Positions 1 through 64,000 of a stretch of 64,000 nt of DNA are shown in pieces. A program made the translations under genes and the position numbers. The stretch is from Alcanivorax sp. (GTDB lineage: Bacteria; Pseudomonadota; Gammaproteobacteria; Pseudomonadales; Alcanivoracaceae), in NCBI RefSeq assembly GCF_002733835.1, contig NZ_NVWY01000004.1, positions 1 to 64,000 of the forward strand, in the 5' to 3' direction. Every line of letters starts with the position of its first letter. Position 1 is the first letter of the stretch. Under the pieces are notes generated by a model. The model was not told the origin of the DNA, did no database searches, and saw only the letters and a program-made list of their open reading frames with translations.

Positions 1-34
1 GAAAGACATCCTTCATCCTGAGCCTGACAGGCAC

Positions 35-66
35 AAAAAAAGCGAACCTCAAATGAGGTTCGCTTT
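35..66. terminator. Bidirectional intrinsic terminator
   Basis: A perfect 10-bp inverted repeat (AGCGAACCTC at 41-50, GAGGTTCGCT at 55-64) with a 4-nt loop is preceded by a run of A and followed by T residues. It can therefore terminate on either strand. It probably ends a gene lying left of the window. Confidence 0.75.
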
Positions 67-128
67 ATGAGGCTGCCAACTGTGGGACAGCAGTGGCCCG
101 AGGGCGCGTTTTTTTATGGCTCATGTGA

Positions 129-260
129 TGGTTTCCAGGGAAAAACGCCACCCTGGATTCGATCAAGAGTGACTTGAACGTGGGCGTCTCCTACTGGGTC
201 ACAGGCGGCGCGGGACAGGGCAAGGCACTCATCAGAGGCCGAGAGCGCGCTATTGAGTGA
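129..260 (+). pseudogene. Possible 3' gene relic
   Basis: This short open stretch ends in TGA at 258-260 and has the strong G/C third-position bias of the coding DNA around it. It has no start codon: an in-frame TGA at 126-128 precedes it, and I see no ribosome-binding site. The encoded 43 residues (central part GVSYWVTGGAGQG) match no family I recognise. It may be the tail of a degraded gene. Otherwise the 1-381 gap holds only the terminator at its left end and the leader of the alcohol dehydrogenase gene. Confidence 0.25.
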
Positions 261-381
261 AGGACCGCTTTATTGATAAACAGATACATTTTTGACGTGA
301 AACCCGTGGGGATTGGCGCCTATGCCCATCGTCACTTGTGCTAGCATAAAATCACATTCCAAATTTCGATGGAGAGACACC

Positions 382-1539
382 ATGGTGGGGTTTGAATTTG
401 CCACCACGCACCGCGTGCTGGTGGAAGCGGGTGCGGCAACCCGCTTGCCTGAACTGTGCCAGCAGCTGGGTGCAAGCCGGGTCATGTTGGTCACTGATCC
501 GGGTATTCGCAGCACCCCCTTGCTGGGACCAGTGGAAGAGAGCTTTCGCAGCGCCAATATGCCGTTGACGATTTTCGACCAGGTGACTGCGGACCCTGCG
601 GACTCGGTCGTGCTGGATGCTGCTGCCAGTGCCAAGGACGCCGGCGCGGATCTGGTGATTGGTTTTGGCGGTGGTTCCTCCATGGATGTGGCCAAACTGG
701 TTGCGTTGCTGTCACACCCCAAGGCCAGCCAGCAATTGTCCGATATCTACGGCGTGGGCCTGGCAACGGGCCCGCGACTGCCATTGGTGCAGGTGCCGAC
801 GACCGCAGGTACCGGCTCTGAAGTGACGCCGGTGGCCATTGTGACCACCGGTGCGACCACCAAGGCGGGCGTTGTGGCGCCGTCGTTGTTACCGGATCTG
901 GCTGTGCTGGATGCCGAGCTGACCCTGGGGTTGCCGCCCCATGTGACGGCCGCAACCGGCGTGGATGCCATGGTGCATGCCATCGAGGCGTATACCAGTG
1001 CGCACAAGAAGAACCCGTATTCCGACATGCTGGCCCGTGAAGCGTTGCGCCTGTTGGGGGGGAATCTGGCCACGGCGGTGAAGGAGGGCAATAATCTGGC
1101 TGCCCGGGAAGCTTGCCTGCTAGGTGCAATGATGGCGGGGCAAGCCTTTGCCAATGCCCCGGTAGCCGCAGTTCACGCACTGGCTTACCCTCTGGGAGGG
1201 CATTTCCACATTCCCCATGGCCTGAGTAACTCTCTGGTGTTGCCGGAAGTGCTGCGCTTCAATTTGCCCAAGGCGGCGCCGCTTTATGCCGAGCTGGCGC
1301 CCATTCTCAGTGATCGCCCCTTTGCTGACCATGAAGACGGGGCAGGGGTGTTGATTGCGGCGCTGGAGTCGCTGATCAGTGAGGTGGGCCTGCCAGTGCG
1401 CCTGCGCGATGCCCGGGTCACCGAAGACAGCCTGGAAACGCTGGCCTCGGATGCCATGCTCCAGCAACGGCTGCTGGTGAATAACCCCCGTGAAGTGACC
1501 GAGGCGGATGCCCTGAATATTTACAAGGCAGTGTATTGA
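382..1539 (+). CDS. Iron-containing alcohol dehydrogenase
   Basis: This 385-aa protein belongs to the group III (Fe-dependent) alcohol dehydrogenases, cytoplasmic NAD(P)-dependent oxidoreductases that interconvert alcohols and aldehydes. The N-terminal nucleotide-binding half carries GFGGGSSMD (residues 94-102). The C-terminal half carries the metal ligands expected for the family: Asp195, His199, His265 and His279 (the last in GHFHIPHG). I chose the ATG at 382 because GGAGAG lies 5 nt upstream; an upstream in-frame start at 313 lacks such a site and would add 23 unlikely residues. A thioesterase gene follows 48 nt downstream. The substrate cannot be read from sequence; medium-chain alcohols would suit a hydrocarbon degrader, but that is inference. 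Confidence 0.9.
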   Translation: MVGFEFATTHRVLVEAGAATRLPELCQQLGASRVMLVTDPGIRSTPLLGPVEESFRSANMPLTIFDQVTADPADSVVLDAAASAKDAGADLVIGFGGGSSMDVAKLVALLSHPKASQQLSDIYGVGLATGPRLPLVQVPTTAGTGSEVTPVAIVTTGATTKAGVVAPSLLPDLAVLDAELTLGLPPHVTAATGVDAMVHAIEAYTSAHKKNPYSDMLAREALRLLGGNLATAVKEGNNLAAREACLLGAMMAGQAFANAPVAAVHALAYPLGGHFHIPHGLSNSLVLPEVLRFNLPKAAPLYAELAPILSDRPFADHEDGAGVLIAALESLISEVGLPVRLRDARVTEDSLETLASDAMLQQRLLVNNPREVTEADALNIYKAVY

Positions 1540-1587
1540 TTCAAGAGACGCAACAGGTGATATGCAGCACTTCAGGAAATAACACGA

Positions 1588-2025
1588 ATGAGTAGTGATA
1601 AACCAAGCCGTCCTCAGCGTGAGGAATACGGCTATCTATGCCCGGTGGATAGTCGCTGGAGCGATAACGATATCTACGGCCACATCAACAACGTGGTGTA
1701 TTACAGCTATTTTGATTCCACCATTAACCGCTACCTGGTCGACGAAGGCGGACTGGATATCCACGAAGGCGAACACATCGCCTATGTGGTCAGCTCCGGT
1801 TGTGACTATCTGGAAGCGGCAGCCTATCCGGAATCATTGGTGGTGGGGATGAAGGTGGACAAGCTGGGAAACAGTTCTGTGCGCTATGGATTGGCACTGT
1901 TCGGCAGTGAAGGCCCGGCCAAGGCCACCGGTTTTGTGGTACACGTGTTCGTGAATCGAGCAACAGGGCGGCCTGTCGCCATTCCTGATGCCTTGCGCGA
2001 AGCGTTAGCGCGACTGGCACAATAG
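1588..2025 (+). CDS. Acyl-CoA thioesterase, 4HBT (hotdog) family
   Basis: This 145-aa single hotdog-fold protein is of the YbgC/4-hydroxybenzoyl-CoA thioesterase type, expected to hydrolyse acyl-CoA thioesters in the cytoplasm. The signature Asp-X-X-Gly-His-X-Asn-Asn is present, with Asp28 as the probable catalytic acid and His32/Asn34 following. AGGA lies about 10 nt before the ATG at 1588. The gene follows the alcohol dehydrogenase in the same direction with a 48-nt gap, so the two may be co-transcribed. It ends before a palindromic repeat and a strong bidirectional terminator. Substrate chain length is not predictable. Confidence 0.85.
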   Translation: MSSDKPSRPQREEYGYLCPVDSRWSDNDIYGHINNVVYYSYFDSTINRYLVDEGGLDIHEGEHIAYVVSSGCDYLEAAAYPESLVVGMKVDKLGNSSVRYGLALFGSEGPAKATGFVVHVFVNRATGRPVAIPDALREALARLAQ

Positions 2026-2077
2026 TGTGCGTTATCGTTATCTGAAAAGGGTGATACCCAGAACAGCTTGCTGATAA

Positions 2078-2195
2078 TGTAGGTCGACTTAGGCGTAGCC
2101 GTAAGCCGACAATCAGCCGTTTGCGTTGCTTTGCGTGCAGGATGTCGGATTACGCCTTTCAGACTCTCTGTGCCCTTGGGTAAATGCGACCTACA
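2078..2195. repeat. Palindromic intergenic element with 9-bp terminal inverted repeats
   Basis: TGTAGGTCG (2078-2086) and CGACCTACA (2187-2195) are perfect inverted ends. Inside them GTAAGCCGACA (2101-2111) pairs with TGTCGGATTAC (2143-2153) with one mismatch. The layout is that of a cruciform-type intergenic repeat of the GTAGGTCGGATTA style that is common in gammaproteobacteria. No coding capacity. Confidence 0.65.
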
Positions 2196-2208
2196 TGGCG
2201 ATGATAGG

Positions 2209-2248
2209 AAAAAGGCGGAAATGGGTGTCAGCCCATTTCCGCCTTTTT
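2209..2248. terminator. Bidirectional intrinsic terminator
   Basis: A perfect 17-bp stem, AAAAAGGCGGAAATGGG (2209-2225) with its complement at 2232-2248, encloses a 6-nt loop and carries A/T runs at the outer ends. It separates the convergent thioesterase gene (plus) and the TonB/AgmX-like gene (minus). Confidence 0.9.
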
Positions 2249-2283
2249 ACGTGTTGCATACGGCGTGTTGCGTGCCGCGTCTT
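2249..2283. repeat. Heptanucleotide-period array, GCGTNNN type
   Basis: Five consecutive 7-nt units in strict register follow the pattern RCRTNNN; the last runs into the TAA stop codon (2282-2284) of the minus-strand TonB/AgmX-like gene. The 19 bases GGCGTGTTGCGTGCCGCGT at 2262-2280 recur identically at 29343-29361, next to the stop codon of an unrelated gene. Confidence 0.7.
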
Positions 2284-3271
2284 AGTTAGGGAAAAAGTTC
2301 AGCTTGTAATCGCCTTTCCAGGTTTCCACATTCATGGCGCCGAAGTTCATTTTTCGGGCCACCAACAGGATTCGCCGTTCAAGCTTGTCGTCACCCAGTT
2401 GGCTGGACTTGATTTTCACGTCCAGCACGTCGCCGCTGGGGGCGATGGTGAGCGCAAGTACCACGGTCCCTTGCAGGGCAGGATTGCTGCGCAATGCGCG
2501 CTGGTACTGGCTGTTGAACTTGCCAGCATAGCGGTCGAATACGCGGCGCAACTGCTCCTGGGTGCGGCGACTTTTGCCATCGCTGCCTTTACGCGAGGTA
2601 CTGGCCACTTCGCCGGCCTGGGCGATCTTGCTGTCCACCTGCTTGCCACCACTGCCGACGGTGCCGGAGGACAATGTGCCACCGCCTCCGCCGCCACTTG
2701 AGGCACGGGCTACGGCAACGCCGCCGGAGCCGCTGCCGGCACGGGTGCCGATCAGGTCACGCTCAGCCTTGGCTGTGGTGTTGCCGCCGGTTCGCAGGCC
2801 GCTGCCAGAGTCCACCAATGGGCCGATATCGTCCAGCCCGGCCAGAGAGTCACCCAGGTCCTCTTCCAGTTTGGCCTGTGCTTTTTCACGGGCCTGCTGG
2901 CGTTCCTGAGGTTCCGGTACCGGTTTGGGCTTGGGCTCGGGTTTCGGCTCAGGCTTGGGCTCCGGTTCAGGCTCCTCTTTTTTGGGTTCTTCCTTTTTCT
3001 CTTCCGGCTCGGGTTCCGGTTCGGGCTCCGGCGGTGGTGGCTCCTTTTTCTTCTCCATGACCAGTTGCGCAAGGCGCTCAGGAATTTTCTGCTGCTCACG
3101 GCGGTCCGGTTTCTCGATGGTTACCGCGTTTACCATGATCATGATCAGCAGGGAGAGAATCAGCAGAACGATAACGATGCCGTAGAGGCGTCGGTCTTCC
3201 CCTTCCTGTTTGTCCCAAGGCAGCGAGCCGTCGATCAGTATGCGCAGCTTGTTATTGTTTTTCTGCGTCAT
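2282..3271 (-). CDS. TonB/AgmX-like energy transducer
   Basis: This 329-aa inner-membrane protein should transmit ExbB/ExbD motor force into the periplasm. It has a short cytoplasmic N-terminus, one membrane segment (about residues 30-50), a long Pro/Glu/Lys periplasmic spacer (about 74-125), a Gly/Ser-rich linker (about 150-210) and a C-terminal domain (about 236-329). That last domain, with IAPSGDVLDVKI, resembles the AgmX/PglI C-terminal domain of Myxococcus gliding proteins more than a classical TonB end. Its start overlaps the upstream exbD stop by 4 nt (ATGA), so translation is coupled. It is the last gene of the cluster. No TonB-dependent receptor is adjacent, which argues against a plain nutrient-uptake role. 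Confidence 0.8.
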   Translation of the reverse strand: MTQKNNNKLRILIDGSLPWDKQEGEDRRLYGIVIVLLILSLLIMIMVNAVTIEKPDRREQQKIPERLAQLVMEKKKEPPPPEPEPEPEPEEKKEEPKKEEPEPEPKPEPKPEPKPKPVPEPQERQQAREKAQAKLEEDLGDSLAGLDDIGPLVDSGSGLRTGGNTTAKAERDLIGTRAGSGSGGVAVARASSGGGGGGTLSSGTVGSGGKQVDSKIAQAGEVASTSRKGSDGKSRRTQEQLRRVFDRYAGKFNSQYQRALRSNPALQGTVVLALTIAPSGDVLDVKIKSSQLGDDKLERRILLVARKMNFGAMNVETWKGDYKLNFFPN

Positions 3272-3768
3272 TCCTCTTCCTCCTCTGCGACTTTCAGCAC
3301 AGCGAAGGCGACTTGTGTGTATGGGGTCTCCATACAGCTACGCATCAACTTCTTGATCACCGAGTAGGGCACCGAGCGGTCGGCAAGAATCATTATTTCC
3401 CGGTCTTCGTCCGGGCTGATTGCCAAGCCCTGTGAAGCGCGGAAATTCAATTCTTCCACTAGCGCCGCCACGGTACGCTCTTCCTGATTCCTTACCGTTT
3501 CGGTATCAGCGATTTTCTGCCCAGCAACAATGATATCCATGGGGCTCACCTGAATGGTCAGCACCTCGGTGGGCAGTTCCTGGGCAATGGATTCCGGTAA
3601 CTGGATATCCTGATTGTCCGGCAGCTTGGCCGCATTGTTGTTATTCACCAGCAGAAAGATCAGCAGGATGGTGAAAATGTCCATCAGGGAGGTCAGGTTC
3701 AACGTGGCTACGGCTTTGTGCTTGCCGTGGTGCCGGGCCATGCGGCGGGCGCGGGATGACTTCTTCAT
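3268..3768 (-). CDS. ExbD/TolR-family motor protein with the conserved Asp
   Basis: This 166-aa protein has a basic cytoplasmic N-terminus, one membrane helix (about residues 27-45) and a periplasmic domain, as in ExbD/TolR. Asp30 in SLMDIFTILL aligns with the protonatable Asp of ExbD. It overlaps both neighbours by 4 nt (3765-3768 upstream, 3268-3271 downstream), so the two exbD genes and the tonB-like gene form one coupled unit. It is expected to form, with ExbB and the other ExbD, a proton-driven inner-membrane complex. Confidence 0.85.
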   Translation of the reverse strand: MKKSSRARRMARHHGKHKAVATLNLTSLMDIFTILLIFLLVNNNNAAKLPDNQDIQLPESIAQELPTEVLTIQVSPMDIIVAGQKIADTETVRNQEERTVAALVEELNFRASQGLAISPDEDREIMILADRSVPYSVIKKLMRSCMETPYTQVAFAVLKVAEEEEE

Positions 3769-4304
3769 GCATCACCTCCCTTGCCGGCGTTGTTGGCGCT
3801 TTGATCCTTGGGCGCTGAACCGATGCTGATGCTCGGGAACAGCTCTTTCTTGATGGTCTGGCCGTTGACCTCGCTGTTGTACAGACGCACAGCGTCCATG
3901 GTCTGGATCATCACCTCATAGGGGGTGTCATCCTCGCACAGCAGGGTAATGGCGGTCTCATTGGGAAACTTCTCTTTTACCTTCACCAGGTAATCGTGCA
4001 AACCGGTGCTGTTGGGTGTCTCGCCATTTTTTTCCACAATTTTGAGCACTGCGCTGGTATTACGGTCGACCACTTCATAGCGGTTGCCGTAAATCAGCAC
4101 TTCAAGCACCAGCTTGTCTTTTTCGTCGTCTTCCGAGGGGGTGCTGCTGTCATTCACGGCGGGCAGGTCGAGTTGCAGGATAGATACCTGCGCGAAGACC
4201 GCGTTGATCAGCAGAAAGGGAATCAGCACTACCATCAAATTCAAAAAGGCAGTGATGTTCAGTTCCACCTCGGTGTCGTGCGAACGTCGTCTGCGAAAAC
4301 GCAT
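3765..4304 (-). CDS. ExbD/TolR-family protein with Asn replacing the motor Asp
   Basis: This 179-aa protein has the usual ExbD layout: an Arg-rich N-terminus, one membrane helix (about 17-37) and a periplasmic domain. Its helix reads NITAFLNLMVVLI where E. coli ExbD has NVTPFIDVMLVLL, so the proton-carrying Asp is Asn22. The codon on the minus strand, at 4239-4241, is AAT. The partner ExbD keeps its Asp. It may therefore be a structural or regulatory subunit of a mixed complex. It starts 40 nt after exbB and ends with a 4-nt overlap into the second exbD. Confidence 0.8.
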   Translation of the reverse strand: MRFRRRRSHDTEVELNITAFLNLMVVLIPFLLINAVFAQVSILQLDLPAVNDSSTPSEDDEKDKLVLEVLIYGNRYEVVDRNTSAVLKIVEKNGETPNSTGLHDYLVKVKEKFPNETAITLLCEDDTPYEVMIQTMDAVRLYNSEVNGQTIKKELFPSISIGSAPKDQSANNAGKGGDA

Positions 4305-4344
4305 ACCAGATCCTTACACCAGGTTAGCGAAAACAAGAATCGGC

Positions 4345-5037
4345 TTATTGGCCGTCGTTCTTGCGCTCTTGCTGGGCAGAAACCTGGCGGAATACGTTAA
4401 CGAATTTCACCGAGGCCATTTCCATGCTGTCGACCAGTTTGCCGGTCATGGAATTGATAAAGGCGAAAGCCAACAGCATGGGGATCGCAGCGATCAGACC
4501 GAACGCCGTGGTGTTCATGGCAACAGAAATGGAGGCAGAAAGCAGGTCAGCTTTCTGGGCCGGGTCTGCGCTGGCGACCGCAGTAAAGGCGCTGATCAGA
4601 CCGAGAATGGTGCCGAGCAGGCCGAGCAGGGTAGCGATGTTCGCGAAGGTGGCGATATAGGGGGTGCGGGTTTCCAGGCGCGGAATGATTTCCATCAGGC
4701 CTTCTTCCATGGCCAGTTCGATGTCATCGTGGCGCTTGGCGGATTTGGCACGCTCAAGACCGTAGCCAATCACCTTGGCCATACCCGTGTTGCTGTTGCT
4801 GACCACGTCCAGCGCCTGGCGGAACTGCCCTTTGGCAATCAGCGGGTAAACATCTTTCCAGGTCTTCTGGTTTTTTGCCTTGGTGGCCTGGAGGTAGATG
4901 ATACGCTCCAGAGACAGGGCCAGGCCCAGTGCCAACACAATCAGAATGGGGTACATGAAAAACCCGCCATCCTGAATAAATTTGATAGACGTCTCAATGA
5001 CACCCAGATTTTGGGCGGCAGCGGCGGTGGTGGGCAT
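4345..5037 (-). CDS. ExbB/TolQ/MotA-family proton channel protein
   Basis: This 230-aa inner-membrane protein has the three-helix ExbB plan. There is an N-terminal helix near residues 27-50, a cytoplasmic loop, and two helices near 125-150 and 170-195; the second begins TFANIATLLGLLGTILGL, typical of the family. It should form the channel ring that drives the two ExbD proteins and the TonB/AgmX-like protein encoded just downstream. GGAG precedes the ATG at a good distance. A 149-nt gap holding a terminator-like hairpin separates it from the TPR genes upstream. Confidence 0.88.
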   Translation of the reverse strand: MPTTAAAAQNLGVIETSIKFIQDGGFFMYPILIVLALGLALSLERIIYLQATKAKNQKTWKDVYPLIAKGQFRQALDVVSNSNTGMAKVIGYGLERAKSAKRHDDIELAMEEGLMEIIPRLETRTPYIATFANIATLLGLLGTILGLISAFTAVASADPAQKADLLSASISVAMNTTAFGLIAAIPMLLAFAFINSMTGKLVDSMEMASVKFVNVFRQVSAQQERKNDGQ

Positions 5038-5143
5038 GAACTTCTCCTGCGATGTTTCTGTTTAGCGTTATTGTTGAGCGCAGCGACGTTTCGGCTGTTG
5101 TGAACGTGCTGACGCCTTTCCCCAAAGTGTTCGTTTTTATCAG

Positions 5144-5165
5144 AAAAAAAGCGTGCAAGCACGCT
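5144..5165 (-). terminator. Terminator or attenuator inside the cluster
   Basis: Read on the minus strand, AGCGTG CTTG CACGCT (5165-5150) forms a 6-bp GC-rich stem followed at once by a run of seven T (5150-5144). It lies between the 95-aa gene and exbB, so it may lower read-through from the TPR genes into the motor genes, or end the upstream unit outright. Confidence 0.6.
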
Positions 5166-5186
5166 AATGCTATTTACCGTGTTTGT

Positions 5187-5474
5187 TTATTCCAGAAACA
5201 GGCCGTCATTGTCCGGTTCCTGGGTCAGCAGCTGGTGGTACTCTATTTCACGCATCAGTACTTCCTGGTCCAGTGGCTCCAGTACCCGGTTGAGCAATGA
5301 TGAGGTGGGATCTTTCTTTTCCAGTTTCACTTCCCGATCTTTCCAGGGCACCACGTTCAGCACGGTAGGAGCTTCCTGGGTGCCGATGACGTTGGTAGAC
5401 GGTTCGCTCGGGTCATCGGCGGCATAGCTGGCAGTGGCCAGCAGCAGTGCAGCAAGGGGCAACAGGCTTCGCAT
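5187..5474 (-). CDS. Small exported protein of unknown function
   Basis: This 95-aa protein has a clear signal peptide (MRSLLPLAALLLATASYA, cleavage likely after residue 18) and a short acidic mature part of about 77 residues. I recognise no domain. Its ATG overlaps the stop of the preceding TPR lipoprotein gene (ATGA at 5474-5471), so the two are translationally coupled, and it precedes the exbB-exbD-exbD-tonB-like genes. A periplasmic accessory role in the same envelope complex is inferred from position alone. Confidence 0.7.
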   Translation of the reverse strand: MRSLLPLAALLLATASYAADDPSEPSTNVIGTQEAPTVLNVVPWKDREVKLEKKDPTSSLLNRVLEPLDQEVLMREIEYHQLLTQEPDNDGLFLE

Positions 5475-6238
5475 CAGTTTATCTCCCCGGGGTTAAGGGT
5501 AGAGCCGTTCTCGGCAACCGGTTGGCTGGGTTGATCCGGCGCACGGCGCTCCAGATCGACAATCCAGTTGGCTACGTTTTCGTCCGGCAGTTTCTGCAGG
5601 TTCTGATAGGCACGGAAATGATTCAGGGCCAGGTTCATGTCCTGCAGGTAGAGCTCACCGAGTACAGCCAGATTGAAATGGGCGCGGGCATATTTGGGGT
5701 CAAGCACCAGCGCGCGCTCATAATGAATGCGCGCGCTATCGAACTCGCCTTGCTCGCGCAGGGCCAGGCCGAGCCCGTTGTGGGCGTAGGGATTGGCATC
5801 ATTGATGGCCAGGGATTGCTCGAAAGCCGCCTGGGCCTTGTCGTAATCCTCCAATTCCATCTGTATCAAGCCAATGTTGAGCTGTGGCCCGGACAGTTGC
5901 GGGTAGCGTTCCGCCAGAGACTGGAACATGACCAGTGCCTGTTGGTTGTTGCCCGCCATGCGGGTTTTCAGGGCACGGGCGTATTCGCCCATGGCCTGTT
6001 GCGCAATTTTCTCGACTTTCGGGTCGTGGGGCACCGGTGGAATATGCACTGCATCGCTGTTGGCAGCAGCGCCGCCACTTTTCTGCTGTTCATATTTGCT
6101 GGTGTTGCCTTCGGCAGTACCGTCCAGCCCGCCGCCGCCCTGGGTGGCACAGCCAGCGAATAGCAGTACCAGCAAGAGAGCCGCGCCGCGTGTTGCGTAT
6201 TGCGTGCTGCGTGCTGCGTTAATAGATAATGTCGACAT
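5474..6238 (-). CDS. TPR lipoprotein
   Basis: This 254-aa protein carries a lipobox (LFAGC, Cys30) and about four to five tetratricopeptide repeats in residues 80-210, with repeated ALxxDPKYARAHFNLA-type helices. It should be anchored in the outer or inner membrane and scaffold protein contacts. I chose the ATG at 6238, which has GAGAG 3 nt upstream; the start at 6265 lacks a ribosome-binding site. The gene then overlaps the end of the 981-aa TPR gene by 20 nt. Residues 6-17 of the signal peptide are encoded by a heptanucleotide repeat array (6188-6222), so the n-region is repeat-derived. Confidence 0.8.
   Translation of the reverse strand: MSTLSINAARSTQYATRGAALLLVLLFAGCATQGGGGLDGTAEGNTSKYEQQKSGGAAANSDAVHIPPVPHDPKVEKIAQQAMGEYARALKTRMAGNNQQALVMFQSLAERYPQLSGPQLNIGLIQMELEDYDKAQAAFEQSLAINDANPYAHNGLGLALREQGEFDSARIHYERALVLDPKYARAHFNLAVLGELYLQDMNLALNHFRAYQNLQKLPDENVANWIVDLERRAPDQPSQPVAENGSTLNPGEIN
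6188..6222. repeat. Heptanucleotide-period array inside coding sequence
   Basis: Five 7-nt units of the form GCGTNNN stand in perfect register. They span the stop codon of the 981-aa TPR gene (6219-6221) and encode part of the signal-peptide n-region of the next gene. The core is the same as in the arrays at 2249 and 29302. Confidence 0.75.
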
Positions 6239-9164
6239 AGCTCTCAACCTGTTCAAACTTCGCATAACGGCCGGGAATCAGCTCTGCTAACGCGGTAAAA
6301 CTCTTTTTTACCCACTGATCATAGATGTCATCGGTGACCAGGTTGGCATTTGCGATAAGAATATCGATGGCCTGATCCTCGTAGGGCAGGGCCTTGTCTT
6401 CAAGCAGCATGGTGTATTCCTCGAGCTCAAGCTCATCCATGCCGTTGGGCCGCTCCGACTTGATCAGATCTCTGGCCAGCACGCGATACATCTCGCCAAT
6501 CTTGTAGTTGGCGGCGGTGGCGTACTCGGCGACGCCGATCTGGGCCACAGCCTGATAATCCGCCAGCGCTTTTTTCATTACTGTGGTTTTTGCAGCCAGC
6601 GAGGTTTTCAGTGGCTGTTCAAGCTTGATGCGGTTGAATTCCTGGAAGTTCGGTTCAGCCAGAGTAAAGCTGGCGTAGGCGGCGAGCCAGGCGACGCGGT
6701 CGTCGGCATTGTTGCCGGCATCACGGTAGCTGGTGACCAGTTGTTTCAACCAGTAGGTTTCGCGCTCGCTGTTGGCGGTTTTGCGGTTCAGTTCCACCAG
6801 CCTGAATTGTGCTTCGGAGCGGAAATCATAAGGTTGTGGCCATTCCTGCAGGTACTGCTCGTAGAGCGCAATCGATGCTTGCGGCTTCTCGGCCCGGTCC
6901 TGCATTTCGGCGGCGCGCCACATGGCCTGGCGGGCCAGTTCATCGTTCTCGCCTTTATGGTTAGCGGCGATCAGGGTCAGCTCACCGGCAGCGGCGGTAT
7001 AGTTGCCTTGCTGTTCGTAGGCCACCGCCAGTTTGTCCGGAATGGTATCGGCCAGCGGGTCGTTCGGGTAACGCTGACGGAAAGATTCGAGGACGGGAAT
7101 GGCATCGGCGCTACGCTGCTGCTGAATGAACAGGGTGGCGGCGTCAAACTCGGCATTCTTGCGTACAGCGGCTTCCGGCACCGCCTGACCAACGCGCAGG
7201 AAGGTGGCGGCGGCCACGTCCAGGTTGCCCTGGTCCCGCTGTTGCTCGCCCTGGCGGTAGATGCTGAGCGCCAGTTTTTCGCGGTATTCAGCGCGTTGTT
7301 CCGGCGGCACTTCCAGTAGCAGAAGCTTGTTGTAGGCCAGTTCGGAAACCTTGAAGCGGCCAAGATCGAATTCGCCGTTGGCAATGGTGGCCCAGCCGTA
7401 GCGAAGCATTTCCGGCGCCGGAGCCGGATCGCGACTGACCAGAATGCCGGCGGTTTTCACTGCACCTTCCACATCACCAAGAGCGAGCTGATCTTCGGCG
7501 GTATCGTGCAACACGTTGGTTGCCTGCGGGTGTTGCGGGAAGTTTTGTCCAAACTTCTGGGCGCTGGCGATTTTCTGTTGGCGCCATTGGGTGGCCTGTT
7601 CCTGCTCGAGCTCGCCATCAAGAATTTTCTGGTAGGCAACCAGCGCGGAGAAGGCGGCGTCGCCACCGGTGGTGTGTTCGGGGTAGCTATAGGCGGTGCG
7701 CTCGAATTCGGTGATCGCCGCCGGGTAGTCGTTGGCGGCGAATAACACATCGGCGTAGCGGTGGTTCACGTCACCCTGATTGGTGCTGACCGGCGGCGTA
7801 TCCAGGAACTCTTTATACCAGCGTGCCGGGGCCTGGTAGTCGGCAGGCTTGCCGGATTTCTGGGCGAGCACATGGTGGTATTCGGCCAGGTCGAGGATAT
7901 GCCCCTTGAGCAGATCCACATATTGCTGGCGGATATCCGGGTGGCGGTTCCAGTACTCGCTGTTCACCCCATAGTGATCGATGAATTTTTCTTTCGCCGG
8001 CAGTACCAGTGTCGGGAACCCCCCTTTCTGGTAAGACTCGATCTGCAGAGTGGAGAACTCCGGGGCCAGGCGGGAATCCGGATAGACCTGAACGAACATG
8101 TCGTAGGTTTCCGCCGCATCGCGGAAACGTTCCTGATTCAGGTAGACGTCACCCAGGGTGCGGTAAATCTCCGGTTCGTAGTCCCGGTTGCCGTTGCGGG
8201 CAAACCAGGCTTTCACTGACTTGGCGCCATTCAGGTTGCTGAAGCTGAGGCTGACAACCCGTTGGGTATCGCCGAACAGCTTGCTTTCCATGCTGGTGTC
8301 ATCAGCCAGTACGGCCTCGCCGTTCAGGTTGTCCAGCAGGGTAAAGAAACTGTTCTGGGCGCGTTCGTATTCGCCCAGTTTGTAGTAGCTCCAGCCGTGC
8401 TTGTACAGCGCCTGGTTATAGAATTCGTTACGCTCGCCCCGTTCGATGACGTCGGCATAGGCTTTTTCTGCGTATTCGTAGTCGCCTTCCGAGAACAGCA
8501 TTTCACCACGCCGGAACTGAGCTTCCAGTGCCCATTCGCTATTGGGGTATTGCTCTACCAGGGAGTCGAGACTGCTGCGGGCCTTGTCCAGGTCTCCATC
8601 CATGGCGTAGGCCTTGGATAGCAGGTAATAGGCTTCGGCGCGTTCGTTGGCGTCGTTGGTGCTGTTCAACAATTCCTGATACAGCTGAATGGCGGTGCTG
8701 TAATCCACATCCTCGTCGGCCAGGGTGGGGGACATGGTACCCGCCAGATCCAGCAGGGCCAGCTTGCGCTCGGTGTCGTCGGTGGTTTTCACCTGGGACA
8801 TGGTGTTGTCGTAGACGAGCTGGTCGACTTTCTGTTCCAGCTGCGCTTCTTCTTGCTGGGCGATCTGCATGTCCTGTTCGGTGGCAGATGCCAGTGCCAG
8901 GTCGGCCATGCGCCGCAGGGTCTTGGCCCGGCGCTGCGGATCATCGAACAGTTCAGCTGCCTGACGGTAGCTGTTCAAGGCATCCTGGGTGGAGGCGCTT
9001 TCCAGTTGCTGCTCTTCAATGACAATGTCTGTGCTTTCCAGGTCCGCCAGGGTGGTTCCCCCGAAACGGGCCTGTTGCTCCAGGGTGCCACTTGGCGGTG
9101 CGGATGCGCAGCCCCCCAGGGCCACCATCGCGGCTGCCAGACTATGCAGGCGAAATCGTTTCAC
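6219..9164 (-). CDS. Large TPR protein, probable lipoprotein
   Basis: This 981-aa protein begins with a short signal sequence and a plausible lipobox (VALGGC, Cys19). It then consists almost wholly of TPR-like helical repeats, with recurrent motifs such as FRRGEMLFSEGDYEYAEKAY (about 218-237). It starts at a GTG whose last two bases are the first two of the upstream stop TGA (GTGA at 9164-9161), so it is coupled to the 638-aa TPR gene. Large TPR lipoproteins next to ExbB/ExbD motors occur in the Agl-Glt gliding system and its relatives. A periplasmic or outer-membrane scaffold role is inferred. Confidence 0.8.
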   Translation of the reverse strand: MKRFRLHSLAAAMVALGGCASAPPSGTLEQQARFGGTTLADLESTDIVIEEQQLESASTQDALNSYRQAAELFDDPQRRAKTLRRMADLALASATEQDMQIAQQEEAQLEQKVDQLVYDNTMSQVKTTDDTERKLALLDLAGTMSPTLADEDVDYSTAIQLYQELLNSTNDANERAEAYYLLSKAYAMDGDLDKARSSLDSLVEQYPNSEWALEAQFRRGEMLFSEGDYEYAEKAYADVIERGERNEFYNQALYKHGWSYYKLGEYERAQNSFFTLLDNLNGEAVLADDTSMESKLFGDTQRVVSLSFSNLNGAKSVKAWFARNGNRDYEPEIYRTLGDVYLNQERFRDAAETYDMFVQVYPDSRLAPEFSTLQIESYQKGGFPTLVLPAKEKFIDHYGVNSEYWNRHPDIRQQYVDLLKGHILDLAEYHHVLAQKSGKPADYQAPARWYKEFLDTPPVSTNQGDVNHRYADVLFAANDYPAAITEFERTAYSYPEHTTGGDAAFSALVAYQKILDGELEQEQATQWRQQKIASAQKFGQNFPQHPQATNVLHDTAEDQLALGDVEGAVKTAGILVSRDPAPAPEMLRYGWATIANGEFDLGRFKVSELAYNKLLLLEVPPEQRAEYREKLALSIYRQGEQQRDQGNLDVAAATFLRVGQAVPEAAVRKNAEFDAATLFIQQQRSADAIPVLESFRQRYPNDPLADTIPDKLAVAYEQQGNYTAAAGELTLIAANHKGENDELARQAMWRAAEMQDRAEKPQASIALYEQYLQEWPQPYDFRSEAQFRLVELNRKTANSERETYWLKQLVTSYRDAGNNADDRVAWLAAYASFTLAEPNFQEFNRIKLEQPLKTSLAAKTTVMKKALADYQAVAQIGVAEYATAANYKIGEMYRVLARDLIKSERPNGMDELELEEYTMLLEDKALPYEDQAIDILIANANLVTDDIYDQWVKKSFTALAELIPGRYAKFEQVESYVDIIY

Positions 9165-11077
9165 GATCCTTTCCTCTGGTTCTTCTCACCGGAGACAGAC
9201 GAGTCTTGCAGGCGGGCAATGGCCAGGTGTGCTTCGGCCAGCTGGTCAGCCAGCTTTTGCTGGTTGGCGTGGAGCAGGGCGAGGGCGTCGGCCTGCATAT
9301 TTTGCTCCAAGGCCAGCAAGGTCTCTTCTGTCAGGTGCTTTATTTGTTTTATTTTCTGGTCTTGTGCGGCGAGGCGCAGGCCTACGTCGTCACGGGTGCG
9401 CAGGGTGGCATCGCGGATTTGCTGGCTTATGGCCGCAATACGCTGCGCCAGCACCTGGCTTTCTTCGCGCAATTGGGTAGCAGCTTGCACTTGTTGCTCG
9501 CGCTGTTCCACCGACTGGTGGGCAATATCCCAAAGTAACAGGCCACGGACCCGGCGCAGGCGAATGGCGTTGTTGTGATCAGAGCCAGGGATGCGACCGA
9601 ATTGGTGGGCGAGGGCATCGACTTTCTTCCACATGATGGCCTGTTCAGCATTGGCCACATCGGCGGGGTTTTCCAGATCCACATAGTTGGGGATACGGTT
9701 GGCCAGTTTGTCGCTGGCCTGGCTGAGCGTTTCCTGGCGGCTCATCAAGCCGGTGACCTGACCACGGACATGGGGCAGGTTGCGGTTCAGTGTGTCGCGT
9801 TGTTGTTGGTAGCTTTGCTGCAGGGCGGGAAGGGCGTCCTGCCAATGCTCCACCATGGATTTGATCTGTTGAATTTGCCGGTAGTGCTCAAAGCGCTGGG
9901 CAAAATGATTGCTGGAAAACAGCTTGTATAAATACGACAGCTCGCCGCCTTTTGCCATGTCGCTGGTATTGGCGGGGAGTAATCCGGCCGCGTTTTCGTC
10001 TTCAGGCAGCAAGGCTTCGGACCAGCCAGGTTTGGCGATGTTATCGATGGCGCGCTGAATGTCCTTAAGGGCCTCGCGGTATTGGGTGGCTGCATACTGA
10101 TAGCCCGACAGCGCTTGGGGCAGGCCGCCGAGCTCTTCATAGGCGCGGGGTGCCAGCATCAACGCTTCCTGCACGGAGGGATGGCTGCTGTTACGGTGCA
10201 CGGCTTCCAGCCACAGGGGCAGGGCCCGTTTTACGTCGCCGGCGCGGTAGTTCGCCAGGCCAAGCGCGAGCAGGGCGTCTTCGGAGAATGGGCCGTCGCT
10301 GCGTACCTGGCGCAGGGCGGCGCGGGCATTCTCCAGGTTGCCGCCTTTCAATTCTGTCAGGCCTGATGCCAGTGCAGCCCGGTCGCGCAGTGCCAGAGCC
10401 TGATTGCTGCTGCCGCCGGCGGACAGCAAGGATTTAAGCAACTCGAGGCCTTGATCCTGGTGGCCGGCCCGGATCAGCGCTACCCCCATGTTGTAGCTGG
10501 CGTAACGGCCTTCGTCAGTGTTCAGGGGAACGGAGTGAAGATAATCCAGGGCACCGGTGAAGTCGCCTTCAGCCATGAGGATATTGGCCAGCATCAGGCG
10601 GCGACGGGCTTCATCGGCCGGTTCCAGGCCTTGCATATTGTCGCCATCGAGAATCATGGCGGCGTCGGTGTAGTTGCCTTCGCGGTAGTGCAGGGCGGCT
10701 TTGTGTAACCAGGTCTGGGCGCGAGTGCGGCTGCGAATATCCTTTGCCAGCAGCCGGTTGAAGATTACCTCGGCTTTGCCTGGTAGCCCGTAGGTAACAT
10801 AGAGGTCACCAAGGACCAGTTCGGCGTAATCGGTATCTTCATTGAAAAGTTGCTGCTGTTGGTTGGTCAGCAGCAGGTTAATGGCGTCGAAGCTGGCTTC
10901 GCGGTAGTAGTCATACATGACTTCTCCAAACGCCAGATAACGGTGCTCTTCTTCGCCAAGGACCTGTGGGCCAGTGTCAATCTCATCGAAGAACTCAACC
11001 TTGGCGGCCTGGGCCGGAGTCAGGTTGATAGCTAACAGCGAACACAACAGCCACCGTTGCATGCGGGGTCGTGTCAT
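9161..11077 (-). CDS. Exported TPR protein
   Basis: This 638-aa protein has a signal peptide (about residues 1-24, ending in AQA), TPR-type repeats over roughly residues 50-320 and a helical, probably coiled-coil C-terminus (about 380-620, rich in Gln, Glu and Leu). I chose the ATG at 11077 because it overlaps the stop of the 172-aa gene (ATGA); a GTG at 11089 is the alternative. It is the second gene of the envelope cluster. TPR and coiled-coil segments suggest a periplasmic scaffold. No enzymatic motif is visible. Confidence 0.8.
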   Translation of the reverse strand: MTRPRMQRWLLCSLLAINLTPAQAAKVEFFDEIDTGPQVLGEEEHRYLAFGEVMYDYYREASFDAINLLLTNQQQQLFNEDTDYAELVLGDLYVTYGLPGKAEVIFNRLLAKDIRSRTRAQTWLHKAALHYREGNYTDAAMILDGDNMQGLEPADEARRRLMLANILMAEGDFTGALDYLHSVPLNTDEGRYASYNMGVALIRAGHQDQGLELLKSLLSAGGSSNQALALRDRAALASGLTELKGGNLENARAALRQVRSDGPFSEDALLALGLANYRAGDVKRALPLWLEAVHRNSSHPSVQEALMLAPRAYEELGGLPQALSGYQYAATQYREALKDIQRAIDNIAKPGWSEALLPEDENAAGLLPANTSDMAKGGELSYLYKLFSSNHFAQRFEHYRQIQQIKSMVEHWQDALPALQQSYQQQRDTLNRNLPHVRGQVTGLMSRQETLSQASDKLANRIPNYVDLENPADVANAEQAIMWKKVDALAHQFGRIPGSDHNNAIRLRRVRGLLLWDIAHQSVEQREQQVQAATQLREESQVLAQRIAAISQQIRDATLRTRDDVGLRLAAQDQKIKQIKHLTEETLLALEQNMQADALALLHANQQKLADQLAEAHLAIARLQDSSVSGEKNQRKGS

Positions 11078-11592
11078 TGCTGATTCCACTCACGGAATTG
11101 GAATTTGTGCTGTTGGTTATTCAGGTCATCGACCATTTGCATTTCCACCATTTTGCGGCCGGGGCCCTTGGTGAAGCTGTAACTGGTGGTTTTCTGGTAA
11201 TCCTTGCCGAGGGGGTCGTAGCCGGTAATGGTGGCTTCCATGACGTGGCGACCGCTGGTCAGGTTGCCGGTATACAAGCGCTGGATGCCGCCCTTGGTGA
11301 GCGCCTCGAATTCCTGGTCGGAATAAAAGTGGTAACCAACATGGTCACCGTCGATGGTCAGGTTGATGTCCACCAGTCGAATCGGCGTGCCCACGTCGAC
11401 GGAGACAAATATGCTGGTCTGGGGGCTGGCGTAGAGCAGCTCCTGTTCCAGCAGGGTGAGATCCCGGTTCAGGTTGAGGGCTTCGCTCTTGAGTTGGCGA
11501 ATCTGCTCGGACAGACCATCGTCGTCAGCCGCACCGGCAATGGAACACAGGCTCACTAACACGGCGCCGCAGAAGGGCAAAAATGCTTTCAT
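11074..11592 (-). CDS. Exported protein of unknown function, first gene of the TPR-ExbBD cluster
   Basis: This 172-aa protein has a signal peptide (about residues 1-21), a short heptad-like helical segment (about 25-52) and a beta-rich remainder with regular hydrophobic alternation (FVSVDVGTPIRLVDINLTI). I recognise no family with certainty. It heads the nine-gene minus-strand cluster, is coupled to the next gene by a 4-nt overlap, and faces a divergent gene across a 150-nt gap that must hold the cluster promoter. Confidence 0.7.
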   Translation of the reverse strand: MKAFLPFCGAVLVSLCSIAGAADDDGLSEQIRQLKSEALNLNRDLTLLEQELLYASPQTSIFVSVDVGTPIRLVDINLTIDGDHVGYHFYSDQEFEALTKGGIQRLYTGNLTSGRHVMEATITGYDPLGKDYQKTTSYSFTKGPGRKMVEMQMVDDLNNQQHKFQFREWNQQ

Positions 11593-11742
11593 GGGTGGCG
11601 ATCGCTTCTTTTGTTGTTATGGGCCGCCAACGCGGCATTCTTTAGTGCCTAGTTGTAATCAGAAGAACGGCTTAAATCAAGGGTAACCATCGGTCATGAT
11701 TGGCCCTTAGCGCCACCGACGGAGGCTTCTATAGTCAAGTTT

Positions 11743-12621
11743 ATGGATAGCAATGATACGAATTTGCCACTGGTGCTGCGACGGGCATTGTCCGAACGGG
11801 GCTGGAACGAGCAGATAGGGTACCGGCCCGGTGCTGGTGGAGAGACTGCCAGCAGCGGCTTGCTGACGCATTCCGGAGGGCGCTGTTTTGTCAAAATGCA
11901 CCCGAATGCCGCATTGCTGGCAGCGGAAGAAGCCGGGTTGCGGGCCTTGGAGCCGTGGTTACGGGTGCCGCAGGTACAGGGCCGGTACGCCGATGAGGCG
12001 GGCGGGGTCCTGTTTCTGGACGCTCTGGCGCTGGAGCCACTGGGGCAGGCCGGGTGGTGGGCTGCCGGGCAAGCCCTGGCCGGGCTTCATAGCGGGGCCA
12101 CAAACACGGTTTATGGCGGTGTGGCGGACAACTTTATCGGTGGCATGGTGCAGCACAACGGCGACGAAACCGAATGGCCGCGTTTTTTTGCCCGTCAGCG
12201 GCTGCGGCCACAGCTGAAATGGGCAACGGAGAAGGGGCTGCCGGCGCCGGCCTGTCGCGCCGTGCATCGGGTTATTGACCATCTGTCGAAGTGGTTGCCG
12301 CGCAGGCCTGCCAGTGGGTTGTTGCACGGGGACCTGTGGATGGGGAATCTGGGCCAAATTGACGGCCCAGAGCCGGTGTTCTTCGATCCGGCCTGTTATT
12401 ATGGCGACCCGCAGGTGGATCTGGCCATGCTGAACCTGTTCGGCCGACCACCCGAGGCGTTTTATCATGGCTACCAGGGGCATTTGCCGACACCGGAGCA
12501 ACGGGCACGGTGGCCAGTGTATGACCTGTATCACTGGTTGAATCACTTCAACCTGTTTGGCCATTGCTATGCCTCCGCTGTCACCGATACGGCCCGGTTG
12601 CTTTGCCGGGAGCTGGAATAG
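11743..12621 (+). CDS. Fructosamine-kinase family phosphotransferase
   Basis: This 292-aa protein has the bacterial fructosamine kinase / ketosamine-3-kinase layout of the protein-kinase-like fold. The catalytic loop is LLHGDLWMGN with Asp197 and Asn202, and a second metal-binding Asp is in FFDPA (Asp215). Family members phosphorylate sugar adducts on amines, which promotes deglycation; other small-molecule substrates are possible. It is followed after about 36 nt by pdxB in the same direction and is divergent from the TPR cluster. Confidence 0.85.
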   Translation: MDSNDTNLPLVLRRALSERGWNEQIGYRPGAGGETASSGLLTHSGGRCFVKMHPNAALLAAEEAGLRALEPWLRVPQVQGRYADEAGGVLFLDALALEPLGQAGWWAAGQALAGLHSGATNTVYGGVADNFIGGMVQHNGDETEWPRFFARQRLRPQLKWATEKGLPAPACRAVHRVIDHLSKWLPRRPASGLLHGDLWMGNLGQIDGPEPVFFDPACYYGDPQVDLAMLNLFGRPPEAFYHGYQGHLPTPEQRARWPVYDLYHWLNHFNLFGHCYASAVTDTARLLCRELE

Positions 12622-12657
12622 CTGGCGCCAATACTGATGCTTAACCCAAGGATACCG

Positions 12658-13785
12658 ATGCACATTATCGCCGATGCCAACATGCCCGGTTTGGAGCCTT
12701 TCGAGGCCTTTGCCACCGTTGAGCGAGTGGACGGCCGCACCCTGACCCGGGAACAGTTGGGTGAGGCGCAGGTTCTGCTGGTGCGGTCTGTCACCCGTGT
12801 GGATGCCACCTTGCTGGCCGGTTCACAGGTGCGCTTTGTAGGCTCCGCCACTATTGGTACGGACCACGTGGATCTGGCGTACCTGGCCCAGGCAGGCATT
12901 CCGTTTGCCCATGCGCCGGGCTGTAATGCCCGTGCGGTGGCGGAATATGTGCTGCAATCCGTGCTATTGCTGTGCGCGGCCCAGGGGCGATGCCCACGGG
13001 AAACCCGGGTGGCAGTGGTTGGCCTGGGGAATGTGGGGCGTCGCGTAGCGGACTGGCTGGGAGCGCTGGGCATGACGGTGCGCGGCTGTGACCCTCTGCT
13101 GGAGCGTGCCGGTTACGCCGGGCCGGTGAGCCTGGTCCCGCTGGATCAGGTGCTGGATGCCGATATCATCACCTTGCATGTGCCGCTGACCCGCACAGGG
13201 GATGATGCCACCTGGCATCTGCTGGATGCGAACCGGCTTGCCCGGTTGGGGCCGGAACAGATGCTGATTAACACCTGTCGCGGGCCGGTTATCGACAATG
13301 TGGCCCTGTCCCGGCAGCTGGCCGGTGGTGCCGGGCCGTCAACGGTGCTGGATGTGTGGGAGGAAGAGCCGACGGTGCCGCCGACGCTGTATCAGCAGGT
13401 GCTGATGGGCTCGCCGCATATTGCGGGTTACAGCCTGGAAGGCAAGCGCAAAGGGACCCGCATGCTCTATGACGCGGTGTGCGAGTGGGCAGGCAGGGAA
13501 GCGGTGGCAGAGACGGCTGGGGAGGATGCGCCAGTGTTGCGGCAGCCGGTGGCGAGTGATGCGGACCTGTTGGCGTTACTGCAAGCAGCATATCGGCTGG
13601 ACGATGATTACCGGCGATTGGGCGACAGCTTGAATGAAGCGGCCCCTGCTGCGGCCTTTGATCGCCTGCGTAAACAGTATCCTGTCCGTCACGAACTGCA
13701 CCACTGGCAGCATGACGGGGCTGTTGCGGACGCTTGGGCGGCAATTATCCGCCGACTTTTTGAGCCCGATGGTATTGCGCGGTAG
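12658..13785 (+). CDS. pdxB: Erythronate-4-phosphate dehydrogenase
   Basis: This 375-aa D-2-hydroxyacid dehydrogenase family enzyme catalyses the second step of pyridoxal 5'-phosphate synthesis, oxidising 4-phosphoerythronate with NAD. Visible features are the nucleotide-binding [14 protein letters not shown], the catalytic-Arg region [10 protein letters not shown], the [12 protein letters not shown] motif with the catalytic His, and the C-terminal dimerisation domain specific to PdxB. I chose the ATG at 12658 (AAGGA 5 nt upstream) rather than one at 12637, giving the normal family length. Its 3' end overlaps a small convergent gene by 41 nt. Confidence 0.95.
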
Positions 13786-13921
13786 GGTACTGCCACTGAT
13801 CTTCCAGGTGCTCGCAGGCACGCTGGATCATGTCTTCGGTAATGGGAATTTCCCGGCCGTCCTCATCGATGATGGCCGCGCCGTGGAAGTGCGATGCTGA
13901 GGATGTGTTGTTCAGGTTCAT
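13745..13921 (-). CDS. Small PA1571-like conserved protein
   Basis: This 58-aa protein has a central block, [20 protein letters not shown], followed by RACEHLE, matching my memory of a short Pseudomonas family (PA1571-like) of unknown function. AGGGAT lies just upstream of the ATG on the minus strand. It overlaps the 3' end of pdxB tail-to-tail by 41 nt. No signal peptide or membrane segment is present. Confidence 0.7.
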
Positions 13922-14013
13922 GTTTCATCCCTGCTTGTGCAGTTGGCCTTTAAATTTACTTAGCGACTGTCGGTGACAGCAACGCCATTTTTGTATCTGG
14001 ATATGACCCTTTT

Positions 14014-15150
14014 ATGAAAGTTGATCAAGGTCTTTGTCTCGGTGTGTTGGTCAACCCTTATGCCGGGCTGGGTGGCAGCGTGGCCCTGAAGGGGAGCGAC
14101 GGGGTGCAAACCCGGAATGAAGCCCTGCGTCGCGGCGCCGAACCCCAGGCACCAGGTCGGATGAGCCGGGCGCTGAAAGTACTGTCCGCCGTCACCAATG
14201 TGTCTGTTTTGACCTGGGGTGGAGACATGGGCGAGAACAGCTGCCGGGCGGCAAAGGTTCCTTGCACGGTGATTGGTGAGTCGCCCATGCCCAGCAGCCC
14301 GGATGATACCCGTGCTGCTGCTGCTGCCCTGAAAGCGGCCGGGGCTGAACTGATCCTGTTTGCCGGTGGCGATGGCACCGCCCGGGATCTGGTGGATGCC
14401 ATCGGGCTGGGTACCCCTGTGCTGGGCGTGCCGGCAGGATGCAAGATGCATTCTGCCGTGTATGCGGTGAATCCAGAGGCGGCGGGAAGTCTGCTGGCGG
14501 AGCTGGCCGGTGGCGGGTTGGTGGCGCTGGAGAGTGCCGAGGTGCGGGACATCGACGAAGCTGCGTTTCGCGAGGGTGTGGTCAAGGCCCGTCACTATGG
14601 GGAGCTGCAAGTACCGGCAGAGGCCCGTTACCTGCAGCAGGTGAAATGCGGCGGACGGGAAGTGGAAGACCTGGTGATTACCGAAGTAGCGGCCTGGGTG
14701 GCAGACAGTCTGGAAGACGACACCTGGTACCTGATGGGGTCTGGTTCCACGGTGGCGGTGGTGATGGAGCAGCTGGGGCTGGACAATACGCTGCTGGGCG
14801 TGGATCTGGTCCGCAATGGCGAGGTGGTCGCCGCGGATCTCGGTGCCAGGCAGTTACTGGAGCACATTGGCGATGCGCCGGCCAAAGCCGTGATCACCGT
14901 GATTGGCGGCCAGGGGCATTTGTTCGGCCGTGGCAACCAGCAATTCAGCCCTGCACTGATTCGCCGGCTGGGCAAAGAAAATATTCAGATACTGGCTACC
15001 CGAACCAAACTGGAAACCCTGGAAGGGCGGCCCTTGCTGGTGGACAGTGGCGACGCGGCGCTGGACAAGCAGTTGTGCGGGTTATGGCCGGTGACCACCG
15101 GGTATGAGGATCAGATTCTTTACCGGGTGGGGACGAATGCAGGGGATTAG
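14014..15150 (+). CDS. ATP-NAD kinase family protein
   Basis: This 378-aa protein is related to NAD kinases/diacylglycerol kinases. The conserved GGDGTARD motif lies near residues 114-121, preceded by an N-terminal LVNPYAGLGGSVALKGSDG motif. It is of the longer AcoX-like ATP-NAD kinase subgroup and not the essential NadK. It stands alone, convergent with htpX across a REP-type inverted pair. Expected activity is phosphoryl transfer to NAD or a related substrate; the substrate is not proven for this subgroup. Confidence 0.8.
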   Translation: MKVDQGLCLGVLVNPYAGLGGSVALKGSDGVQTRNEALRRGAEPQAPGRMSRALKVLSAVTNVSVLTWGGDMGENSCRAAKVPCTVIGESPMPSSPDDTRAAAAALKAAGAELILFAGGDGTARDLVDAIGLGTPVLGVPAGCKMHSAVYAVNPEAAGSLLAELAGGGLVALESAEVRDIDEAAFREGVVKARHYGELQVPAEARYLQQVKCGGREVEDLVITEVAAWVADSLEDDTWYLMGSGSTVAVVMEQLGLDNTLLGVDLVRNGEVVAADLGARQLLEHIGDAPAKAVITVIGGQGHLFGRGNQQFSPALIRRLGKENIQILATRTKLETLEGRPLLVDSGDAALDKQLCGLWPVTTGYEDQILYRVGTNAGD

Positions 15151-15172
15151 CGGTCAGTCCCCTACGAAGCTG

Positions 15173-15226
15173 CTGTAGGAGTTTGCTTGCAAGCGAACCT
15201 TTTCGGCTGCAAGCAGCCTCCTACAG
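15173..15226. repeat. REPIN (inverted pair of REP sequences)
   Basis: Two REP-like units face each other. CTGTAGGAG (15173-15181) pairs with CTCCTACAG (15218-15226), and each unit holds an inner palindrome (GCTTGCAAGC; GCTGCAAGCAGC). The head GTAG followed by GAG and a palindrome is the layout of Pseudomonas REPs mobilised by RAYT (TnpA-REP) enzymes. It lies between two convergent genes and could also stabilise or terminate their transcripts. Confidence 0.75.
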
Positions 15227-15250
15227 TGCTCCTGCTAAAACTCTTTTTGA

Positions 15251-16147
15251 TTACCCGTGGCGCTTTTCCTGCAGCGCCGCGATGCGGTCATCCAGCGGCG
15301 GGTGCGAAGAGAACAGGGCTTTCAGCCCTTGCTTCACGCCAGAGTTGATACCGAAAGCCACCAGGGTGTCAGGCATCTGGTTAGGCACCTTGGACTCCGC
15401 TTTCAGCCGTTGCAGGGCGGAAATCATGTCGCGTCGGTCAGCCAGTTGAGCGCCGGCCACATCGGCCCGGTATTCCCGGAAGCGGGAGAACTTCATCACG
15501 ATGGTGCTGGCGGCAATGCCGAAGATAATTTCTGCCACGATTACCACGATGTAGTAACCAAAGCCCAGGCCGCCGCCACCGTCACGACGCAGGAAGCTGT
15601 CGATCACATAACCCACCACGCGGGCGGCAAAAATCACAAAGGTGTTTACCACGCCCTGGATCAGGCTGAGGGTGACCATGTCGCCATTGGCCACGTGGCC
15701 GATTTCATGGGCCAGCACCGCGCGGACTTCCTCGGGGCGAAAACGGCTCAGCAGCCCCTGGGAAACCGCTACCAGGGCATCGTTCTTGTTCCAGCCGGTA
15801 GCGAACGCATTGGATTGCTGGGCCGGGAAGATGCCCACTTCAGGCATCTTGATACCGGCCTTGTCTGACAGCTCTTTCACCGTATCCAGCAGCCAGCGCT
15901 CCGCCTGGTTGCCGGGCTCCTTGATGATCTGCACCTTGGCGGACCACTTGGCCATGGGCTTGGATATCAGCAGTGAAATCAATGAACCGGCGAAACCGAA
16001 TACCGCACTGAAAATTAGCAGGCTGGTCAGGTCCAGGCCACTGCCACTCTGGGCGAAATAGCTATTAACGCCAAGCAGGCTAAGGGTGATACTGGCGACC
16101 ACAATAACCGCCAGGTTGGTAAGCAGATAAAGCGCGATGCGCATCAT
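15251..16147 (-). CDS. htpX: Membrane zinc metalloprotease HtpX
   Basis: This 298-aa M48-family protease of the inner membrane degrades misfolded membrane proteins. It has two N-terminal membrane helices (about 5-25 and 40-62) and the zinc motif HEIGH (His147-His151). Two further hydrophobic segments follow (about 160-180 and 195-218). The sequence reads well as a full-length E. coli-type HtpX. Two adjacent ATG codons (16147 and 16144) are possible starts. It stands alone between convergent and divergent neighbours. Confidence 0.95.
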
Positions 16148-16216
16148 CGTGGGGTTTCTCCATCAGGTAGATAATTATTTATTGGGGGCGGGGCGCAGAG
16201 GGTTCAAGCCTTGGGC

Positions 16217-16222
16217 TATAAT
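16217..16222 (+). promoter_or_regulatory. Probable -10 element of the methyltransferase gene
   Basis: A consensus TATAAT lies about 64 nt before the preferred ATG at 16286. No good -35 is visible at 17 nt. If real, it rules out translation starts at or before it. Confidence 0.4.
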
Positions 16223-16285
16223 TTGCCTTTACCGGCTGAACGGAAGTCATCCTGTGTCTTCCGGCAGCATGCTGTATCCACCTTT

Positions 16286-17260
16286 ATGCCTGTATTGATC
16301 CCTATGCGCTCGTCCCAGTTATCAGACCTTCTTGACCCGTATCTGGTTCCATTGTCCCAGCCAAAACATCGCCTTTTTCATGGCCGTGGCAAAACGCTGC
16401 CATCGCTGGAGTGGCTCACCGTGGACTGCTTCCCACCGGTGCTGGTGGCAACGCTATTTCGCCCCCAGGACGAAGCGGTGCTGGCGGGTCTGGAGGCCAG
16501 CCTTGGCGGCGCATTGGCCGGGCTGGGGTGTCAGACATTGGTGTTCCAGCACCGGTATGACGGCAAGGCCGAGAATGTGGTGGTAGTTGGTGAGCTAGCG
16601 GACAGCCCGGTCGCCACAGAGCAGGGGCTGGATTACAAACTGGATTTCCAGCGCGGCCAGAATCTGGGTTTCTTCGCCGACATGGCGGAGGGGCGTCGCT
16701 GGATTCGGGAACGGGCGGAGGGGCGTAAGGTGCTCAATCTGTTCAGCTTCACCTGCAGTTTTTCGGTGGCGGCGCTGGCTGGCGGGGCACACTCTGTGGT
16801 GAACATTGATCTGTCCGGTGCCGCCTTGACGCTGGGGAAACAAAATCACGCCCTGAATGGTTTCCAGGACGCCAGGGTGCATTACTTGCCCCACAATATT
16901 TTTCGCAGCTGGAAAAAGCTGCACAGCCTGGGGCGTTACGATCTGATTGTGGTTGATCCGCCCAGTGCCCAGAAAGGCAGCTTTATGGCGGAGAAGGACT
17001 ACCCGAAAGTGCTGCGTAAACTGCATAAGTTATTGGCGCCGGAGGCCGACCTGCTGATCTGCCTCAATGCGCCCTGGCTGGATTACGCCTGGCTGGAGCA
17101 GTGTGTGGCCGATAATTTACCGGGGGCCGAGCTGCAAGCCCGGCTACCTGGCGCCAGTGGATTTGACGAAGCGGGGGAGCCTGCGCTGAAAACGCTCCAT
17201 TATCGTTATCAGCGCCCCGCGATGCTTGATGTGCCTGCAGATGGTAGACCTGGTGCGTAG
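16286..17260 (+). CDS. Class I SAM-dependent methyltransferase (RlmI/RlmK-like)
   Basis: This protein of about 325 aa carries the SAM-binding segment VLNLFSFTCSFSVAALAGG, a downstream acidic turn VVNIDLS and the catalytic VDPPSAQKGSF motif. This is the pattern of rRNA cytosine-C5 methyltransferases of the RlmI/YccW-YcbY group. It lacks the N-terminal PUA-like domain of RlmI, so the exact rRNA target is open. The start is uncertain (ATG at 16286 or 16304); earlier starts precede the probable -10 element. A PepSY gene follows 74 nt downstream. Confidence 0.75.
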   Translation: MPVLIPMRSSQLSDLLDPYLVPLSQPKHRLFHGRGKTLPSLEWLTVDCFPPVLVATLFRPQDEAVLAGLEASLGGALAGLGCQTLVFQHRYDGKAENVVVVGELADSPVATEQGLDYKLDFQRGQNLGFFADMAEGRRWIRERAEGRKVLNLFSFTCSFSVAALAGGAHSVVNIDLSGAALTLGKQNHALNGFQDARVHYLPHNIFRSWKKLHSLGRYDLIVVDPPSAQKGSFMAEKDYPKVLRKLHKLLAPEADLLICLNAPWLDYAWLEQCVADNLPGAELQARLPGASGFDEAGEPALKTLHYRYQRPAMLDVPADGRPGA

Positions 17261-17334
17261 CAAGGCCTGTAGGGATGTGCTACCTGTGTAGTGGCCTGTG
17301 ACCGGGTGATACTTTATGGATGAAGGAGAGCGAC

Positions 17335-17598
17335 ATGAAGCGGATTTATCTTGCGGTGGTAGTGGGTGCGTCTCTGGGCCTGTCTTCCCTGGGGCTTGCC
17401 GATGAACGGCCGCCGGAGGGCGCCAAGCCCATGTCCGAATTGGCAAAGATGATTGAAGAGCAGGGGTATTCCCCGATTACCGAGATTTCCTTTGATCGGG
17501 GGCAGCTGGAGGTGGAGGCGTACAAAGGCACCAACAAGCGTGAGCTCAAGGTCGATCCCAAGAGCGGCAAGATTCTGTCTGATCGTCGGGATGATTAA
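17335..17598 (+). CDS. Exported PepSY-domain protein
   Basis: This 87-aa protein has a signal peptide (about residues 1-21, ending GLA) and a single PepSY-like domain with the typical end VDPKSGKILSDRRDD. AAGGAGAG lies 5 nt before the ATG. Such small periplasmic proteins often sit beside two-component systems or proteases, but none is adjacent here. Function unknown. Confidence 0.8.
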   Translation: MKRIYLAVVVGASLGLSSLGLADERPPEGAKPMSELAKMIEEQGYSPITEISFDRGQLEVEAYKGTNKRELKVDPKSGKILSDRRDD

Positions 17599-17632
17599 AG
17601 ATCGCTGATCGCCGGAGCTGAAAGGCTGTGTT

Positions 17633-17661
17633 GGGCGATTGTCGTGGCCCAACAATCGCCC
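17633..17661. terminator. Hairpin between convergent genes
   Basis: GGGCGATTGT (17633-17642) and ACAATCGCCC (17652-17661) form a perfect 10-bp stem with a 9-nt loop between the PepSY gene and the convergent AraC-type gene. The nearest T-run on the plus strand is about 10 nt further on, so termination is likely but not certain. Confidence 0.5.
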
Positions 17662-17666
17662 TGAGG

Positions 17667-18800
17667 TCATTCCTTTTTTGCTGTATCGTGCTGTTTTCTA
17701 TACGCCGTTGGGGTGGTGTGGAAGCGGCGTTTGAATGCAGTGTTGAAGGTGGATTTGGCATTGAATCCGACATCATGGCAAATCCGGGTCACGGGTTGTC
17801 GGGTGTCTGTCAGTGCCTGTGCTGCCGCCTCAAGACGAAAGCCGTTAATCCAGTCATAAAAATGGTGGCCGGAGCATTGATTGATCGCCGCAGAGGCCTG
17901 ATGCGTGGTGACGCCGCAGTGTGCTGCCAGTCGCCCCAGGGTCAGATCATTTTCTCTGAATAATCCTTTTTTCATGGCGTTTTCCAGCAACGGGAAAACA
18001 GCGTGCGCGTCATCGTTTTTTTCGTTTTTTGCACAAGCCGGTATCTCTTTCGCTGTTGCTTTCGTTGCAGCAGCAAGCGGTGGTGCTTGCTGCACGGGAA
18101 GATTAATTCGGGTCAGCAACAAATAGGTGAGGTAGGCCGTGGCTGGTGCCAGCACAAAAGTCAGCGAAATGCGGATATCGAACAAATAGAACAGCGCCAG
18201 CCTGGCGGCAATGGACAAGGCGATCAGTAGCTGGAATGTTTGCAGGTTGCCTACCCATTCAATCACTGCACTGCGGCGGCTCTGGATTCCCTGTTGGCGT
18301 TGTTGCCACCAGTAAAAAAGGCTTAGAGCGCCAATGATGGCCAGATAAGGGTTGCCGTACAGGGTGATGGGCTCCCACAGGTCATGGTTCTTGCGCCCGG
18401 CCAGCATCCAGTAGATTTTCTGTTCCGGGGGCAGGCTCCAGAAGGGCACGGCGAGGGCGGCCACCAGCAGCACCGGTAACGCGTGCGTCCAGCGGCGACG
18501 CCGCGACCTGGCCAGGACGTTCTGCCCTTGCAGGGCACGAATATAGCCATAGATGCAAAACGGGATCATCACCACGACAGGGTCAGCCAGCTTCAGGAAG
18601 AAGGGCCAGTGCTGGAACAGATCTGTGGAGTGATACACAAATTCCAGCGATTGCAGAACTGCCAGCGCAATCAGTGCAAGCAGGTAGGCCAGTGGCAGTC
18701 GATGTTGTTGGCGATTGACCATCCAGCTCAAGCCGGCCAGCAGCAAGGTAGAGCTGATGCTCAGGCACACGATAGCGGCGCCTGCAGTCCAGTAATTCAT
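17667..18800 (-). CDS. Membrane-anchored AraC-family transcriptional regulator
   Basis: This 377-aa protein has about six to seven hydrophobic segments in residues 1-230 and a C-terminal AraC-type double helix-turn-helix (about 275-370, including DWINGFRLEAAAQAL and ICHDVGFNAKSTFNTAFKRRF). The N-terminal membrane half replaces a soluble ligand domain, suggesting that it senses a membrane or extracellular signal. It is transcribed divergently from the acylase gene across a 164-nt gap, the usual arrangement for a regulator and its target. Target and ligand are inferred only. Confidence 0.85.
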   Translation of the reverse strand: MNYWTAGAAIVCLSISSTLLLAGLSWMVNRQQHRLPLAYLLALIALAVLQSLEFVYHSTDLFQHWPFFLKLADPVVVMIPFCIYGYIRALQGQNVLARSRRRRWTHALPVLLVAALAVPFWSLPPEQKIYWMLAGRKNHDLWEPITLYGNPYLAIIGALSLFYWWQQRQQGIQSRRSAVIEWVGNLQTFQLLIALSIAARLALFYLFDIRISLTFVLAPATAYLTYLLLTRINLPVQQAPPLAAATKATAKEIPACAKNEKNDDAHAVFPLLENAMKKGLFRENDLTLGRLAAHCGVTTHQASAAINQCSGHHFYDWINGFRLEAAAQALTDTRQPVTRICHDVGFNAKSTFNTAFKRRFHTTPTAYRKQHDTAKKE

Positions 18801-18964
18801 CGGGATCTCACGTTCGAATGGATCGATTTGAACCTGTAACTTTTTGAATTAAAACGGATAAATTGTTTTGTTTCGAGTCCATCGAAGCGGGCGTTCTGCC
18901 GCCAACAGTCCTGTCTAATAACACGCTTCCATCGTCAGAATGATAACAAATCGAGGAGGCTATC

Positions 18965-21463
18965 ATGCGATTCAGCACTGGCATTGCCATGCTTGGCTGC
19001 GCGCTCTTATTAGGCTGTAGTGAGGATTCGGAAAAAGCAAGTCCACCAACAACAGGCCCCGATTCTCCCTACCAGGCAACGGTGCGCTACACCGAGTATG
19101 GGGTCCCCCATATCACCGCAGAAGACTACGCCAGCCTTGGCTACGGGGTGGGTTATGCCCAGGCCCGGGAAAACCTGTGTACCTTGTCTGAACAGCTGAT
19201 GAAGCTGAAATCAGAAAAATCCCGTTACCTGGGAGCGGGGCAGGGCAATCAAAATCTGTTGAGTGATGTGGGCTATAAAGCGCTGGATTATCCGGCGCAG
19301 GCGCAGCAGCTGTTTGCACAGCTGTCTGCCACGTCGCAACAAATGCTGGCTGGGTACAGCGCCGGGTTCAATCAGGTGCTGGAAGAAAGCCAGGGAGACT
19401 ATCCTTCCCCTTGCCGTGGGGCGGAATGGGTAACGCCGATTTCAGCTGAAGACTTGTTGGCCTATCAGCTTGATCTGGCAGGCCTGGCCAGTAGCCGGAA
19501 CTTCATTAGCGCCATCGCTGCGGCACAGCCGCCGTCGGCAGCAGCCGGCGCCCGGGCTGCATTCAACGTGAAATTGGACGCCAAACAGGTGCTGACCTCT
19601 GAGGGTATCGGCAGTAATGGCTGGGCCTTGGGGGCGGAGCGCAGTGAGTCCGCCAATAGCTTGCTTCTGGCCAATCCGCACTTTCCCTGGGATGGGGAAC
19701 TGCGTTTTTTCCAGAATCATCTGACCATTCCCGGCGAGCTGGATATCACTGGCGCGACCCTGGTCGGGTTGCCGGCGGTGGTGATCGGTTTCAACGAGCA
19801 TCTGGGCTGGACGCACACGGTTTCCCAGTCAAAACGTTTTACCCTTTACCAGCTTGAGCTGGATGGCAGCGATCCCACCCGCTATCTGTTTGATGGCGAG
19901 AGCCGCGCCATGACCCAAAGGGAAGTAACCGTTCAGGTCAAGCAGCCGGATGGCAGCCTGGCGCCGTATTCCCAGCCGGTTTACTACAGCCACTTCGGGC
20001 CGATGGTGAACCTCGCTTCCCTGTCGCCCTCACTGGGGTGGAGCAGTGGTTCTGCGGTTACGTTCCGCGATGCCAATGCCGGTAATACCCGCATGCTGGA
20101 CCAATGGTTGGCCATGGATAAAGCGACCAGCCGTGAAGAATTCTTTGCGGCATTTGAAGAGCACCAGGGCATTCCCTGGGTCAATACGCTGATGATCGAC
20201 AAATCCGGCTCGGCCAGTTACATCGATGGCACCCAGGTACCGCAGTTGAGTGCCCAGGCGGAAGGCTACTGGCGCGCCGCATCGCAGAGCCCGCAGCTGG
20301 CACCCATCTGGCAGGATGGTGCAGGGAGCGTGCTGCTGCCCGGCAACAGCTCTGTGTATGAGTGGGTGGACAGTGGCGATACCCTGACCCCGGGGCTGGT
20401 GCCTTTCAGCAAGGCGCCACAAATGACCCGCGACGATTACCTGTACAACGCCAACAGCAGCCACTGGTTGAGCAATCTTGAAGCACCACTGGAAGGATAC
20501 AGTGTTCTTTACGGCCCTGAAGACACCGTGCGTAGCCCACGTACCCGTTACAACGCGGCGATGATCAGTGACGAGTCCGGCAGTGGCCTGTCCGGTGCCG
20601 ATGGCAACTTCAGTGTCAGCGAATTGAAAACCGTGCTGAGCCATAATGGCTCGCTGTTCGCCGGTGACTGGACCAACCAGCTGACCCAGCGTTGCACCAG
20701 CTACAGCACCGCCGAGCTGGATGGGGCCGTTTACGATTTGACCGCAGCCTGCCAGGCGCTGGTGAACTGGGATGGAACCTATAACATCACCAGTCGCGGG
20801 GCTCACCTGATGCGTGAAACCCTGCGCCAGTTCCGGGTGAGCGGGCATCGTAGCCTGGCTGACAGCCTGTTTGCGCAACCTTTCGATGCGGATAACGGGG
20901 CGACAACGCCGTCAGGCCTGGCGCCCATCGATACGGCCAACCCCGAGCAGGACCCGGTGCTGGTTGCGTTGGCTCGCGCCGCGAAAATGCTGACCGATAA
21001 TGGCATCAGCCTGGATGCCCCCTTGGGTGACATCCAGTATTTGATCAAAGCGCAGGGAGAAGCCGGGATCCCCGTCAGTGGCGGCTACTCCTATGAGGGC
21101 GTGTTCAATATGGCGGAGAGCAAAACCGCGTCGCGCAGCACCTCTGACTTTGCCAACAATGTTATTGGCAGCCCGCAACCGGACAGCCTGCTGTTTGCGC
21201 TGGATGAAGATGGTGATGGCACGGATGAGCTGGCATACCCGCCCAATTACGGTTCCAGTTTTATCATGGCGTTGTCTTACACCGATGAAGGACCCCAGGC
21301 GGAAATGCTTCTGAGCTACAGCCAGTCACATGATCCTGAGAGTGATTTTTTCAGTGACCAGACGCAGCAGTACAGCCAGTTGCAGTGGCGCCCTGTGCGT
21401 TTCACCGAGTCCGAGGTGGCCGATAATACGGTGGAGACCCTGGAGCTGATGCAGGAGCGCTAA
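18965..21463 (+). CDS. Penicillin/acyl-homoserine-lactone acylase family lipoprotein
   Basis: This 832-aa Ntn-hydrolase precursor has a lipoprotein signal (LLLGC, Cys18), an alpha segment (about 35-185), a linker that would be excised, and a beta chain beginning at Ser217 in GIGSNGWALG, the nucleophile exposed by self-cleavage. The later HTVSQSKRFTLY block also fits the family. Members (PvdQ, QuiP, HacA, penicillin G acylase) cleave amide-linked acyl groups, including those of quorum-sensing acyl-homoserine lactones. GAGGAGG precedes the ATG. A lipid anchor is unusual, as most are free in the periplasm. It ends before a strong terminator. Substrate specificity is not predictable. Confidence 0.88.
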   Translation: MRFSTGIAMLGCALLLGCSEDSEKASPPTTGPDSPYQATVRYTEYGVPHITAEDYASLGYGVGYAQARENLCTLSEQLMKLKSEKSRYLGAGQGNQNLLSDVGYKALDYPAQAQQLFAQLSATSQQMLAGYSAGFNQVLEESQGDYPSPCRGAEWVTPISAEDLLAYQLDLAGLASSRNFISAIAAAQPPSAAAGARAAFNVKLDAKQVLTSEGIGSNGWALGAERSESANSLLLANPHFPWDGELRFFQNHLTIPGELDITGATLVGLPAVVIGFNEHLGWTHTVSQSKRFTLYQLELDGSDPTRYLFDGESRAMTQREVTVQVKQPDGSLAPYSQPVYYSHFGPMVNLASLSPSLGWSSGSAVTFRDANAGNTRMLDQWLAMDKATSREEFFAAFEEHQGIPWVNTLMIDKSGSASYIDGTQVPQLSAQAEGYWRAASQSPQLAPIWQDGAGSVLLPGNSSVYEWVDSGDTLTPGLVPFSKAPQMTRDDYLYNANSSHWLSNLEAPLEGYSVLYGPEDTVRSPRTRYNAAMISDESGSGLSGADGNFSVSELKTVLSHNGSLFAGDWTNQLTQRCTSYSTAELDGAVYDLTAACQALVNWDGTYNITSRGAHLMRETLRQFRVSGHRSLADSLFAQPFDADNGATTPSGLAPIDTANPEQDPVLVALARAAKMLTDNGISLDAPLGDIQYLIKAQGEAGIPVSGGYSYEGVFNMAESKTASRSTSDFANNVIGSPQPDSLLFALDEDGDGTDELAYPPNYGSSFIMALSYTDEGPQAEMLLSYSQSHDPESDFFSDQTQQYSQLQWRPVRFTESEVADNTVETLELMQER

Positions 21464-21500
21464 TGCTCCGTTTCACTGAAGCCCGCTAAATGTCCCGACA

Positions 21501-21531
21501 GCAAAAGGCCCACATGGTGTGGGCCTTTTGC
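21501..21531. terminator. Intrinsic terminator
   Basis: A perfect 14-bp stem, GCAAAAGGCCCACA (21501-21514) with its complement at 21518-21531, has a 3-nt loop and T-rich/A-rich arms. It lies between the acylase gene and a convergent minus-strand gene and can serve both. Confidence 0.85.
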
Positions 21532-21563
21532 GTTGGTGCGCGGTGATTTAAAGGTGGCGCAGT

Positions 21564-22043
21564 TTATTTGGCGCCGAGCGGGGCGAACTCGTCCTTGTCT
21601 ACCGGCTGCGGATTGCGTGACAGCAGGTAGCGCACCAGCGCCGTAGTGCGAGCGGAGTCCTGGGCACGTATTGCCTGAATCAGTTGTTCGGCAACCGTGG
21701 CTTTTTCCAGCTGCACTGAGGCGGGAAGTTGCGGATCGGTTTCTTCAAAGCGTAGATCGCTGAGAGCGGTGAGCAGCACAAAAGCGCGGTTGCTCAATAC
21801 GGCCTGTTCCAGACCTTCCTGAAAAATGGTGGCCTGGTACCGCAGGTAGCCTTCTTCGGCGAGCCACAGCATGGCGCCCAGGCAGCTCATGTGTCGGGTG
21901 CTGTGCAAACCCACATCATCCACCTCGGTGGGGCCGATAATATCTTCCACGTACAAGGCGCCCGGGCGAGGGAAACTCATGTAGCTCTGCATCAGAATGC
22001 GGGCCACATCGTGGGTGAAATCATCGATATGCAGGTGGGACAT
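21564..22043 (-). CDS. Conserved protein of unknown function
   Basis: This 159-aa soluble protein has no signal peptide or membrane segment. It is rich in helix-forming residues, with no catalytic motif that I recognise. It lies 73 nt downstream of alaA on the same strand and may be co-transcribed with it. The gap between the two holds a short 7-nt-period array. I do not assign a function. Confidence 0.6.
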   Translation of the reverse strand: MSHLHIDDFTHDVARILMQSYMSFPRPGALYVEDIIGPTEVDDVGLHSTRHMSCLGAMLWLAEEGYLRYQATIFQEGLEQAVLSNRAFVLLTALSDLRFEETDPQLPASVQLEKATVAEQLIQAIRAQDSARTTALVRYLLSRNPQPVDKDEFAPLGAK

Positions 22044-22082
22044 GGGCTTACCTAACAGACGTCATGGTATTGTTCTTATGGG

Positions 22083-22110
22083 GCGTCAGACGCTCAGCGC
22101 CTGACGCAGT
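22083..22110. repeat. Short heptanucleotide-period array after alaA
   Basis: Four 7-nt units (pattern RCGNCNN) also form an inverted repeat, GCGTCAG (22083-22089) with CTGACGC (22101-22107). The array ends 6 nt from the alaA stop codon. It is weaker than the arrays in the liu operon. Confidence 0.45.
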
Positions 22111-22116
22111 AATACG

Positions 22117-23346
22117 TTATTTCTTGCGTGCCCGGTCAAGATAACGGGCAATCCGGCCGATGGAATCTTCCAGGTCATCCGGGCGGGGCAGGAACACCAC
22201 GCGGAAATGGTCCGGGTCGGGCCAGTTGAAGGCGGTGCCCTGAACGATCAGCACTTTTTCTTCGCGGAGGAGGTCCAGCGCAAAGGCTTCATCGTCTTCG
22301 AACGGGAAGACCTTCGGGTCCAGTTTCGGGAACAGGTACAACGCGGATTTGGGTTTCACGCAGCTCACGCCGGGAATTGAGTCGAGCATTTCCCAGGCCA
22401 GATCACGCTGGCGCCCCAGGCGGCCGGTGGGCAGCACCAGGTCACCAATACTCTGGTAGCCGCCCAGAGCGGTCTGGATAGCATGTTGGCTGGGTACATT
22501 GGCACACAAGCGCATGCTGGCCAGCATATCCAGCCCTTCGATATAGCTTTCCGCCCGGTGTTTGGCGCCGGAAATAACCATCCAGCCGGCACGGAAACCG
22601 GCGGCGCGGTAGTTCTTGGACAGGCCGTTAAAGGTGATGAACAGCAGGTCATCGGCCATGGAGGCGATGGAGGTGTGTTCCTCGCCGTCGTAGAGGATCT
22701 TGTCGTAGATTTCATCGGCGAACACGATCAGGTTGTTCTCGCGGGCGATCTGCAACAGCTCGCGCAACATGGCCGGCTCGTAGTTGGCACCGGTGGGGTT
22801 GTTCGGGTTGATGATCACCAATGCCTTGGTGTTCTTGTTCACCTTGGCGCGAATGTCTTCCAGAGACGGCTGCCAGTCCTGCTGTTCATCGCACAGGTAA
22901 TGCACCGGGGTGCCACCGGATAACCGCACGGAGGCCGTCCACAGCGGGTAGTCAGGCGCGGGCAGCAGCACCTCATCGCCGCTGTTGAGCAGTGCTTGCA
23001 TGGCCATGACAATCAGCTCGGATACCCCGTTGCCGATGATTACGTCATCCACGGTGACGCCTTCAATGCCCTTGGTCTGGGTGTATTGCATCACCGCCTT
23101 GCGGGCCGGGAACAGGCCCTTGGAATGGCAATACCCGGTAGATTCCGGCAGATTGGCGATCACGTCCTGGAGCAGTTCTTCGGGCGCTTCGAAACCGAAC
23201 GGGGCCGGGTTGCCGATGTTGAGCTTGATGACCCGGTGGCCTTCGTCTTCCAGCCGGTGCGCTTCACGCAGCACAGGGCCGCGAATGTCGTAACATACGC
23301 CTTTGAGTTTGTCGGATTTGCTGACGTGGTATTGATCGCTTGTCAT
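22117..23346 (-). CDS. alaA: Alanine transaminase AlaA
   Basis: This 409-aa class I/II PLP-dependent aminotransferase is very close to E. coli AlaA (YfbQ). Shared stretches include CYDIRGPVL, KLNIGNPAPFGF, IGNGVSELI, VIINPNNPTGA and RLCANVPSQHAIQTALGGYQ. The PLP-binding Lys lies in TFNGLSKNYRAAGF. It makes alanine from pyruvate with glutamate as amino donor, in the cytoplasm. Length and ends match the family. It is divergent from the glycosylase-like gene at 23454. Confidence 0.95.
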   Translation of the reverse strand: MTSDQYHVSKSDKLKGVCYDIRGPVLREAHRLEDEGHRVIKLNIGNPAPFGFEAPEELLQDVIANLPESTGYCHSKGLFPARKAVMQYTQTKGIEGVTVDDVIIGNGVSELIVMAMQALLNSGDEVLLPAPDYPLWTASVRLSGGTPVHYLCDEQQDWQPSLEDIRAKVNKNTKALVIINPNNPTGANYEPAMLRELLQIARENNLIVFADEIYDKILYDGEEHTSIASMADDLLFITFNGLSKNYRAAGFRAGWMVISGAKHRAESYIEGLDMLASMRLCANVPSQHAIQTALGGYQSIGDLVLPTGRLGRQRDLAWEMLDSIPGVSCVKPKSALYLFPKLDPKVFPFEDDEAFALDLLREEKVLIVQGTAFNWPDPDHFRVVFLPRPDDLEDSIGRIARYLDRARKK

Positions 23347-23453
23347 GAAGTTCCCGCAGGTCGACTCGTAGAGGGCAGGGAAGTGATTCTACAATGCGTC
23401 CTTTTCACTGTATATCTGGCGCCTGCATTGAAAGGCGCAAACCGGAGTAGAGC

Positions 23454-24122
23454 GTGACCCCATTCAAGGATTTACTGGCCCTGGCGGTGAACCGCAAAGG
23501 CTCGCTGAAAGCGGTGCAGTCACAGCTGCCTGACGTCGCTGATGCACAAACACTGCGTGGCCGTGATGATGCGTTTTATATGTCAGCGTTAACCCGCCGT
23601 ATTTTCCGTGCCGGCTTGAAACATTCCCTGGTGGACAACAAGTGGCCGGCATTCGAGGAAGCCTTTTTCGGTTTCGACCCGGAGAAGCTGGTGCTGATGC
23701 CGGATTCCATGCTCGACGAGCGCATGCAGGACACCCGTTTGATTCGCCATTGGGGCAAGATGAAGGCGATCCGCCATAACGCCCAGCTGGTGCTCGATCT
23801 GGCCGAAGAGTATGGCAGTGTGGGGAACTGGCTGGCGGACTGGCCGGCGGACGATACCGTAGGCATGTGGCTGTTGCTGAAGAAGCGGGGCAAGCAGCTG
23901 GGCGGCAATTCCGGTGCCGCGTTTTTGCGCATGGTGGGGCGCGACACCTGGTATCCCACTGGCGATGTGGTGGCCGCGTTGAAAGCGCAGAACATTATCG
24001 ATAAACCCCCGGCGAGCCAGCGGGACCAGAAAGCCGCGCAGGCGGCTTTCAACACCTGGCAGGCGGAAAGTGGGCGGCCCCAGGCGCATATCAGCAAGGT
24101 GCTGGCGTTTACCGTGGGTTGA
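23454..24122 (+). CDS. Diverged DNA-3-methyladenine glycosylase I-family protein
   Basis: This 222-aa protein, with a GTG start, aligns with Tag-type glycosylases around FRAGLKHSLVDNKWPAFEEA and TRLIRHWGKMKAIRHNAQ. Two features are odd. It contains no cysteine at all, so the Tag zinc site is absent, and the position of the Tag substrate-binding Glu (in LEGQQAGLSW of E. coli) is Arg here. It may be a family member with a different role, or use other residues. It is divergent from alaA. Confidence 0.65.
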   Translation: MTPFKDLLALAVNRKGSLKAVQSQLPDVADAQTLRGRDDAFYMSALTRRIFRAGLKHSLVDNKWPAFEEAFFGFDPEKLVLMPDSMLDERMQDTRLIRHWGKMKAIRHNAQLVLDLAEEYGSVGNWLADWPADDTVGMWLLLKKRGKQLGGNSGAAFLRMVGRDTWYPTGDVVAALKAQNIIDKPPASQRDQKAAQAAFNTWQAESGRPQAHISKVLAFTVG

Positions 24123-24188
24123 CCCGATCCTGGAACTCTCGTGCTTTATTAAGAGTTATGACTAGCTTGATGCAGGCAAAGACATAAA

Positions 24189-24203
24189 TGATAATGACTC
24201 GCC
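24189..24203 (+). promoter_or_regulatory. Possible Fur box upstream of the iron permease gene
   Basis: TGATAATGACTCGCC matches the 7-1-7 Fur site with a perfect left half (TGATAAT) and 3 of 7 in the right half. It lies 29 nt before the ATG of an FTR1-type permease gene, where a ferric-uptake repressor site would be expected. The weak right half keeps confidence low. Confidence 0.4.
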
Positions 24204-24231
24204 TTTAATGTACTGAATCGAGTTCAAGCCT

Positions 24232-26148
24232 ATGCCGCGCACCTTCCTGGTCCGTCCTTTCTTCGGGGTCCTGCTCGCGTTTTTTTGTTTTTCCCTGCCT
24301 GCCCATGCCGCCAACCAGACCGCCCTTGTCCAGCTGGTCGAGTATGTGGGGGCGGACTATATCAATGCCGTGGTGGATGGCGAGATCGTTAGCCCGGCAG
24401 AATATGCTGAAATGTCGGAATTTTCCGCGCTGCTGGCCGAAGGGGTGGCAGAGCTGCCCGAGGCTGAAGGCAAGCAGACACTGCAAACCCAGGCCAATAA
24501 CCTCCAGCAAGCGGTAACCGATAAAGCGGCGGAGAGTGAGATCAAGACTCTGGCGCAATCTATCCGTGCGACGCTGGTGAGCGTTTACGGTATTCCGGTA
24601 TCGCCCAAGCAGGCCCCGGATCAGGAGCATGCGGCGGCGTTGTACCAGAGCCACTGCGCGGCCTGTCATGGTGCGCAAGGCAAGGGCGATGGCCCCGCAG
24701 GGGCGGCGCTGGAGCCTGCCCCCACTGACTTTACCGAAGTGGAGCGCTATAACGGCCGTTCACTGTTGGGACTGCACACCACCATCACCCAAGGGGTGGA
24801 GGGGACTGGCATGGCCGCCTATGCCGACACGCTGAGTGAAGAAGACCGCTGGGCGCTGGCGTTCTATGTGGGGGCCAAGGCAGTTACCGATCAGGTGGCT
24901 GAGGAGGGCGAACAGGTTTTCAGCACCGTGCCTGGCATGAAAGGTACTCTCACCCTGGACACCCTGGTGGCTCAGGCCCCGGAAGATGTGCTCAAGGAGC
25001 AAGGCCCGAAGGCCTATGCGGCCCTGGGTTACCTGCGCCGCACCCCCGGTGCGCTGTTCAACAAGAACCGTTTCATCGCCTTGAGTCATGACAAGCTGAC
25101 CGATGCGGACAAGGCGTATCAGGCCGGCGATAAGAAGGCGGCCAAGGCGGCGGCGCTGTCTGCCTACCTGGACGGTTTTGAAATGATTGAGCAGCAGCTG
25201 GCTGCGGTGGACAGCGAGCTGATGCGCAGTGCGGAATCCCGCTTTATGGCGGTACGCGAAGCCATCGACCGGGATCGTGAGGCCAGTGAGGTGAGCGACA
25301 AGGTGGCGGCAGCCCAACAGGGCCTGGCCCAGGCCAGTGATGCCTTGTCCGGTGATGGCCTGAGCCCGGCGGCAACCTTGTCTGCCAGTTTCTTCATCCT
25401 GTTCCGTGAAGGTCTGGAGGCCCTGCTGGTGGTGGCAGCCCTGTTGACGTTTACTCGCAAGGCCAACGCGGTGAAGGCGACCCGTCATATTCACTATGGC
25501 TGGATCACGGCGTTAGTGGCCGGCGGCCTGACCTGGTACGTGGCCAACACGCTGATTACCTTCAGTGGCGCATCGCGGGAAATGACCGAGGGCTTTGCCG
25601 GTGTGGTGGCCGCGCTGATTCTGTTTTACGTGGGCTTCTGGATGCACAGCAACAGCAATAGCCAGAAGTGGATGGGCTACATCAAGAGCAAGGTGGACAA
25701 TGCCCTGGGCGAGGGCACCATCTGGGTCTTGGCCTTCGTGTCCTTCATTTCCGTGTACCGGGAAATTTTCGAGACCATCCTGTTCTATGAGGCCCTGTTG
25801 AGCCAGGTGACGGCGGCGACTCAGCCTTACCTGTTTTACGGTATGGGGGCGGCCATTCTGGCGCTGGCGGTGGTGTGTTTCCTGTTCTTCCGCATTGGCA
25901 TGCGCTTGCCCCTGAGTCTGTTCTTCCGCGTGACCAGCATTGTGCTGCTGATCCTGTCGGTGATTCTGCTTGGCAACGGCATTGCCGCCCTGCAGGAAGC
26001 CGGGCTGATCAGTGCGTTCTACCTGGGCGTGCCCACCATCGAGTGGTTGGGTCTCTACCCGACCGTGCAAGGTGTGGTGGCACAATCAGTGGCGATTATC
26101 CTGGCCGTGGTTTTCTGGCTACGTGGGCGTCGCAGCCAGTCGGCCTGA
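24232..26148 (+). CDS. Cytochrome c-FTR1 family iron permease
   Basis: This 638-aa protein has a signal peptide (about 1-26), a helical periplasmic region, a class I cytochrome c haem site (CAACH, Cys142-His146) and a second helical region. A C-terminal FTR1 permease domain with about seven membrane helices follows. The two FTR1 iron motifs are REGLE (392-396) and the variant REIFE (510-514). FTR1 permeases move iron oxidised to Fe3+; the fused haem domain suggests that the cytochrome does the oxidation. It stands alone, with a possible Fur box upstream and a terminator downstream. Confidence 0.88.
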   Translation: MPRTFLVRPFFGVLLAFFCFSLPAHAANQTALVQLVEYVGADYINAVVDGEIVSPAEYAEMSEFSALLAEGVAELPEAEGKQTLQTQANNLQQAVTDKAAESEIKTLAQSIRATLVSVYGIPVSPKQAPDQEHAAALYQSHCAACHGAQGKGDGPAGAALEPAPTDFTEVERYNGRSLLGLHTTITQGVEGTGMAAYADTLSEEDRWALAFYVGAKAVTDQVAEEGEQVFSTVPGMKGTLTLDTLVAQAPEDVLKEQGPKAYAALGYLRRTPGALFNKNRFIALSHDKLTDADKAYQAGDKKAAKAAALSAYLDGFEMIEQQLAAVDSELMRSAESRFMAVREAIDRDREASEVSDKVAAAQQGLAQASDALSGDGLSPAATLSASFFILFREGLEALLVVAALLTFTRKANAVKATRHIHYGWITALVAGGLTWYVANTLITFSGASREMTEGFAGVVAALILFYVGFWMHSNSNSQKWMGYIKSKVDNALGEGTIWVLAFVSFISVYREIFETILFYEALLSQVTAATQPYLFYGMGAAILALAVVCFLFFRIGMRLPLSLFFRVTSIVLLILSVILLGNGIAALQEAGLISAFYLGVPTIEWLGLYPTVQGVVAQSVAIILAVVFWLRGRRSQSA

Positions 26149-26187
26149 GCACTGAGTTGCTCCGGGTATCGTGTCCCGGATTGAAAG

Positions 26188-26210
26188 AGCCGCCTGCGGG
26201 CGGCTTTTTT
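26188..26210 (+). terminator. Intrinsic terminator of the iron permease gene
   Basis: AGCCGCC (26188-26194) and GGCGGCT (26199-26205) form a 7-bp GC stem with a TGCG loop, followed by six T. Confidence 0.88.
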
Positions 26211-26288
26211 GATTGACGTGCCAGCCCGTGGCTACAGTCACCGGTGTGAATCGCGTAGACTTTTCGTTCCGTTAGTTCAGGACATTTC

Positions 26289-27203
26289 ATGCCTCATATC
26301 AGCTTTCTTGGCATCGGTCTGATGGGGGCGCCCATGGTGGCGCGACTGCTGGATGCCGGTTTTTCCCTCACCTTGTGGAACCGTACCCCTGACAAGGCAC
26401 AGCGATTTGCCAGTCGAGCACGCATTGCGGCCAGCCCGGCGCAAGCCGTGGCCGAAGCAGATGTGGTGATCACCATGCTGGAAGACGGTGCGGTGGTGGA
26501 TCAGGTGCTGTACCAGAGCGATGCCATTGCCGGGTTGCGCTCGCAGGCGCTGGTCATCGATATGAGTTCCATTGAACCCGGCACCGCCCGGCGGCATGGC
26601 GCGCGGGTTGCGCAGCAGGGCGGGGGGTATCTGGATGCGCCCGTGTCCGGCGGTACCCGGGGAGCACAAGGCGGCACGTTGTCGATCATGGCGGGCGGGA
26701 GTGATCAAGACATCGACCGGGCAGGGCCGATTTTTCAAGCCCTGGGCAAGGCGACGCATATTGGCACGGTGGGCAGCGGCCAGCTGGCGAAACTGGCCAA
26801 CCAGGCGATTGTCGGCATTACCATCGGCGCGGTTTCAGAAGCCCTGTTGCTGGCCGCCAAGGGTGGCGCCCGCCCGGAAAAAGTTCGTGAAGCATTGTTG
26901 GGCGGCTTTGCGGGCAGCAAGATTCTTGAGCAGCATGGCGAGCGCATGCTGGCCCGGGATTTCGAACCCGGCGCCCCGGCGCGGATCCAGCTCAAGGACT
27001 TGCGCATGATTCTGGACGAGGCCCGTGCTGAAGCGTTAACCCTTCCTCTTAGCCAGCGGGTGTTCGAACAATATCGGGCCTTGCAGGCAAGCGGTCATGG
27101 CGATGTGGATCACAGTGGTCTGCTATTGGAGCTGGAAAGGCTCAATGGCGTTCGATTGTCTGCTGGCACGGGTGGGGTAGATCCCGAAGAGGAGAACGGG
27201 TAA
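26289..27203 (+). CDS. 2-hydroxy-3-oxopropionate (tartronate semialdehyde) reductase-like
   Basis: This 304-aa protein belongs to the beta-hydroxyacid dehydrogenase family. It has an N-terminal NAD(P) motif (FLGIGLMGAPM), the substrate-binding DAPVSGGTRGAQGGTLSIM block and the catalytic-Lys region GQLAKLANQAIVG. Its stop overlaps the next start by one base (TAATG). Pairing with hydroxypyruvate isomerase points to tartronate semialdehyde reductase (GlxR-type) and not 3-hydroxyisobutyrate dehydrogenase, though the latter cannot be excluded. No glyoxylate carboligase gene is adjacent. Confidence 0.8.
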   Translation: MPHISFLGIGLMGAPMVARLLDAGFSLTLWNRTPDKAQRFASRARIAASPAQAVAEADVVITMLEDGAVVDQVLYQSDAIAGLRSQALVIDMSSIEPGTARRHGARVAQQGGGYLDAPVSGGTRGAQGGTLSIMAGGSDQDIDRAGPIFQALGKATHIGTVGSGQLAKLANQAIVGITIGAVSEALLLAAKGGARPEKVREALLGGFAGSKILEQHGERMLARDFEPGAPARIQLKDLRMILDEARAEALTLPLSQRVFEQYRALQASGHGDVDHSGLLLELERLNGVRLSAGTGGVDPEEENG

Positions 27204-27991
27204 TGCCACGTTTTGCCGCCAACCTGTCCATGCTGTTCACTGAGTTACCATTTCTGGAGCGTTTTGCCGCTGCGGCGGATGCCGGCTTCAAGGGGGTGGA
27301 ATATCTGTTCCCGTATGACTGGCCTGCTGACGAGTTGGCGTCATTGCTGGCGGAGAACGGGCTGACCCAGGTGCTATTCAACTTGCCTGCCGGGGACTGG
27401 GATGCCGGAGAGCGCGGCATTGCGTGTTTGCCGGATCGGGTGGAGGCGTTTCGCGAAGGTGTGTTTACCGCCATGGACTACGCCGAGGCGCTGGGCTGTG
27501 GGCAGGTAAACTGTCTGGCGGGCCTGAAACCGGCAGCGCTGCCGTCAGAGGTGGCCTTTGCAACCCTGGTGGAGAACCTGCGTTTTGCTGCGGACCTGTT
27601 CGCCGCCAAGGGGCTGACCCTGACACTGGAAGCGATCAACTCCCGGGTGGATATGCCCGGTTTTCTGGTGGATACCTCGGCCATGGCCATGGCGGTGATT
27701 GAGGCGGCGGGCCGCGACAATATCCGCCTGCAATACGATCTTTATCATATGCAGATTATGGAAGGAGATTTGTGCCGTTCCCTTTCGCGACTTTGTCCCC
27801 ATATAGGACATATTCAGTTTGCCGATAATCCCGGGCGCCATGAGCCGGGCAGCGGCGAAATTCATTTTGATACCGTGTTTGCTCACATCGACTCGCTGGA
27901 TTATGCGGGCTGGGTGAGTGCGGAGTACCGGCCCCGGGCCGACACGATAACCAGCCTGGGCTGGTTTAACGCAACCAAACAGGAACCGTGA
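27203..27991 (+). CDS. hyi: Hydroxypyruvate isomerase
   Basis: This 262-aa xylose-isomerase-like TIM-barrel enzyme interconverts hydroxypyruvate and tartronate semialdehyde. Family stretches are MLFTELPFLERFAAAADAGF, KGVEYLFPYDWP, LTLEAINSRVDMPGF and HIQFADNPGRHEPGSGEI, with the metal-binding Glu and His residues in place. It is coupled to the reductase gene upstream and overlaps the djlA start by one base (TGATG), so the three form one operon. A related 2-oxo-tetronate isomerase (OtnI) is the alternative. Confidence 0.85.
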   Translation: MPRFAANLSMLFTELPFLERFAAAADAGFKGVEYLFPYDWPADELASLLAENGLTQVLFNLPAGDWDAGERGIACLPDRVEAFREGVFTAMDYAEALGCGQVNCLAGLKPAALPSEVAFATLVENLRFAADLFAAKGLTLTLEAINSRVDMPGFLVDTSAMAMAVIEAAGRDNIRLQYDLYHMQIMEGDLCRSLSRLCPHIGHIQFADNPGRHEPGSGEIHFDTVFAHIDSLDYAGWVSAEYRPRADTITSLGWFNATKQEP

Positions 27992-28833
27992 TGCAATTCA
28001 ATTGGGGTGGAAAGATCATCCTTGGCCTGCTCGGCATGCTGGTGGGCGGGCCCATAGGTCTGGGTATTGGCATGCTGATTGGGCATATGCTCGACAAGGG
28101 CGCCGAACGGGTACAGACCTTTAACCCATTTCGGCCCTATGGCCCGGGCGAACAGTCACAGATTCAGACAGCGCTGTTCGATACGGCGTTTTCGATCATG
28201 GGGCACCTGGCCAAGGCCGATGGCCGTGTCAGCGAAGACGAAATTGCACAGGCCAGGGCGGTGATGGATCGCATGCAGCTGTCTGAAGAGCAGCGCAAGC
28301 AGGCCGTTGCCTTGTTTAACCAGGGCAAGCAGGACGATTTTCCGCTGGACCAAACCGTGGCCGCGTTTGCGACAAGCGTGAAGCATCGCAAACAACTGAT
28401 TCTGGTATTGCTGGAAATTCTGCTGCAAACCGCGCTGGCCGATGGCGAACTGGACCCGGCCGAAGAAGCGATTCTGGTACGGGTGGCGGAAGGCCTGGGT
28501 GTGCCGCGCGCCCAGTTTCAGCAGATTCTCAACATGCTGCTGGCCCAGGCGCAATTTTCCGGCGCCCGCGGTGGGCATTCCTACCAGGGTGGCCAGCAGG
28601 CAGCCGGGCCATCACGTCCGCCCCTGTCGCAGGCGTATCAGGTGCTGGGCATCACTGATAGCGCCAGTAATCAGGAGGTCAAAAAGACCTACCGCAAACT
28701 GATGAGCCAGCACCACCCGGACAAGCTGGCCGCCAAAGGCGTGCCGGAAGAAATGATTCGCGTGGCCACGGAAAAAACCGCGGAAATCAGCAAGGCCTAC
28801 GAAATGATCAAGGAACACCGCGGCTTTAAATAA
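27991..28833 (+). CDS. djlA: Co-chaperone DjlA
   Basis: This protein of about 280 aa has one N-terminal membrane helix with a Gly-rich face (GKIILGLLGMLVGGPIGLG), a central TerB-like helical domain (about 50-180) and a C-terminal J domain (about 213-280) with the HHPDKLAAKG version of the HPD motif. This is the layout of DjlA, a membrane-bound DnaJ that stimulates DnaK. I chose the ATG at 27991, preceded by AGGAA, over a GTG three bases earlier. It is translationally linked to hyi. Confidence 0.92.
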   Translation: MQFNWGGKIILGLLGMLVGGPIGLGIGMLIGHMLDKGAERVQTFNPFRPYGPGEQSQIQTALFDTAFSIMGHLAKADGRVSEDEIAQARAVMDRMQLSEEQRKQAVALFNQGKQDDFPLDQTVAAFATSVKHRKQLILVLLEILLQTALADGELDPAEEAILVRVAEGLGVPRAQFQQILNMLLAQAQFSGARGGHSYQGGQQAAGPSRPPLSQAYQVLGITDSASNQEVKKTYRKLMSQHHPDKLAAKGVPEEMIRVATEKTAEISKAYEMIKEHRGFK

Positions 28834-28902
28834 GGTTCTTCGCGGATTAGCGTGAAAAACGCCGTTATGCTTGGTTGACCATAGAGTTGCCAGAAATGCC
28901 GG

Positions 28903-28946
28903 CGTTGCCGGATGCCAAACGCCTGATGCCGGACGTTAAATCAGGC
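28903..28946. repeat. Heptanucleotide-period array, left arm (NYGCCNN type)
   Basis: From 28905 six 7-nt units run in register, the first four following the pattern WYGCCNN. The 33 bases at 28903-28935 are an imperfect inverted repeat (29 of 33 by eye) of 29192-29224, so the two arrays can pair across about 256 nt. Confidence 0.7.
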
Positions 28947-29019
28947 CCCTGATGCTCTGGAAGGTTGAAGCGACGAACTGGGGAGTCTCTGTAGCACGCC
29001 CAACAGCGCTGATTTTTTT

Positions 29020-29044
29020 GTGGGAGTGATGCTTGCATCACGAA
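29020..29044 (+). repeat. Solitary REP sequence
   Basis: GTGG head, GAG, a palindrome (TGATGC-TT-GCATCA at 29027-29040) and a CGAA tail reproduce the layout of Pseudomonas REP sequences and of the REPIN at 15173-15226. Confidence 0.6.
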
Positions 29045-29191
29045 TAAGGTTGATGGATTACAGGCTCCTTCACGATGCCAGAACCCCTTCCTATATTAGC
29101 GTGGGCGTTTTTTAGGGGCTGCCTGGCATCAAAACTCGCCGGTCAAACGCTGATAATACATTATGCAGGCGACGCTCGATGCTCGTTTCCT

Positions 29192-29224
29192 CGTCAGGCA
29201 TTCGGCGTTTAGCATCCGGCAACG
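29192..29224. repeat. Heptanucleotide-period array, right arm
   Basis: Four units of NNRGCRT type (29195-29222) are the inverted partner of the array at 28903. Together they enclose the solitary REP. Confidence 0.7.
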
Positions 29225-29301
29225 TGCGAGACATTCACGACAAATCAAGCCAACTGCTAGAAACGTGATATTCCCTCAAATCCCCGATGAACCTTAAATA
29301 A

Positions 29302-29378
29302 ACGCAACAGGGCTCACGCAACAAGCAACACGCCGGGAGTTTGGCGTGTTGCGTGCCGCGTGAAGCCTGTGGCGTTTC
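29302..29378. repeat. Heptanucleotide-period inverted pair (GCGTNNN type)
   Basis: Left-arm heptamers (29302-29334) and right-arm heptamers (29344-29378) form a 20-bp imperfect stem (29315-29334 with 29343-29362, 17 of 20 paired) around an 8-nt loop. The right arm ends 5 nt before the stop codon of the minus-strand MpaB-type gene. Its 29343-29361 stretch is identical to 2262-2280. Confidence 0.75.
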
Positions 29379-29383
29379 CCGAT

Positions 29384-30328
29384 TCAATAACTGGCGCTGG
29401 GGAGCCGGTCGATTTTCGGAATCGGCCAGCCGCTGCTGACCAGATCGGATTCCCCGGACCACCAGCGGTTCAGCAAGCGCGTTGGCAGATCCGCGCGGGC
29501 GCGGCCGCTAAGCCGTTGCAGGGCTTCATGGTAGGCGGGCTGGTAGCGCAAGCGTTCGGGTAGCCGGCAGGTCAGGTCCATTAGCCGGTGAATGTGTTTC
29601 TGGTAGCTGCGATGGGCATCAAGTCCGGTTTGTGGCAACCGAAACTGTTCGCGCAGGTGTTCGGGAATCTGAAAAGACGCCAGGCCAAGATAACTCCCGT
29701 AGGGGAGCCGGCCGGGGTAACCCTGTTCGCGTATCAGGGTATGGCCAAGCTGGCGGCGATGGCGGGGAATGTCGCCGTTGCGGGCCAGCCGTTTGCTCCA
29801 CCAGCGTTGGTGTGCATGCCAGTGCACCGGTAATCGCTGTGGGGGTATGCCCATCGCTTCGGCCATCACCATGGTCTCTTCGAACAGCCTTTCCTGGTGG
29901 GCGGTGGACAGCGGTTCAATAACGCTTTGATAGATCCGCAGGCACGAATCCATCCACGCGCTAAGCATGTACAACAGGGTGTCGCTGTCTTCCACATCGA
30001 ACAGGGTTTTGCGGCGGGTACAGGGGCTTTGCAGGGTCAGTAACGCCTGGTCCAGATTGCCAAAAACCAGCTTCAGCATAAATACCTGCGTGTGTTGCAG
30101 GCGCTGCATCATGTCGTTTCCGGATGTGGTCAGTTGCGCTGTGCGGCTGTCTGCCAGCGCCAGGAGTAATACGCGACCTTGTGCCAGGCACATGAGGTTT
30201 TCGCGCATCAGTTGCCAGCATATGGAACCGGGGCCGAACAGGCCGGCATCAGGGTGGTGGCAGCGGTCGGTGATGCGCATCAAGCCGTGTTCCTGATGAT
30301 CTCGGGTGATTAATTTCGGTAATGCCAT
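29384..30328 (-). CDS. MpaB-family oxygenase (DUF2236)
   Basis: This protein of about 314 aa matches the DUF2236 family, which includes the haem-dependent latex-clearing protein Lcp and MpaB from mycophenolic acid synthesis. Visible landmarks are the early GPGSICWQLMRE segment, the central DTLLYMLSAWMDSCLRIYQS helix and the later FEETMVMAEAMGIP block. I prefer the ATG at 30328, which lies 7 nt after GGAGG, over the ATG at 30334, which is too close to it. No signal peptide. Such proteins in hydrocarbon degraders may oxidise hydrophobic substrates, but the reaction here is unknown. Confidence 0.8.
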   Translation of the reverse strand: MALPKLITRDHQEHGLMRITDRCHHPDAGLFGPGSICWQLMRENLMCLAQGRVLLLALADSRTAQLTTSGNDMMQRLQHTQVFMLKLVFGNLDQALLTLQSPCTRRKTLFDVEDSDTLLYMLSAWMDSCLRIYQSVIEPLSTAHQERLFEETMVMAEAMGIPPQRLPVHWHAHQRWWSKRLARNGDIPRHRRQLGHTLIREQGYPGRLPYGSYLGLASFQIPEHLREQFRLPQTGLDAHRSYQKHIHRLMDLTCRLPERLRYQPAYHEALQRLSGRARADLPTRLLNRWWSGESDLVSSGWPIPKIDRLPSASY

Positions 30329-30596
30329 GTGCATGCCTCCGTGGTGCAGATGGATAGGATTTACCGACTACCACCAAACACTGCAGGACAAGGCTGCAGG
30401 GGGACAACGTAGTGCAGATTTCGACATGGCCGTACCGCCATGCTCACTTTTATCTTACGGCCACGGGCGATTGAATCTAATCAGAAAATGTGGTGATTTG
30501 AGCGTTAAGGGGAACGGTGAACCGTTTCTGCTTGTCGCATAAACAGGGCCGGTCGTATTGGGCTGGCTTGCCATTTCCATTTAAGGAGCGACTTTC

Positions 30597-30836
30597 ATGT
30601 TGGGCGAAAATCACAGCATTCATCACGAATTTCCCGATTTTCACCAGAAGATAGACGAGCTTGCTAACGCCGACCCCTCGTTCAAGGCGTTGATTCTGGA
30701 GCACGATAAACTGGACAAAAAGATACGGGGGCTGGAGATGCGCGAGAGCCCGATTTCGGATCCTGAGATGGAACGGCTAAAGCAGGACCGCATACGGCTG
30801 AAGGACGAGATCTACCACCGGTTAAGCCATCACTGA
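30597..30836 (+). CDS. YdcH-family small protein (DUF465)
   Basis: This 79-aa all-helical protein has the family landmarks HHEFPDFHQKIDELANADPS, FKALILEHDKLDKKI and LKQDRIRLKDEIYHRL. AAGGAG lies 8 nt before the ATG. Function unknown; the sequence predicts a short antiparallel helical hairpin. It is followed by a strong terminator. The 268-nt gap before it, shared with the divergent MpaB-type gene, shows no other feature that I can support. Confidence 0.88.
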   Translation: MLGENHSIHHEFPDFHQKIDELANADPSFKALILEHDKLDKKIRGLEMRESPISDPEMERLKQDRIRLKDEIYHRLSHH

Positions 30837-30839
30837 AAG

Positions 30840-30867
30840 AAAAAGCCTCTGGTATCAGAGGCTTTTT
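30840..30867. terminator. Bidirectional intrinsic terminator
   Basis: AAAAAGCCTCTG (30840-30851) and CAGAGGCTTTTT (30856-30867) form a 12-bp stem with a GTAT loop. It separates the convergent ydcH-like gene and the 421-aa gene. Confidence 0.9.
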
Positions 30868-30871
30868 TTAT

Positions 30872-32137
30872 TTACTTCATTAACAATCTAGCTTTTGGTT
30901 CCGAGAGCAGTTTTTTTGCATAGACACCCGGCGGAAGGCCATTGCTATCACGGCTATAATACATTCGGGTGATGAAATAAAATTCCTTACCAAACGGAAT
31001 GTCCGTCAGTGAAAAGCCCACATTGGGTAATTGCCCGGCAAACCTTTCGGGTTCGTTCACCTGGCCGGCATCGTCCTGATAGAGCAGCCGGGCGGGGGTA
31101 TCAAAGCCCTTCACGAAGGCCAGCTGGGCCAGCATGTCGAAGCCTCGGCCAGTGCCAAACCAGATCCAGTTGTTGCCTTCCAGTGGCATGGCGAGCATGG
31201 CTTTTTCCGAGTCCGACAGCACTCCATCGGTAATGCCCACGTGGTTGCCGGTCCAGCTGGTAACCAGTTTGCTGTCGTAGAGGCCGTTGCCATCCAGCGA
31301 AATATCCAGAGCAGGGCGTGCCAGCACAGTGTCGGCAATGCCGGGCAGGGTGAAACGGCTATGGATATCGACCTGTTGCGGCATCACCAGAAAATAGTTG
31401 TGAATGCGCAGCACCGGCACCCGTGCCACCTTGACGGAGGTAGTGGCATAGACCATGGCTGCCAGTGGGCCGCTGATAATCTGTTCTACTTTTGGATCCA
31501 GGTTGTTGTTGTTCAGGGTGACGCGATTGTTTTCTCCGAATACACCAGCGCTGAGGCGCAATTTGAGCGTATCAAGAATACTTTGGCGCTCGCCGTTTTC
31601 CCCTTCGAAACCGCGAAAATAAAAATCGCTCCACTTGAACAGATTCTGATCTGTCATGCTCAAGGCAAAGTCGGTGCTTTTGATGGTCATGCTTTCCGGG
31701 TCGAACTGCACATAGCGCTCTGTGCTTTGCAGATAGGCGTTCTTGACCAGGTAAAAATGGTGTTCCTTGTCGTTATGGGAGACCAGCAGTTCTGCGGCGA
31801 CGTTTTCTGAAACATTACCGCTTAATGCCGGGCCACCGTCTTCGAAACGCAATAGCAGCCGGTCTTCTGCATCGATGCGGAGCGGATCACCAATCAGATG
31901 CGTGCTGTCATCTTTCTCAAAGTAGGGGTAGCCCTCCCTGGACCATTGGACCCACTGGTGGGGAACCGGCACAAGGCGACCTTCTTTTACAGCGAAAAAG
32001 GAGTACAGACCGATATGTTTGCCGATCAGGGGTTTGAAGTCGGCGCCGGTGAGGGTAATGATCTGTGCCCAGAGGGCCGATGAGGCGCAAAGCAGCAGGA
32101 GTGTAGCCAGCGCCCGGGTGACGGTATTTTTTATCAT
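30872..32137 (-). CDS. Exported protein of unknown function
   Basis: This 421-aa protein has a signal peptide (about 1-24, ending LWAQ) and a mature part rich in beta-strand patterns and aromatic residues, with no cysteine beyond the signal region. I recognise no family. Sequences such as FYFRGFEGENGER and the many short Asn/Asp turns suggest a secreted or periplasmic beta-rich fold. It lies downstream of aacS but separated from it by 79 nt, on the same strand, so co-transcription with the liu operon is possible but unproven. Confidence 0.65.
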   Translation of the reverse strand: MIKNTVTRALATLLLLCASSALWAQIITLTGADFKPLIGKHIGLYSFFAVKEGRLVPVPHQWVQWSREGYPYFEKDDSTHLIGDPLRIDAEDRLLLRFEDGGPALSGNVSENVAAELLVSHNDKEHHFYLVKNAYLQSTERYVQFDPESMTIKSTDFALSMTDQNLFKWSDFYFRGFEGENGERQSILDTLKLRLSAGVFGENNRVTLNNNNLDPKVEQIISGPLAAMVYATTSVKVARVPVLRIHNYFLVMPQQVDIHSRFTLPGIADTVLARPALDISLDGNGLYDSKLVTSWTGNHVGITDGVLSDSEKAMLAMPLEGNNWIWFGTGRGFDMLAQLAFVKGFDTPARLLYQDDAGQVNEPERFAGQLPNVGFSLTDIPFGKEFYFITRMYYSRDSNGLPPGVYAKKLLSEPKARLLMK

Positions 32138-32216
32138 TATGGTCTGTCATGGCTGTCGGTACAGGGTCCATGATGCGCCTTTGCGCCGGGCCGTCAATGA
32201 TCCGGCGACCGGAAGG

Positions 32217-34153
<1,937 letters not shown>

Positions 34154-34157
<4 letters not shown>

Positions 34158-36139
34158 TCTGTCTCTCCCTTGCTGTCGGTATCCGTGTGGCTGTCAGCGG
34201 CGGTGAATTCCACCAGCACGGTGCCTTCGCTGACACTGTCGCCAGCGGCGACGGCAAAGCCGTTCACCATGCCGGGTACGGTGGCGCGCAGGGTGTGCTC
34301 CATTTTCATGGCTTCCAGTGTAATCACCGCATCGCCGGCTTCAACGCTATCGCCGGGGGCGGCATGCAGGGCGACAATGGTGCCGCTCATGGGGGCACTG
34401 AAGCCGCCAGCATCCGCATGCCGGGCGGTATCACGGCTGGGGTTCAGGGTGACCGGGTAGGCCTGGCCGCCCACAAACAGCACCACTGTGTGGGTGTTTT
34501 GCCAGGCGAAGCGGGCCGCCAGGCTGTCCGTTCCCCAATGCAGGCTGAAATCTTGCTCGGCGGTGGTCACGGCAAAACTGACAGCGGCCTGGCGGTCACC
34601 GATAGCGGTTTGCTGGCTGTCTTCGCGCACGGTGAATTGTTCCCCGTTTGCTTCCACCCGGGTTTGGCGCAGGCGCTGATTCAGTGGACGCCAGCCATTG
34701 AGGGATTGCCAAGGGGTGTCGCCGGTGGCCTTGTGTGCCTGCAAGCGCGCCGCAGCCAGGGCCAGCAAGGCGGGGTCGACGGCGGTGGCCTCCAGCAAAT
34801 GCGGGCGATGTTCGAGCAAGCGGGTATCCAGCTCGGCCCCGGCGAAAGCCTCGTCGTTGAGCACCCGGCGCAGGAAGGCGGCGTTATGGTGGATGCCTTC
34901 CAGCTCCAGGGCGTCCAGTGCCTGAATCAGTTGTTGCCGGGCGGCGTTGCGGTCCGCGCCATGACAGATCAGCTTGGCGATCATGGGATCGTAGTGCTCG
35001 TCTACCCGGTCGCCCTGTTCGTAGCCAGCATCCACCCGGCTGAGGGAATGGGGCCAACGCAAATGGCGCAGCAAACCGGAGGAGGGCAGAAAGCCCTGTT
35101 CCGGGTTTTCCGCATAGAGACGTACTTCCATGGCGGCGCCGTGGCGCTGAATTTTATCTTGCTGTTTCGGTAGCGGTTCGCCGGCGGCCACGGCCAGTTG
35201 CCAGGCGACCAGATCCTCGCCGGTGATCATTTCGGTGACTGGGTGTTCCACTTGCAGGCGGGTGTTCATTTCCATGAAGTAGAACTGGCCATCCTCGCCG
35301 TAAAGGAATTCGACGGTGCCTGCACCCCGGTAATCAATGGCTTTGGCGGCTTGCACTGCGGCATGGCCGAAGGCGTTGCGGGTGGCTTCATCCAGGCCCG
35401 GCGCCGGCGCTTCTTCGATAATTTTTTGGTGGCGGCGCTGCACGGAACAGTCCCGTTCGAACAGGTGCACGGCGTTGCCGTGATTGTCAGCAAACACCTG
35501 AACTTCCACATGGCGGGCGGTGGGCAGGTAGCGCTCCAGTAGCACTCGGTCGTCGCCAAAGGCGTTGCTTGCTTCGCGGCGAGCGGCGGCCAGGGCTTCA
35601 TCAAATTCCTCGGCACGATTGACTATGCGCATGCCTTTGCCACCGCCGCCGGCGACTGCCTTGATCAGCAGCGGGAAACCGACTTCGCTGGCGGCAGTGG
35701 TCAGCTCGCTGTCGCTGGCGCCTTCTTTATCGAAGCCGGGCAGAACCGGTACGCCACTTTCGGCCATCAATTGGCGGGCGGCGGCCTTGTCGCCCATGAC
35801 TTCGATGGCGCGGGCATTGGGGCCCACAAAGATGATGCCAGCCTGGTCGCAGGCGGCGGCAAAGGCGGTGTTCTCGGACAGAAAACCGTAGCCCGGATGG
35901 ATGGCATCGGCCCCGGTGGCCTGGGCAGCGGCGATTACCTTGTCGATGACCAGATAGCTGTCGCGGGCAGCAGCAGGCCCCAGGCAGACGGCCTGGTCCG
36001 CTTCCATTACGTGGGGCAGGGTGGCATCAGGTTCGGAATAGACTGCCACCGTGGCGATGCCTTGTTGGCGGCAGGTGCGCATGATGCGACGAGCAATTTC
36101 GCCGCGGTTGGCGATCAGGAGTTTTTTTATCTTTGCCAT
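34154..36139 (-). CDS. liuD: Methylcrotonyl-CoA carboxylase alpha (biotin) subunit
   Basis: This 661-aa protein carries an N-terminal biotin carboxylase with ATP-grasp loop (AGGGGKGMRIV). It ends in a biotinyl domain with the biotin-accepting Lys612 in EAMKMEHTL. With LiuB it carboxylates 3-methylcrotonyl-CoA in leucine degradation. I chose the ATG at 36139 (MAKIKKLLIANRGEIA) because it gives the standard N-terminus; an upstream ATG at 36163 adds eight unconserved residues. It is coupled to aacS downstream and separated from liuC by a 257-nt gap with paired heptamer arrays. Geranyl- or propionyl-CoA carboxylase are alternatives made unlikely by context. Confidence 0.93.
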
Positions 36140-36202
36140 AGCGGTGCCTATTATCGGTGGCAATGTTGTTTAGTAGTGTCGTTTGCGTCGCGATCGGGAT
36201 GA

Positions 36203-36353
36203 GTTAAAAGTTCAAAGTTTAAAAGTGCGGCATGGACCGTTATGTTTTTTCAGGCAGTGCCCGCGATGTAAATGGTTTGAGCGCGGAGCACCTAAAACCT
36301 GAATGGGCACACAATCAGCTTCGCGTTTCAACTTTTAACTTTAAACTTGCAAC
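36203..36353. repeat. Paired heptanucleotide arrays between liuC and liuD (GTTNAAA type)
   Basis: Left arm: three GTTNAAA units (36203-36223). Right arm: four inverted units (36326-36353). The arms are complementary over at least two units with one mismatch, and about 100 nt lie between them. This AT-rich array contrasts with the GC-rich surroundings. Confidence 0.72.
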
Positions 36354-36396
36354 TGCCTTTCATCGCGCCGCCAGTGACGCTCCTACGGATAGTGGG

Positions 36397-37170
36397 TCAG
36401 ATCCAATTCGGTTTGCGTTTTTCCAGAAAGGCGCTGAGCCCTTCCTGACCTTCATCGCCGGTACGCAACCGGGCGATGAGAGCGGCGGTATCGCTCAGCA
36501 TGGCGTCATTGATGGGCCCATCACTGACGCGGGCTATCAAGGCGCGGCTTTCCACCTGTGCCAGCGGGCCGCCGCTGAGCAGGGACTGCACCAGTGCATC
36601 AACGGTGCTGTCGAGAGCGTCTTCGCTGACCACCTCGTGGACGATGCCGATCTGCTGTGCGCGGTCAGCGGGGATCACTTCTGCGGTCATGAAATAGCGA
36701 TTGGCTTGCCGCGGACCCATGGCGCGAACCACGTAGGGGCTGATCACAGCCGGTACGATGCCCAGTTTCACTTCACTGAGGCAGAAGCGCGCGTCGTCCG
36801 CTGCCACGGCCATGTCCGCCGCGCAGATCAAGCCCAAGGCACCACCAAAAGCGGCTCCTTGTACGCGAGCAATGACCGGTTTGGTGCATTGATCAATGGC
36901 CTGCATCAGCGTGGCCAGGCGCAGGGCGTCCTGCTGGTTCTGTTGCGCATCCAGCCTGCCCATGGCGCGCATCCAGTTCAGATCTGCACCGGCAGAAAAG
37001 TGCTTGCCGGCGGCCTGCAGTACCACCACGCGCACAGCTTCATCGCTTCCGGCTTTTTCAAAGGCCTCGGTGAGCGAGGCAATGATGGTGTCGTCGAACG
37101 CGTTGCGTTTGTCCGGGTTATCCAGCGTAATCCGGGCAACCGGGCCCTCGATCAAAGTGTTAACGCTCAT
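36397..37170 (-). CDS. liuC: Methylglutaconyl-CoA hydratase
   Basis: This 257-aa crotonase-fold enzyme hydrates 3-methylglutaconyl-CoA to HMG-CoA. The oxyanion-hole segments AAGKHFSAGADLNWMRAMG and VQGAAFGGALGLICAADMA are clear, the DLNWM variant being typical of LiuC. It stands between liuB and liuD, separated from each by a heptamer array. A general enoyl-CoA hydratase is the fallback call. Confidence 0.9.
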   Translation of the reverse strand: MSVNTLIEGPVARITLDNPDKRNAFDDTIIASLTEAFEKAGSDEAVRVVVLQAAGKHFSAGADLNWMRAMGRLDAQQNQQDALRLATLMQAIDQCTKPVIARVQGAAFGGALGLICAADMAVAADDARFCLSEVKLGIVPAVISPYVVRAMGPRQANRYFMTAEVIPADRAQQIGIVHEVVSEDALDSTVDALVQSLLSGGPLAQVESRALIARVSDGPINDAMLSDTAALIARLRTGDEGQEGLSAFLEKRKPNWI

Positions 37171-37187
37171 AGCTTGCTTCCTGTTTT

Positions 37188-37222
37188 GCGTCGTGCGTCA
37201 GGCATCTTGCGTCCAGCGTCCT
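37188..37222. repeat. Heptanucleotide-period array between liuB and liuC (GCRTCNN type)
   Basis: Five units of GCRTCNN in unbroken 7-nt register end 2 nt before the liuB stop codon (37225-37227). They fill most of the 54-nt liuB-liuC gap. Confidence 0.75.
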
Positions 37223-37224
37223 GA

Positions 37225-38832
37225 TCACATCCGGAACACGCCGTAGCGTGTTTCTTCAATCGGTGCGTTAAGGCTGGCGGAAATGGCCAGGCCAAGCACA
37301 TCTCGGGTATCGGCGGGGTCGATGACGCCGTCATCCCAAAGGCGGGCGCTGGCATACCAGGGCTGTGCCATTTCTTCATAGCGTTCGGTCATCTCGGCCT
37401 GGAATTGTCCTGCCTCTTCATCGCTCCATGCCTGGCCCTTTTTCTTCAGCGAGGCCTGTTTCACCTGGGTAAGCACGCTGGCCGCCTGTTCGCCGCCCAT
37501 TACCGAGATGCGGGCGTTGGGCCACATGAACATGAAGCGCGGGTCATAGGCGCGGCCACACATGCCGTAGTTACCGGCACCGAAGCTGCCGCCGGTGATC
37601 ACGGTGAATTTCGGCACGGTGGCACAGGCCACCGCGTTGACCATCTTGGCGCCATGCTTGGCAATGCCTTCGGCTTCGTATTTCTGGCCGACCATGAAAC
37701 CGGTGATGTTCTGGAGGAACAGCAGGGGAATCTTGCGCTGGTTGCACAGCTCGATGAAGTGCGCGCCTTTCTGGGCGGATTCCGAGTACAGCACACCGTC
37801 GTTAGCGAGAATGCCCACCGGGTAGCCGTGGATGCGGGCAAAGCCGCACACCAGGGTGGTGCCGTAACGGGATTTGAATTCGTCCAGCTCCGAGCCATCC
37901 ACCATGCGGGCAATCAACTCACGGGCAGGCATGGGCTGGCGAGTGGTAGTGGGGATCACACCGTACAGCTCCTGCGGGTCGTAGGCCGGGGCTTGCACGG
38001 GCAGGCGCTTTACCTGATCCGGCTTGTGCCAGTTCAGGTGGGCGATGCACTGGCGCGCCAACTCGAAGGCATGGGGTTCGTCTTCGGCCAGGTGGTCCGC
38101 CACACCGGATTGTTCGCAGTGCAGGTTGGCACCGCCCAGGTCTTCGGCAGTGACCACCTCGCCGGTGGCGGCTTTTACCAGTGGCGGCCCGGCCAGAAAG
38201 ATGGTGGCCTGTTCCTTCACCATGATCACTTCGTCGGCCATGGCGGGCACGTAAGCGCCGCCGGCGGTGCAGGAACCGAGTACTACACTGATCTGGGGAA
38301 TGCCACGGGCGGACATGTTGGCCATGTTGAAAAAGATGCGGCCGAAGTGTTCGCGGTCCGGGAATACCTCGTCCTGGCGGGGCAGGTTGGCGCCGCCGGA
38401 ATCCACCAGGTAAATACAGGGCAGGCGGTTTTCCGCCGCGATGGCCTGGGCGCGCAGGTGTTTTTTCACGGTGAGCGGGTAGTAGCTGCCGCCTTTTACG
38501 GTAGGGTCGTTGGCGACGATCATGCATTCCACACCCTGCACCCGGCCGATACCACCGACACAGCCGGCGGCGGGCACGTCTTCGCCGTAGACACCGTCGG
38601 CGGCCAGGGCGGAGATTTCCAGAAACGGCGACCCCGGGTCGAGTAGCAAATTGATGCGCTCGCGCACCGGCAGCTTGCCGCGCTCACGAAGCCGCTGCTC
38701 GGCGGCTTCGCCACCGCCGTGGGCAATGTGATCGAGCTTGTCCTGCAATTGCTGACGCAGCTGCAGGTTGTGTTCCCGGTTGGCCTGGAAGTCCGGGCTG
38801 TTGGGATTGATCTGGCTATTGATCTTGGGCAT
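37225..38832 (-). CDS. liuB: Methylcrotonyl-CoA carboxylase beta subunit
   Basis: This 535-aa carboxyltransferase subunit transfers CO2 from LiuD-biotin to 3-methylcrotonyl-CoA. Diagnostic stretches are the N-terminal [20 protein letters not shown], the acyl-CoA-binding [22 protein letters not shown] region, and the C-terminal [20 protein letters not shown] carboxybiotin-site block. Length is normal for MccB. It lies between the heptamer arrays at 37188 and 38843. Confidence 0.94.
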
Positions 38833-38842
38833 GGCAATTGAG

Positions 38843-38924
38843 GTCGGACGTCGGGTGTCTGACGTCGGACGTCCTCTCCAGCGGTAGTGTTGTGTCGTCA
38901 GACGTCAGACTTCAGACGTCTGAC
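38843..38924. repeat. Paired heptanucleotide arrays between liuA and liuB (GTYNGAC type)
   Basis: Left arm: units of GTCNGAC type in register at 38843-38877. Right arm: four units at 38897-38924. The arms form a 29-nt imperfect inverted repeat (38843-38871 with 38896-38924; 24 of 29 paired). The right arm ends 4 nt before the liuA stop codon (38929-38931). Confidence 0.78.
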
Positions 38925-38928
38925 CCCT

Positions 38929-40092
38929 TCAGGCTGTCTCGTTAAACAACTCGCGACCGATCAGCATGCGGCGGATTTCGCTGGTGCCGGCGCCGATTTC
39001 GTAGAGCTTGGCGTCGCGCAGCAGGCGGCCGGTGGGGTATTCGTTGATGTAGCCGTTGCCACCCAGGGTCTGGATCGCTTCCAGGGCCATTTTGGTGGCG
39101 TTCTCGGCGCAGTAGAGAATTACGCCAGCGGCATCCTTGCGGTTGGTTTCACCGCGATCGCAGGCTTTGGCCACGTTGTAGAGGTAGCTGCGGCTGGCGT
39201 TGAGCATCACGTACATGTCGGCGATCTTGCCTTGCATGAGCTGGAATTCGCCGATGGCCTTGCCGAACTGCTTACGCTCGTGGACGTAGGGGACCACTAC
39301 GTCCATACAGGCCTGCATGATGCCGGTGGCGCCGCCGGACAGCACGGTGCGCTCGTAATCCAGGCCACTCATCAGCACCTTGACGCCTTCGCCGACCGTG
39401 CCAAGCACGTTCTCTTCCGGCACGTGGCAGTCTTCGAATACCAGCTCACAGGTGTTCGACCCGCGCATGCCGAGCTTGTCGAGTTTCTGGGCCTGGGAAA
39501 AACCGGCAAAGCCGCGCTCCACGATAAAGGCGGTGATACCGCGTGGGCCGGCGCTGGTGTCAGTCTTGGCGTAGATCACATAGGTGTGGGCATCGGGACC
39601 GTTGGTGATCCACATCTTGTTGCCGTTCAGCACATAGTGGTCGCCTTGCTTGTCGGCCCGTAGCCCCATGCTGACCACGTCGGAACCGGCACCGGGTTCG
39701 CTCATGGCCAGGGCGCCGATATGGTCGCCGCTGACCAGTTTGGGCAGGTATTTCTCGCGCTGGGCATCGTTGCCGTTCAGGTAGATCTGGTTCACGCACA
39801 GGTTGGAGTGGGCGCCGTAGGACAAGCCAATGGAGGCGGAGGCACGGGAGATCTCTTCCATCACCAGGGTGTGGGCCAGATAACCCATATTGGCGCCGCC
39901 GTATTCTTCGCTGACGGTGACGCCCAGTACGCCCAGATCACCGAGCTTCTTCCACATCTCCAGGGGGAACTGGTTGCTCTGGTCCACCTCGGCGGCGATC
40001 GGCGCGATTTCCTTCTGGGCGAAGTGGCGCACGCTGTCACGCAGGGCCACCAGGGTTTCATCCAGATCAAAGTTAAAGCTGCTGTCAAACAT
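38929..40092 (-). CDS. liuA: Isovaleryl-CoA dehydrogenase
   Basis: This 387-aa acyl-CoA dehydrogenase oxidises isovaleryl-CoA to 3-methylcrotonyl-CoA, passing electrons to ETF. The [58 protein letters not shown] and [20 protein letters not shown] stretches are characteristic. The start overlaps the end of liuR by 8 nt, so the regulator and the first enzyme gene are co-translated. Confidence 0.94.
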
Positions 40093-40483
40093 GGTCAGGT
40101 TTCTCCAAAGCGGTGAGGGCGTCTTCGCAGCGCTGGTCGGCGTCGTCCAGCTCCTGCTGTAGTGCCTGAATATCTCTGAGTTGCTGGTTCAGTTGTTCCC
40201 GGCGTTGCTGAATCTTGTCTTGCAGGGCGAGAAGCTGATTGCGGTTATCGCCGCTGGGCTGATACATCTGAATCAATTCACGGGATTCGGCCAGGGAGAA
40301 CCCCAGCCGTTTGCCGCGCAGGATCAGTTTCAGGGTGACCCGATCAGCCGGTGAATAGACTCGGGTCTGGCCCCGTCGCGCTGGGCTGACCAGCCCCTGG
40401 TCTTCATAGAAGCGAATGGTTCGGGTGGTCACGTCAAATTCCCGGGCCAGTTCGCCGATGCTGTAGGTCTGTTTTTTGCTCAT
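40085..40483 (-). CDS. liuR: MerR-family regulator LiuR
   Basis: This 132-aa MerR-type protein has an N-terminal winged helix ([20 protein letters not shown]) and a C-terminal coiled-coil dimerisation helix (about 80-125). LiuR is the known regulator of leucine/isovalerate catabolism in gammaproteobacteria, and it is the first gene of this operon. No effector-binding cysteines of the metal-sensing MerR kind are present. Its start lies 19 nt from a perfect palindrome, the likely operator. Confidence 0.9.
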
Positions 40484-40502
40484 GGCGAAATGCTAGGGGA
40501 AG

Positions 40503-40518
40503 TTTACGTTAACGTAAA
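40503..40518. promoter_or_regulatory. Putative LiuR operator
   Basis: TTTACGTTAACGTAAA is a perfect 16-bp palindrome between divergent liuR (start at 40483) and the RND exporter gene (start at 40607). Its form fits LiuR/MerR sites known from gammaproteobacterial leucine genes. Because it lies in a shared promoter gap, it may control both directions. Confidence 0.7.
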
Positions 40519-40606
40519 GTATGAATTTTGGCCTTTTCGGTCCGTGACACGGTGTTTACCTGTGCCTAGACTCCGGGCTCAACGTAAGGGGACAGTGGGA
40601 ATAACA

Positions 40607-42910
40607 ATGAAAGAGACTTGGAGTCGCTGGGTAGTGGCACACCCGGTGTGGGTACTGCTGATTTGTATTGCGCTGTGTGCGGCCATGGCGGCTGGGTTGC
40701 AGAGTTTTCGCAACAACAACGATCCACGCATTTTTTTCACCCAGGAAAATCCGGATTTCAAACGGTTCGTGGCGCTGGAAGACAGTTTTACCGCCAATGA
40801 GGTGGTGTTGTTCGTGGTGCACCCGAAGAGCGATCAGGTGTTTGAAGCGCAAACCCTGGAAGCCATCGAGTCTCTCACCGACGATGCCTGGACACTGCCT
40901 AACTCCACCCGGGTGGACTCCCTGACCAATTTCCAGCATACCGAGGTAGAAGGCGACGAGCTGTATGTGGCGCCGCTGGTGGAAGGTGCCGCACAAATGG
41001 CACCGGACGAGATTGTCCGGGCCCGTGACATTGCCCTGAAAGAGCCGGCGCTGGTGGGGCGGCTGGTCTCTGACCGCGGGCATGTGGCCGGTGTTGTGGC
41101 CACGGTGACCATGGACGAGGGGAACACCGAAGCCCCGGTGATTACCGCAGCCGCCCGCGACATGGCGCAGACCTACCGGGAGCGTTACCCGGATATCGAG
41201 TTTATGGTCACCGGCACGGTGGTGTTTTCCCAGGCCTCGGCCGATGCCACGGAGCAATCCATGGCGACCACCTTGCCACTGGCCTTTGTGGTGATGCTGC
41301 TGTGCTTGTGGCTGATTTTGCGCAGCGGCATGTTTGTGGTGGTGACGGTGATGGTGATCGGCTTCTCCATCGCCTCGGCCATGGGCGTCGCCATGTGGCT
41401 GGGGATCGAGTTTTCCCCCATCGTGGGCATGGCCCCGGCCATGATTCTGACACTGGCCGTGGCGGACTCTGTGCACATCCTTGCCAGTTACCGCCATGAA
41501 TGCCTGGAAGGCAAGGCACGGGCGGCGGCCATGCTGGAAAGCCTGCGTATCAATATGCAGCCGGTGTGGCTGACCAGTTTTACCACTGCAATCGGGTTTG
41601 CGATCCTGAATTTTTCCGAGTCACAGCCGTTCCGTGCGTTAGGGAATGTGGTGTTGATCGGTGTGCTGTTGGCGTTTGTGTTCTCGGTGATTTTGTTGCC
41701 AGCGCTGGTGATGTTGTTGCCGCATCGTATCGAGCCGGGCAAGCAGCGGGATTTCGCGCCGTTGATGGGCGCCCTGGCCAGGCACCTGAGTCGTCACTTC
41801 AAGCCCTGGTTGCTGGGTATGTCGGTGGTCGTGGTGGTGCTTACTGCCGCCATCGGATTGAACCGCATCAATGATGTGTTCAACGAATATTTCGACGAGA
41901 CGTTTGAGGTTCGTCGGGTTAACGATTTTGCCATGAACAACCTGACGGGCATGCATCGTATCGACTATGCGGTGCATTCCGGCGAATCCGGCGGTGCCAT
42001 GGAGCCTGCCTATCTGCAGCATATTGATGATTTGACCGTGTGGCTGGAGCAGCAGGATGAGGTGGTATACGCCACGGCCTACACGGATGTGATCAAGCGA
42101 TTAAACCGAGACATGCACGGCGGCGATCCTGACTGGTACCGCATTCCCGACTCCCGTGAACTGATATCCCAATACACCTTGTTATATGAGCTGTCGCTAC
42201 CCCAGGGGCTGGGGCTGGAGGACCAGCTGGATATCGACAAGGAGCAGGCAAGGGTCATCGTGATGCTGGAGAATATCGGCTCGCACCCGGTGCTGGAATT
42301 CAATGATCGGGTGGAAGCCTGGATGCAGGATAACTGGCCGCAAGCCATGCAGACCAAGGGCACCGGCATGGACATCCTGTTTGGCCGGGTCACCATGCGC
42401 AATATTCAGAGCATGCTCAGCGGCGCGCTGATTGCGTTGGTCAGCGTGTCGGTGCTGCTGGTTATTGCGTTGCGTTCCGTGCGGTACGGCATCCTGTCGC
42501 TATTGCCCAACCTGTTGCCGGCGGCCATGGCCTTCGGGCTGTGGGGGTTGGTGAATGGCGAGATCGGCCTGGCGGTATCCGTGGTGGCCTGTATGACGCT
42601 GGGGATCGTGGTGGATGACACTGTGCATTTCCTGAGTAAATACGTGCGTGCCAAACGTGAATTGGGCCTCAAAACCGAACAAGCGGTGGAGTATGCATTC
42701 CGTACTGTCGGCGTAGCACTGGTGGCCACATCCGTGGTGCTGGTGGCGAATTTTGCCGTCATCGGCACCAGTCATTTTTACCCCAATTCCAGTATGGGGC
42801 AGTTGTCTGCGATCACCATTGCCATGGCCCTGATTGTGGATTTCTTCTTTTTCGTGCCATTACTGGTTGCGCTGGACCGCCGCAAGCGGACCAGAGGCAG
42901 CGTGCAATAG
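40607..42910 (+). CDS. RND/MMPL-family exporter
   Basis: This 767-aa inner-membrane protein has the duplicated RND plan: a single helix near residues 15-30, a large periplasmic loop and a block of five to six helices (about 210-395). A second single helix near 415, another periplasmic loop and a final helix block (about 610-755) follow. It resembles the COG1033 'predicted exporter' and MMPL proteins, which move lipids or hydrophobic compounds. I chose the ATG at 40607; frames open earlier would read through the LiuR palindrome and promoter. It shares its upstream region with liuR, so leucine-linked control is possible. Substrate unknown. Confidence 0.82.
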   Translation: MKETWSRWVVAHPVWVLLICIALCAAMAAGLQSFRNNNDPRIFFTQENPDFKRFVALEDSFTANEVVLFVVHPKSDQVFEAQTLEAIESLTDDAWTLPNSTRVDSLTNFQHTEVEGDELYVAPLVEGAAQMAPDEIVRARDIALKEPALVGRLVSDRGHVAGVVATVTMDEGNTEAPVITAAARDMAQTYRERYPDIEFMVTGTVVFSQASADATEQSMATTLPLAFVVMLLCLWLILRSGMFVVVTVMVIGFSIASAMGVAMWLGIEFSPIVGMAPAMILTLAVADSVHILASYRHECLEGKARAAAMLESLRINMQPVWLTSFTTAIGFAILNFSESQPFRALGNVVLIGVLLAFVFSVILLPALVMLLPHRIEPGKQRDFAPLMGALARHLSRHFKPWLLGMSVVVVVLTAAIGLNRINDVFNEYFDETFEVRRVNDFAMNNLTGMHRIDYAVHSGESGGAMEPAYLQHIDDLTVWLEQQDEVVYATAYTDVIKRLNRDMHGGDPDWYRIPDSRELISQYTLLYELSLPQGLGLEDQLDIDKEQARVIVMLENIGSHPVLEFNDRVEAWMQDNWPQAMQTKGTGMDILFGRVTMRNIQSMLSGALIALVSVSVLLVIALRSVRYGILSLLPNLLPAAMAFGLWGLVNGEIGLAVSVVACMTLGIVVDDTVHFLSKYVRAKRELGLKTEQAVEYAFRTVGVALVATSVVLVANFAVIGTSHFYPNSSMGQLSAITIAMALIVDFFFFVPLLVALDRRKRTRGSVQ

Positions 42911-42986
42911 GCTCTAGCCAGTCTGATGAGGCGGTGTTAACGTAGCGCGAAACCGGGTAAATCCAGTTTCTGCGGAACAAAATACA

Positions 42987-45194
42987 GTGCCATACAAGAA
43001 AGATCGAAAGGTTCTTAAACGCGTAGATTACGGGGCCGCCAAGAACTCCTTGATGGGAGTCCTGGCGGCCCTTCTGGTTTATGCACTTGTCTTTGCCTGG
43101 GGCCAGGTTTATCAGAGCTTCGAACTGGAAGCGCTGATAGGCGGTGGTGCGGTCCTGTTGGTCACCGCTTACCGGCTGTGGCTGGTGGCGCGTTTCGATG
43201 CCCTTTATGGGGCCGGACCGGCCCGCTGGCGGCGTCTGTTCGGGCTGGGCCTGGCGTTGCACGCCTTGTTATGGGGCTTGCTGCCTGCCTGGTTGATCTG
43301 GCGGCTGGGCACCGGCTTCAATTTTTTCGTGGTCATTCTTTATAACGTGGGTGTGACCACGGCCCTGGGTAGCTCCTGGATGGCCGGGTTGCGGGTTCGC
43401 CAAGCCTATATTGTGCTGATGTTCCTGCCGACGTTGGCGGTTTTATTGTTCACCGGCACCTTGCATGACTGGGTGCTGGCGACACTGATTGGTGTTTACG
43501 CGTTCTATCTATTCCGGCTTTATCGGGGTCAATACGAAACCTTCTGGCACGCAATGACACGCGAGCGCCGCGGGCCTCTGGACCGAAAGCAGCCGGTGCG
43601 CAGCAGTACCGAAGTGCAGCTCAGCCTGGTATACCGGCTGGCCCATGAGTTGCGCACCCCCATGAATTCCCTGATGGGCATGATGTCGCTGCTTGAAGAC
43701 ACGCGGCTTAATGACGAGCAGAAAGATTACCTGCAGGTGGCGGGGCAGAGCGGCAAGCTGCTGCTGTCACTGATTGATGACGTGCTGGATTATTCCCGCA
43801 TTCTTTCCCGTCGCATTACCCTCAATTCGGATTATTTCGATTTCCGTACAGCGATCGAGCAGTCGCTGGAAGCCTTTGGCCCCATGGCCCAGTCCTCCGG
43901 GCTGGAGCTCACCTGCGTGATTGACCGCATGCTGCCCAAACGCATCCGGGGCGACCGCGAGCGCCTGATGCAGGTGCTCAATAACCTGTTCAGCAACGCC
44001 ATCAAGTTCAGCGAGCGGGGCGAAATTCGTCTGGATGTGGACTTTACCGTGGAAGGGGAAAGTGGCGGCGTGCTGCGCGTGCGCGTGAGTGATCAGGGCG
44101 CGGGCATGGATCCGGAAACCTTGCGCCACCTGTTTCAGGATCGTTTTATTGAAGATGGCCAGGACGTATATAACAGCCACCACACCGGGTTTGGCCTGTT
44201 GGTCTGCAAGGGCCTGATTGATGCCATGGGCGGCGCCCTGGGGGCGGAAAGTGTACCAGGAGAAGGATCAACCTTCTGGTTCACGGTGCCGGTGCAAATG
44301 CAGCCGGACATGCGCGAAGCGCAGAGCCTGATTCGGGCGCTGGATGGTGCCCAGGCCGTGGTCGTCGGAGCCGCTTCAGGCACGGTTGCCAGTATTCAGG
44401 AAGAGCTGGAAGCGCTGGACTGCCAGGCGTCTTCTGCGATGGGGTACGATCATGCGTTGCAGGCCCTTCGTGCAGGGCACCGCGAACAAAGCGATTTTGA
44501 TGTGTTGTTTGTGGATACCTGGTCGCGGCCTGAACTGGCCTTGAACCTGTGCCGCAATGTGCTTGAGGATCCTTCGCTGCGTCCGGTACGTCTGGTGCTG
44601 ATGGCAACCATTGAGGAGCGCAGCCACACAGCAGTTCAACAGCTTATCGACAAGCATGACCTGGTGGTGTTGGTACGCCCGGTTCATCGCACTGTATTGC
44701 GCCAGGGGCTGGCACGACTGGTGGGCCTGCAGCGGCAGATGCCGGTGGGGGATGCTCCGCTGCAGACGCCGGAAGAACGCCAGCGGCGCAAACGTTTCCG
44801 GCTGATGCTGGTGGAAGACAACGAGGTAAACCAGCTGGTGACCCGGGGCATGCTAAGCAAGCTGGGTTTCCAGGTGAAAACCGTCAGTAACGGGGAAACC
44901 GCGCTGGCGTTACTGGACCAGGAATCGTTCGATTTGGTGTTGATGGACTGCATGATGCCGGAGATGGACGGTTTTGAAGTGACCCGGCGTCTGCGTGAAA
45001 TCGAGCAGAATAAAGCGACTCTGCGCACGCCGGTTGTGGCGGTTACTGCCAATACGGCGGAAGGGGTTCAGGCCCGTTGCCTGGCTGCGGGCATGGATGA
45101 TTTTCTTGCCAAACCGGTACATCTGGATGCACTGGAAACGGTGTTACGGCGTTGGCTGCCGGAACAGCCCGCCAAAGACGAGGAAGAACAATGA
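42987..45194 (+). CDS. Hybrid sensor histidine kinase / response regulator
   Basis: This 735-aa protein, with a GTG start, has about five to six N-terminal membrane helices (about 20-175) and a HisKA domain with phosphorylatable His220 in LAHELRTPMNSLMG. An HK ATPase follows, with N-box LNNLFSNAIKFSERG and G1 box DQGAGMD. Next comes a degenerate receiver-like stretch (about 450-570) and a complete C-terminal receiver with Asp654 in LVLMDCMMPEMDGFEV. The membrane half has no large periplasmic loop, so it may sense membrane state. No separate response regulator gene is adjacent. It overlaps the next gene by 4 nt. Confidence 0.88.
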   Translation: MPYKKDRKVLKRVDYGAAKNSLMGVLAALLVYALVFAWGQVYQSFELEALIGGGAVLLVTAYRLWLVARFDALYGAGPARWRRLFGLGLALHALLWGLLPAWLIWRLGTGFNFFVVILYNVGVTTALGSSWMAGLRVRQAYIVLMFLPTLAVLLFTGTLHDWVLATLIGVYAFYLFRLYRGQYETFWHAMTRERRGPLDRKQPVRSSTEVQLSLVYRLAHELRTPMNSLMGMMSLLEDTRLNDEQKDYLQVAGQSGKLLLSLIDDVLDYSRILSRRITLNSDYFDFRTAIEQSLEAFGPMAQSSGLELTCVIDRMLPKRIRGDRERLMQVLNNLFSNAIKFSERGEIRLDVDFTVEGESGGVLRVRVSDQGAGMDPETLRHLFQDRFIEDGQDVYNSHHTGFGLLVCKGLIDAMGGALGAESVPGEGSTFWFTVPVQMQPDMREAQSLIRALDGAQAVVVGAASGTVASIQEELEALDCQASSAMGYDHALQALRAGHREQSDFDVLFVDTWSRPELALNLCRNVLEDPSLRPVRLVLMATIEERSHTAVQQLIDKHDLVVLVRPVHRTVLRQGLARLVGLQRQMPVGDAPLQTPEERQRRKRFRLMLVEDNEVNQLVTRGMLSKLGFQVKTVSNGETALALLDQESFDLVLMDCMMPEMDGFEVTRRLREIEQNKATLRTPVVAVTANTAEGVQARCLAAGMDDFLAKPVHLDALETVLRRWLPEQPAKDEEEQ

Positions 45195-45883
45195 CAAGAA
45201 AAGCCTTGCTGTTGGGGGCAACCGGGCTGGTGGGGCGTGATTGCCTGGAAAGCCTGCTGGCCTGCGATGAATATGAGCAGGTCACTGTGCTGACACGCCG
45301 CGCCTTATCCATCGAGCACCCCAAGCTGGACGTACATTTGGTGGAATTCGATAATATCGAGGCGTGTCAGGACCGCTTTCAAGTGGATGATGTCTTTTGC
45401 TGCCTGGGCACCACAATGAAAAAAGCCGGGTCGCGGCAGGCATTCCGTCATGTGGATCATGATCTTGTCGTGCTGGCCGGCAACATGGCACGCCGGGCTG
45501 GCGTACAACGTTTTCTGGTTGTGTCGGCGGTGAATTCCAATGCCCGCTCCCCGTTTTTTTATTCGCGGGTAAAAGGGCAGATGGAGCGTGCGCTCATCAA
45601 GCTCGATTTGCCTTTGCTTGCCATTGTGCAGCCGTCGTTACTGCGCGGTGAACGTGAGGACAAGCGCCCGGCAGAAGACTGGGGCAATATTTTCAATCGA
45701 GTGATTGAGCCACTGACACGCTGGACGGATGCCCACTGGTTGCCCGTGGATAGCCGCAAGGTGGCTGATGCCATGGTCGGCATGGCATTGATGGGGCCGG
45801 ATACCGGCCTGTACCGGTTACGGTACCGGGACATCCTGGTGTTTGCCGGTAAATTTCATGAAAAAGTGACCAAGGCTGCCTGA
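45191..45883 (+). CDS. NAD(P)-binding short-chain reductase-like protein
   Basis: This 230-aa atypical SDR has the N-terminal nucleotide-binding motif [15 protein letters not shown] and resembles the HTATIP2/TIP30-like and NmrA-type subgroup. The [20 protein letters not shown] and [11 protein letters not shown] segments are typical. The ATG at 45191 overlaps the kinase stop by 4 nt, so the two are co-translated. No substrate can be named. Confidence 0.8.
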
Positions 45884-45929
45884 GGCACCTTGGTCGCAAC
45901 TGATGGACAACATAACCGAAGGAGTCAGT

Positions 45930-46412
45930 ATGACCTTTGTGACCTGCGATCTGTGTGATGACAATGCGGACAGTGTCTCCGTGGTAACCGGCCTCAACTG
46001 GCTCAGTTACGGTGGCCGCGCAGCGTTTGGCGGTGAAATCGTTACGGTGAAATGCTTCGAAGACAACAGTCGGGTCAAGGAGCACCTGGGCACCGATGGT
46101 AAAGGCAAGGTGCTGGTCGTCGATGGTGGTGGCAGCCTTCGCAATGCATTGATCGGTGACATGATCGCGGAAAACGCGGTGAAGAACGGCTGGGAAGGCG
46201 TGATTATTTACGGTGCCTGCCGTGACGTGGATGCGCTGGCGACACTGGATATCGGTGTCATCACGCAAGGCTGTGTGCCAATTAAATCCGTTCGTCGTGA
46301 CGAAGGGCAGCTGAATATCGACATCACCTTTGGTGGCGTGACCTTCCGCCCGGGCGAATTCGTCTATGCGGATAACAACGGCATTATCACCGCACCGAAG
46401 GCACTCGTGTAA
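45930..46412 (+). CDS. rraA: RraA, regulator of RNase E activity
   Basis: This 160-aa protein matches RraA, which binds and inhibits RNase E in E. coli. The [19 protein letters not shown] and [19 protein letters not shown] stretches are diagnostic. AAGGAG precedes the ATG at 45930; an in-frame ATG at 45903 is less likely. Members of the same fold can act as class II HMG-aldolases, but the length and sequence fit RraA. The stop codon is followed at once by two GTTAGCN heptamers. Confidence 0.93.
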
Positions 46413-46413
46413 C

Positions 46414-46427
46414 GTTAGCTGTTAGCG
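46414..46427. repeat. Minimal heptanucleotide pair after rraA
   Basis: Two tandem 7-nt units (GTTAGCT, GTTAGCG) begin 1 nt after the rraA stop codon (46410-46412). By itself this could be chance; the position matches the longer arrays. Confidence 0.35.
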
Positions 46428-46509
46428 ATTGTTGTTAAGAATCCTGCTATAAAGAACAAAATCACAAATGGCCGGCATGATGCCGGCTCTCACTGCACAG
46501 GGAAGAATT

Positions 46510-46920
46510 ATGCTCAAGTCCATGCATGTGGCGGAGTACATGAGCCGCCGTCTGGTCACCTTTTCCCCCGATATGTCCGTGAGTGAAGCCATTCGTGTAT
46601 TGCTGGAAAATCAGATTTCCGGTGGCCCGGTGGTGGATAAAACGGGCCGTGTGGTGGGGGTCTTTTCCGAATCCGACTGTCTTAAGGGCGCGCTGGAAGC
46701 AAGCTACCACGGTACAGATATCGGTTCGGTAAAGGAGTACATGAGTGTGGATCTGCAGACCGTGGAAGGCTCGGATTCCATTCTGGATGTGGCAGAAATT
46801 TTTCTTGCGGATCACCGCCGTCGGCTACCGGTGCTGGACAGCGGAAAACTGATCGGACAGATCAGTCGTCGGGATTTACTGCGTGCCATGGATGACTTCG
46901 GTCGGCGCCATACGCTGTAA
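46510..46920 (+). CDS. CBS-domain protein
   Basis: This 136-aa protein consists of a tandem CBS pair (about 5-60 and 75-130), with the usual MSRRLVTFSPDMSVSEAIRV and RRLPVLDSGKLIGQISRRDLL blocks. Such stand-alone modules bind adenine nucleotides and regulate a partner. AGGGAAG lies 6 nt before the ATG at 46510. No partner gene is evident. Confidence 0.85.
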   Translation: MLKSMHVAEYMSRRLVTFSPDMSVSEAIRVLLENQISGGPVVDKTGRVVGVFSESDCLKGALEASYHGTDIGSVKEYMSVDLQTVEGSDSILDVAEIFLADHRRRLPVLDSGKLIGQISRRDLLRAMDDFGRRHTL

Positions 46921-46979
46921 CGATTGCGACGCATTAATTTTTGACTGTTTTTTTAACCTTGAACCCAGGGGGAGTACCC

Positions 46980-47561
46980 ATGAACCAACCCTATCAGGCA
47001 CCCAATGCAGATGTTGCTGTTGCCGGTAACCAGGACACCTATCAACCCAAATTCCTGTCTCTGTCAGGGCGCATCGGCCGTATGCGTTATTTCGTCTATG
47101 CCGCTGGCTTGACCTTATTGTTCTATCTGGTGCTGGGTGTCGCAGCTGCTGTTGTGATCCCTGGCATCATGAGTGCCGGTGACGGTGCCATTGGCGCAGG
47201 GGCAATGATCATGGGGGTGATTGCCACCGTGGCTTTCATCGGTGTGATGGTGATGAGCTGGGGCTACATGGTACGTCGTCTCAACGACATCAACGCCAGC
47301 GGCTGGTTGAGCCTGCTCATGCTGGTGCCGATTGCCAACCTGGTACTGGGCCTGGTGATGTTGTTCAAACGCGGTAGCGAAGGCAGCAACCAGTACGGCG
47401 CCGCTCCGGTCGGTAATTCCGGTGGCGTAAAAGCCGCCTTTGTGATTGTGCTGCTGTTGGTGGTGGGCTACTTCGGTGTGCTGTTCCCGATCACCATGGC
47501 CAACTATGCACAGTATGCACAACAGGCCCAGATGCAGCAGATGGATTATTCTGAATACTGA
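46980..47561 (+). CDS. DUF805-family membrane protein
   Basis: This 193-aa inner-membrane protein has four hydrophobic helices and the DUF805 landmarks GRIGRMRYFVYA, RRLNDINASGWLSLLMLVP and FKRGSEGSNQYG. GGGGGAG precedes the ATG at 46980. Function of the family is unknown. It ends before a strong terminator shared with mdh. Confidence 0.87.
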   Translation: MNQPYQAPNADVAVAGNQDTYQPKFLSLSGRIGRMRYFVYAAGLTLLFYLVLGVAAAVVIPGIMSAGDGAIGAGAMIMGVIATVAFIGVMVMSWGYMVRRLNDINASGWLSLLMLVPIANLVLGLVMLFKRGSEGSNQYGAAPVGNSGGVKAAFVIVLLLVVGYFGVLFPITMANYAQYAQQAQMQQMDYSEY

Positions 47562-47609
47562 TCGCTCGTTACATGCTGCGTGAAGCATGTTGCAGCCGCA
47601 GAGCGGCAC

Positions 47610-47640
47610 AAAAAAGGGGCTCCGAAGAGCCCCTTTTTTT
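47610..47640. terminator. Bidirectional intrinsic terminator
   Basis: AAAAAAGGGGCTC and GAGCCCCTTTTTT arms pair around a CGAA loop (core stem 47616-47622 with 47627-47633), between the convergent DUF805 gene and mdh. Confidence 0.92.
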
Positions 47641-47657
47641 ATTACCCGACCTGAGCC

Positions 47658-48638
47658 TTACGGCAGCAGGTGAGAAACGGCGTCACGTTCTTCCGCCAGT
47701 TCCTGCTCGGTAGCTTGCATCTTGCCACGGGAGAAGTCGTTGACTTCCAGGCCCTGAACGATAGTCCAGTCGCCATCCTTGCAGGTGCAGGGGAAGGAGT
47801 AGATCAGACCTTCCTGGATGCCGTAGGAACCATCGCTGTAGATACCCATGGAAACCCAGTCACCTTCGTCGGTGCCCAGTGCCCAGGAACGCATGTGGTC
47901 CACAGCGGCGTTGGCAGCAGACGCGGCAGAGGAAGCGCCACGGGCCTTGATGATGGCCGCACCACGCTGTTGCACAGTCGGGATGTAGTCGTTTTCGTAC
48001 CAGTCTTGCTCAACCTGATCGATGGCCACTTTGCCATCCACTTCGCAGTGGTGCAGATCAGGGTACTGGGTGGAAGAGTGGTTGCCCCAGATGAGCATTT
48101 TCTTCACGTCATTGACGGTTTTGCCCAGCTTGTTGGCCAGCTGCGCCATGGCACGGTTGTGGTCCAGGCGGGTCATGGCAGTAAACTGACGGGGATCGAT
48201 GTCCGGCGCATTGCGCTGGGCGATCAGGGCGTTGGTGTTGGCCGGGTTACCGACAACCAGGACTTTGATGCCTTTGCTGGCATTGTCGTTGATGGCTTTA
48301 CCCTGGGCGGAGAAGATGGCTGCGTTAGCTTCCAGCAGGTCTTTACGCTCCATGCCCGGACCACGCGGACGAGCACCAACCAGCAGCGCGTAATCGGCGT
48401 CTTTGAAGGCCACGTTGGCATCGTCGGTACCGGTAATGCCGGCAACCAGCGGGAATGCGCAATCTTCCAGCTCCATGATGACCCCGTTCAGGGCTTCCAG
48501 AGCAGGGGTGATTTCGAGCAGCTGCAGAATAACGGGCTGATCTTTGCCGAGCATATCGCCGGAAGCGATGCGGAACAGCAGGGAATAGCTGATTTGGCCA
48601 GCGGCGCCGGTGACGGCTACGCGTACGGGTGCTTTCAT
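47658..48638 (-). CDS. mdh: Malate dehydrogenase
   Basis: This 326-aa NAD-dependent enzyme of the TCA cycle is of the cytosolic-like (type 2) MDH group. It has the N-terminal [20 protein letters not shown], the NAD/substrate block [33 protein letters not shown] and the active-site His in [13 protein letters not shown] chose the ATG at 48638 (AGGAG about 7 nt upstream). Earlier in-frame starts would add about 42 residues with no family counterpart. Confidence 0.95.
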
Positions 48639-48782
48639 GAACAATCTCCTAGCTTTAATTCGGGAGAACTTATGTGGGCTGAAACCGAGGGGACCGCTGA
48701 ACAAGGTCCGTGGGTCAGGGTCCCGGACGGCGCGCATTATAAAGGACCCGGCGGCTAATCGCACGGAATCAGGGGGAGATAT

Positions 48783-49871
48783 ATGACGAACTGGGATGTG
48801 TTGATTGTCGGCGCCGGTCAGGCGGGCTGCGCAGCGGCATGGGATCTGGCTGCGGCCGGGTTGAAAGTGGCCGTGATTTCGCGGCCCCGGTCACGGGGAA
48901 AGCCTTGTGCGGGCGGGGTCACGGAGAAAGCGTTGGCGCGCTACCGATTCAGCATTGCGCCGGTGGTGCGCGAAGCGGTTACTTCCCTGGCGGTGAGTCA
49001 TTCGTCCTCGCCGGTGCGTCACCTCAGCAGCGCCACGCCGTTCTGTGTCATGACCGAACGGGCAGAGCTGGATGCGTTTTGCCGAGAGCAGGCAGAACAG
49101 CAAGGTGCCGTGTTCCATGAGACTGCAGGCCTGAGACTCATAGAGCAAGGCTCAAGCTGGGTCCGCGTGAAGACCCGTGAGGGAGACTCCTTTTCTGCGT
49201 CCTGGCTGATCGCAGCGGACGGAGCCAACAGCGCCGTGGCGCGGATGCTGGGGGAACGTCACCTGCCTGGAGCCATGGCCATTGAAGGGTGCGTGCCCCG
49301 GGAAAAGGTGAGCGATTATCCGCCGATGACGCTGGATTTTGGTGTTATTCGCGGCGGTTATGGCTGGCTGTTTCCCAAGGGCGACCATGTGAATGTGGGG
49401 CTCTATGTCTGGCGGCACGGGGTGGCGGCACCGGAACGTGCGGCCCTGCAGCGCTATTGCCGGGCACGCCTGGGGGCAGAGGCGGAGCACGTGGCGGGCT
49501 ATCCGCTGGGCACCTGGCTGCCGAAAGCCCGGTTGGTCAATGGCCGTGTGCTGTTCGCGGGCGATGCGGCGGGTTGCACGGAGGTGTTACTGGGCGAGGG
49601 AATCTACGGCGCGGTACTCAGTGGTCAACTCGCTGCACAAGCGGTGCTGGGCGAAAGGCCAGAGGTGTCCTATCCCCGTGCGTTGGCGGGGTGGCGAGAA
49701 GAGCTGCAGCACGTCAGCCGCCTTGGGCAGCTTTTCTATGGCTTGCTCCCGGTGTCCACGCGGATGTTACAGGGGCGGTTGGGCGCCACCCTGGTCAACG
49801 GCTTTGCACAGGGGCTGACGCTGGGCCAGTGCAAACGCCAGTGGCGGGGTGCTCAGTCGTTGAAGGTTTGA
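48783..49871 (+). CDS. Geranylgeranyl-reductase family flavoprotein
   Basis: This 362-aa FAD-dependent oxidoreductase has an N-terminal dinucleotide-binding motif ([18 protein letters not shown]), the [14 protein letters not shown] segment typical of geranylgeranyl reductase-like proteins, [16 protein letters not shown] and the second FAD motif [20 protein letters not shown]. Family members reduce isoprenoid chains or act on quinone-like and polyketide substrates. It stands alone, divergent from mdh, and overlaps the convergent AraC gene by 19 nt. The substrate is unknown. Confidence 0.83.
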
Positions 49872-50917
49872 TTGCCCTGACTATCGCGGTACTGCATCGG
49901 CGTCATCTCAAACCAGCGTTTAAAGGCACGGTTGAACGCGCTTTGTTCGGAATAGCCCAAATCCAGGGCGATCTGATTAACGGAACGTTCGCTGTGCAGC
50001 AGCCAGTCGCAGGCAAGGCGGCGGCGCTCATCTTCCAGCAGGCTGGAAAAATCCGTGTTTTCGGCCCGTAGCTGTCGACGCAGGGTCCAGGGCTTGACGC
50101 CCAGCTGATCGGCGATGGGCTCCAGCTGCGGGACGCCTTGTTGCAGACGTTTCTGGATTTCCAGGCGTACCTGTTCCAGCAGGTTGTCTCGGGCGTGGTA
50201 CTGGGTAACCGCCCGTTGCATGCGTGAGCGGGCCACCTTGTGCACTTCCGGGTCGGCATCGCGCAGGGGCAAATCCAGCAGATGTCCGGGTAGTACAATG
50301 GCATTTTCCGGCTGACTGAAAGTGACGTCGCAACGGAAGATGCGCTGGTACTCGGCTTCGTCGCCCTGGGGGGCGTGTTTGAAAAGAATGCGTGCCGGGT
50401 TCAGCTCCTGGCCAATCAGCCAGCGCCCGTAAACGATGGCGGCGGCGAAATTGGCGTCTACCCGGGCTGGATAGGTGGGCAGGTCTTCCAGATCACTTTC
50501 CCACATCAGCCACAGCGTTTTATCGCCATGGTGTTCGCGCCACTCAAAACGCAATTGGGCGTATTCGGTGGTGACTTTCATAAAGGGAATCATCAACTCG
50601 ATGGCGTCCCCCAGCGTGGCGCTGGACATGCTGGCGTAGCCCAGTTCGCCCATGAAGCGCGGACGGATGCCTTCCCCCATATGCAGCCCAAATAGCGGAT
50701 CTGCACTGCCAGCGATAGCCTGTTTCAGTAACTGGTTTTCGATGGCCATGGAAATCCGCGACTGTGGATCTTCCAGGTCGTCGTTGCTGATGCCGGACTC
50801 CACCAGCGCATAGCTCAGGTCAACGCCGGCGCGCAGAGCAGCATCCAGCAGGTATTCCAGCCAGAAAGGCGCGACGGTTTTGTGCTTCAGAGAGGCAGAA
50901 AGATTAGCGGACGGCAT
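49853..50917 (-). CDS. AraC-family transcriptional regulator (OruR/ArgR-like)
   Basis: This protein of about 354 aa has an N-terminal arabinose-binding-type sensory domain (about 25-220) and a C-terminal AraC double helix-turn-helix (about 250-350, including LACDWLLHSERSVNQIALDL and GYSEQSAFNRAFKRWF). I prefer the ATG at 50917 over one at 50986. Its 3' end overlaps that of the flavoprotein gene by 19 nt, tail to tail. Possible targets are the flavoprotein, phasin or esterase genes nearby, but nothing in the sequence shows which. Confidence 0.87.
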   Translation of the reverse strand: MPSANLSASLKHKTVAPFWLEYLLDAALRAGVDLSYALVESGISNDDLEDPQSRISMAIENQLLKQAIAGSADPLFGLHMGEGIRPRFMGELGYASMSSATLGDAIELMIPFMKVTTEYAQLRFEWREHHGDKTLWLMWESDLEDLPTYPARVDANFAAAIVYGRWLIGQELNPARILFKHAPQGDEAEYQRIFRCDVTFSQPENAIVLPGHLLDLPLRDADPEVHKVARSRMQRAVTQYHARDNLLEQVRLEIQKRLQQGVPQLEPIADQLGVKPWTLRRQLRAENTDFSSLLEDERRRLACDWLLHSERSVNQIALDLGYSEQSAFNRAFKRWFEMTPMQYRDSQGNQTFND

Positions 50918-51138
50918 GGGCTCGCAGTTGTTGTTATCGGGTACAGAGCCACTTAGATAACGAGACGTAGCGTGGCAAGTCAACACTTGGCGTGTGGATA
51001 AGTGCGTATTGCTGGTTTATTGACCGTGTTGGCGAGCTTATGGCTCTAATGGGCTGGTGGCAGAAGTCAAAGCAGGAAAAGAGAGAGGAAGGAGTAATGT
51101 GCCGGGAGCGGCTGAGCCACTCCCGGGACATCGGGTCT

Positions 51139-51495
51139 TTATTTGGCTTCTTTAGCCAGTTTGTTGACCTTGCGGGTCAGCGAAGTCAGCTTCTTGTTCA
51201 GCGCTTCAACTTCGTCGCGGGTCGGCAGGCCCAGTGCGGCGGCAACTTTGCTGCGCACTTCGTCCAGCTGGGAGGGCTGGGCTTTGGTGGTTTTCTTCTG
51301 GGGCTTGCTGGCGGCTTTCTGGCGTTTTTCGCCGGCTTTCACCAGATTCTGGAACAGCTCATTGCCATTGTTTTCCAGACGAGTGTAGGCACCACGAACA
51401 GCGTTGTTGATTTTTTCCAGCGCGGCCTTGGTTTCGGTGGCCACTTGCTCATAGCGTTCGTTGACACGTTGCTCAATGGTTGCGGTCTTGCTCAT
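51139..51495 (-). CDS. Phasin-like / PHA granule-associated protein
   Basis: This 118-aa protein is helical and Lys/Ala-rich. It has an N-terminal helical stretch, a basic middle (RQKAASKPQKKTTKAQP) and a C-terminal part resembling PhaF/PhaI-type phasins, with LGLPTRDEVEALNKKLTSLT a familiar phasin signature. It should coat polyhydroxyalkanoate inclusions or bind DNA. GGAGGG precedes the ATG at 51495. No PHA synthase gene is nearby. Confidence 0.78.
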   Translation of the reverse strand: MSKTATIEQRVNERYEQVATETKAALEKINNAVRGAYTRLENNGNELFQNLVKAGEKRQKAASKPQKKTTKAQPSQLDEVRSKVAAALGLPTRDEVEALNKKLTSLTRKVNKLAKEAK

Positions 51496-51802
51496 GGGGG
51501 CTTCCCTCCGTAGAAAATTCAATGGATTCACAAAGCCCTCGATGTTGCCTCTATGAGGGCGTGAACAAGTGTAAGTCACTAATAAGGCAAGATTGTTAAT
51601 GTTGTCTAACAATTAAACAGGCGAATTGGCCTACTCATTAGTATGTATTTTGCTAGGCTGGAGCGCTGGTATTGGGCGACAGGCAAATGGCGCGGTCCGC
51701 CAGTTATGCATGGCTTGGTTAAAGCGGGGGTCAGTGGCGTTTATCGTTGCTGAAGCGGGTTAATTTTCAGGCCGGCGCCAGCTGGCAAAACAGGAGTGGT
51801 AG
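51496..51802. other. Gene-free promoter region between phasin and esterase genes
   Basis: The 307-nt divergent gap is more AT-rich than its surroundings. It contains one 7-8-7 inverted repeat, ATTGTTA (51592-51598) with TAACAAT (51607-51613), 97 nt upstream of the phasin start, a possible operator. I see no gene, RNA or terminator in it. Confidence 0.4.
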
Positions 51803-53323
51803 ATGACGGCAGTAACCCGGCAAGGGCGTTACCAGGGGCTTGGCAATAAGGGCGTAACTGAATACCGCGGCGTGCCGTTTGCGCGTGCGCCGCTGGGCGA
51901 GTTGCGCTTCAAGGCGCCGCAACCCCTGGCTGACAGTGAGGCGGAGCAAACGGCGGATCATTACCCGATGCCCTCGCTGCAAATGAAAAACCCGGTGATG
52001 GGCATTCAGGAATCCAGCGAAGATTGCCTGTACCTGAATATCTGGGTGCCGGACGGCGAAGGGCCTTTCCCGGTGATGGTGTGGTTCCACGGTGGGGGTT
52101 ACCTGGCGGGCTCGGTGTCGCAGGTTCTCTATAACGGTGCCGAACTGGCGCGTAGCCAGAATGTGGTGGTGGTGAATGCCGCCTACCGGCTGGGGGCCAT
52201 GGGGTTTGCGGATTTCTCTGCGGTGGCACCGCAGCTGGAGGCAGACACCAACCTGGGCATGCGCGACCAGCTGGCCGCGCTGCAATGGGTGCAGGAAAAC
52301 ATCGGTGCCTTTGCCGGTGATTGCGGGCAAGTGACGATTTTCGGTGAGTCTGCCGGGGGCTTCAGTGTCGGCGCGCTGTTGGCCTGCCCCCAGGCGAAAG
52401 ACCTGTTCCATAGTGCGATCACCCAGTCTGGTGCTGCCGATTTTGTGCTCGCCCCGGATCAGGTGCGCAAGGTGACCGACGCCTTTGTGGATGCACTACC
52501 GGGGGCGGGCAGCGCAGCCGAGAAATTGGCCAGTGCCGATGACAAGAGTTGGATCAAGGCCCAGAACGCCGCCGTCAAGGTGCTGGTCGATCGCGGGCTA
52601 CGCACAACCACGCCGCAGTTTGCCATGAACTTTCTGCCCATGGTCGACGGTGACTTGCTGCCGGCACTGCCGATCGACGCGATTGCCGCAGGGGCGGCAG
52701 CGGACAAGCGCCTGCTGGCCGGTGTCTGCCGTGATGAATTCCACTTCTTTCAGTATGCCGGGGTGCTGGCGGGCACCACCACCATGGATGCGTTGAAGCA
52801 GATTGACGGCGACGAGATTCTGCGGCGCTTTGAGCGGGCGCTGCCGGGCAATGGTGCCCGGGCGCTGGATTATTACCAGTCCACGGTGGCGCCGGATAGC
52901 CGTCGTAGCCGGCTGGACTTCCTGTCGGCCATGGAGTCGGATCGCCTGTTCCGGGTGCCAACGGTCCGGCTGTTGGATGCCCAAAGCAAGCATAACGCGC
53001 AGTGCTGGGGCTTCCAGTTCACCTGGCAGAGCGAGCCTTTCGGCATCCCTTTGGGGGCTTGCCATGTGGTGGATGTGCCTTTTGTGTTTGGCGTGACCGA
53101 TACGCCTGCGGGCATGTATTTTACCGGTGGCACCGATGAAGCTCGGGCACTGTCCCGGAAGGTGCAGGGTGCCTGGGGCGCCTTTGCCCGTGGGGATTCA
53201 CCGGGTTGGGATGGCTGGCGCAACGACCGTCAGGTTTGTCAGCTGGGTCCGGGAGAGCCCCGGGCAGCCTTGCTGGATGAGGCCGGCGAACAGCTCTGGC
53301 AGGCGATTATCCCCACGGTTTAA
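51803..53323 (+). CDS. Type-B carboxylesterase
   Basis: This 506-aa alpha/beta-hydrolase is of the carboxylesterase/cholinesterase family. It has the N-terminal YRGVPFARAPLGELRFKAPQ, the EDCLYLNIWVP motif, the oxyanion-hole FHGGGYLAGS and the nucleophile Ser183 in FGESAGGFSVG. The later DEFHFFQYAG and LGACHVVDVPFVFG blocks supply the acid and His regions. No signal peptide, so cytoplasmic. Length fits the family. It stands alone between the phasin promoter region and the bolA promoter. Substrate: carboxylic esters in general. Confidence 0.88.
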   Translation: MTAVTRQGRYQGLGNKGVTEYRGVPFARAPLGELRFKAPQPLADSEAEQTADHYPMPSLQMKNPVMGIQESSEDCLYLNIWVPDGEGPFPVMVWFHGGGYLAGSVSQVLYNGAELARSQNVVVVNAAYRLGAMGFADFSAVAPQLEADTNLGMRDQLAALQWVQENIGAFAGDCGQVTIFGESAGGFSVGALLACPQAKDLFHSAITQSGAADFVLAPDQVRKVTDAFVDALPGAGSAAEKLASADDKSWIKAQNAAVKVLVDRGLRTTTPQFAMNFLPMVDGDLLPALPIDAIAAGAAADKRLLAGVCRDEFHFFQYAGVLAGTTTMDALKQIDGDEILRRFERALPGNGARALDYYQSTVAPDSRRSRLDFLSAMESDRLFRVPTVRLLDAQSKHNAQCWGFQFTWQSEPFGIPLGACHVVDVPFVFGVTDTPAGMYFTGGTDEARALSRKVQGAWGAFARGDSPGWDGWRNDRQVCQLGPGEPRAALLDEAGEQLWQAIIPTV

Positions 53324-53409
53324 TGACGTCCCGGGCTGCTGTATTTTCTCTGTGCCCTCAAACCCCGTAGAATACGCGCCCCGCGAGGGGCGTTAGGCCC
53401 TGCTGTGAC

Positions 53410-53418
53410 TGGTATAAT
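53410..53418 (+). promoter_or_regulatory. Extended -10 promoter of bolA-trhO
   Basis: TGGTATAAT matches the extended -10 consensus TGNTATAAT and lies 60 nt before the bolA ATG. No clear -35 is present, as is usual for extended -10 promoters. A CGCCCC-GCGA-GGGGCG hairpin (53377-53392) lies just upstream. Confidence 0.55.
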
Positions 53419-53478
53419 CAGTCCATTCGCCGTGTTTTCCCGAACGGCCCCGGCCCGGTTTTATCTGTGAGGTGGACC

Positions 53479-53838
53479 ATGAGTGTAGCGACATTGATCG
53501 AGCGCAAGGTTTTCGAGGCGGTGCCTGTGGCACATTTCGCGCTGGAAAATGAAAGCCACAAGCACAGCGTGCCGCCGAACTCGGAAACGCATTTCAAGCT
53601 GGTGCTGGTGAGCGACGCCTTTGACGGCATGATGCCGGTACGTCGCCACCAGATGTTGTACAAGATTCTGGCCGAAGAGCTGGATGGCCCGGTCCATGCA
53701 CTGGCTTTGCATACCCATACCCCGGCGGAATGGCAGGCAAAAGGGGGCGAGATACTGGCGTCACCAGATTGTCTGGGTGGCAGTAAACACGATCCGCAGA
53801 TGACGGCGGGAAAGAACACAGCGGGAGAGAAACAGTGA
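53479..53838 (+). CDS. bolA: BolA-family protein
   Basis: This 119-aa protein has the BolA/IbaG fold signature: [20 protein letters not shown] with the conserved His for iron-sulfur ligation, then [20 protein letters not shown] and [13 protein letters not shown]. BolA partners monothiol glutaredoxins in Fe-S metabolism and influences morphology and stress response. I chose the ATG at 53479 (GAGG upstream). It overlaps the trhO start by 4 nt (GTGA). Confidence 0.92.
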
Positions 53839-54788
53839 GCACCCAGCATCGGGTAGAAACCGCAGACAGCATTGTCGTTGCAGCCCTGTACAAGTTTGTT
53901 CGCCTGCACGGGTTCGAGCAATTGCAGCAACCCTTGCTGGACCTGATGCATGACAATGATGTGCGTGGCACCCTCTTGCTCGCGGATGAAGGCATTAACG
54001 GCACCATTTCCGGCCCGCGGGCGGGTGTGGATACGGTGCTGGGCTGGCTGAAACAGGACGAGCGGCTGGCGACACTGGAGCACAAGGAGTCCTTCCACGA
54101 CGAACACCCGTTCCTGCGCACCAAGGTGAAGCTGAAAAAAGAGATTGTCACCATGGGCGTGGAAGGCATCGACCCGACCCGCACCGTGGGCACCTATTTG
54201 TCGCCGGAAGAATGGAATACGGTGATTTCCGATCCCGATACCGTGTTGATCGATACCCGCAATGACTATGAAGTGGAAGTGGGCACCTTCAAGGGCGCCA
54301 TTAACCCGGAAACCCGTACCTTCCGTGAATTCCCTGACTACGTGAAAGAGACCCTGGACCCGGCCAAACACAAGAAGGTGGCCATGTTCTGCACCGGTGG
54401 CATCCGCTGCGAGAAGTCCACCGCGTACCTGAAAGAGCAGGGCTTTGAAGAGGTCTACCACCTGAAAGGGGGCATTCTCAAATACCTGGAAGAAATGCCC
54501 AAGGAAGACTCCCTGTGGGAAGGGGAGTGTTTTGTGTTTGATGAGCGGGTGACCGTAGATCACGATCTGAACCCCGGTGAATTTGATCAGTGCCATGCCT
54601 GCCGCCGGCCGATCAGCGATGAAGACAAACGCAGCGAACAATTCCAGCTTGGGGTGTCATGCCCGAAGTGCTACGACGAATCCTCCCCTGAACAGAAGCA
54701 GCGCTTTGCGGAACGGCAGAAACAGATTGAACTGGCCCGGGCGCGTGGCCGCCAGCATCGAGGGCAGAACCCGCGCAAATCTTCCTGA
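53835..54788 (+). CDS. trhO: tRNA uridine(34) hydroxylase, rhodanese-like
   Basis: This 317-aa TrhO (YceA) protein, with a GTG start, carries an N-terminal ferredoxin-like domain and a rhodanese domain with Cys186 in [14 protein letters not shown]-terminal cysteine-rich part ([22 protein letters not shown]) follows. TrhO makes 5-hydroxyuridine at the wobble position of certain tRNAs using molecular oxygen. Landmarks match E. coli Yce[18 protein letters not shown] and [20 protein letters not shown]. It is coupled to bolA. Confidence 0.94.
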
Positions 54789-54857
54789 CAGTGCTTCACG
54801 GCTGACTTAGACTGGGCGATTCCCGGTCCTGGTCTCGGGATAGTCACGGAGTGCTTG

Positions 54858-55586
54858 ATGCGGATTCTGGTTTTTCTTTTGGTGAGTGTGCTCAGCGCCC
54901 CGGTGCTGGCCGGCAACGCCCAGGTGGCGGTGGCCGCCAACTTTGCACAAACGCTCAAACAACTGATCACGCTGTACACAAAGAGCCACCCGGATGACCG
55001 GATCGGCGTGACCGTGGCCTCCACCGGCAAACTGGCGGCACAAATTCGCCAGGGCGCCCCATACGATATCTTCCTCGCGGCCGATCAGCGCCGCCCCGCT
55101 GAACTGGCACAAGAAGGCTTGTTACTCCCGGCATCGATCCGTACCTATGCCCAGGGCATTCTGGTGCTGTGGACGCCGGCCCGTGGCGTTCCGTTGGGGC
55201 CCGAGAGTTTGCGTCAGGGTAATGTGCAGCCATTGGCGCTGGCGAATGCCCGTACCGCTCCCTATGGCGTGGCGGCGGAAGCAGTCCTGGCGCGGGTGAA
55301 TCTGCCCGTGGCCGTCAAACAGGTGACCGCAGAGAATGTGGGGCAGAGCTATCACTTTGCCCATAGCGGTGCAGCCGCGGCGGCCTTCGTGGCCCTGAGC
55401 CAGGTACAGCAGCAGGGCGGAAGCCAGTGGCGTGTGCCGGCGGAGTGGTATGCACCGATTGTTCAGCAGGGTGGACTGCTTGGCGCCAATGCCACCGCGC
55501 AGCGTTTTTACGACTTCCTGTTCAGCCCCCAGGCGCAGACGTTGATCGACCAGGCGGGTTACCGGGTGCCTGACGATGCTTTCTGA
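54858..55586 (+). CDS. modA: Molybdate ABC transporter substrate-binding protein
   Basis: This 242-aa periplasmic protein has a signal peptide (about 1-19, ending LAG) and the ModA pattern: VAVAANFAQTLKQL, the oxyanion-binding ASTGKLAAQIRQGAPYDIFL and PYGVAAEAVLARV. It captures molybdate (or tungstate) for the ModBC importer. GGAG lies before the ATG at 54858. It overlaps modB by 11 nt. No ModE-type operator is visible upstream. Confidence 0.94.
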   Translation: MRILVFLLVSVLSAPVLAGNAQVAVAANFAQTLKQLITLYTKSHPDDRIGVTVASTGKLAAQIRQGAPYDIFLAADQRRPAELAQEGLLLPASIRTYAQGILVLWTPARGVPLGPESLRQGNVQPLALANARTAPYGVAAEAVLARVNLPVAVKQVTAENVGQSYHFAHSGAAAAAFVALSQVQQQGGSQWRVPAEWYAPIVQQGGLLGANATAQRFYDFLFSPQAQTLIDQAGYRVPDDAF

Positions 55587-56262
55587 GGGGGACTGGCTTG
55601 CTCTGGGCGTCAGTATTCAGCTGGCGCTGTTAACCACTGTACTGCTCATGGCACTTTGCACGCCGCTGGCCTGGTGGCTGGCCCGCCGGCGTTTGCCTGG
55701 CCAGGCTCTGCTGGAGGCGGTGTTGGCCTTACCGCTGGTGCTGCCTCCCTCGGTGCTGGGCTTTTACTTGTTGATCGGGCTGGGCCCGAACGGGCCGGGG
55801 GGCTGGCTGGCAGAGGTATTCGCGCAACGTTCACTGGCGTTTACCTTTACCGGACTGGTGATTGGCTCTGTGCTGTATTCGCTGCCCTTCGTTCTGCAAC
55901 CGTTGAAAAACGCGTTTTCTGCCATTGATTCACAGCAACTGGACATGGCCGCCGTTGCTGGCGCACGGCCCCGCGACCGGTTTTTCTCCCTGGTGCTTCC
56001 CCAGTGCCGGGAGGGATATGCCAGCGCGGCGATTTTGGGGTTCGCGCATACCCTGGGCGAGTTCGGGGTGGTGTTGATGATTGGTGGCAGCCTGTCCGGG
56101 GAAACCCGAGTGGCTTCTGTGGCCCTGTATGAGCATGTGGAGGCCGGCGATTATGTCAGTGCCCATCGGCTCGCAGCCGTGCTGCTGGGGCTGTCGCTGT
56201 TGTTGTTGTGGGGGTTGTTCCGCTGGCAGCGTCGCCGGCCGGGTCTGGGGGCCATGCCATGA
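55576..56262 (+). CDS. modB: Molybdate ABC transporter permease
   Basis: This 228-aa inner-membrane permease has about five helices and the family's cytoplasmic coupling region near [20 protein letters not shown]. It overlaps modA by 11 nt upstream and modC by 4 nt downstream, so the three are made together. Length is normal for ModB. Confidence 0.94.
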
Positions 56263-57311
56263 GCCTTGAGCTGTCAGTACAGGGCCTGCGGGGCAGTTTT
56301 CGATTGCAGGTGGAGGCGACGCTGCAGCCCCGGGGCGTCACGGTGTTGTTTGGGTCTTCCGGGGCTGGCAAGAGTTCGTTGCTACGGATGGTGGCGGGGC
56401 TGGACCATTGCGATGGTGCGATCCGCTTTGCCGACCAGACGTGGTTGTCACAAGACGTTGAGCTAGCGCCGTGGCAACGGCCCATCGGCATGTTGTTTCA
56501 GCAGCCCACCCTGTTTCGCCACCTCACCGTGCAGGGCAACTTGGAGTATGTGGCCCGGCGCCGTCAGAGCCCGGCGGGGCAGCAAGCGCAGGTGATCGAA
56601 CAAACCGGCATTGCCCCGTTGATGGCCCGGCGGGTGGAGGGCTTGTCTGGCGGGGAAAGCCAGCGGGTGGCGCTGGCGCGGGCCATGCTGGGGGCGCCGC
56701 AACTGCTGCTGCTTGATGAGCCGCTGTCGGCTCTGGATGAGGCGCATAAGCGTGAACTTCTGGATCTGATTGCCCTGGCCGCGCGCACCGTGCCGGTGTT
56801 GTACGTGACCCACAATATGGACGAGCTTCTGCGCCTGGCGGATCAGGTCTGGTTGATGAAGCGCGGCCGCATTATTGCCCAGGGGCCAGCCAGTCAGGAG
56901 CTGTCGCGCCTGGATGGCTCCCTGGCTCAACGTGCGGACGCCACCGCGCTGTTGGCCGGCCTGGTGGCGGACTATGCCCGCGAGGATCATTTGCAGGGCA
57001 TTACGGTGGGGGATGCCACGCTGTGGCTGCCTGTTGAGCAGCGGCTGGTTGCCGGTGAATCTGTGCGGCTGCGTATTGCCGCCCGGGATGTGAGCCTTTG
57101 CCTGAGTGCGCCGGTCGACAGCAGCATTCTCAATATTCTGCCGGCCCGGGTGGTCGGCTTGCGTGAGGTGGGGCCCGGGCAATGCCTGGTTCAACTTGCC
57201 CTGGCCGGGCAGTGCATTCTGGCCCGGATCTCAGGGCGTTCTGCTCGTCAGCTCTCCCTGTTTCCCGGTGCCGACGTCTATGCCCAGATCAAGGCCGTGG
57301 CGTTGGTGTAG
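56259..57311 (+). CDS. modC: Molybdate ABC transporter ATP-binding protein
   Basis: This 350-aa ATPase has Walker A (GSSGAGKSS), signature [15 protein letters not shown], Walker B ([14 protein letters not shown]) and a C-terminal molybdate-binding Mop/TOBE domain (about 285-350), all usual for ModC. The ATG at 56259 overlaps the modB stop (ATGA). Its 3' end overlaps a convergent membrane-protein gene by 23 nt. Confidence 0.94.
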
Positions 57312-58461
57312 AACGGCGCAGGGTGGCGCCGAGGGGCGCAGTGCCCGATGGCTGACCGGTGTCTTTCTTGTCATGCTGGTGATGCTCACCGTCGCAGCCG
57401 GCCTGGCTACGCCAGTCGGCGGCCAGCCCGAATCGTAGCTCGCCGGTGGTGATGGTGCTGGTGCCCGAGAAGAAAAACATGACAACCGTAATCAACTGCA
57501 GGCACAGGATAACTCCCGGCGTCCACAATGCGCCCAGCCCTGCGTGGAGTAATGGCTGTAAATCGCTGTGGGCCGGCAGGGCGATGCTGATTGCCACACC
57601 GTACAGCGCGGCGAGCAACGCCATCAGCTGATAGACCGAGAACAGCTTGCTGCCTCCACGATAATCCGCTCGCAGCGTTTCCGAATACACCCGCCAAAGC
57701 TGGCTGCCCACCAGGCTCAGGGCAAAGGCCAGGGCAAATAACTGGTGGAAGAACAGGGCACTGCATAACAGTGCCAATGCCGTGTAGAGCACGCAGGTTA
57801 CTGCCTGAATGGGAATGACCTTGACGGCTTCCATTTCCCCGGCAAAGGCGATTTTTTTGGTTTTGCCGATAAAGACATGATTAAGCGTGGCAAACATGCG
57901 CCGGGCCCAGCCGGGAGCATCGTTGAGCGCTTTACCGTAACAGCAGCCGAAACTGATACAGGCCAGTCGACCGATCCCTTCCCCCATCACATAGGCGATG
58001 GACATGGCTGCCAGCATGGGCAGAGTGGGCAGCGGCGTGTCCCACCAATGCTGGCTGGCCTTGTCCGCCAGCCACAGAAACAGCGGCGCAATGATAATGC
58101 CCACAAAACTGGCGCCGCCTACTGTAAATCCGTGGCGATTTTTTTCTACTACGGTGGCAATGATCTTGGCTGCCGGCAGGCAAATGGCCAGTACGCCCAG
58201 CGTCAGGAGCACGGTGGTCATTAACGAAACGCCGACGGCGGCAGTGAGAAGAATAAAAGTGGCAACGCCGAACCCGCCGGCCAGGCCGGTAAATAAACCG
58301 TAGAAGGTCAAATTCAGGCCCTGCCAGGAACCATCACCGTTTTTTTTCAAGGGCAGGGACGCGACAAATTGCCAGCGCTCCTCGGGAAGGTGGCGGAACA
58401 ATTGACGAAATCCAAGCCCGAACAGCAGGGCACAGACGAGCAGAAACAGATCTGCAGCCAT
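57289..58461 (-). CDS. Lgt-like multi-pass membrane protein
   Basis: This 390-aa protein has about eight to ten hydrophobic helices. Its central motif, [20 protein letters not shown], resembles the GRxGCFxxGCCYG block found in prolipoprotein diacylglyceryl transferase (Lgt) and its paralogues. It is longer than true Lgt and has an extra hydrophilic His/Asp-rich tail, so it is more likely a paralogue of unknown reaction than the essential Lgt. It converges on modC with a 23-nt overlap. Confidence 0.6.
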
Positions 58462-58599
58462 GAGCTAGCTCCTTCGACGGTTTCGCCAAGGGTGTCGCCA
58501 AAAGGGTGCGAATGAATGACAGCGCGGTGACGCTTCAATGACAGCGTGCAAGGGGTATGCGCAAACAGGATGGATACGAAGGAAATATTGCCGGGGAAA

Positions 58600-58857
58600 T
58601 CAGTCGCGGTTACGCAGAAAGCTCTCTGCCGCTTGCACGATCAACTCGGTAACAGAGCGGTCTTCCATCAACGCCTGCATTTTAAGTCGCTTGTGCAAAT
58701 CGGCGGGAATGTCGGCGGTGAGGCGCCGGTAGCCTTCACGAACCGCACCTTGCCGCGCCGTTGCCTGCCGCGAAGTGCTGGCCGCTTTTTTTGGGGCAGC
58801 AGCCCGCTTGCGGGGGCGTTTTTTCTCTTCAATAGTAACGAAATCGATCTGTTCCAT
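58600..58857 (-). CDS. Ribbon-helix-helix DNA-binding protein
   Basis: This 85-aa protein has a Lys/Arg/Ala-rich N-terminal tail (about 12-42) and a C-terminal CopG/Arc-type ribbon-helix-helix (about 45-83: RRLTADIPADLHKRLKMQAL). No toxin gene is adjacent, so an antitoxin role is not supported. The basic tail with this fold suggests a small nucleoid or partition-type DNA-binding protein, or a repressor of the divergent GMC oxidoreductase gene. Neither is proven. Confidence 0.78.
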   Translation of the reverse strand: MEQIDFVTIEEKKRPRKRAAAPKKAASTSRQATARQGAVREGYRRLTADIPADLHKRLKMQALMEDRSVTELIVQAAESFLRNRD

Positions 58858-59017
58858 GGGTGCTGCTGTGGGCCGGCGAAGATGGTGGTCAGGTTACTGG
58901 AAAGCGGTGTAAATGGACAGGATTGGCGCTTAAATTTATAGTGCAAAAATTAGTGTAGGAAGACGGTTGGACGCTGGGATAGCTGATAACGAAAAGCAGA
59001 AAAATACTGGGGACAAC

Positions 59018-60586
59018 ATGGAAAAGGTTGATGTGCTGGTCATCGGCAGTGGCTTCGGGGGCGCTGTGATGGCATGCCGCCTGGCTGAGAAGGGAAGCAA
59101 GGTGGTGGTGCTGGAGCGGGGCAGGCGCTGGTTGCCCGGTGAGTACCCGTCCGTGTCCCAGACAGACTGGCTTTGGGATGAAGATGAGCCGGAAAAACAA
59201 AACGGCTGGATTGATTTTCGTAATTTCGGCGACATGAGTATTGCCATGGGGGCCGGGGTTGGCGGCGGCTCGCTGATTTATGCCAACGTCAGTATTGAAG
59301 CCAAGCCCGAGGCTTTCGAGCAGGGTTGGCCTGAGGCGATTGATTACGCCACCCTGAAACCCTATTACGACATCACTGGCGTGATGCTCAATGTACAGAC
59401 ATTGCCGACGAGCCAGTGGACGCCACGCACTCACTTGATGAAAGAAGCGGCGGAGGCGGTCGGCGCCGGAGACCGTTTCACGGTGGTGCCCCAGGCGATT
59501 ACGTTTGATCCAGAGTGGCGTGCGGAAAACGATGATTCGTTTGATTACCGCCATAGTAAAAGCTGGGTCAACGCCCAGGGCAAAGAGCAGGGTACCTGCA
59601 CCCATTGTGGCAATTGCGATCTGGGTTGCCCGGTAAAAGCCAAAAACACACTGGATCTGAATTACCTGGCGGCGGCGGAAAGTGCTGGCGCGCAGATTCG
59701 CCCGTTGCATCACGTGCGCACGATTCGTCCGCTGGCCTCCGGGGGCTATGAGGTGCAGGCCATGGATCTGGATGCGCGGGGCTGGCGTGGTTTCCGGGCT
59801 GACAAGGTGATCGTGGCTGCTGGCTCCATGGGGTCCACCGAACTGTTACTGCGCTGCCGGGATCAGTTCAAGACGCTGCCAAAACTCAGCCGTAAGCTCG
59901 GGCACAACTGGAGCAGTAACGGCGATTTCGCCACGGCGGCTTTCTACGAAGATCGTCAGATTTCACCTACGCGGGGCCCGACCATCACCAGCGCCATCGA
60001 TTATCTGGATGGCTCGGACAATGGCGCCCGCTATTTTGTGGAAGACGGCGGATTGCCGGATATTCTTGGTAGCTGGCTGGAGCGTTTGGGCAAGCAGTCC
60101 CGGTTTGCCGGCAGCCGGCTGGGTGCGGCCATGCTGAAATATGGCGACAGCAGTAACCCCTTTGGCAAAATGATGCCCTGGTTTGGCCAGGCCATGGATG
60201 ATCCCGGTGGCACCTTTTCGCTGGGCCGGCGCTGGTACTGGCCATGGAAGCGTGATCGCCTGAAGCTCAAGTGGGATTATCGCAAGGCAGAAAAGGCAGT
60301 GCAGGGGTTGGCCGATCGGCATTTGTCGTTGACGGCAGCCACCGGCGGCAACCCGATGACCCCGGCCACCTGGACCTGGTTCAAGAATCTGGTCACTCCC
60401 CACCCACTGGGTGGCTGTAATATGGCGGATTCTGTGGAACAGGGGGTGGTGAACCATGCCGGGGAAGTGTTCAACTATCCGGGGCTCTATGTGGTGGATG
60501 GCGCCATGGTGCCTCGGGCTTTGGGCCTGAACCCGTCACGGACCATTGCGGCGCTGGCGGAGTATTGTGCGGCGCAGATGGATTGA
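59018..60586 (+). CDS. GMC-family oxidoreductase, cholesterol-oxidase-like
   Basis: This 522-aa flavoprotein has the N-terminal FAD motif DVLVIGSGFGGAVMACRLAE, MSIAMGAGVGGGSLIYANV, the cysteine-rich CTHCGNCDLGCPVKAKNTLD typical of the bacterial cholesterol-oxidase-like branch, and the C-terminal HPLGGCNMADSV and GLNPSRTIAALAEY blocks. The reaction is alcohol or sterol oxidation; the precise substrate is open. I chose the ATG at 59018. No signal peptide is visible. It is divergent from the RHH gene and 48 nt ahead of an unknown gene. Confidence 0.85.
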   Translation: MEKVDVLVIGSGFGGAVMACRLAEKGSKVVVLERGRRWLPGEYPSVSQTDWLWDEDEPEKQNGWIDFRNFGDMSIAMGAGVGGGSLIYANVSIEAKPEAFEQGWPEAIDYATLKPYYDITGVMLNVQTLPTSQWTPRTHLMKEAAEAVGAGDRFTVVPQAITFDPEWRAENDDSFDYRHSKSWVNAQGKEQGTCTHCGNCDLGCPVKAKNTLDLNYLAAAESAGAQIRPLHHVRTIRPLASGGYEVQAMDLDARGWRGFRADKVIVAAGSMGSTELLLRCRDQFKTLPKLSRKLGHNWSSNGDFATAAFYEDRQISPTRGPTITSAIDYLDGSDNGARYFVEDGGLPDILGSWLERLGKQSRFAGSRLGAAMLKYGDSSNPFGKMMPWFGQAMDDPGGTFSLGRRWYWPWKRDRLKLKWDYRKAEKAVQGLADRHLSLTAATGGNPMTPATWTWFKNLVTPHPLGGCNMADSVEQGVVNHAGEVFNYPGLYVVDGAMVPRALGLNPSRTIAALAEYCAAQMD

Positions 60587-60634
60587 GTTTTTGCGCCTGA
60601 AAACTGAATTGCCTGAAGGGAGAAACGCAACAGC

Positions 60635-61222
60635 ATGAGTGATGCTCGTTTCCATATCGTGTTTTCCGGGAAGCTGGTCGGCGGTGCTGACCTGGCAACG
60701 GTGAAGAGCAATCTGGGGCGTTTGTTCAAGATGGACAGCGCCCGGGTTGAGAAACTGTTTTCCGGTCAGCCGGTGGTGATCAAGAAAGATGCCGATCAGG
60801 CCACGGCCATGAAGTTTCGGGCGTTGATGAAGCAGGCCGGCGCGGAGTGCGACATCCGGCCTGTATCCGCGGGTGGCTCACCACCGGCGCCCGCCGCTGC
60901 GCCGGAACCTGCGCCGCAGGCTCAGCCCTCTGCCGTTGAGTCGCGCTCTCCAGCCGGGCAGGGCGGCGCTCAGGAGCAAAGCAGCGGAGATCTGGAGACC
61001 GTGGGTACTATCCGTACTGGTGGAACCGGATTTTCCGGGGCGTTCACGGTAGCGGATGTGGGAGAGGATATGGATAGCGGGGAACAGGCTCCGCCTCCAC
61101 CTGCCCCTGATGTGAGTCACCTGAGCATGGCCGCGCCGGGGGAGAATCTGGGGCAGCAGAAGAAGGAGGTGCCACCAGCGCAACCGGACATAAGCCACTT
61201 GTCTCTCAAGAACGATAGCTAG
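60635..61222 (+). CDS. Unknown protein with small N-terminal domain and Pro/Ala-rich tail
   Basis: This 195-aa protein has a compact N-terminal domain (about 1-78: HIVFSGKLVGGADLATVKSN, LFKMDSARVEKLFSG, VVIKKDADQATAMKFRALMK). I have seen this domain, unnamed, fused to other bacterial membrane modules. Here it is followed by a low-complexity Pro/Ala/Gly tail in which the pattern DVSHLS / DISHLS recurs. No membrane segment. A MITE begins 3 nt after its stop codon. Function unknown. Confidence 0.65.
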   Translation: MSDARFHIVFSGKLVGGADLATVKSNLGRLFKMDSARVEKLFSGQPVVIKKDADQATAMKFRALMKQAGAECDIRPVSAGGSPPAPAAAPEPAPQAQPSAVESRSPAGQGGAQEQSSGDLETVGTIRTGGTGFSGAFTVADVGEDMDSGEQAPPPPAPDVSHLSMAAPGENLGQQKKEVPPAQPDISHLSLKNDS

Positions 61223-61224
61223 GC

Positions 61225-61495
61225 CTAGGGAACCTCTGAAAAACTCCTTGTGTACTCAGTCTTTCAGGCTGGTTCGCAATCTAGGCGCGCTTTTGAAGGT
61301 GTATGTCCATCCATCGAAAAAACGCAACAACGAGTGCGGGCCAGCCTGAATGACCCGAAGGGCGTGGCCTGAAGCGCACATCTGCTGCGCCTTGCCTCTC
61401 GGAAAGGGAGCCACCCTGACCATCAAGACAAGACGCAACAGCTGCACGCTTCAGGCCACGCTGAGCATGCAAGGAGTTTTTCAGAGGTTCCCTAG
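61225..61495. mobile_element. 271-bp MITE, probably IS5-group derived
   Basis: Perfect terminal inverted repeats (61225-61250 and 61470-61495) begin and end with CTAG, which may be the 4-bp target duplication usual for IS5-group elements, leaving TIRs of 22 bp that start GGGAACCTCTGAAAAACTCC. An inner perfect inverted repeat (GCGTGGCCTGAAGCG at 61362-61376 with 61447-61461) lies within. No transposase gene. This fills the 336-nt gap before rsmE. Confidence 0.8.
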
Positions 61496-61558
61496 CACCT
61501 TTCCTGTCTTTGCAGTCGAGGCCGTGATTCGTATGCGGTTCGGCTGCAGGGCATGCTG

Positions 61559-62278
61559 CTACGGCAGCTTCATCAGCCGGCCGACCAACGCTGGCAATGC
61601 CGTTTCCACGCGTAAGATTCTTGCTCCGAAACGGTGACAGGCAAATCCCTGTCGCTGCAGCATATCCACTTCATAATCCGTCCAGCCTCCCTCCGGGCCC
61701 ACGGCCAGTGTGACTGGCTCGCTCAGGTCACAGGGAAGGGTGGGGTAATCATCCCCTGGGTGAGCAAGGATGCGCTGGCCGCTACCGGCCCATTTACCCA
61801 GTGAATCTTCCACAAAGGGTTTAAAGCGGGGGGCCAGAATCAGCTCTGGCAACCGGGTATCTCGTGCCTGCTCCAGCCCGAGGATCATCTTCTCGCGCAA
61901 CAGGTCGGCTTTCAGGTTGGGGGTTTGCCAGTAGCTCTTGTCCACCTTCCAGCTGTTGATCAGCACAATGCGTTTAATGCCGAGGCTGGTGGCATCAATG
62001 AGAATGCGTTTGAGCATTTTGGGCCGGGGCAGGGCCATCAACAAGGAAAGCGGCAAGGGGGGCATTGGTTGAGATTCCGGTTTAAATTCAACCAATATCT
62101 CATTGTTTTTTATCGATTTTATAGTGGCAAAACCTGTGCTTTCGCCCAGCAGTCCGGCTCGACATTGCTGCCCCTCGGCCAGCTTGAGCACCGTGCGCAC
62201 ATGATCACATTGGCGGGCATTCAGGCGCCAGAGGGCGTCGTGCAGGTGTTGGTCTGGATGCAGCAGCAGCAAATTCAT
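61559..62278 (-). CDS. rsmE: 16S rRNA (uracil1498-N3)-methyltransferase
   Basis: This 239-aa SPOUT-family methyltransferase modifies U1498 of 16S rRNA. It has the N-terminal PUA-like segment (LWRLNARQCDHVRTVLKLAE), the KMLKRILIDATSLGIKRIVL block, and the C-terminal SAM-binding knot LAVGPEGGWTDYEVDMLQ. Length fits RsmE (about 240). It is divergent from the MoxR gene across a 204-nt gap. Confidence 0.93.
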   Translation of the reverse strand: MNLLLLHPDQHLHDALWRLNARQCDHVRTVLKLAEGQQCRAGLLGESTGFATIKSIKNNEILVEFKPESQPMPPLPLSLLMALPRPKMLKRILIDATSLGIKRIVLINSWKVDKSYWQTPNLKADLLREKMILGLEQARDTRLPELILAPRFKPFVEDSLGKWAGSGQRILAHPGDDYPTLPCDLSEPVTLAVGPEGGWTDYEVDMLQRQGFACHRFGARILRVETALPALVGRLMKLP

Positions 62279-62482
62279 GGCGCGAATTATGGCACACCGT
62301 GTGGCGCGTCAGAACAAGCGTTTACGACGGCGAGGGGCTGCGTTGTGAACAGGCCGGTCGGCGATCTGTTGACGCAAATCACTGTTTCCTTGGCTATTAT
62401 AGCCCTTTGCCCGGCGCCACTGGATTGCTAGAGTGTGCCGCCTGATCACCCGTTCCATTAACTGTTCAGTTTGGAGAATTTC

Positions 62483-63325
62483 ATGCAGTTTCAGGGTACT
62501 GACCAATATGTGGCCACAGATGACCTGAAAATGGCCGTGAACGCAGCCATTGCCCTCAAGCGCCCGCTGCTTATCAAGGGCGAGCCCGGCACCGGCAAAA
62601 CGCTGCTGGCCGAACAGGTCGCTGAATCCCTGGGCCTGCCACTGCTGTCGTGGAACGTGAAGTCCACCACCAAGGCACAGCAGGGCCTGTATGAATACGA
62701 TGCAGTATCGCGCCTGCGTGATTCCCAGCTCGGCGCCGAAGGGGTCGAGGATGTGTCCAACTACCTGAAGAAGGGCAAGCTCTGGGAAGCCTTTGCCCAT
62801 GAAGGTCAGGTGGTCCTGCTGATCGACGAGGTCGACAAGGCCGATATCGAATTCCCCAACGATCTGCTCCAGGAGCTGGATCGGATGGAGTTCTTTGTTT
62901 ATGAAACCGGCGAACTGATCAAGGCAGAACAGCGCCCGATCGTGATCATTACCTCCAACAATGAGAAAGAGCTGCCGGACGCCTTCCTGCGCCGCTGCTT
63001 CTTCCATTACATCAACTTCCCCGATGCGGCCACCATGCAGGCCATCGTGGATGTGCATTTCCCCGAGATCAAAAAGAACCTGGTGAGTGAAGCGCTGGAA
63101 ATCTTCTTTGACCTGCGCAAGGTGCCGGGCCTGAAGAAGAAGCCGTCCACCAGTGAGCTGATCGACTGGCTCAAGCTGTTGATGGCCGACGATATTCCGG
63201 AAGACATTCTGCGTAGCCGTGACACCAAGAGCGCGATTCCGCCCCTGTACGGCGCCTTGCTCAAGAACGAATCGGATGTACAGCTCCTCGAGCGTCTGGC
63301 GTTCATGAATCGCCGCGAAAGCTAA
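62483..63325 (+). CDS. MoxR-family AAA+ ATPase
   Basis: This 280-aa ATPase has Walker A GEPGTGKT (residues 33-40), Walker B VVLLIDEVDKADIEF and sensor-1 IVIITSNNEKELPDAFLRR. It is of the MoxR group, whose members pair with von Willebrand factor A proteins to assemble or activate metal-cofactor enzymes. The next gene is such a VWA/CoxE protein, which supports the call. GGAGA precedes the ATG at 62483. Confidence 0.92.
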   Translation: MQFQGTDQYVATDDLKMAVNAAIALKRPLLIKGEPGTGKTLLAEQVAESLGLPLLSWNVKSTTKAQQGLYEYDAVSRLRDSQLGAEGVEDVSNYLKKGKLWEAFAHEGQVVLLIDEVDKADIEFPNDLLQELDRMEFFVYETGELIKAEQRPIVIITSNNEKELPDAFLRRCFFHYINFPDAATMQAIVDVHFPEIKKNLVSEALEIFFDLRKVPGLKKKPSTSELIDWLKLLMADDIPEDILRSRDTKSAIPPLYGALLKNESDVQLLERLAFMNRRES

Positions 63326-63343
63326 CCGGTCCACGGGCAGACT

Positions 63344-64000
63344 ATGCTTATTGGTTTTTTCGAAAATCTGCGTCGCTACCGGGTGCCTGTCACCCTGCGC
63401 GAGCTGCTGGATTTATTCGATGCGCTGCATGCGCATGTGGCGTTTGGCTCCATTGAGGATTTCTACCTCCTGAGCCGGGCAGTCATGGTGAAAGACGAAA
63501 AGTACTACGACCGCTTTGATCAGGCGTTTGCCAACTACTTTGAAGGCCTGGAAAACCTGGAGCCGGACTGGCTCAGCAAGGTGATCCCCGATGAGTGGCT
63601 ACGCAAAGAGCTGGAAAAGAACCTGAGCCCGGAGGAATTCGAGAAGCTCAAGGGGCTCGGCAGCCTGGAAAAAATCATGGACGAGCTGCGCAAGCGGCTC
63701 GAAGAACAGGAAAAACGTCACCAGGGCGGCAACAAGTGGGTTGGCACCGGTGGCACCAGCCCGTTCGGTGGTTACGGCGAAAACCCCGAAGGGGTTCGCA
63801 TGACTGGCCCTTCACGGAACAAGAAAGCCGTGAAAGTCTGGGAGAAACGGGAATTCCGCAATCTGGATGATTCCGTGGAGCTGGGCACCCGCAACATCAA
63901 GCTGGCCATGCGTCGTCTACGCAAGTTTGCCCGCACCGGTCGCGATGAAGAGCTGGACATGGACGACACCATTTCGTCCACCGCCCGTAACGCCGGGCTG
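63344..64000 (+). CDS. CoxE/VWA-domain protein, 3' truncated by the window end
   Basis: The first 219 codons of a gene run off the window with no stop. The N-terminus (FFENLRRYRVPVTLRELLDL) and the later NPEGVRMTGPSRNKKAVKVW region match the N-terminal part of CoxE-like VWA proteins that partner MoxR ATPases. The MIDAS motif of the VWA domain is expected beyond the window. It follows the MoxR gene by 18 nt, an operon. Confidence 0.85.
   Translation, partial: MLIGFFENLRRYRVPVTLRELLDLFDALHAHVAFGSIEDFYLLSRAVMVKDEKYYDRFDQAFANYFEGLENLEPDWLSKVIPDEWLRKELEKNLSPEEFEKLKGLGSLEKIMDELRKRLEEQEKRHQGGNKWVGTGGTSPFGGYGENPEGVRMTGPSRNKKAVKVWEKREFRNLDDSVELGTRNIKLAMRRLRKFARTGRDEELDMDDTISSTARNAGL

Follow-up and report, generated by a model that had tools for sequence, protein, structure and literature searches.

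What does the envelope motor encoded in this stretch of Alcanivorax DNA drive, and which partner does it act upon? A core complex of gltC, D, E and G together with aglRQS has been described in Gammaproteobacteria as one whose function is not known (Luciano et al. 2011, PMC3169522), and was taken up again in 2013 (PMC3858216): since 2011 no task has been assigned to this machine. The window (the whole stretch analyzed, 64,000 nucleotides of contig NZ_NVWY01000004.1) carries an operon of nine minus-strand genes (11592..2282), all of which were recovered as open reading frames where the first-pass annotation of this DNA had placed them.

The motor genes of the operon are those of one ExbB and two ExbDs, and its transducer is of the AgmX/PglI type (GltG-like); of the other five products two are TPR lipoproteins, one is an exported TPR protein and two are small and exported. 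The first gene of the complex, P1 (11074..11592), specifies a predicted exported protein of 172 aa and is paired with P2 (9161..11089), which specifies an exported TPR/coiled-coil protein of 642 aa. P3 (6219..9164) and P4 (5474..6265) are TPR lipoproteins of 981 and 263 aa (254 aa for P4 if an inner start is used), and P5 (5187..5474) is a predicted exported protein of 95 aa. The expectation of three TPR proteins was borne out by Pfam and NCBIfam, which match the repeats in the 642-, 981- and 263-aa proteins; judged by eye, the 981- and 263-aa proteins have lipoboxes and the 172-, 642- and 95-aa proteins signal-peptide-like starts. The genes had been described as joined nearly throughout by 4-nt overlaps, which is too strong: by the called start codons the first four of the eight junctions, counted from P1, overlap by 16, 4, 47 and 1 nt, the next two are gaps of 149 and 40 nt, and the last two overlap by 4 nt each. 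The first overlap would be 4 rather than 16 nt were the internal ATG at 11077 the start, and that between P3 and P4 20 rather than 47 nt with the 254-aa start.

Neighborhood conservation had been proposed as a check at first reading. The order of the nine genes is constant across the class, both small genes included, and the cluster is therefore not a product of chance; among 80 fetched loci 54 have the full set of nine (P2-P3 fusions, which occur in some relatives, being scored as both genes), and the whole motor quartet is found in 77 of the 80 fetched AgmX loci. As far as our searches show, the finding of nine genes in one order across the class is new.

One ExbB and two ExbDs had been recognized, and Pfam agrees: ExbB (4345..5037), an AglR-like proton channel of the ExbB/TolQ/MotA family, matches MotA_ExbB with 93 bits, and the two ExbDs match with 56 and 50 bits. 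ExbB falls below all TolQ/ExbB equivalog cut-offs of NCBIfam. The two ExbDs are not alike: ExbD-a (3765..4304) has Asn where the proton-carrying Asp would sit, whereas ExbD-b (3268..3768) retains the Asp. Counted on distinct sequences, with seed and repeat copies removed (as for all residue and motif counts here), the key position of ExbD-a is Asn in 151 of 153 homologues (Asp in one, a gapped fragment in the other), while that of ExbD-b is Asp in 153/153. This asymmetry, Asn for Asp in one member and Asp kept in the other, is new as far as searches show. It suggests that the pairing of an Asp ExbD with an Asn ExbD is the norm for motors of this group, a point that matters for the working of such motors. 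The difference between the two ExbDs had been missed when the sequence was first read.

The transducer, P9 (2282..3271), consists of one N-terminal TM helix, a Pro/Glu/Lys-rich spacer and a C-terminal domain that, as first proposed, is of the AgmX/PglI type (NF033768, 59.3 bits against a cut-off of 40). With the GltG model NF033760 only model positions 344-626 of 650 align (52.3 bits, cut-off 650), and with the GltJ model the match is confined to the TM helix and charged spacer. No FHA domain was found in P9 with Pfam or NCBIfam profiles, and the protein falls short of the full GltG equivalog cut-off, this N-terminal part being absent.

In parts the operon matches the core complex of Luciano et al., with apparently the same components in one region in Gammaproteobacteria, and it is hence not new. 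The first-pass annotation had called the machine uncharacterized; this stands in the sense that no function is assigned to it, but its novelty was overstated, given the accounts of 2011 (PMC3169522) and 2013 (PMC3858216). Its description as Agl/Glt-like and proton-driven is upheld, and we think the operon is probably an Agl/Glt-type core machine. By domains, sizes and order P2, P3 and P4 fit GltC-, GltD- and GltE-type proteins. In size, domain content and export P2 is a candidate for the counterpart of GltC (673 aa in M. xanthus according to Table 1 of PMC3169522), and P3 a candidate for GltD in size and domain content. P4 matches the GltE model NF033758 at E 9.4e-10, which is below the model cut-off and fourth-best among many TPR families. 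The gammaproteobacterial complex is reported to have an extra gene absent from Myxococcales (PMC3169522). Our operon of nine genes differs in that P1 and P5 are each conserved and each a candidate for this gene. P5 relatives have in common a GNRELPKVLYIVPWK-like stretch, and P5 recalls M. xanthus GltF (89 aa, PMC3169522) by position and size alone. Searched against Pfam, P1 matches nothing at E<=1, and against NCBIfam nothing above cut-off; it is predicted to fold as a helix (25-53) plus eight beta strands (model pLDDT 84). A PDB search with the model gave no similar fold at E<=1e-3, and one with the sequence gave two designed proteins only, both at E>0.5.

An indication of a partner comes from the distribution of P1. 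Among 369 genomes of the class the AgmX domain is above cut-off in 85; P1 and AgmX occur together in 80, P1 only in five, AgmX only in five and neither in 279. DUF3570, for which the class was searched without reference to the motor, is found in 95 genomes, 58 with a short form and 37 with the long form only. Short forms were defined mechanically (<160 bits, profile start >=90 and, within 2 kb, no other hit that is stronger or starts earlier), which gives 60 loci in 58 genomes; this rule replaced a hand-drawn list of 58 loci in 56 genomes and adds two exceptions (G079 and G163), and three weak matches that start before position 90 (G063:C65, G184:C44, G295:C88) lie outside both forms. Genomes with the short form have P1 in 56 of 58 cases and AgmX in 55 of 58, against P1 in 29 of the 311 genomes without it. 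Thus short DUF3570 is nearly confined to genomes with the complex, which is new as far as our searches show. The co-occurrence is class-wide and statistically strong, with Fisher p-values that ignore shared ancestry. On the hand-drawn list P1 is at most 2.5 kb away from 30 of 58 short-form loci and at most 16 kb away from 43 of 58; in 26 of 34 fetched loci with both, DUF3570 immediately precedes P1 in the same orientation, 19 of the 34 having been picked because of short-form DUF3570 places. Counting against such a partner, 30 of the 85 AgmX genomes are without short DUF3570 by the mechanical rule, and of 60 fetched P1 loci 34 have no ApbE, DUF3570, Tat or LamG gene within about 20 kb.

Short DUF3570 is a predicted outer-membrane barrel: the last residue is Tyr or Phe in 40/40 distinct sequences, and the structural model, built on four sequences and with one of five models confident (68.9 vs <=43.8), has 16 strands. 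Its gene often clusters with those for CXXCH lipoproteins, TlpA, DUF4266, small barrels and ApbE. Clusters of DUF3570, DUF4266 with a C-terminal CXC, a thioredoxin-like protein and ApbE are known (Meheust et al. 2021, PMC8238504), and ours resemble them; however, the short form mostly lacks the strict flavin-attachment motif [S/T]GA[S/T] (present in only 7/40), and here the redox genes are joined to a proton motor and to HZS_alpha/LamG haem-motif lipoproteins. Neither ExbB nor TPR occurs in the main text of PMC8238504. A link between the complex and an outer-membrane redox cluster is well supported.

The Alcanivorax genome itself contains such a cluster on a second contig, C9, beside a second copy of the first two genes (P1' and P2'). 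The order is HZS_alpha-domain 878-aa lipoprotein, SH3/barrel, barrel, TlpA, DUF4266, DUF3570, PSD2-like, LamG, Tat-signal, ApbE genes, P2' and P1'; there are no motor genes between C9 positions 12000 and 44500. The DUF3570 protein scores 99.9 bits against PF12094, its flavin-attachment site reading SAAS. The available text of PMC3169522 mentions neither the redox-cluster link nor P2-P3 fusions, motor-less P1-P2 copies or the Asp/Asn ExbD pair. The C9 locus, the most informative clue to function, lies outside the window and was thus out of sight at first reading.

Together these data favor, with some confidence, an envelope motor in shared use that works upon a redox assembly of the outer membrane by way of exchangeable periplasmic adaptors. 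Proton flow would set the ring of ExbB moving relative to the two unequal ExbDs; the transducer would hand the force to the GltD/GltE-like P3 and P4, and P1 with the GltC-like P2 would form the adaptor on the outer-membrane side. P1-P2 would come in interchangeable versions, one dedicated to a redox assembly comprising the short DUF3570 barrel, two small barrels, haem-motif lipoproteins, a LamG lipoprotein, TlpA, DUF4266 and ApbE, the outer-membrane proteins of which are predicted to carry electrons. Since C9 has this assembly and P1'-P2' without a motor, the assembly may borrow the motor of the window in trans, as AglRQS serves both Glt and Nfs; there the motor would most likely use force to assemble, move or gate redox complexes at the surface. 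More tentatively, asymmetric proton motor, P1-P2 adaptors and outer-membrane flavin/haem assembly might constitute a class-wide trans-envelope machine of ∼20 genes, a mechanically powered extracellular redox machine for which we know of no precedent. With an outer-membrane partner in view, it becomes possible to test whether redox proteins of the surface are acted upon by a proton motor. The partner also suggests that exchange of the P1-P2 adaptor is how this motor family changes job.

It is conceivable, if unlikely, that the redox link is real in other lineages, that the operon's own P1-P2 serve an unrelated target and that P1'-P2' use another motor or none. The genes flanking the operon (named by eye as alcohol dehydrogenase-, thioesterase-, kinase- and PdxB-like) are not a redox cluster, and in the P1 tree the P1 of the window lies outside a 50-row clade that contains all 49 redox-linked P1s. 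A flat claim that it is a separate lineage was dropped after an AU test did not reject its placement with them (p 0.56); in a quick P2 tree the P2 of the window stands beside P2' (SH-aLRT 88). The target of the window's pair may be the same as that of P1'-P2' or another. Against separate machinery, the genome has a single AgmX match above cut-off, and its four other ExbBs resemble those of Tol or Ton systems or are small. Both P2 and P2' are present in 16 of 17 genomes of the genus, and the remaining one (G015) has neither, nor short DUF3570; as a point against the redox reading, G004 of the same genus has P2 and P2' and no short DUF3570. In the split genome G083 the only AgmX match is in a bare motor (L109), and the only P1 match is at a second locus (L138) that combines the redox cluster with P1-P5 and has no motor. 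G220, of the same family, is similarly split (L111, L137), but there the motor is near a contig end.

A machine for gliding or surface adhesion is rather improbable. The core parts resemble those of M. xanthus Agl-Glt and Agl-Nfs (a motor of ExbB and two ExbDs, GltG transducer, TPR proteins and, in P2, a candidate GltC-type adaptor), where one motor is common to two peripheral complexes, Glt and Nfs (PMC3858216, PMC4488436). A Fibrobacter cluster within FSU_2396-2403 is alike when compared by composition (OmpA, TPR, TPR, ExbB, ExbD, ExbD, TonB); according to the available text of PMC6851124 a large part of it is commoner on cellulose, while FSU_2397, one of the TPR proteins, is reported in complex with cellulases. 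However, Luciano et al. argue, in the text available, that the core by itself is insufficient for gliding (PMC3169522), and a search of the Alcanivorax genome with the CglB model gave no match, the model being silent in the controls too. The transducer differs from that of Myxococcus in the FHA domain. The proposed outer-membrane partners are DUF3570 and haem-motif lipoproteins rather than the GltA/B/H and CglB of Myxococcus. M. xanthus GltC binds the outer-membrane barrels GltA and GltB, encoded beside it (PMC4488436), and the two small barrels beside P1-P2 recall these, in placement only. The available text of a paper on Teredinibacter TonB (PMC10734418) contains nothing on the complex.

Nor is the operon a Ton or Tol system. 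Its ExbB/ExbD-type proton motor is homologous to that of both, and its transducer is laid out alike, but it has two dissimilar ExbDs, an AgmX-type C terminus and no receptor, and most transducers of this kind lack the His in the TM helix that marks TonB and TolA (PMC12204202, available text): none is found in or near the helix in 136 of 149 distinct transducers. Envelope integrity in the manner of Tol-Pal is very improbable. TolQ is the nearest solved relative of ExbB and TolR models score best for the ExbDs in NCBIfam, yet the solved chains closest to the ExbD-b profile are ExbDs, the window motor stays under the Tol equivalog cut-offs (TolQ 67 of 221; TolR 35 and 25 of 127), and the genome has its own TolQ, TolA and YbgF above cut-off on contig C33. 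Least probable of all is nutrient uptake by a Ton system energizing TonB-dependent receptors, for which the first-pass annotation had named a classical TonB domain accompanied by a receptor as the mark: P9 does pass TIGR01352 tonB_Cterm (31.7 bits, cut-off 27.1), but with about half its AgmX score and with PF03544 TonB_C below cut-off; none of the 16 receptor barrels detected in the genome is on the window's contig (C8), in keeping with the receptor-free surroundings first described, and no neighbor family in at least four loci looks receptor-like (one representative each, by eye); and a separate classical TonB (68.4 bits) is encoded on contig C21 of the same genome.

The operon consists of nine minus-strand ORFs (P1–P9) running from 11592 to 2282 of the window, which is contig C8 of a 3.6 Mb genome in 64 contigs. 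P1 (172 aa), P2 (642 aa), P3 (981 aa), P4 (263 aa) and P5 (95 aa) are followed by an ExbB (P6), two ExbDs (ExbD-a, P7, 3765–4304; ExbD-b, P8, 3268–3768) and a GltG-like transducer (P9). Domain searches backed the motor, transducer and TPR assignments of the first-pass annotation; P1 and P5 matched no family above cut-off in these searches. With starts as called, three junctions are 4-nt overlaps, joined by a fourth if P2 begins at an inner ATG; of the others, one is a 1-nt overlap, one an overlap of 47 nt or 20 nt, and two are gaps, 149 and 40 nt long. The best match among named records with all nine genes is Alcanivorax limicola (L143; 48% identity in P8), in a search that may omit records close to this genome. 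The window also holds seven CACGCAACACGC-like repeats versus 0.8 expected (one mismatch allowed): at 2263–2274, just 3′ of the operon; at 6188–6213, within the start of P4, where they encode the stretch preceding the lipobox; and at 29315–29355.

Judged from sequence, the operon is neither a Ton nor a Tol system. P9 scores 59.3 bits against the AgmX/PglI model (hereafter AgmX; cut-off 40); it also passes TIGR01352 (31.7 bits, cut-off 27.1) and falls below PF03544 (19 bits, cut-off 24.6). The ExbB and both ExbDs lie under the TolQ/TolR/ExbB/ExbD equivalog cut-offs. Elsewhere, the genome encodes TolQ, TolA and YbgF above cut-off (C33) and a classical TonB (C21). None of the 16 TonB-receptor barrels found in it is on C8, in keeping with the earlier observation that no receptor adjoins the operon. 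By motor, transducer and cluster composition the operon is instead assigned to the core complex that Luciano et al. 2011 (PMC3169522), in the sections cited here, define as gltD, E, G and C with aglR, Q and S, P2 and P3 being candidate counterparts of GltC and GltD. Those sections describe it outside the deltaproteobacteria, including in Gammaproteobacteria, as clustered in a single region with one extra gene, and assign it no function there; a 2013 paper, in the part cited, treats it as a complex that stands alone and might be a basal machinery for transport (PMC3858216).

When aligned with TolR, ExbD-a and ExbD-b have different residues at the position of the proton-carrying Asp. Among 153 distinct proteins of each kind, counts that take in T6SS-linked copies, ExbD-a has Asn in 151 (with one Asp, in L108, and one gapped fragment) and ExbD-b has Asp in all. 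Direct reading of the window pair gives Asn (AFLNLMV) and Asp (SLMDIFT). The corresponding site of AglQ is described as essential in M. xanthus in the cited part of PMC9120999.

AgmX was found above cut-off in 85 of 369 sampled genomes of the class. The surroundings of 80 of the 102 above-cut-off matches were fetched: 77 contain the ExbB-ExbD-ExbD-AgmX quartet and 54 the complete nine-gene set (a P2–P3 fusion scored as both), counts lowered by loci cut at contig ends and by genes that the profiles missed. The fusion (1387–1535 aa) occurs in seven loci from three family-level groups. P1 and AgmX largely coincide: 80 genomes have both, five P1 alone (including G141, a marginal P1 match), five AgmX alone and 279 neither.

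Neighboring families were taken from 86 loci (the 80 AgmX loci, L018 and L023–L027) and named from Pfam; the clustering also grouped antisense ORFs within the operon. The commonest were a TlpA-like redoxin (20), ApbE (16), an SH3/barrel protein (14), DUF3570 (14) and a small barrel (13); most are upstream of the operon and share its strand. The gene order is HZS_alpha-domain protein with CXXCH, SH3/barrel, barrel, TlpA, DUF4266, DUF3570, P1…P9. ApbE, DUF3570, Tat or LamG genes lie near only 26 of the 60 fetched P1 loci and near none of the 20 fetched loci without P1.

To avoid motor-based selection, a class-wide DUF3570 search was run independently of the motor. DUF3570 takes two forms with a few intermediates: long (at least 168 bits) and short (at most 154 bits, profile start at least 90). 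By a mechanical rule the short form occurs at 60 loci in 58 genomes, which span some 30 family-level groups counted by eye. AgmX is above cut-off in 55 of these 58 versus 30 of 311 others, and P1 is present in 56 versus 29 (Fisher p∼1e-40, a value that takes no account of shared ancestry). The exceptions are G079 and G163, without P1 or AgmX, and G214, with P1 and without AgmX. P1 occurs in 14 of 37 genomes with long-form DUF3570 alone versus 71 of 332 others. By a hand-drawn list, the short form lies within 2.5 kb of P1 in 30 of 58 loci and within 16 kb in 43. In the open-licence literature, no paper joined DUF3570 with ExbD, and none among the matches listed (the first 20 of 2,386 in the broadest search) tied the redox cluster to the motor; the one paper found to combine at least two of DUF3570, DUF4266 and ApbE (PMC8238504) has neither ExbB nor TPR in its main text.

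Features of the redox cluster proteins were counted over distinct sequences. Outer-membrane barrels usually end in Tyr, Phe or Trp: short DUF3570 ends in Tyr/Phe in 40/40, and small barrels (39/39) and SH3/barrel proteins (32/33) end in one of the three. A DUF3570 model has 16 long strands at a mean pLDDT of 69 (four input sequences; one of five models confident), and its best Foldseek matches are outer-membrane barrels, including PelB/C, OmpG, FadL and AlgE, with query TM of 0.30–0.50 among the 50 matches listed. DUF4266 has a CXC terminus in 35/35; HZS-like proteins carry two or three CXXCH in 25/26, and LamG proteins (n=15) two in 8, one in 4 and none in 3. Despite the presence of ApbE, flavin attachment to short DUF3570 is uncertain, because the strict motif [S/T]GA[S/T] (first site) is seen in only 7/40; Gly is replaced by Ser or Ala in 29, and the pattern found no site in 4.

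A redox cluster of this kind is present on C9 of the same genome. The minus strand carries genes for an 878-aa lipoprotein with an HZS_alpha domain, SH3/barrel, barrel, TlpA, DUF4266 and short DUF3570; on the plus strand are PSD2-like (under the Pfam cut-off), LamG, Tat-signal and ApbE genes, followed on the minus strand by a second copy of P1–P2 (P1′–P2′; 165 and 641 aa). No motor genes were found on C9 within the fetched 12000–44500. Across 17 genomes of the genus, 16 combine P2 (identity at least 68%) with one to three P2′ (23–27%); the exception, G015 (one contig, 3.1 Mb), has neither. Short DUF3570 is present in 15 of the 17, absent from G015 and G004; retention of P2′ by G004 opposes a strict bond between the two.

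In an 86-row tree of P1, a single clade (96/87) contains all 49 redox-linked rows, along with a TlpA-only row, and leaves out the window P1. A tree joining the window's four-row group to that clade scores slightly better (AU p 0.56), and in a quick P2 tree the window P2 adjoins P2′ (SH-aLRT 88). Accordingly, the window P1–P2 may serve either the redox assembly or another target.

Short-form DUF3570 sites outside the AgmX operon loci already fetched (n=20) include P1 in 19, L142 being without it. Motor genes also occur in L132, and L125 is truncated at a contig end; the remaining 17 show no motor genes within the fetched stretch, and all 17 genomes have AgmX above cut-off elsewhere. In G083 (10 contigs) the sole P1 match lies with a redox cluster and P1–P5, and the sole AgmX match in a bare motor on a separate contig; G220, of the same family, looks similar, but its motor is close to a contig end. 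Such splits, suggestive of a motor shared between loci, parallel AglRQS, which in the cited part of PMC3858216 serves both Glt and Nfs, and GltC, which according to the cited part of PMC4488436 binds the neighboring outer-membrane barrels GltA and GltB.

Several variants were also seen. Eleven loci (L049, L067, L073, L076, L081, L087, L091, L094, L099, L106 and L112) have a longer AgmX transducer (∼446–477 aa versus the usual 310–350); their P1s form a single clade, with the redox cluster absent nearby. P1 lies downstream of P8, rather than first, in named loci L183, L204, L214 and L221, where P2/P3 lengths are odd. A phosphoribulokinase-like gene (named by eye) is upstream on the same strand in eight loci (L062, L072, L089, L092, L096, L100, L107 and L115). 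Finally, the quartet without P1–P5 is found downstream of type VI secretion genes in L041, L045, L053, L060, L066 and L075 and, among named records, in Colwellia (L154, L196, L210), Marinagarivorans (L156) and L201 (seemingly the contig of L060). Its Pfam neighbors in L060 are VasE, DotU, IcmF, TagF_N, PP2C and a kinase, and it is possibly a proton-motor addition to a T6SS.
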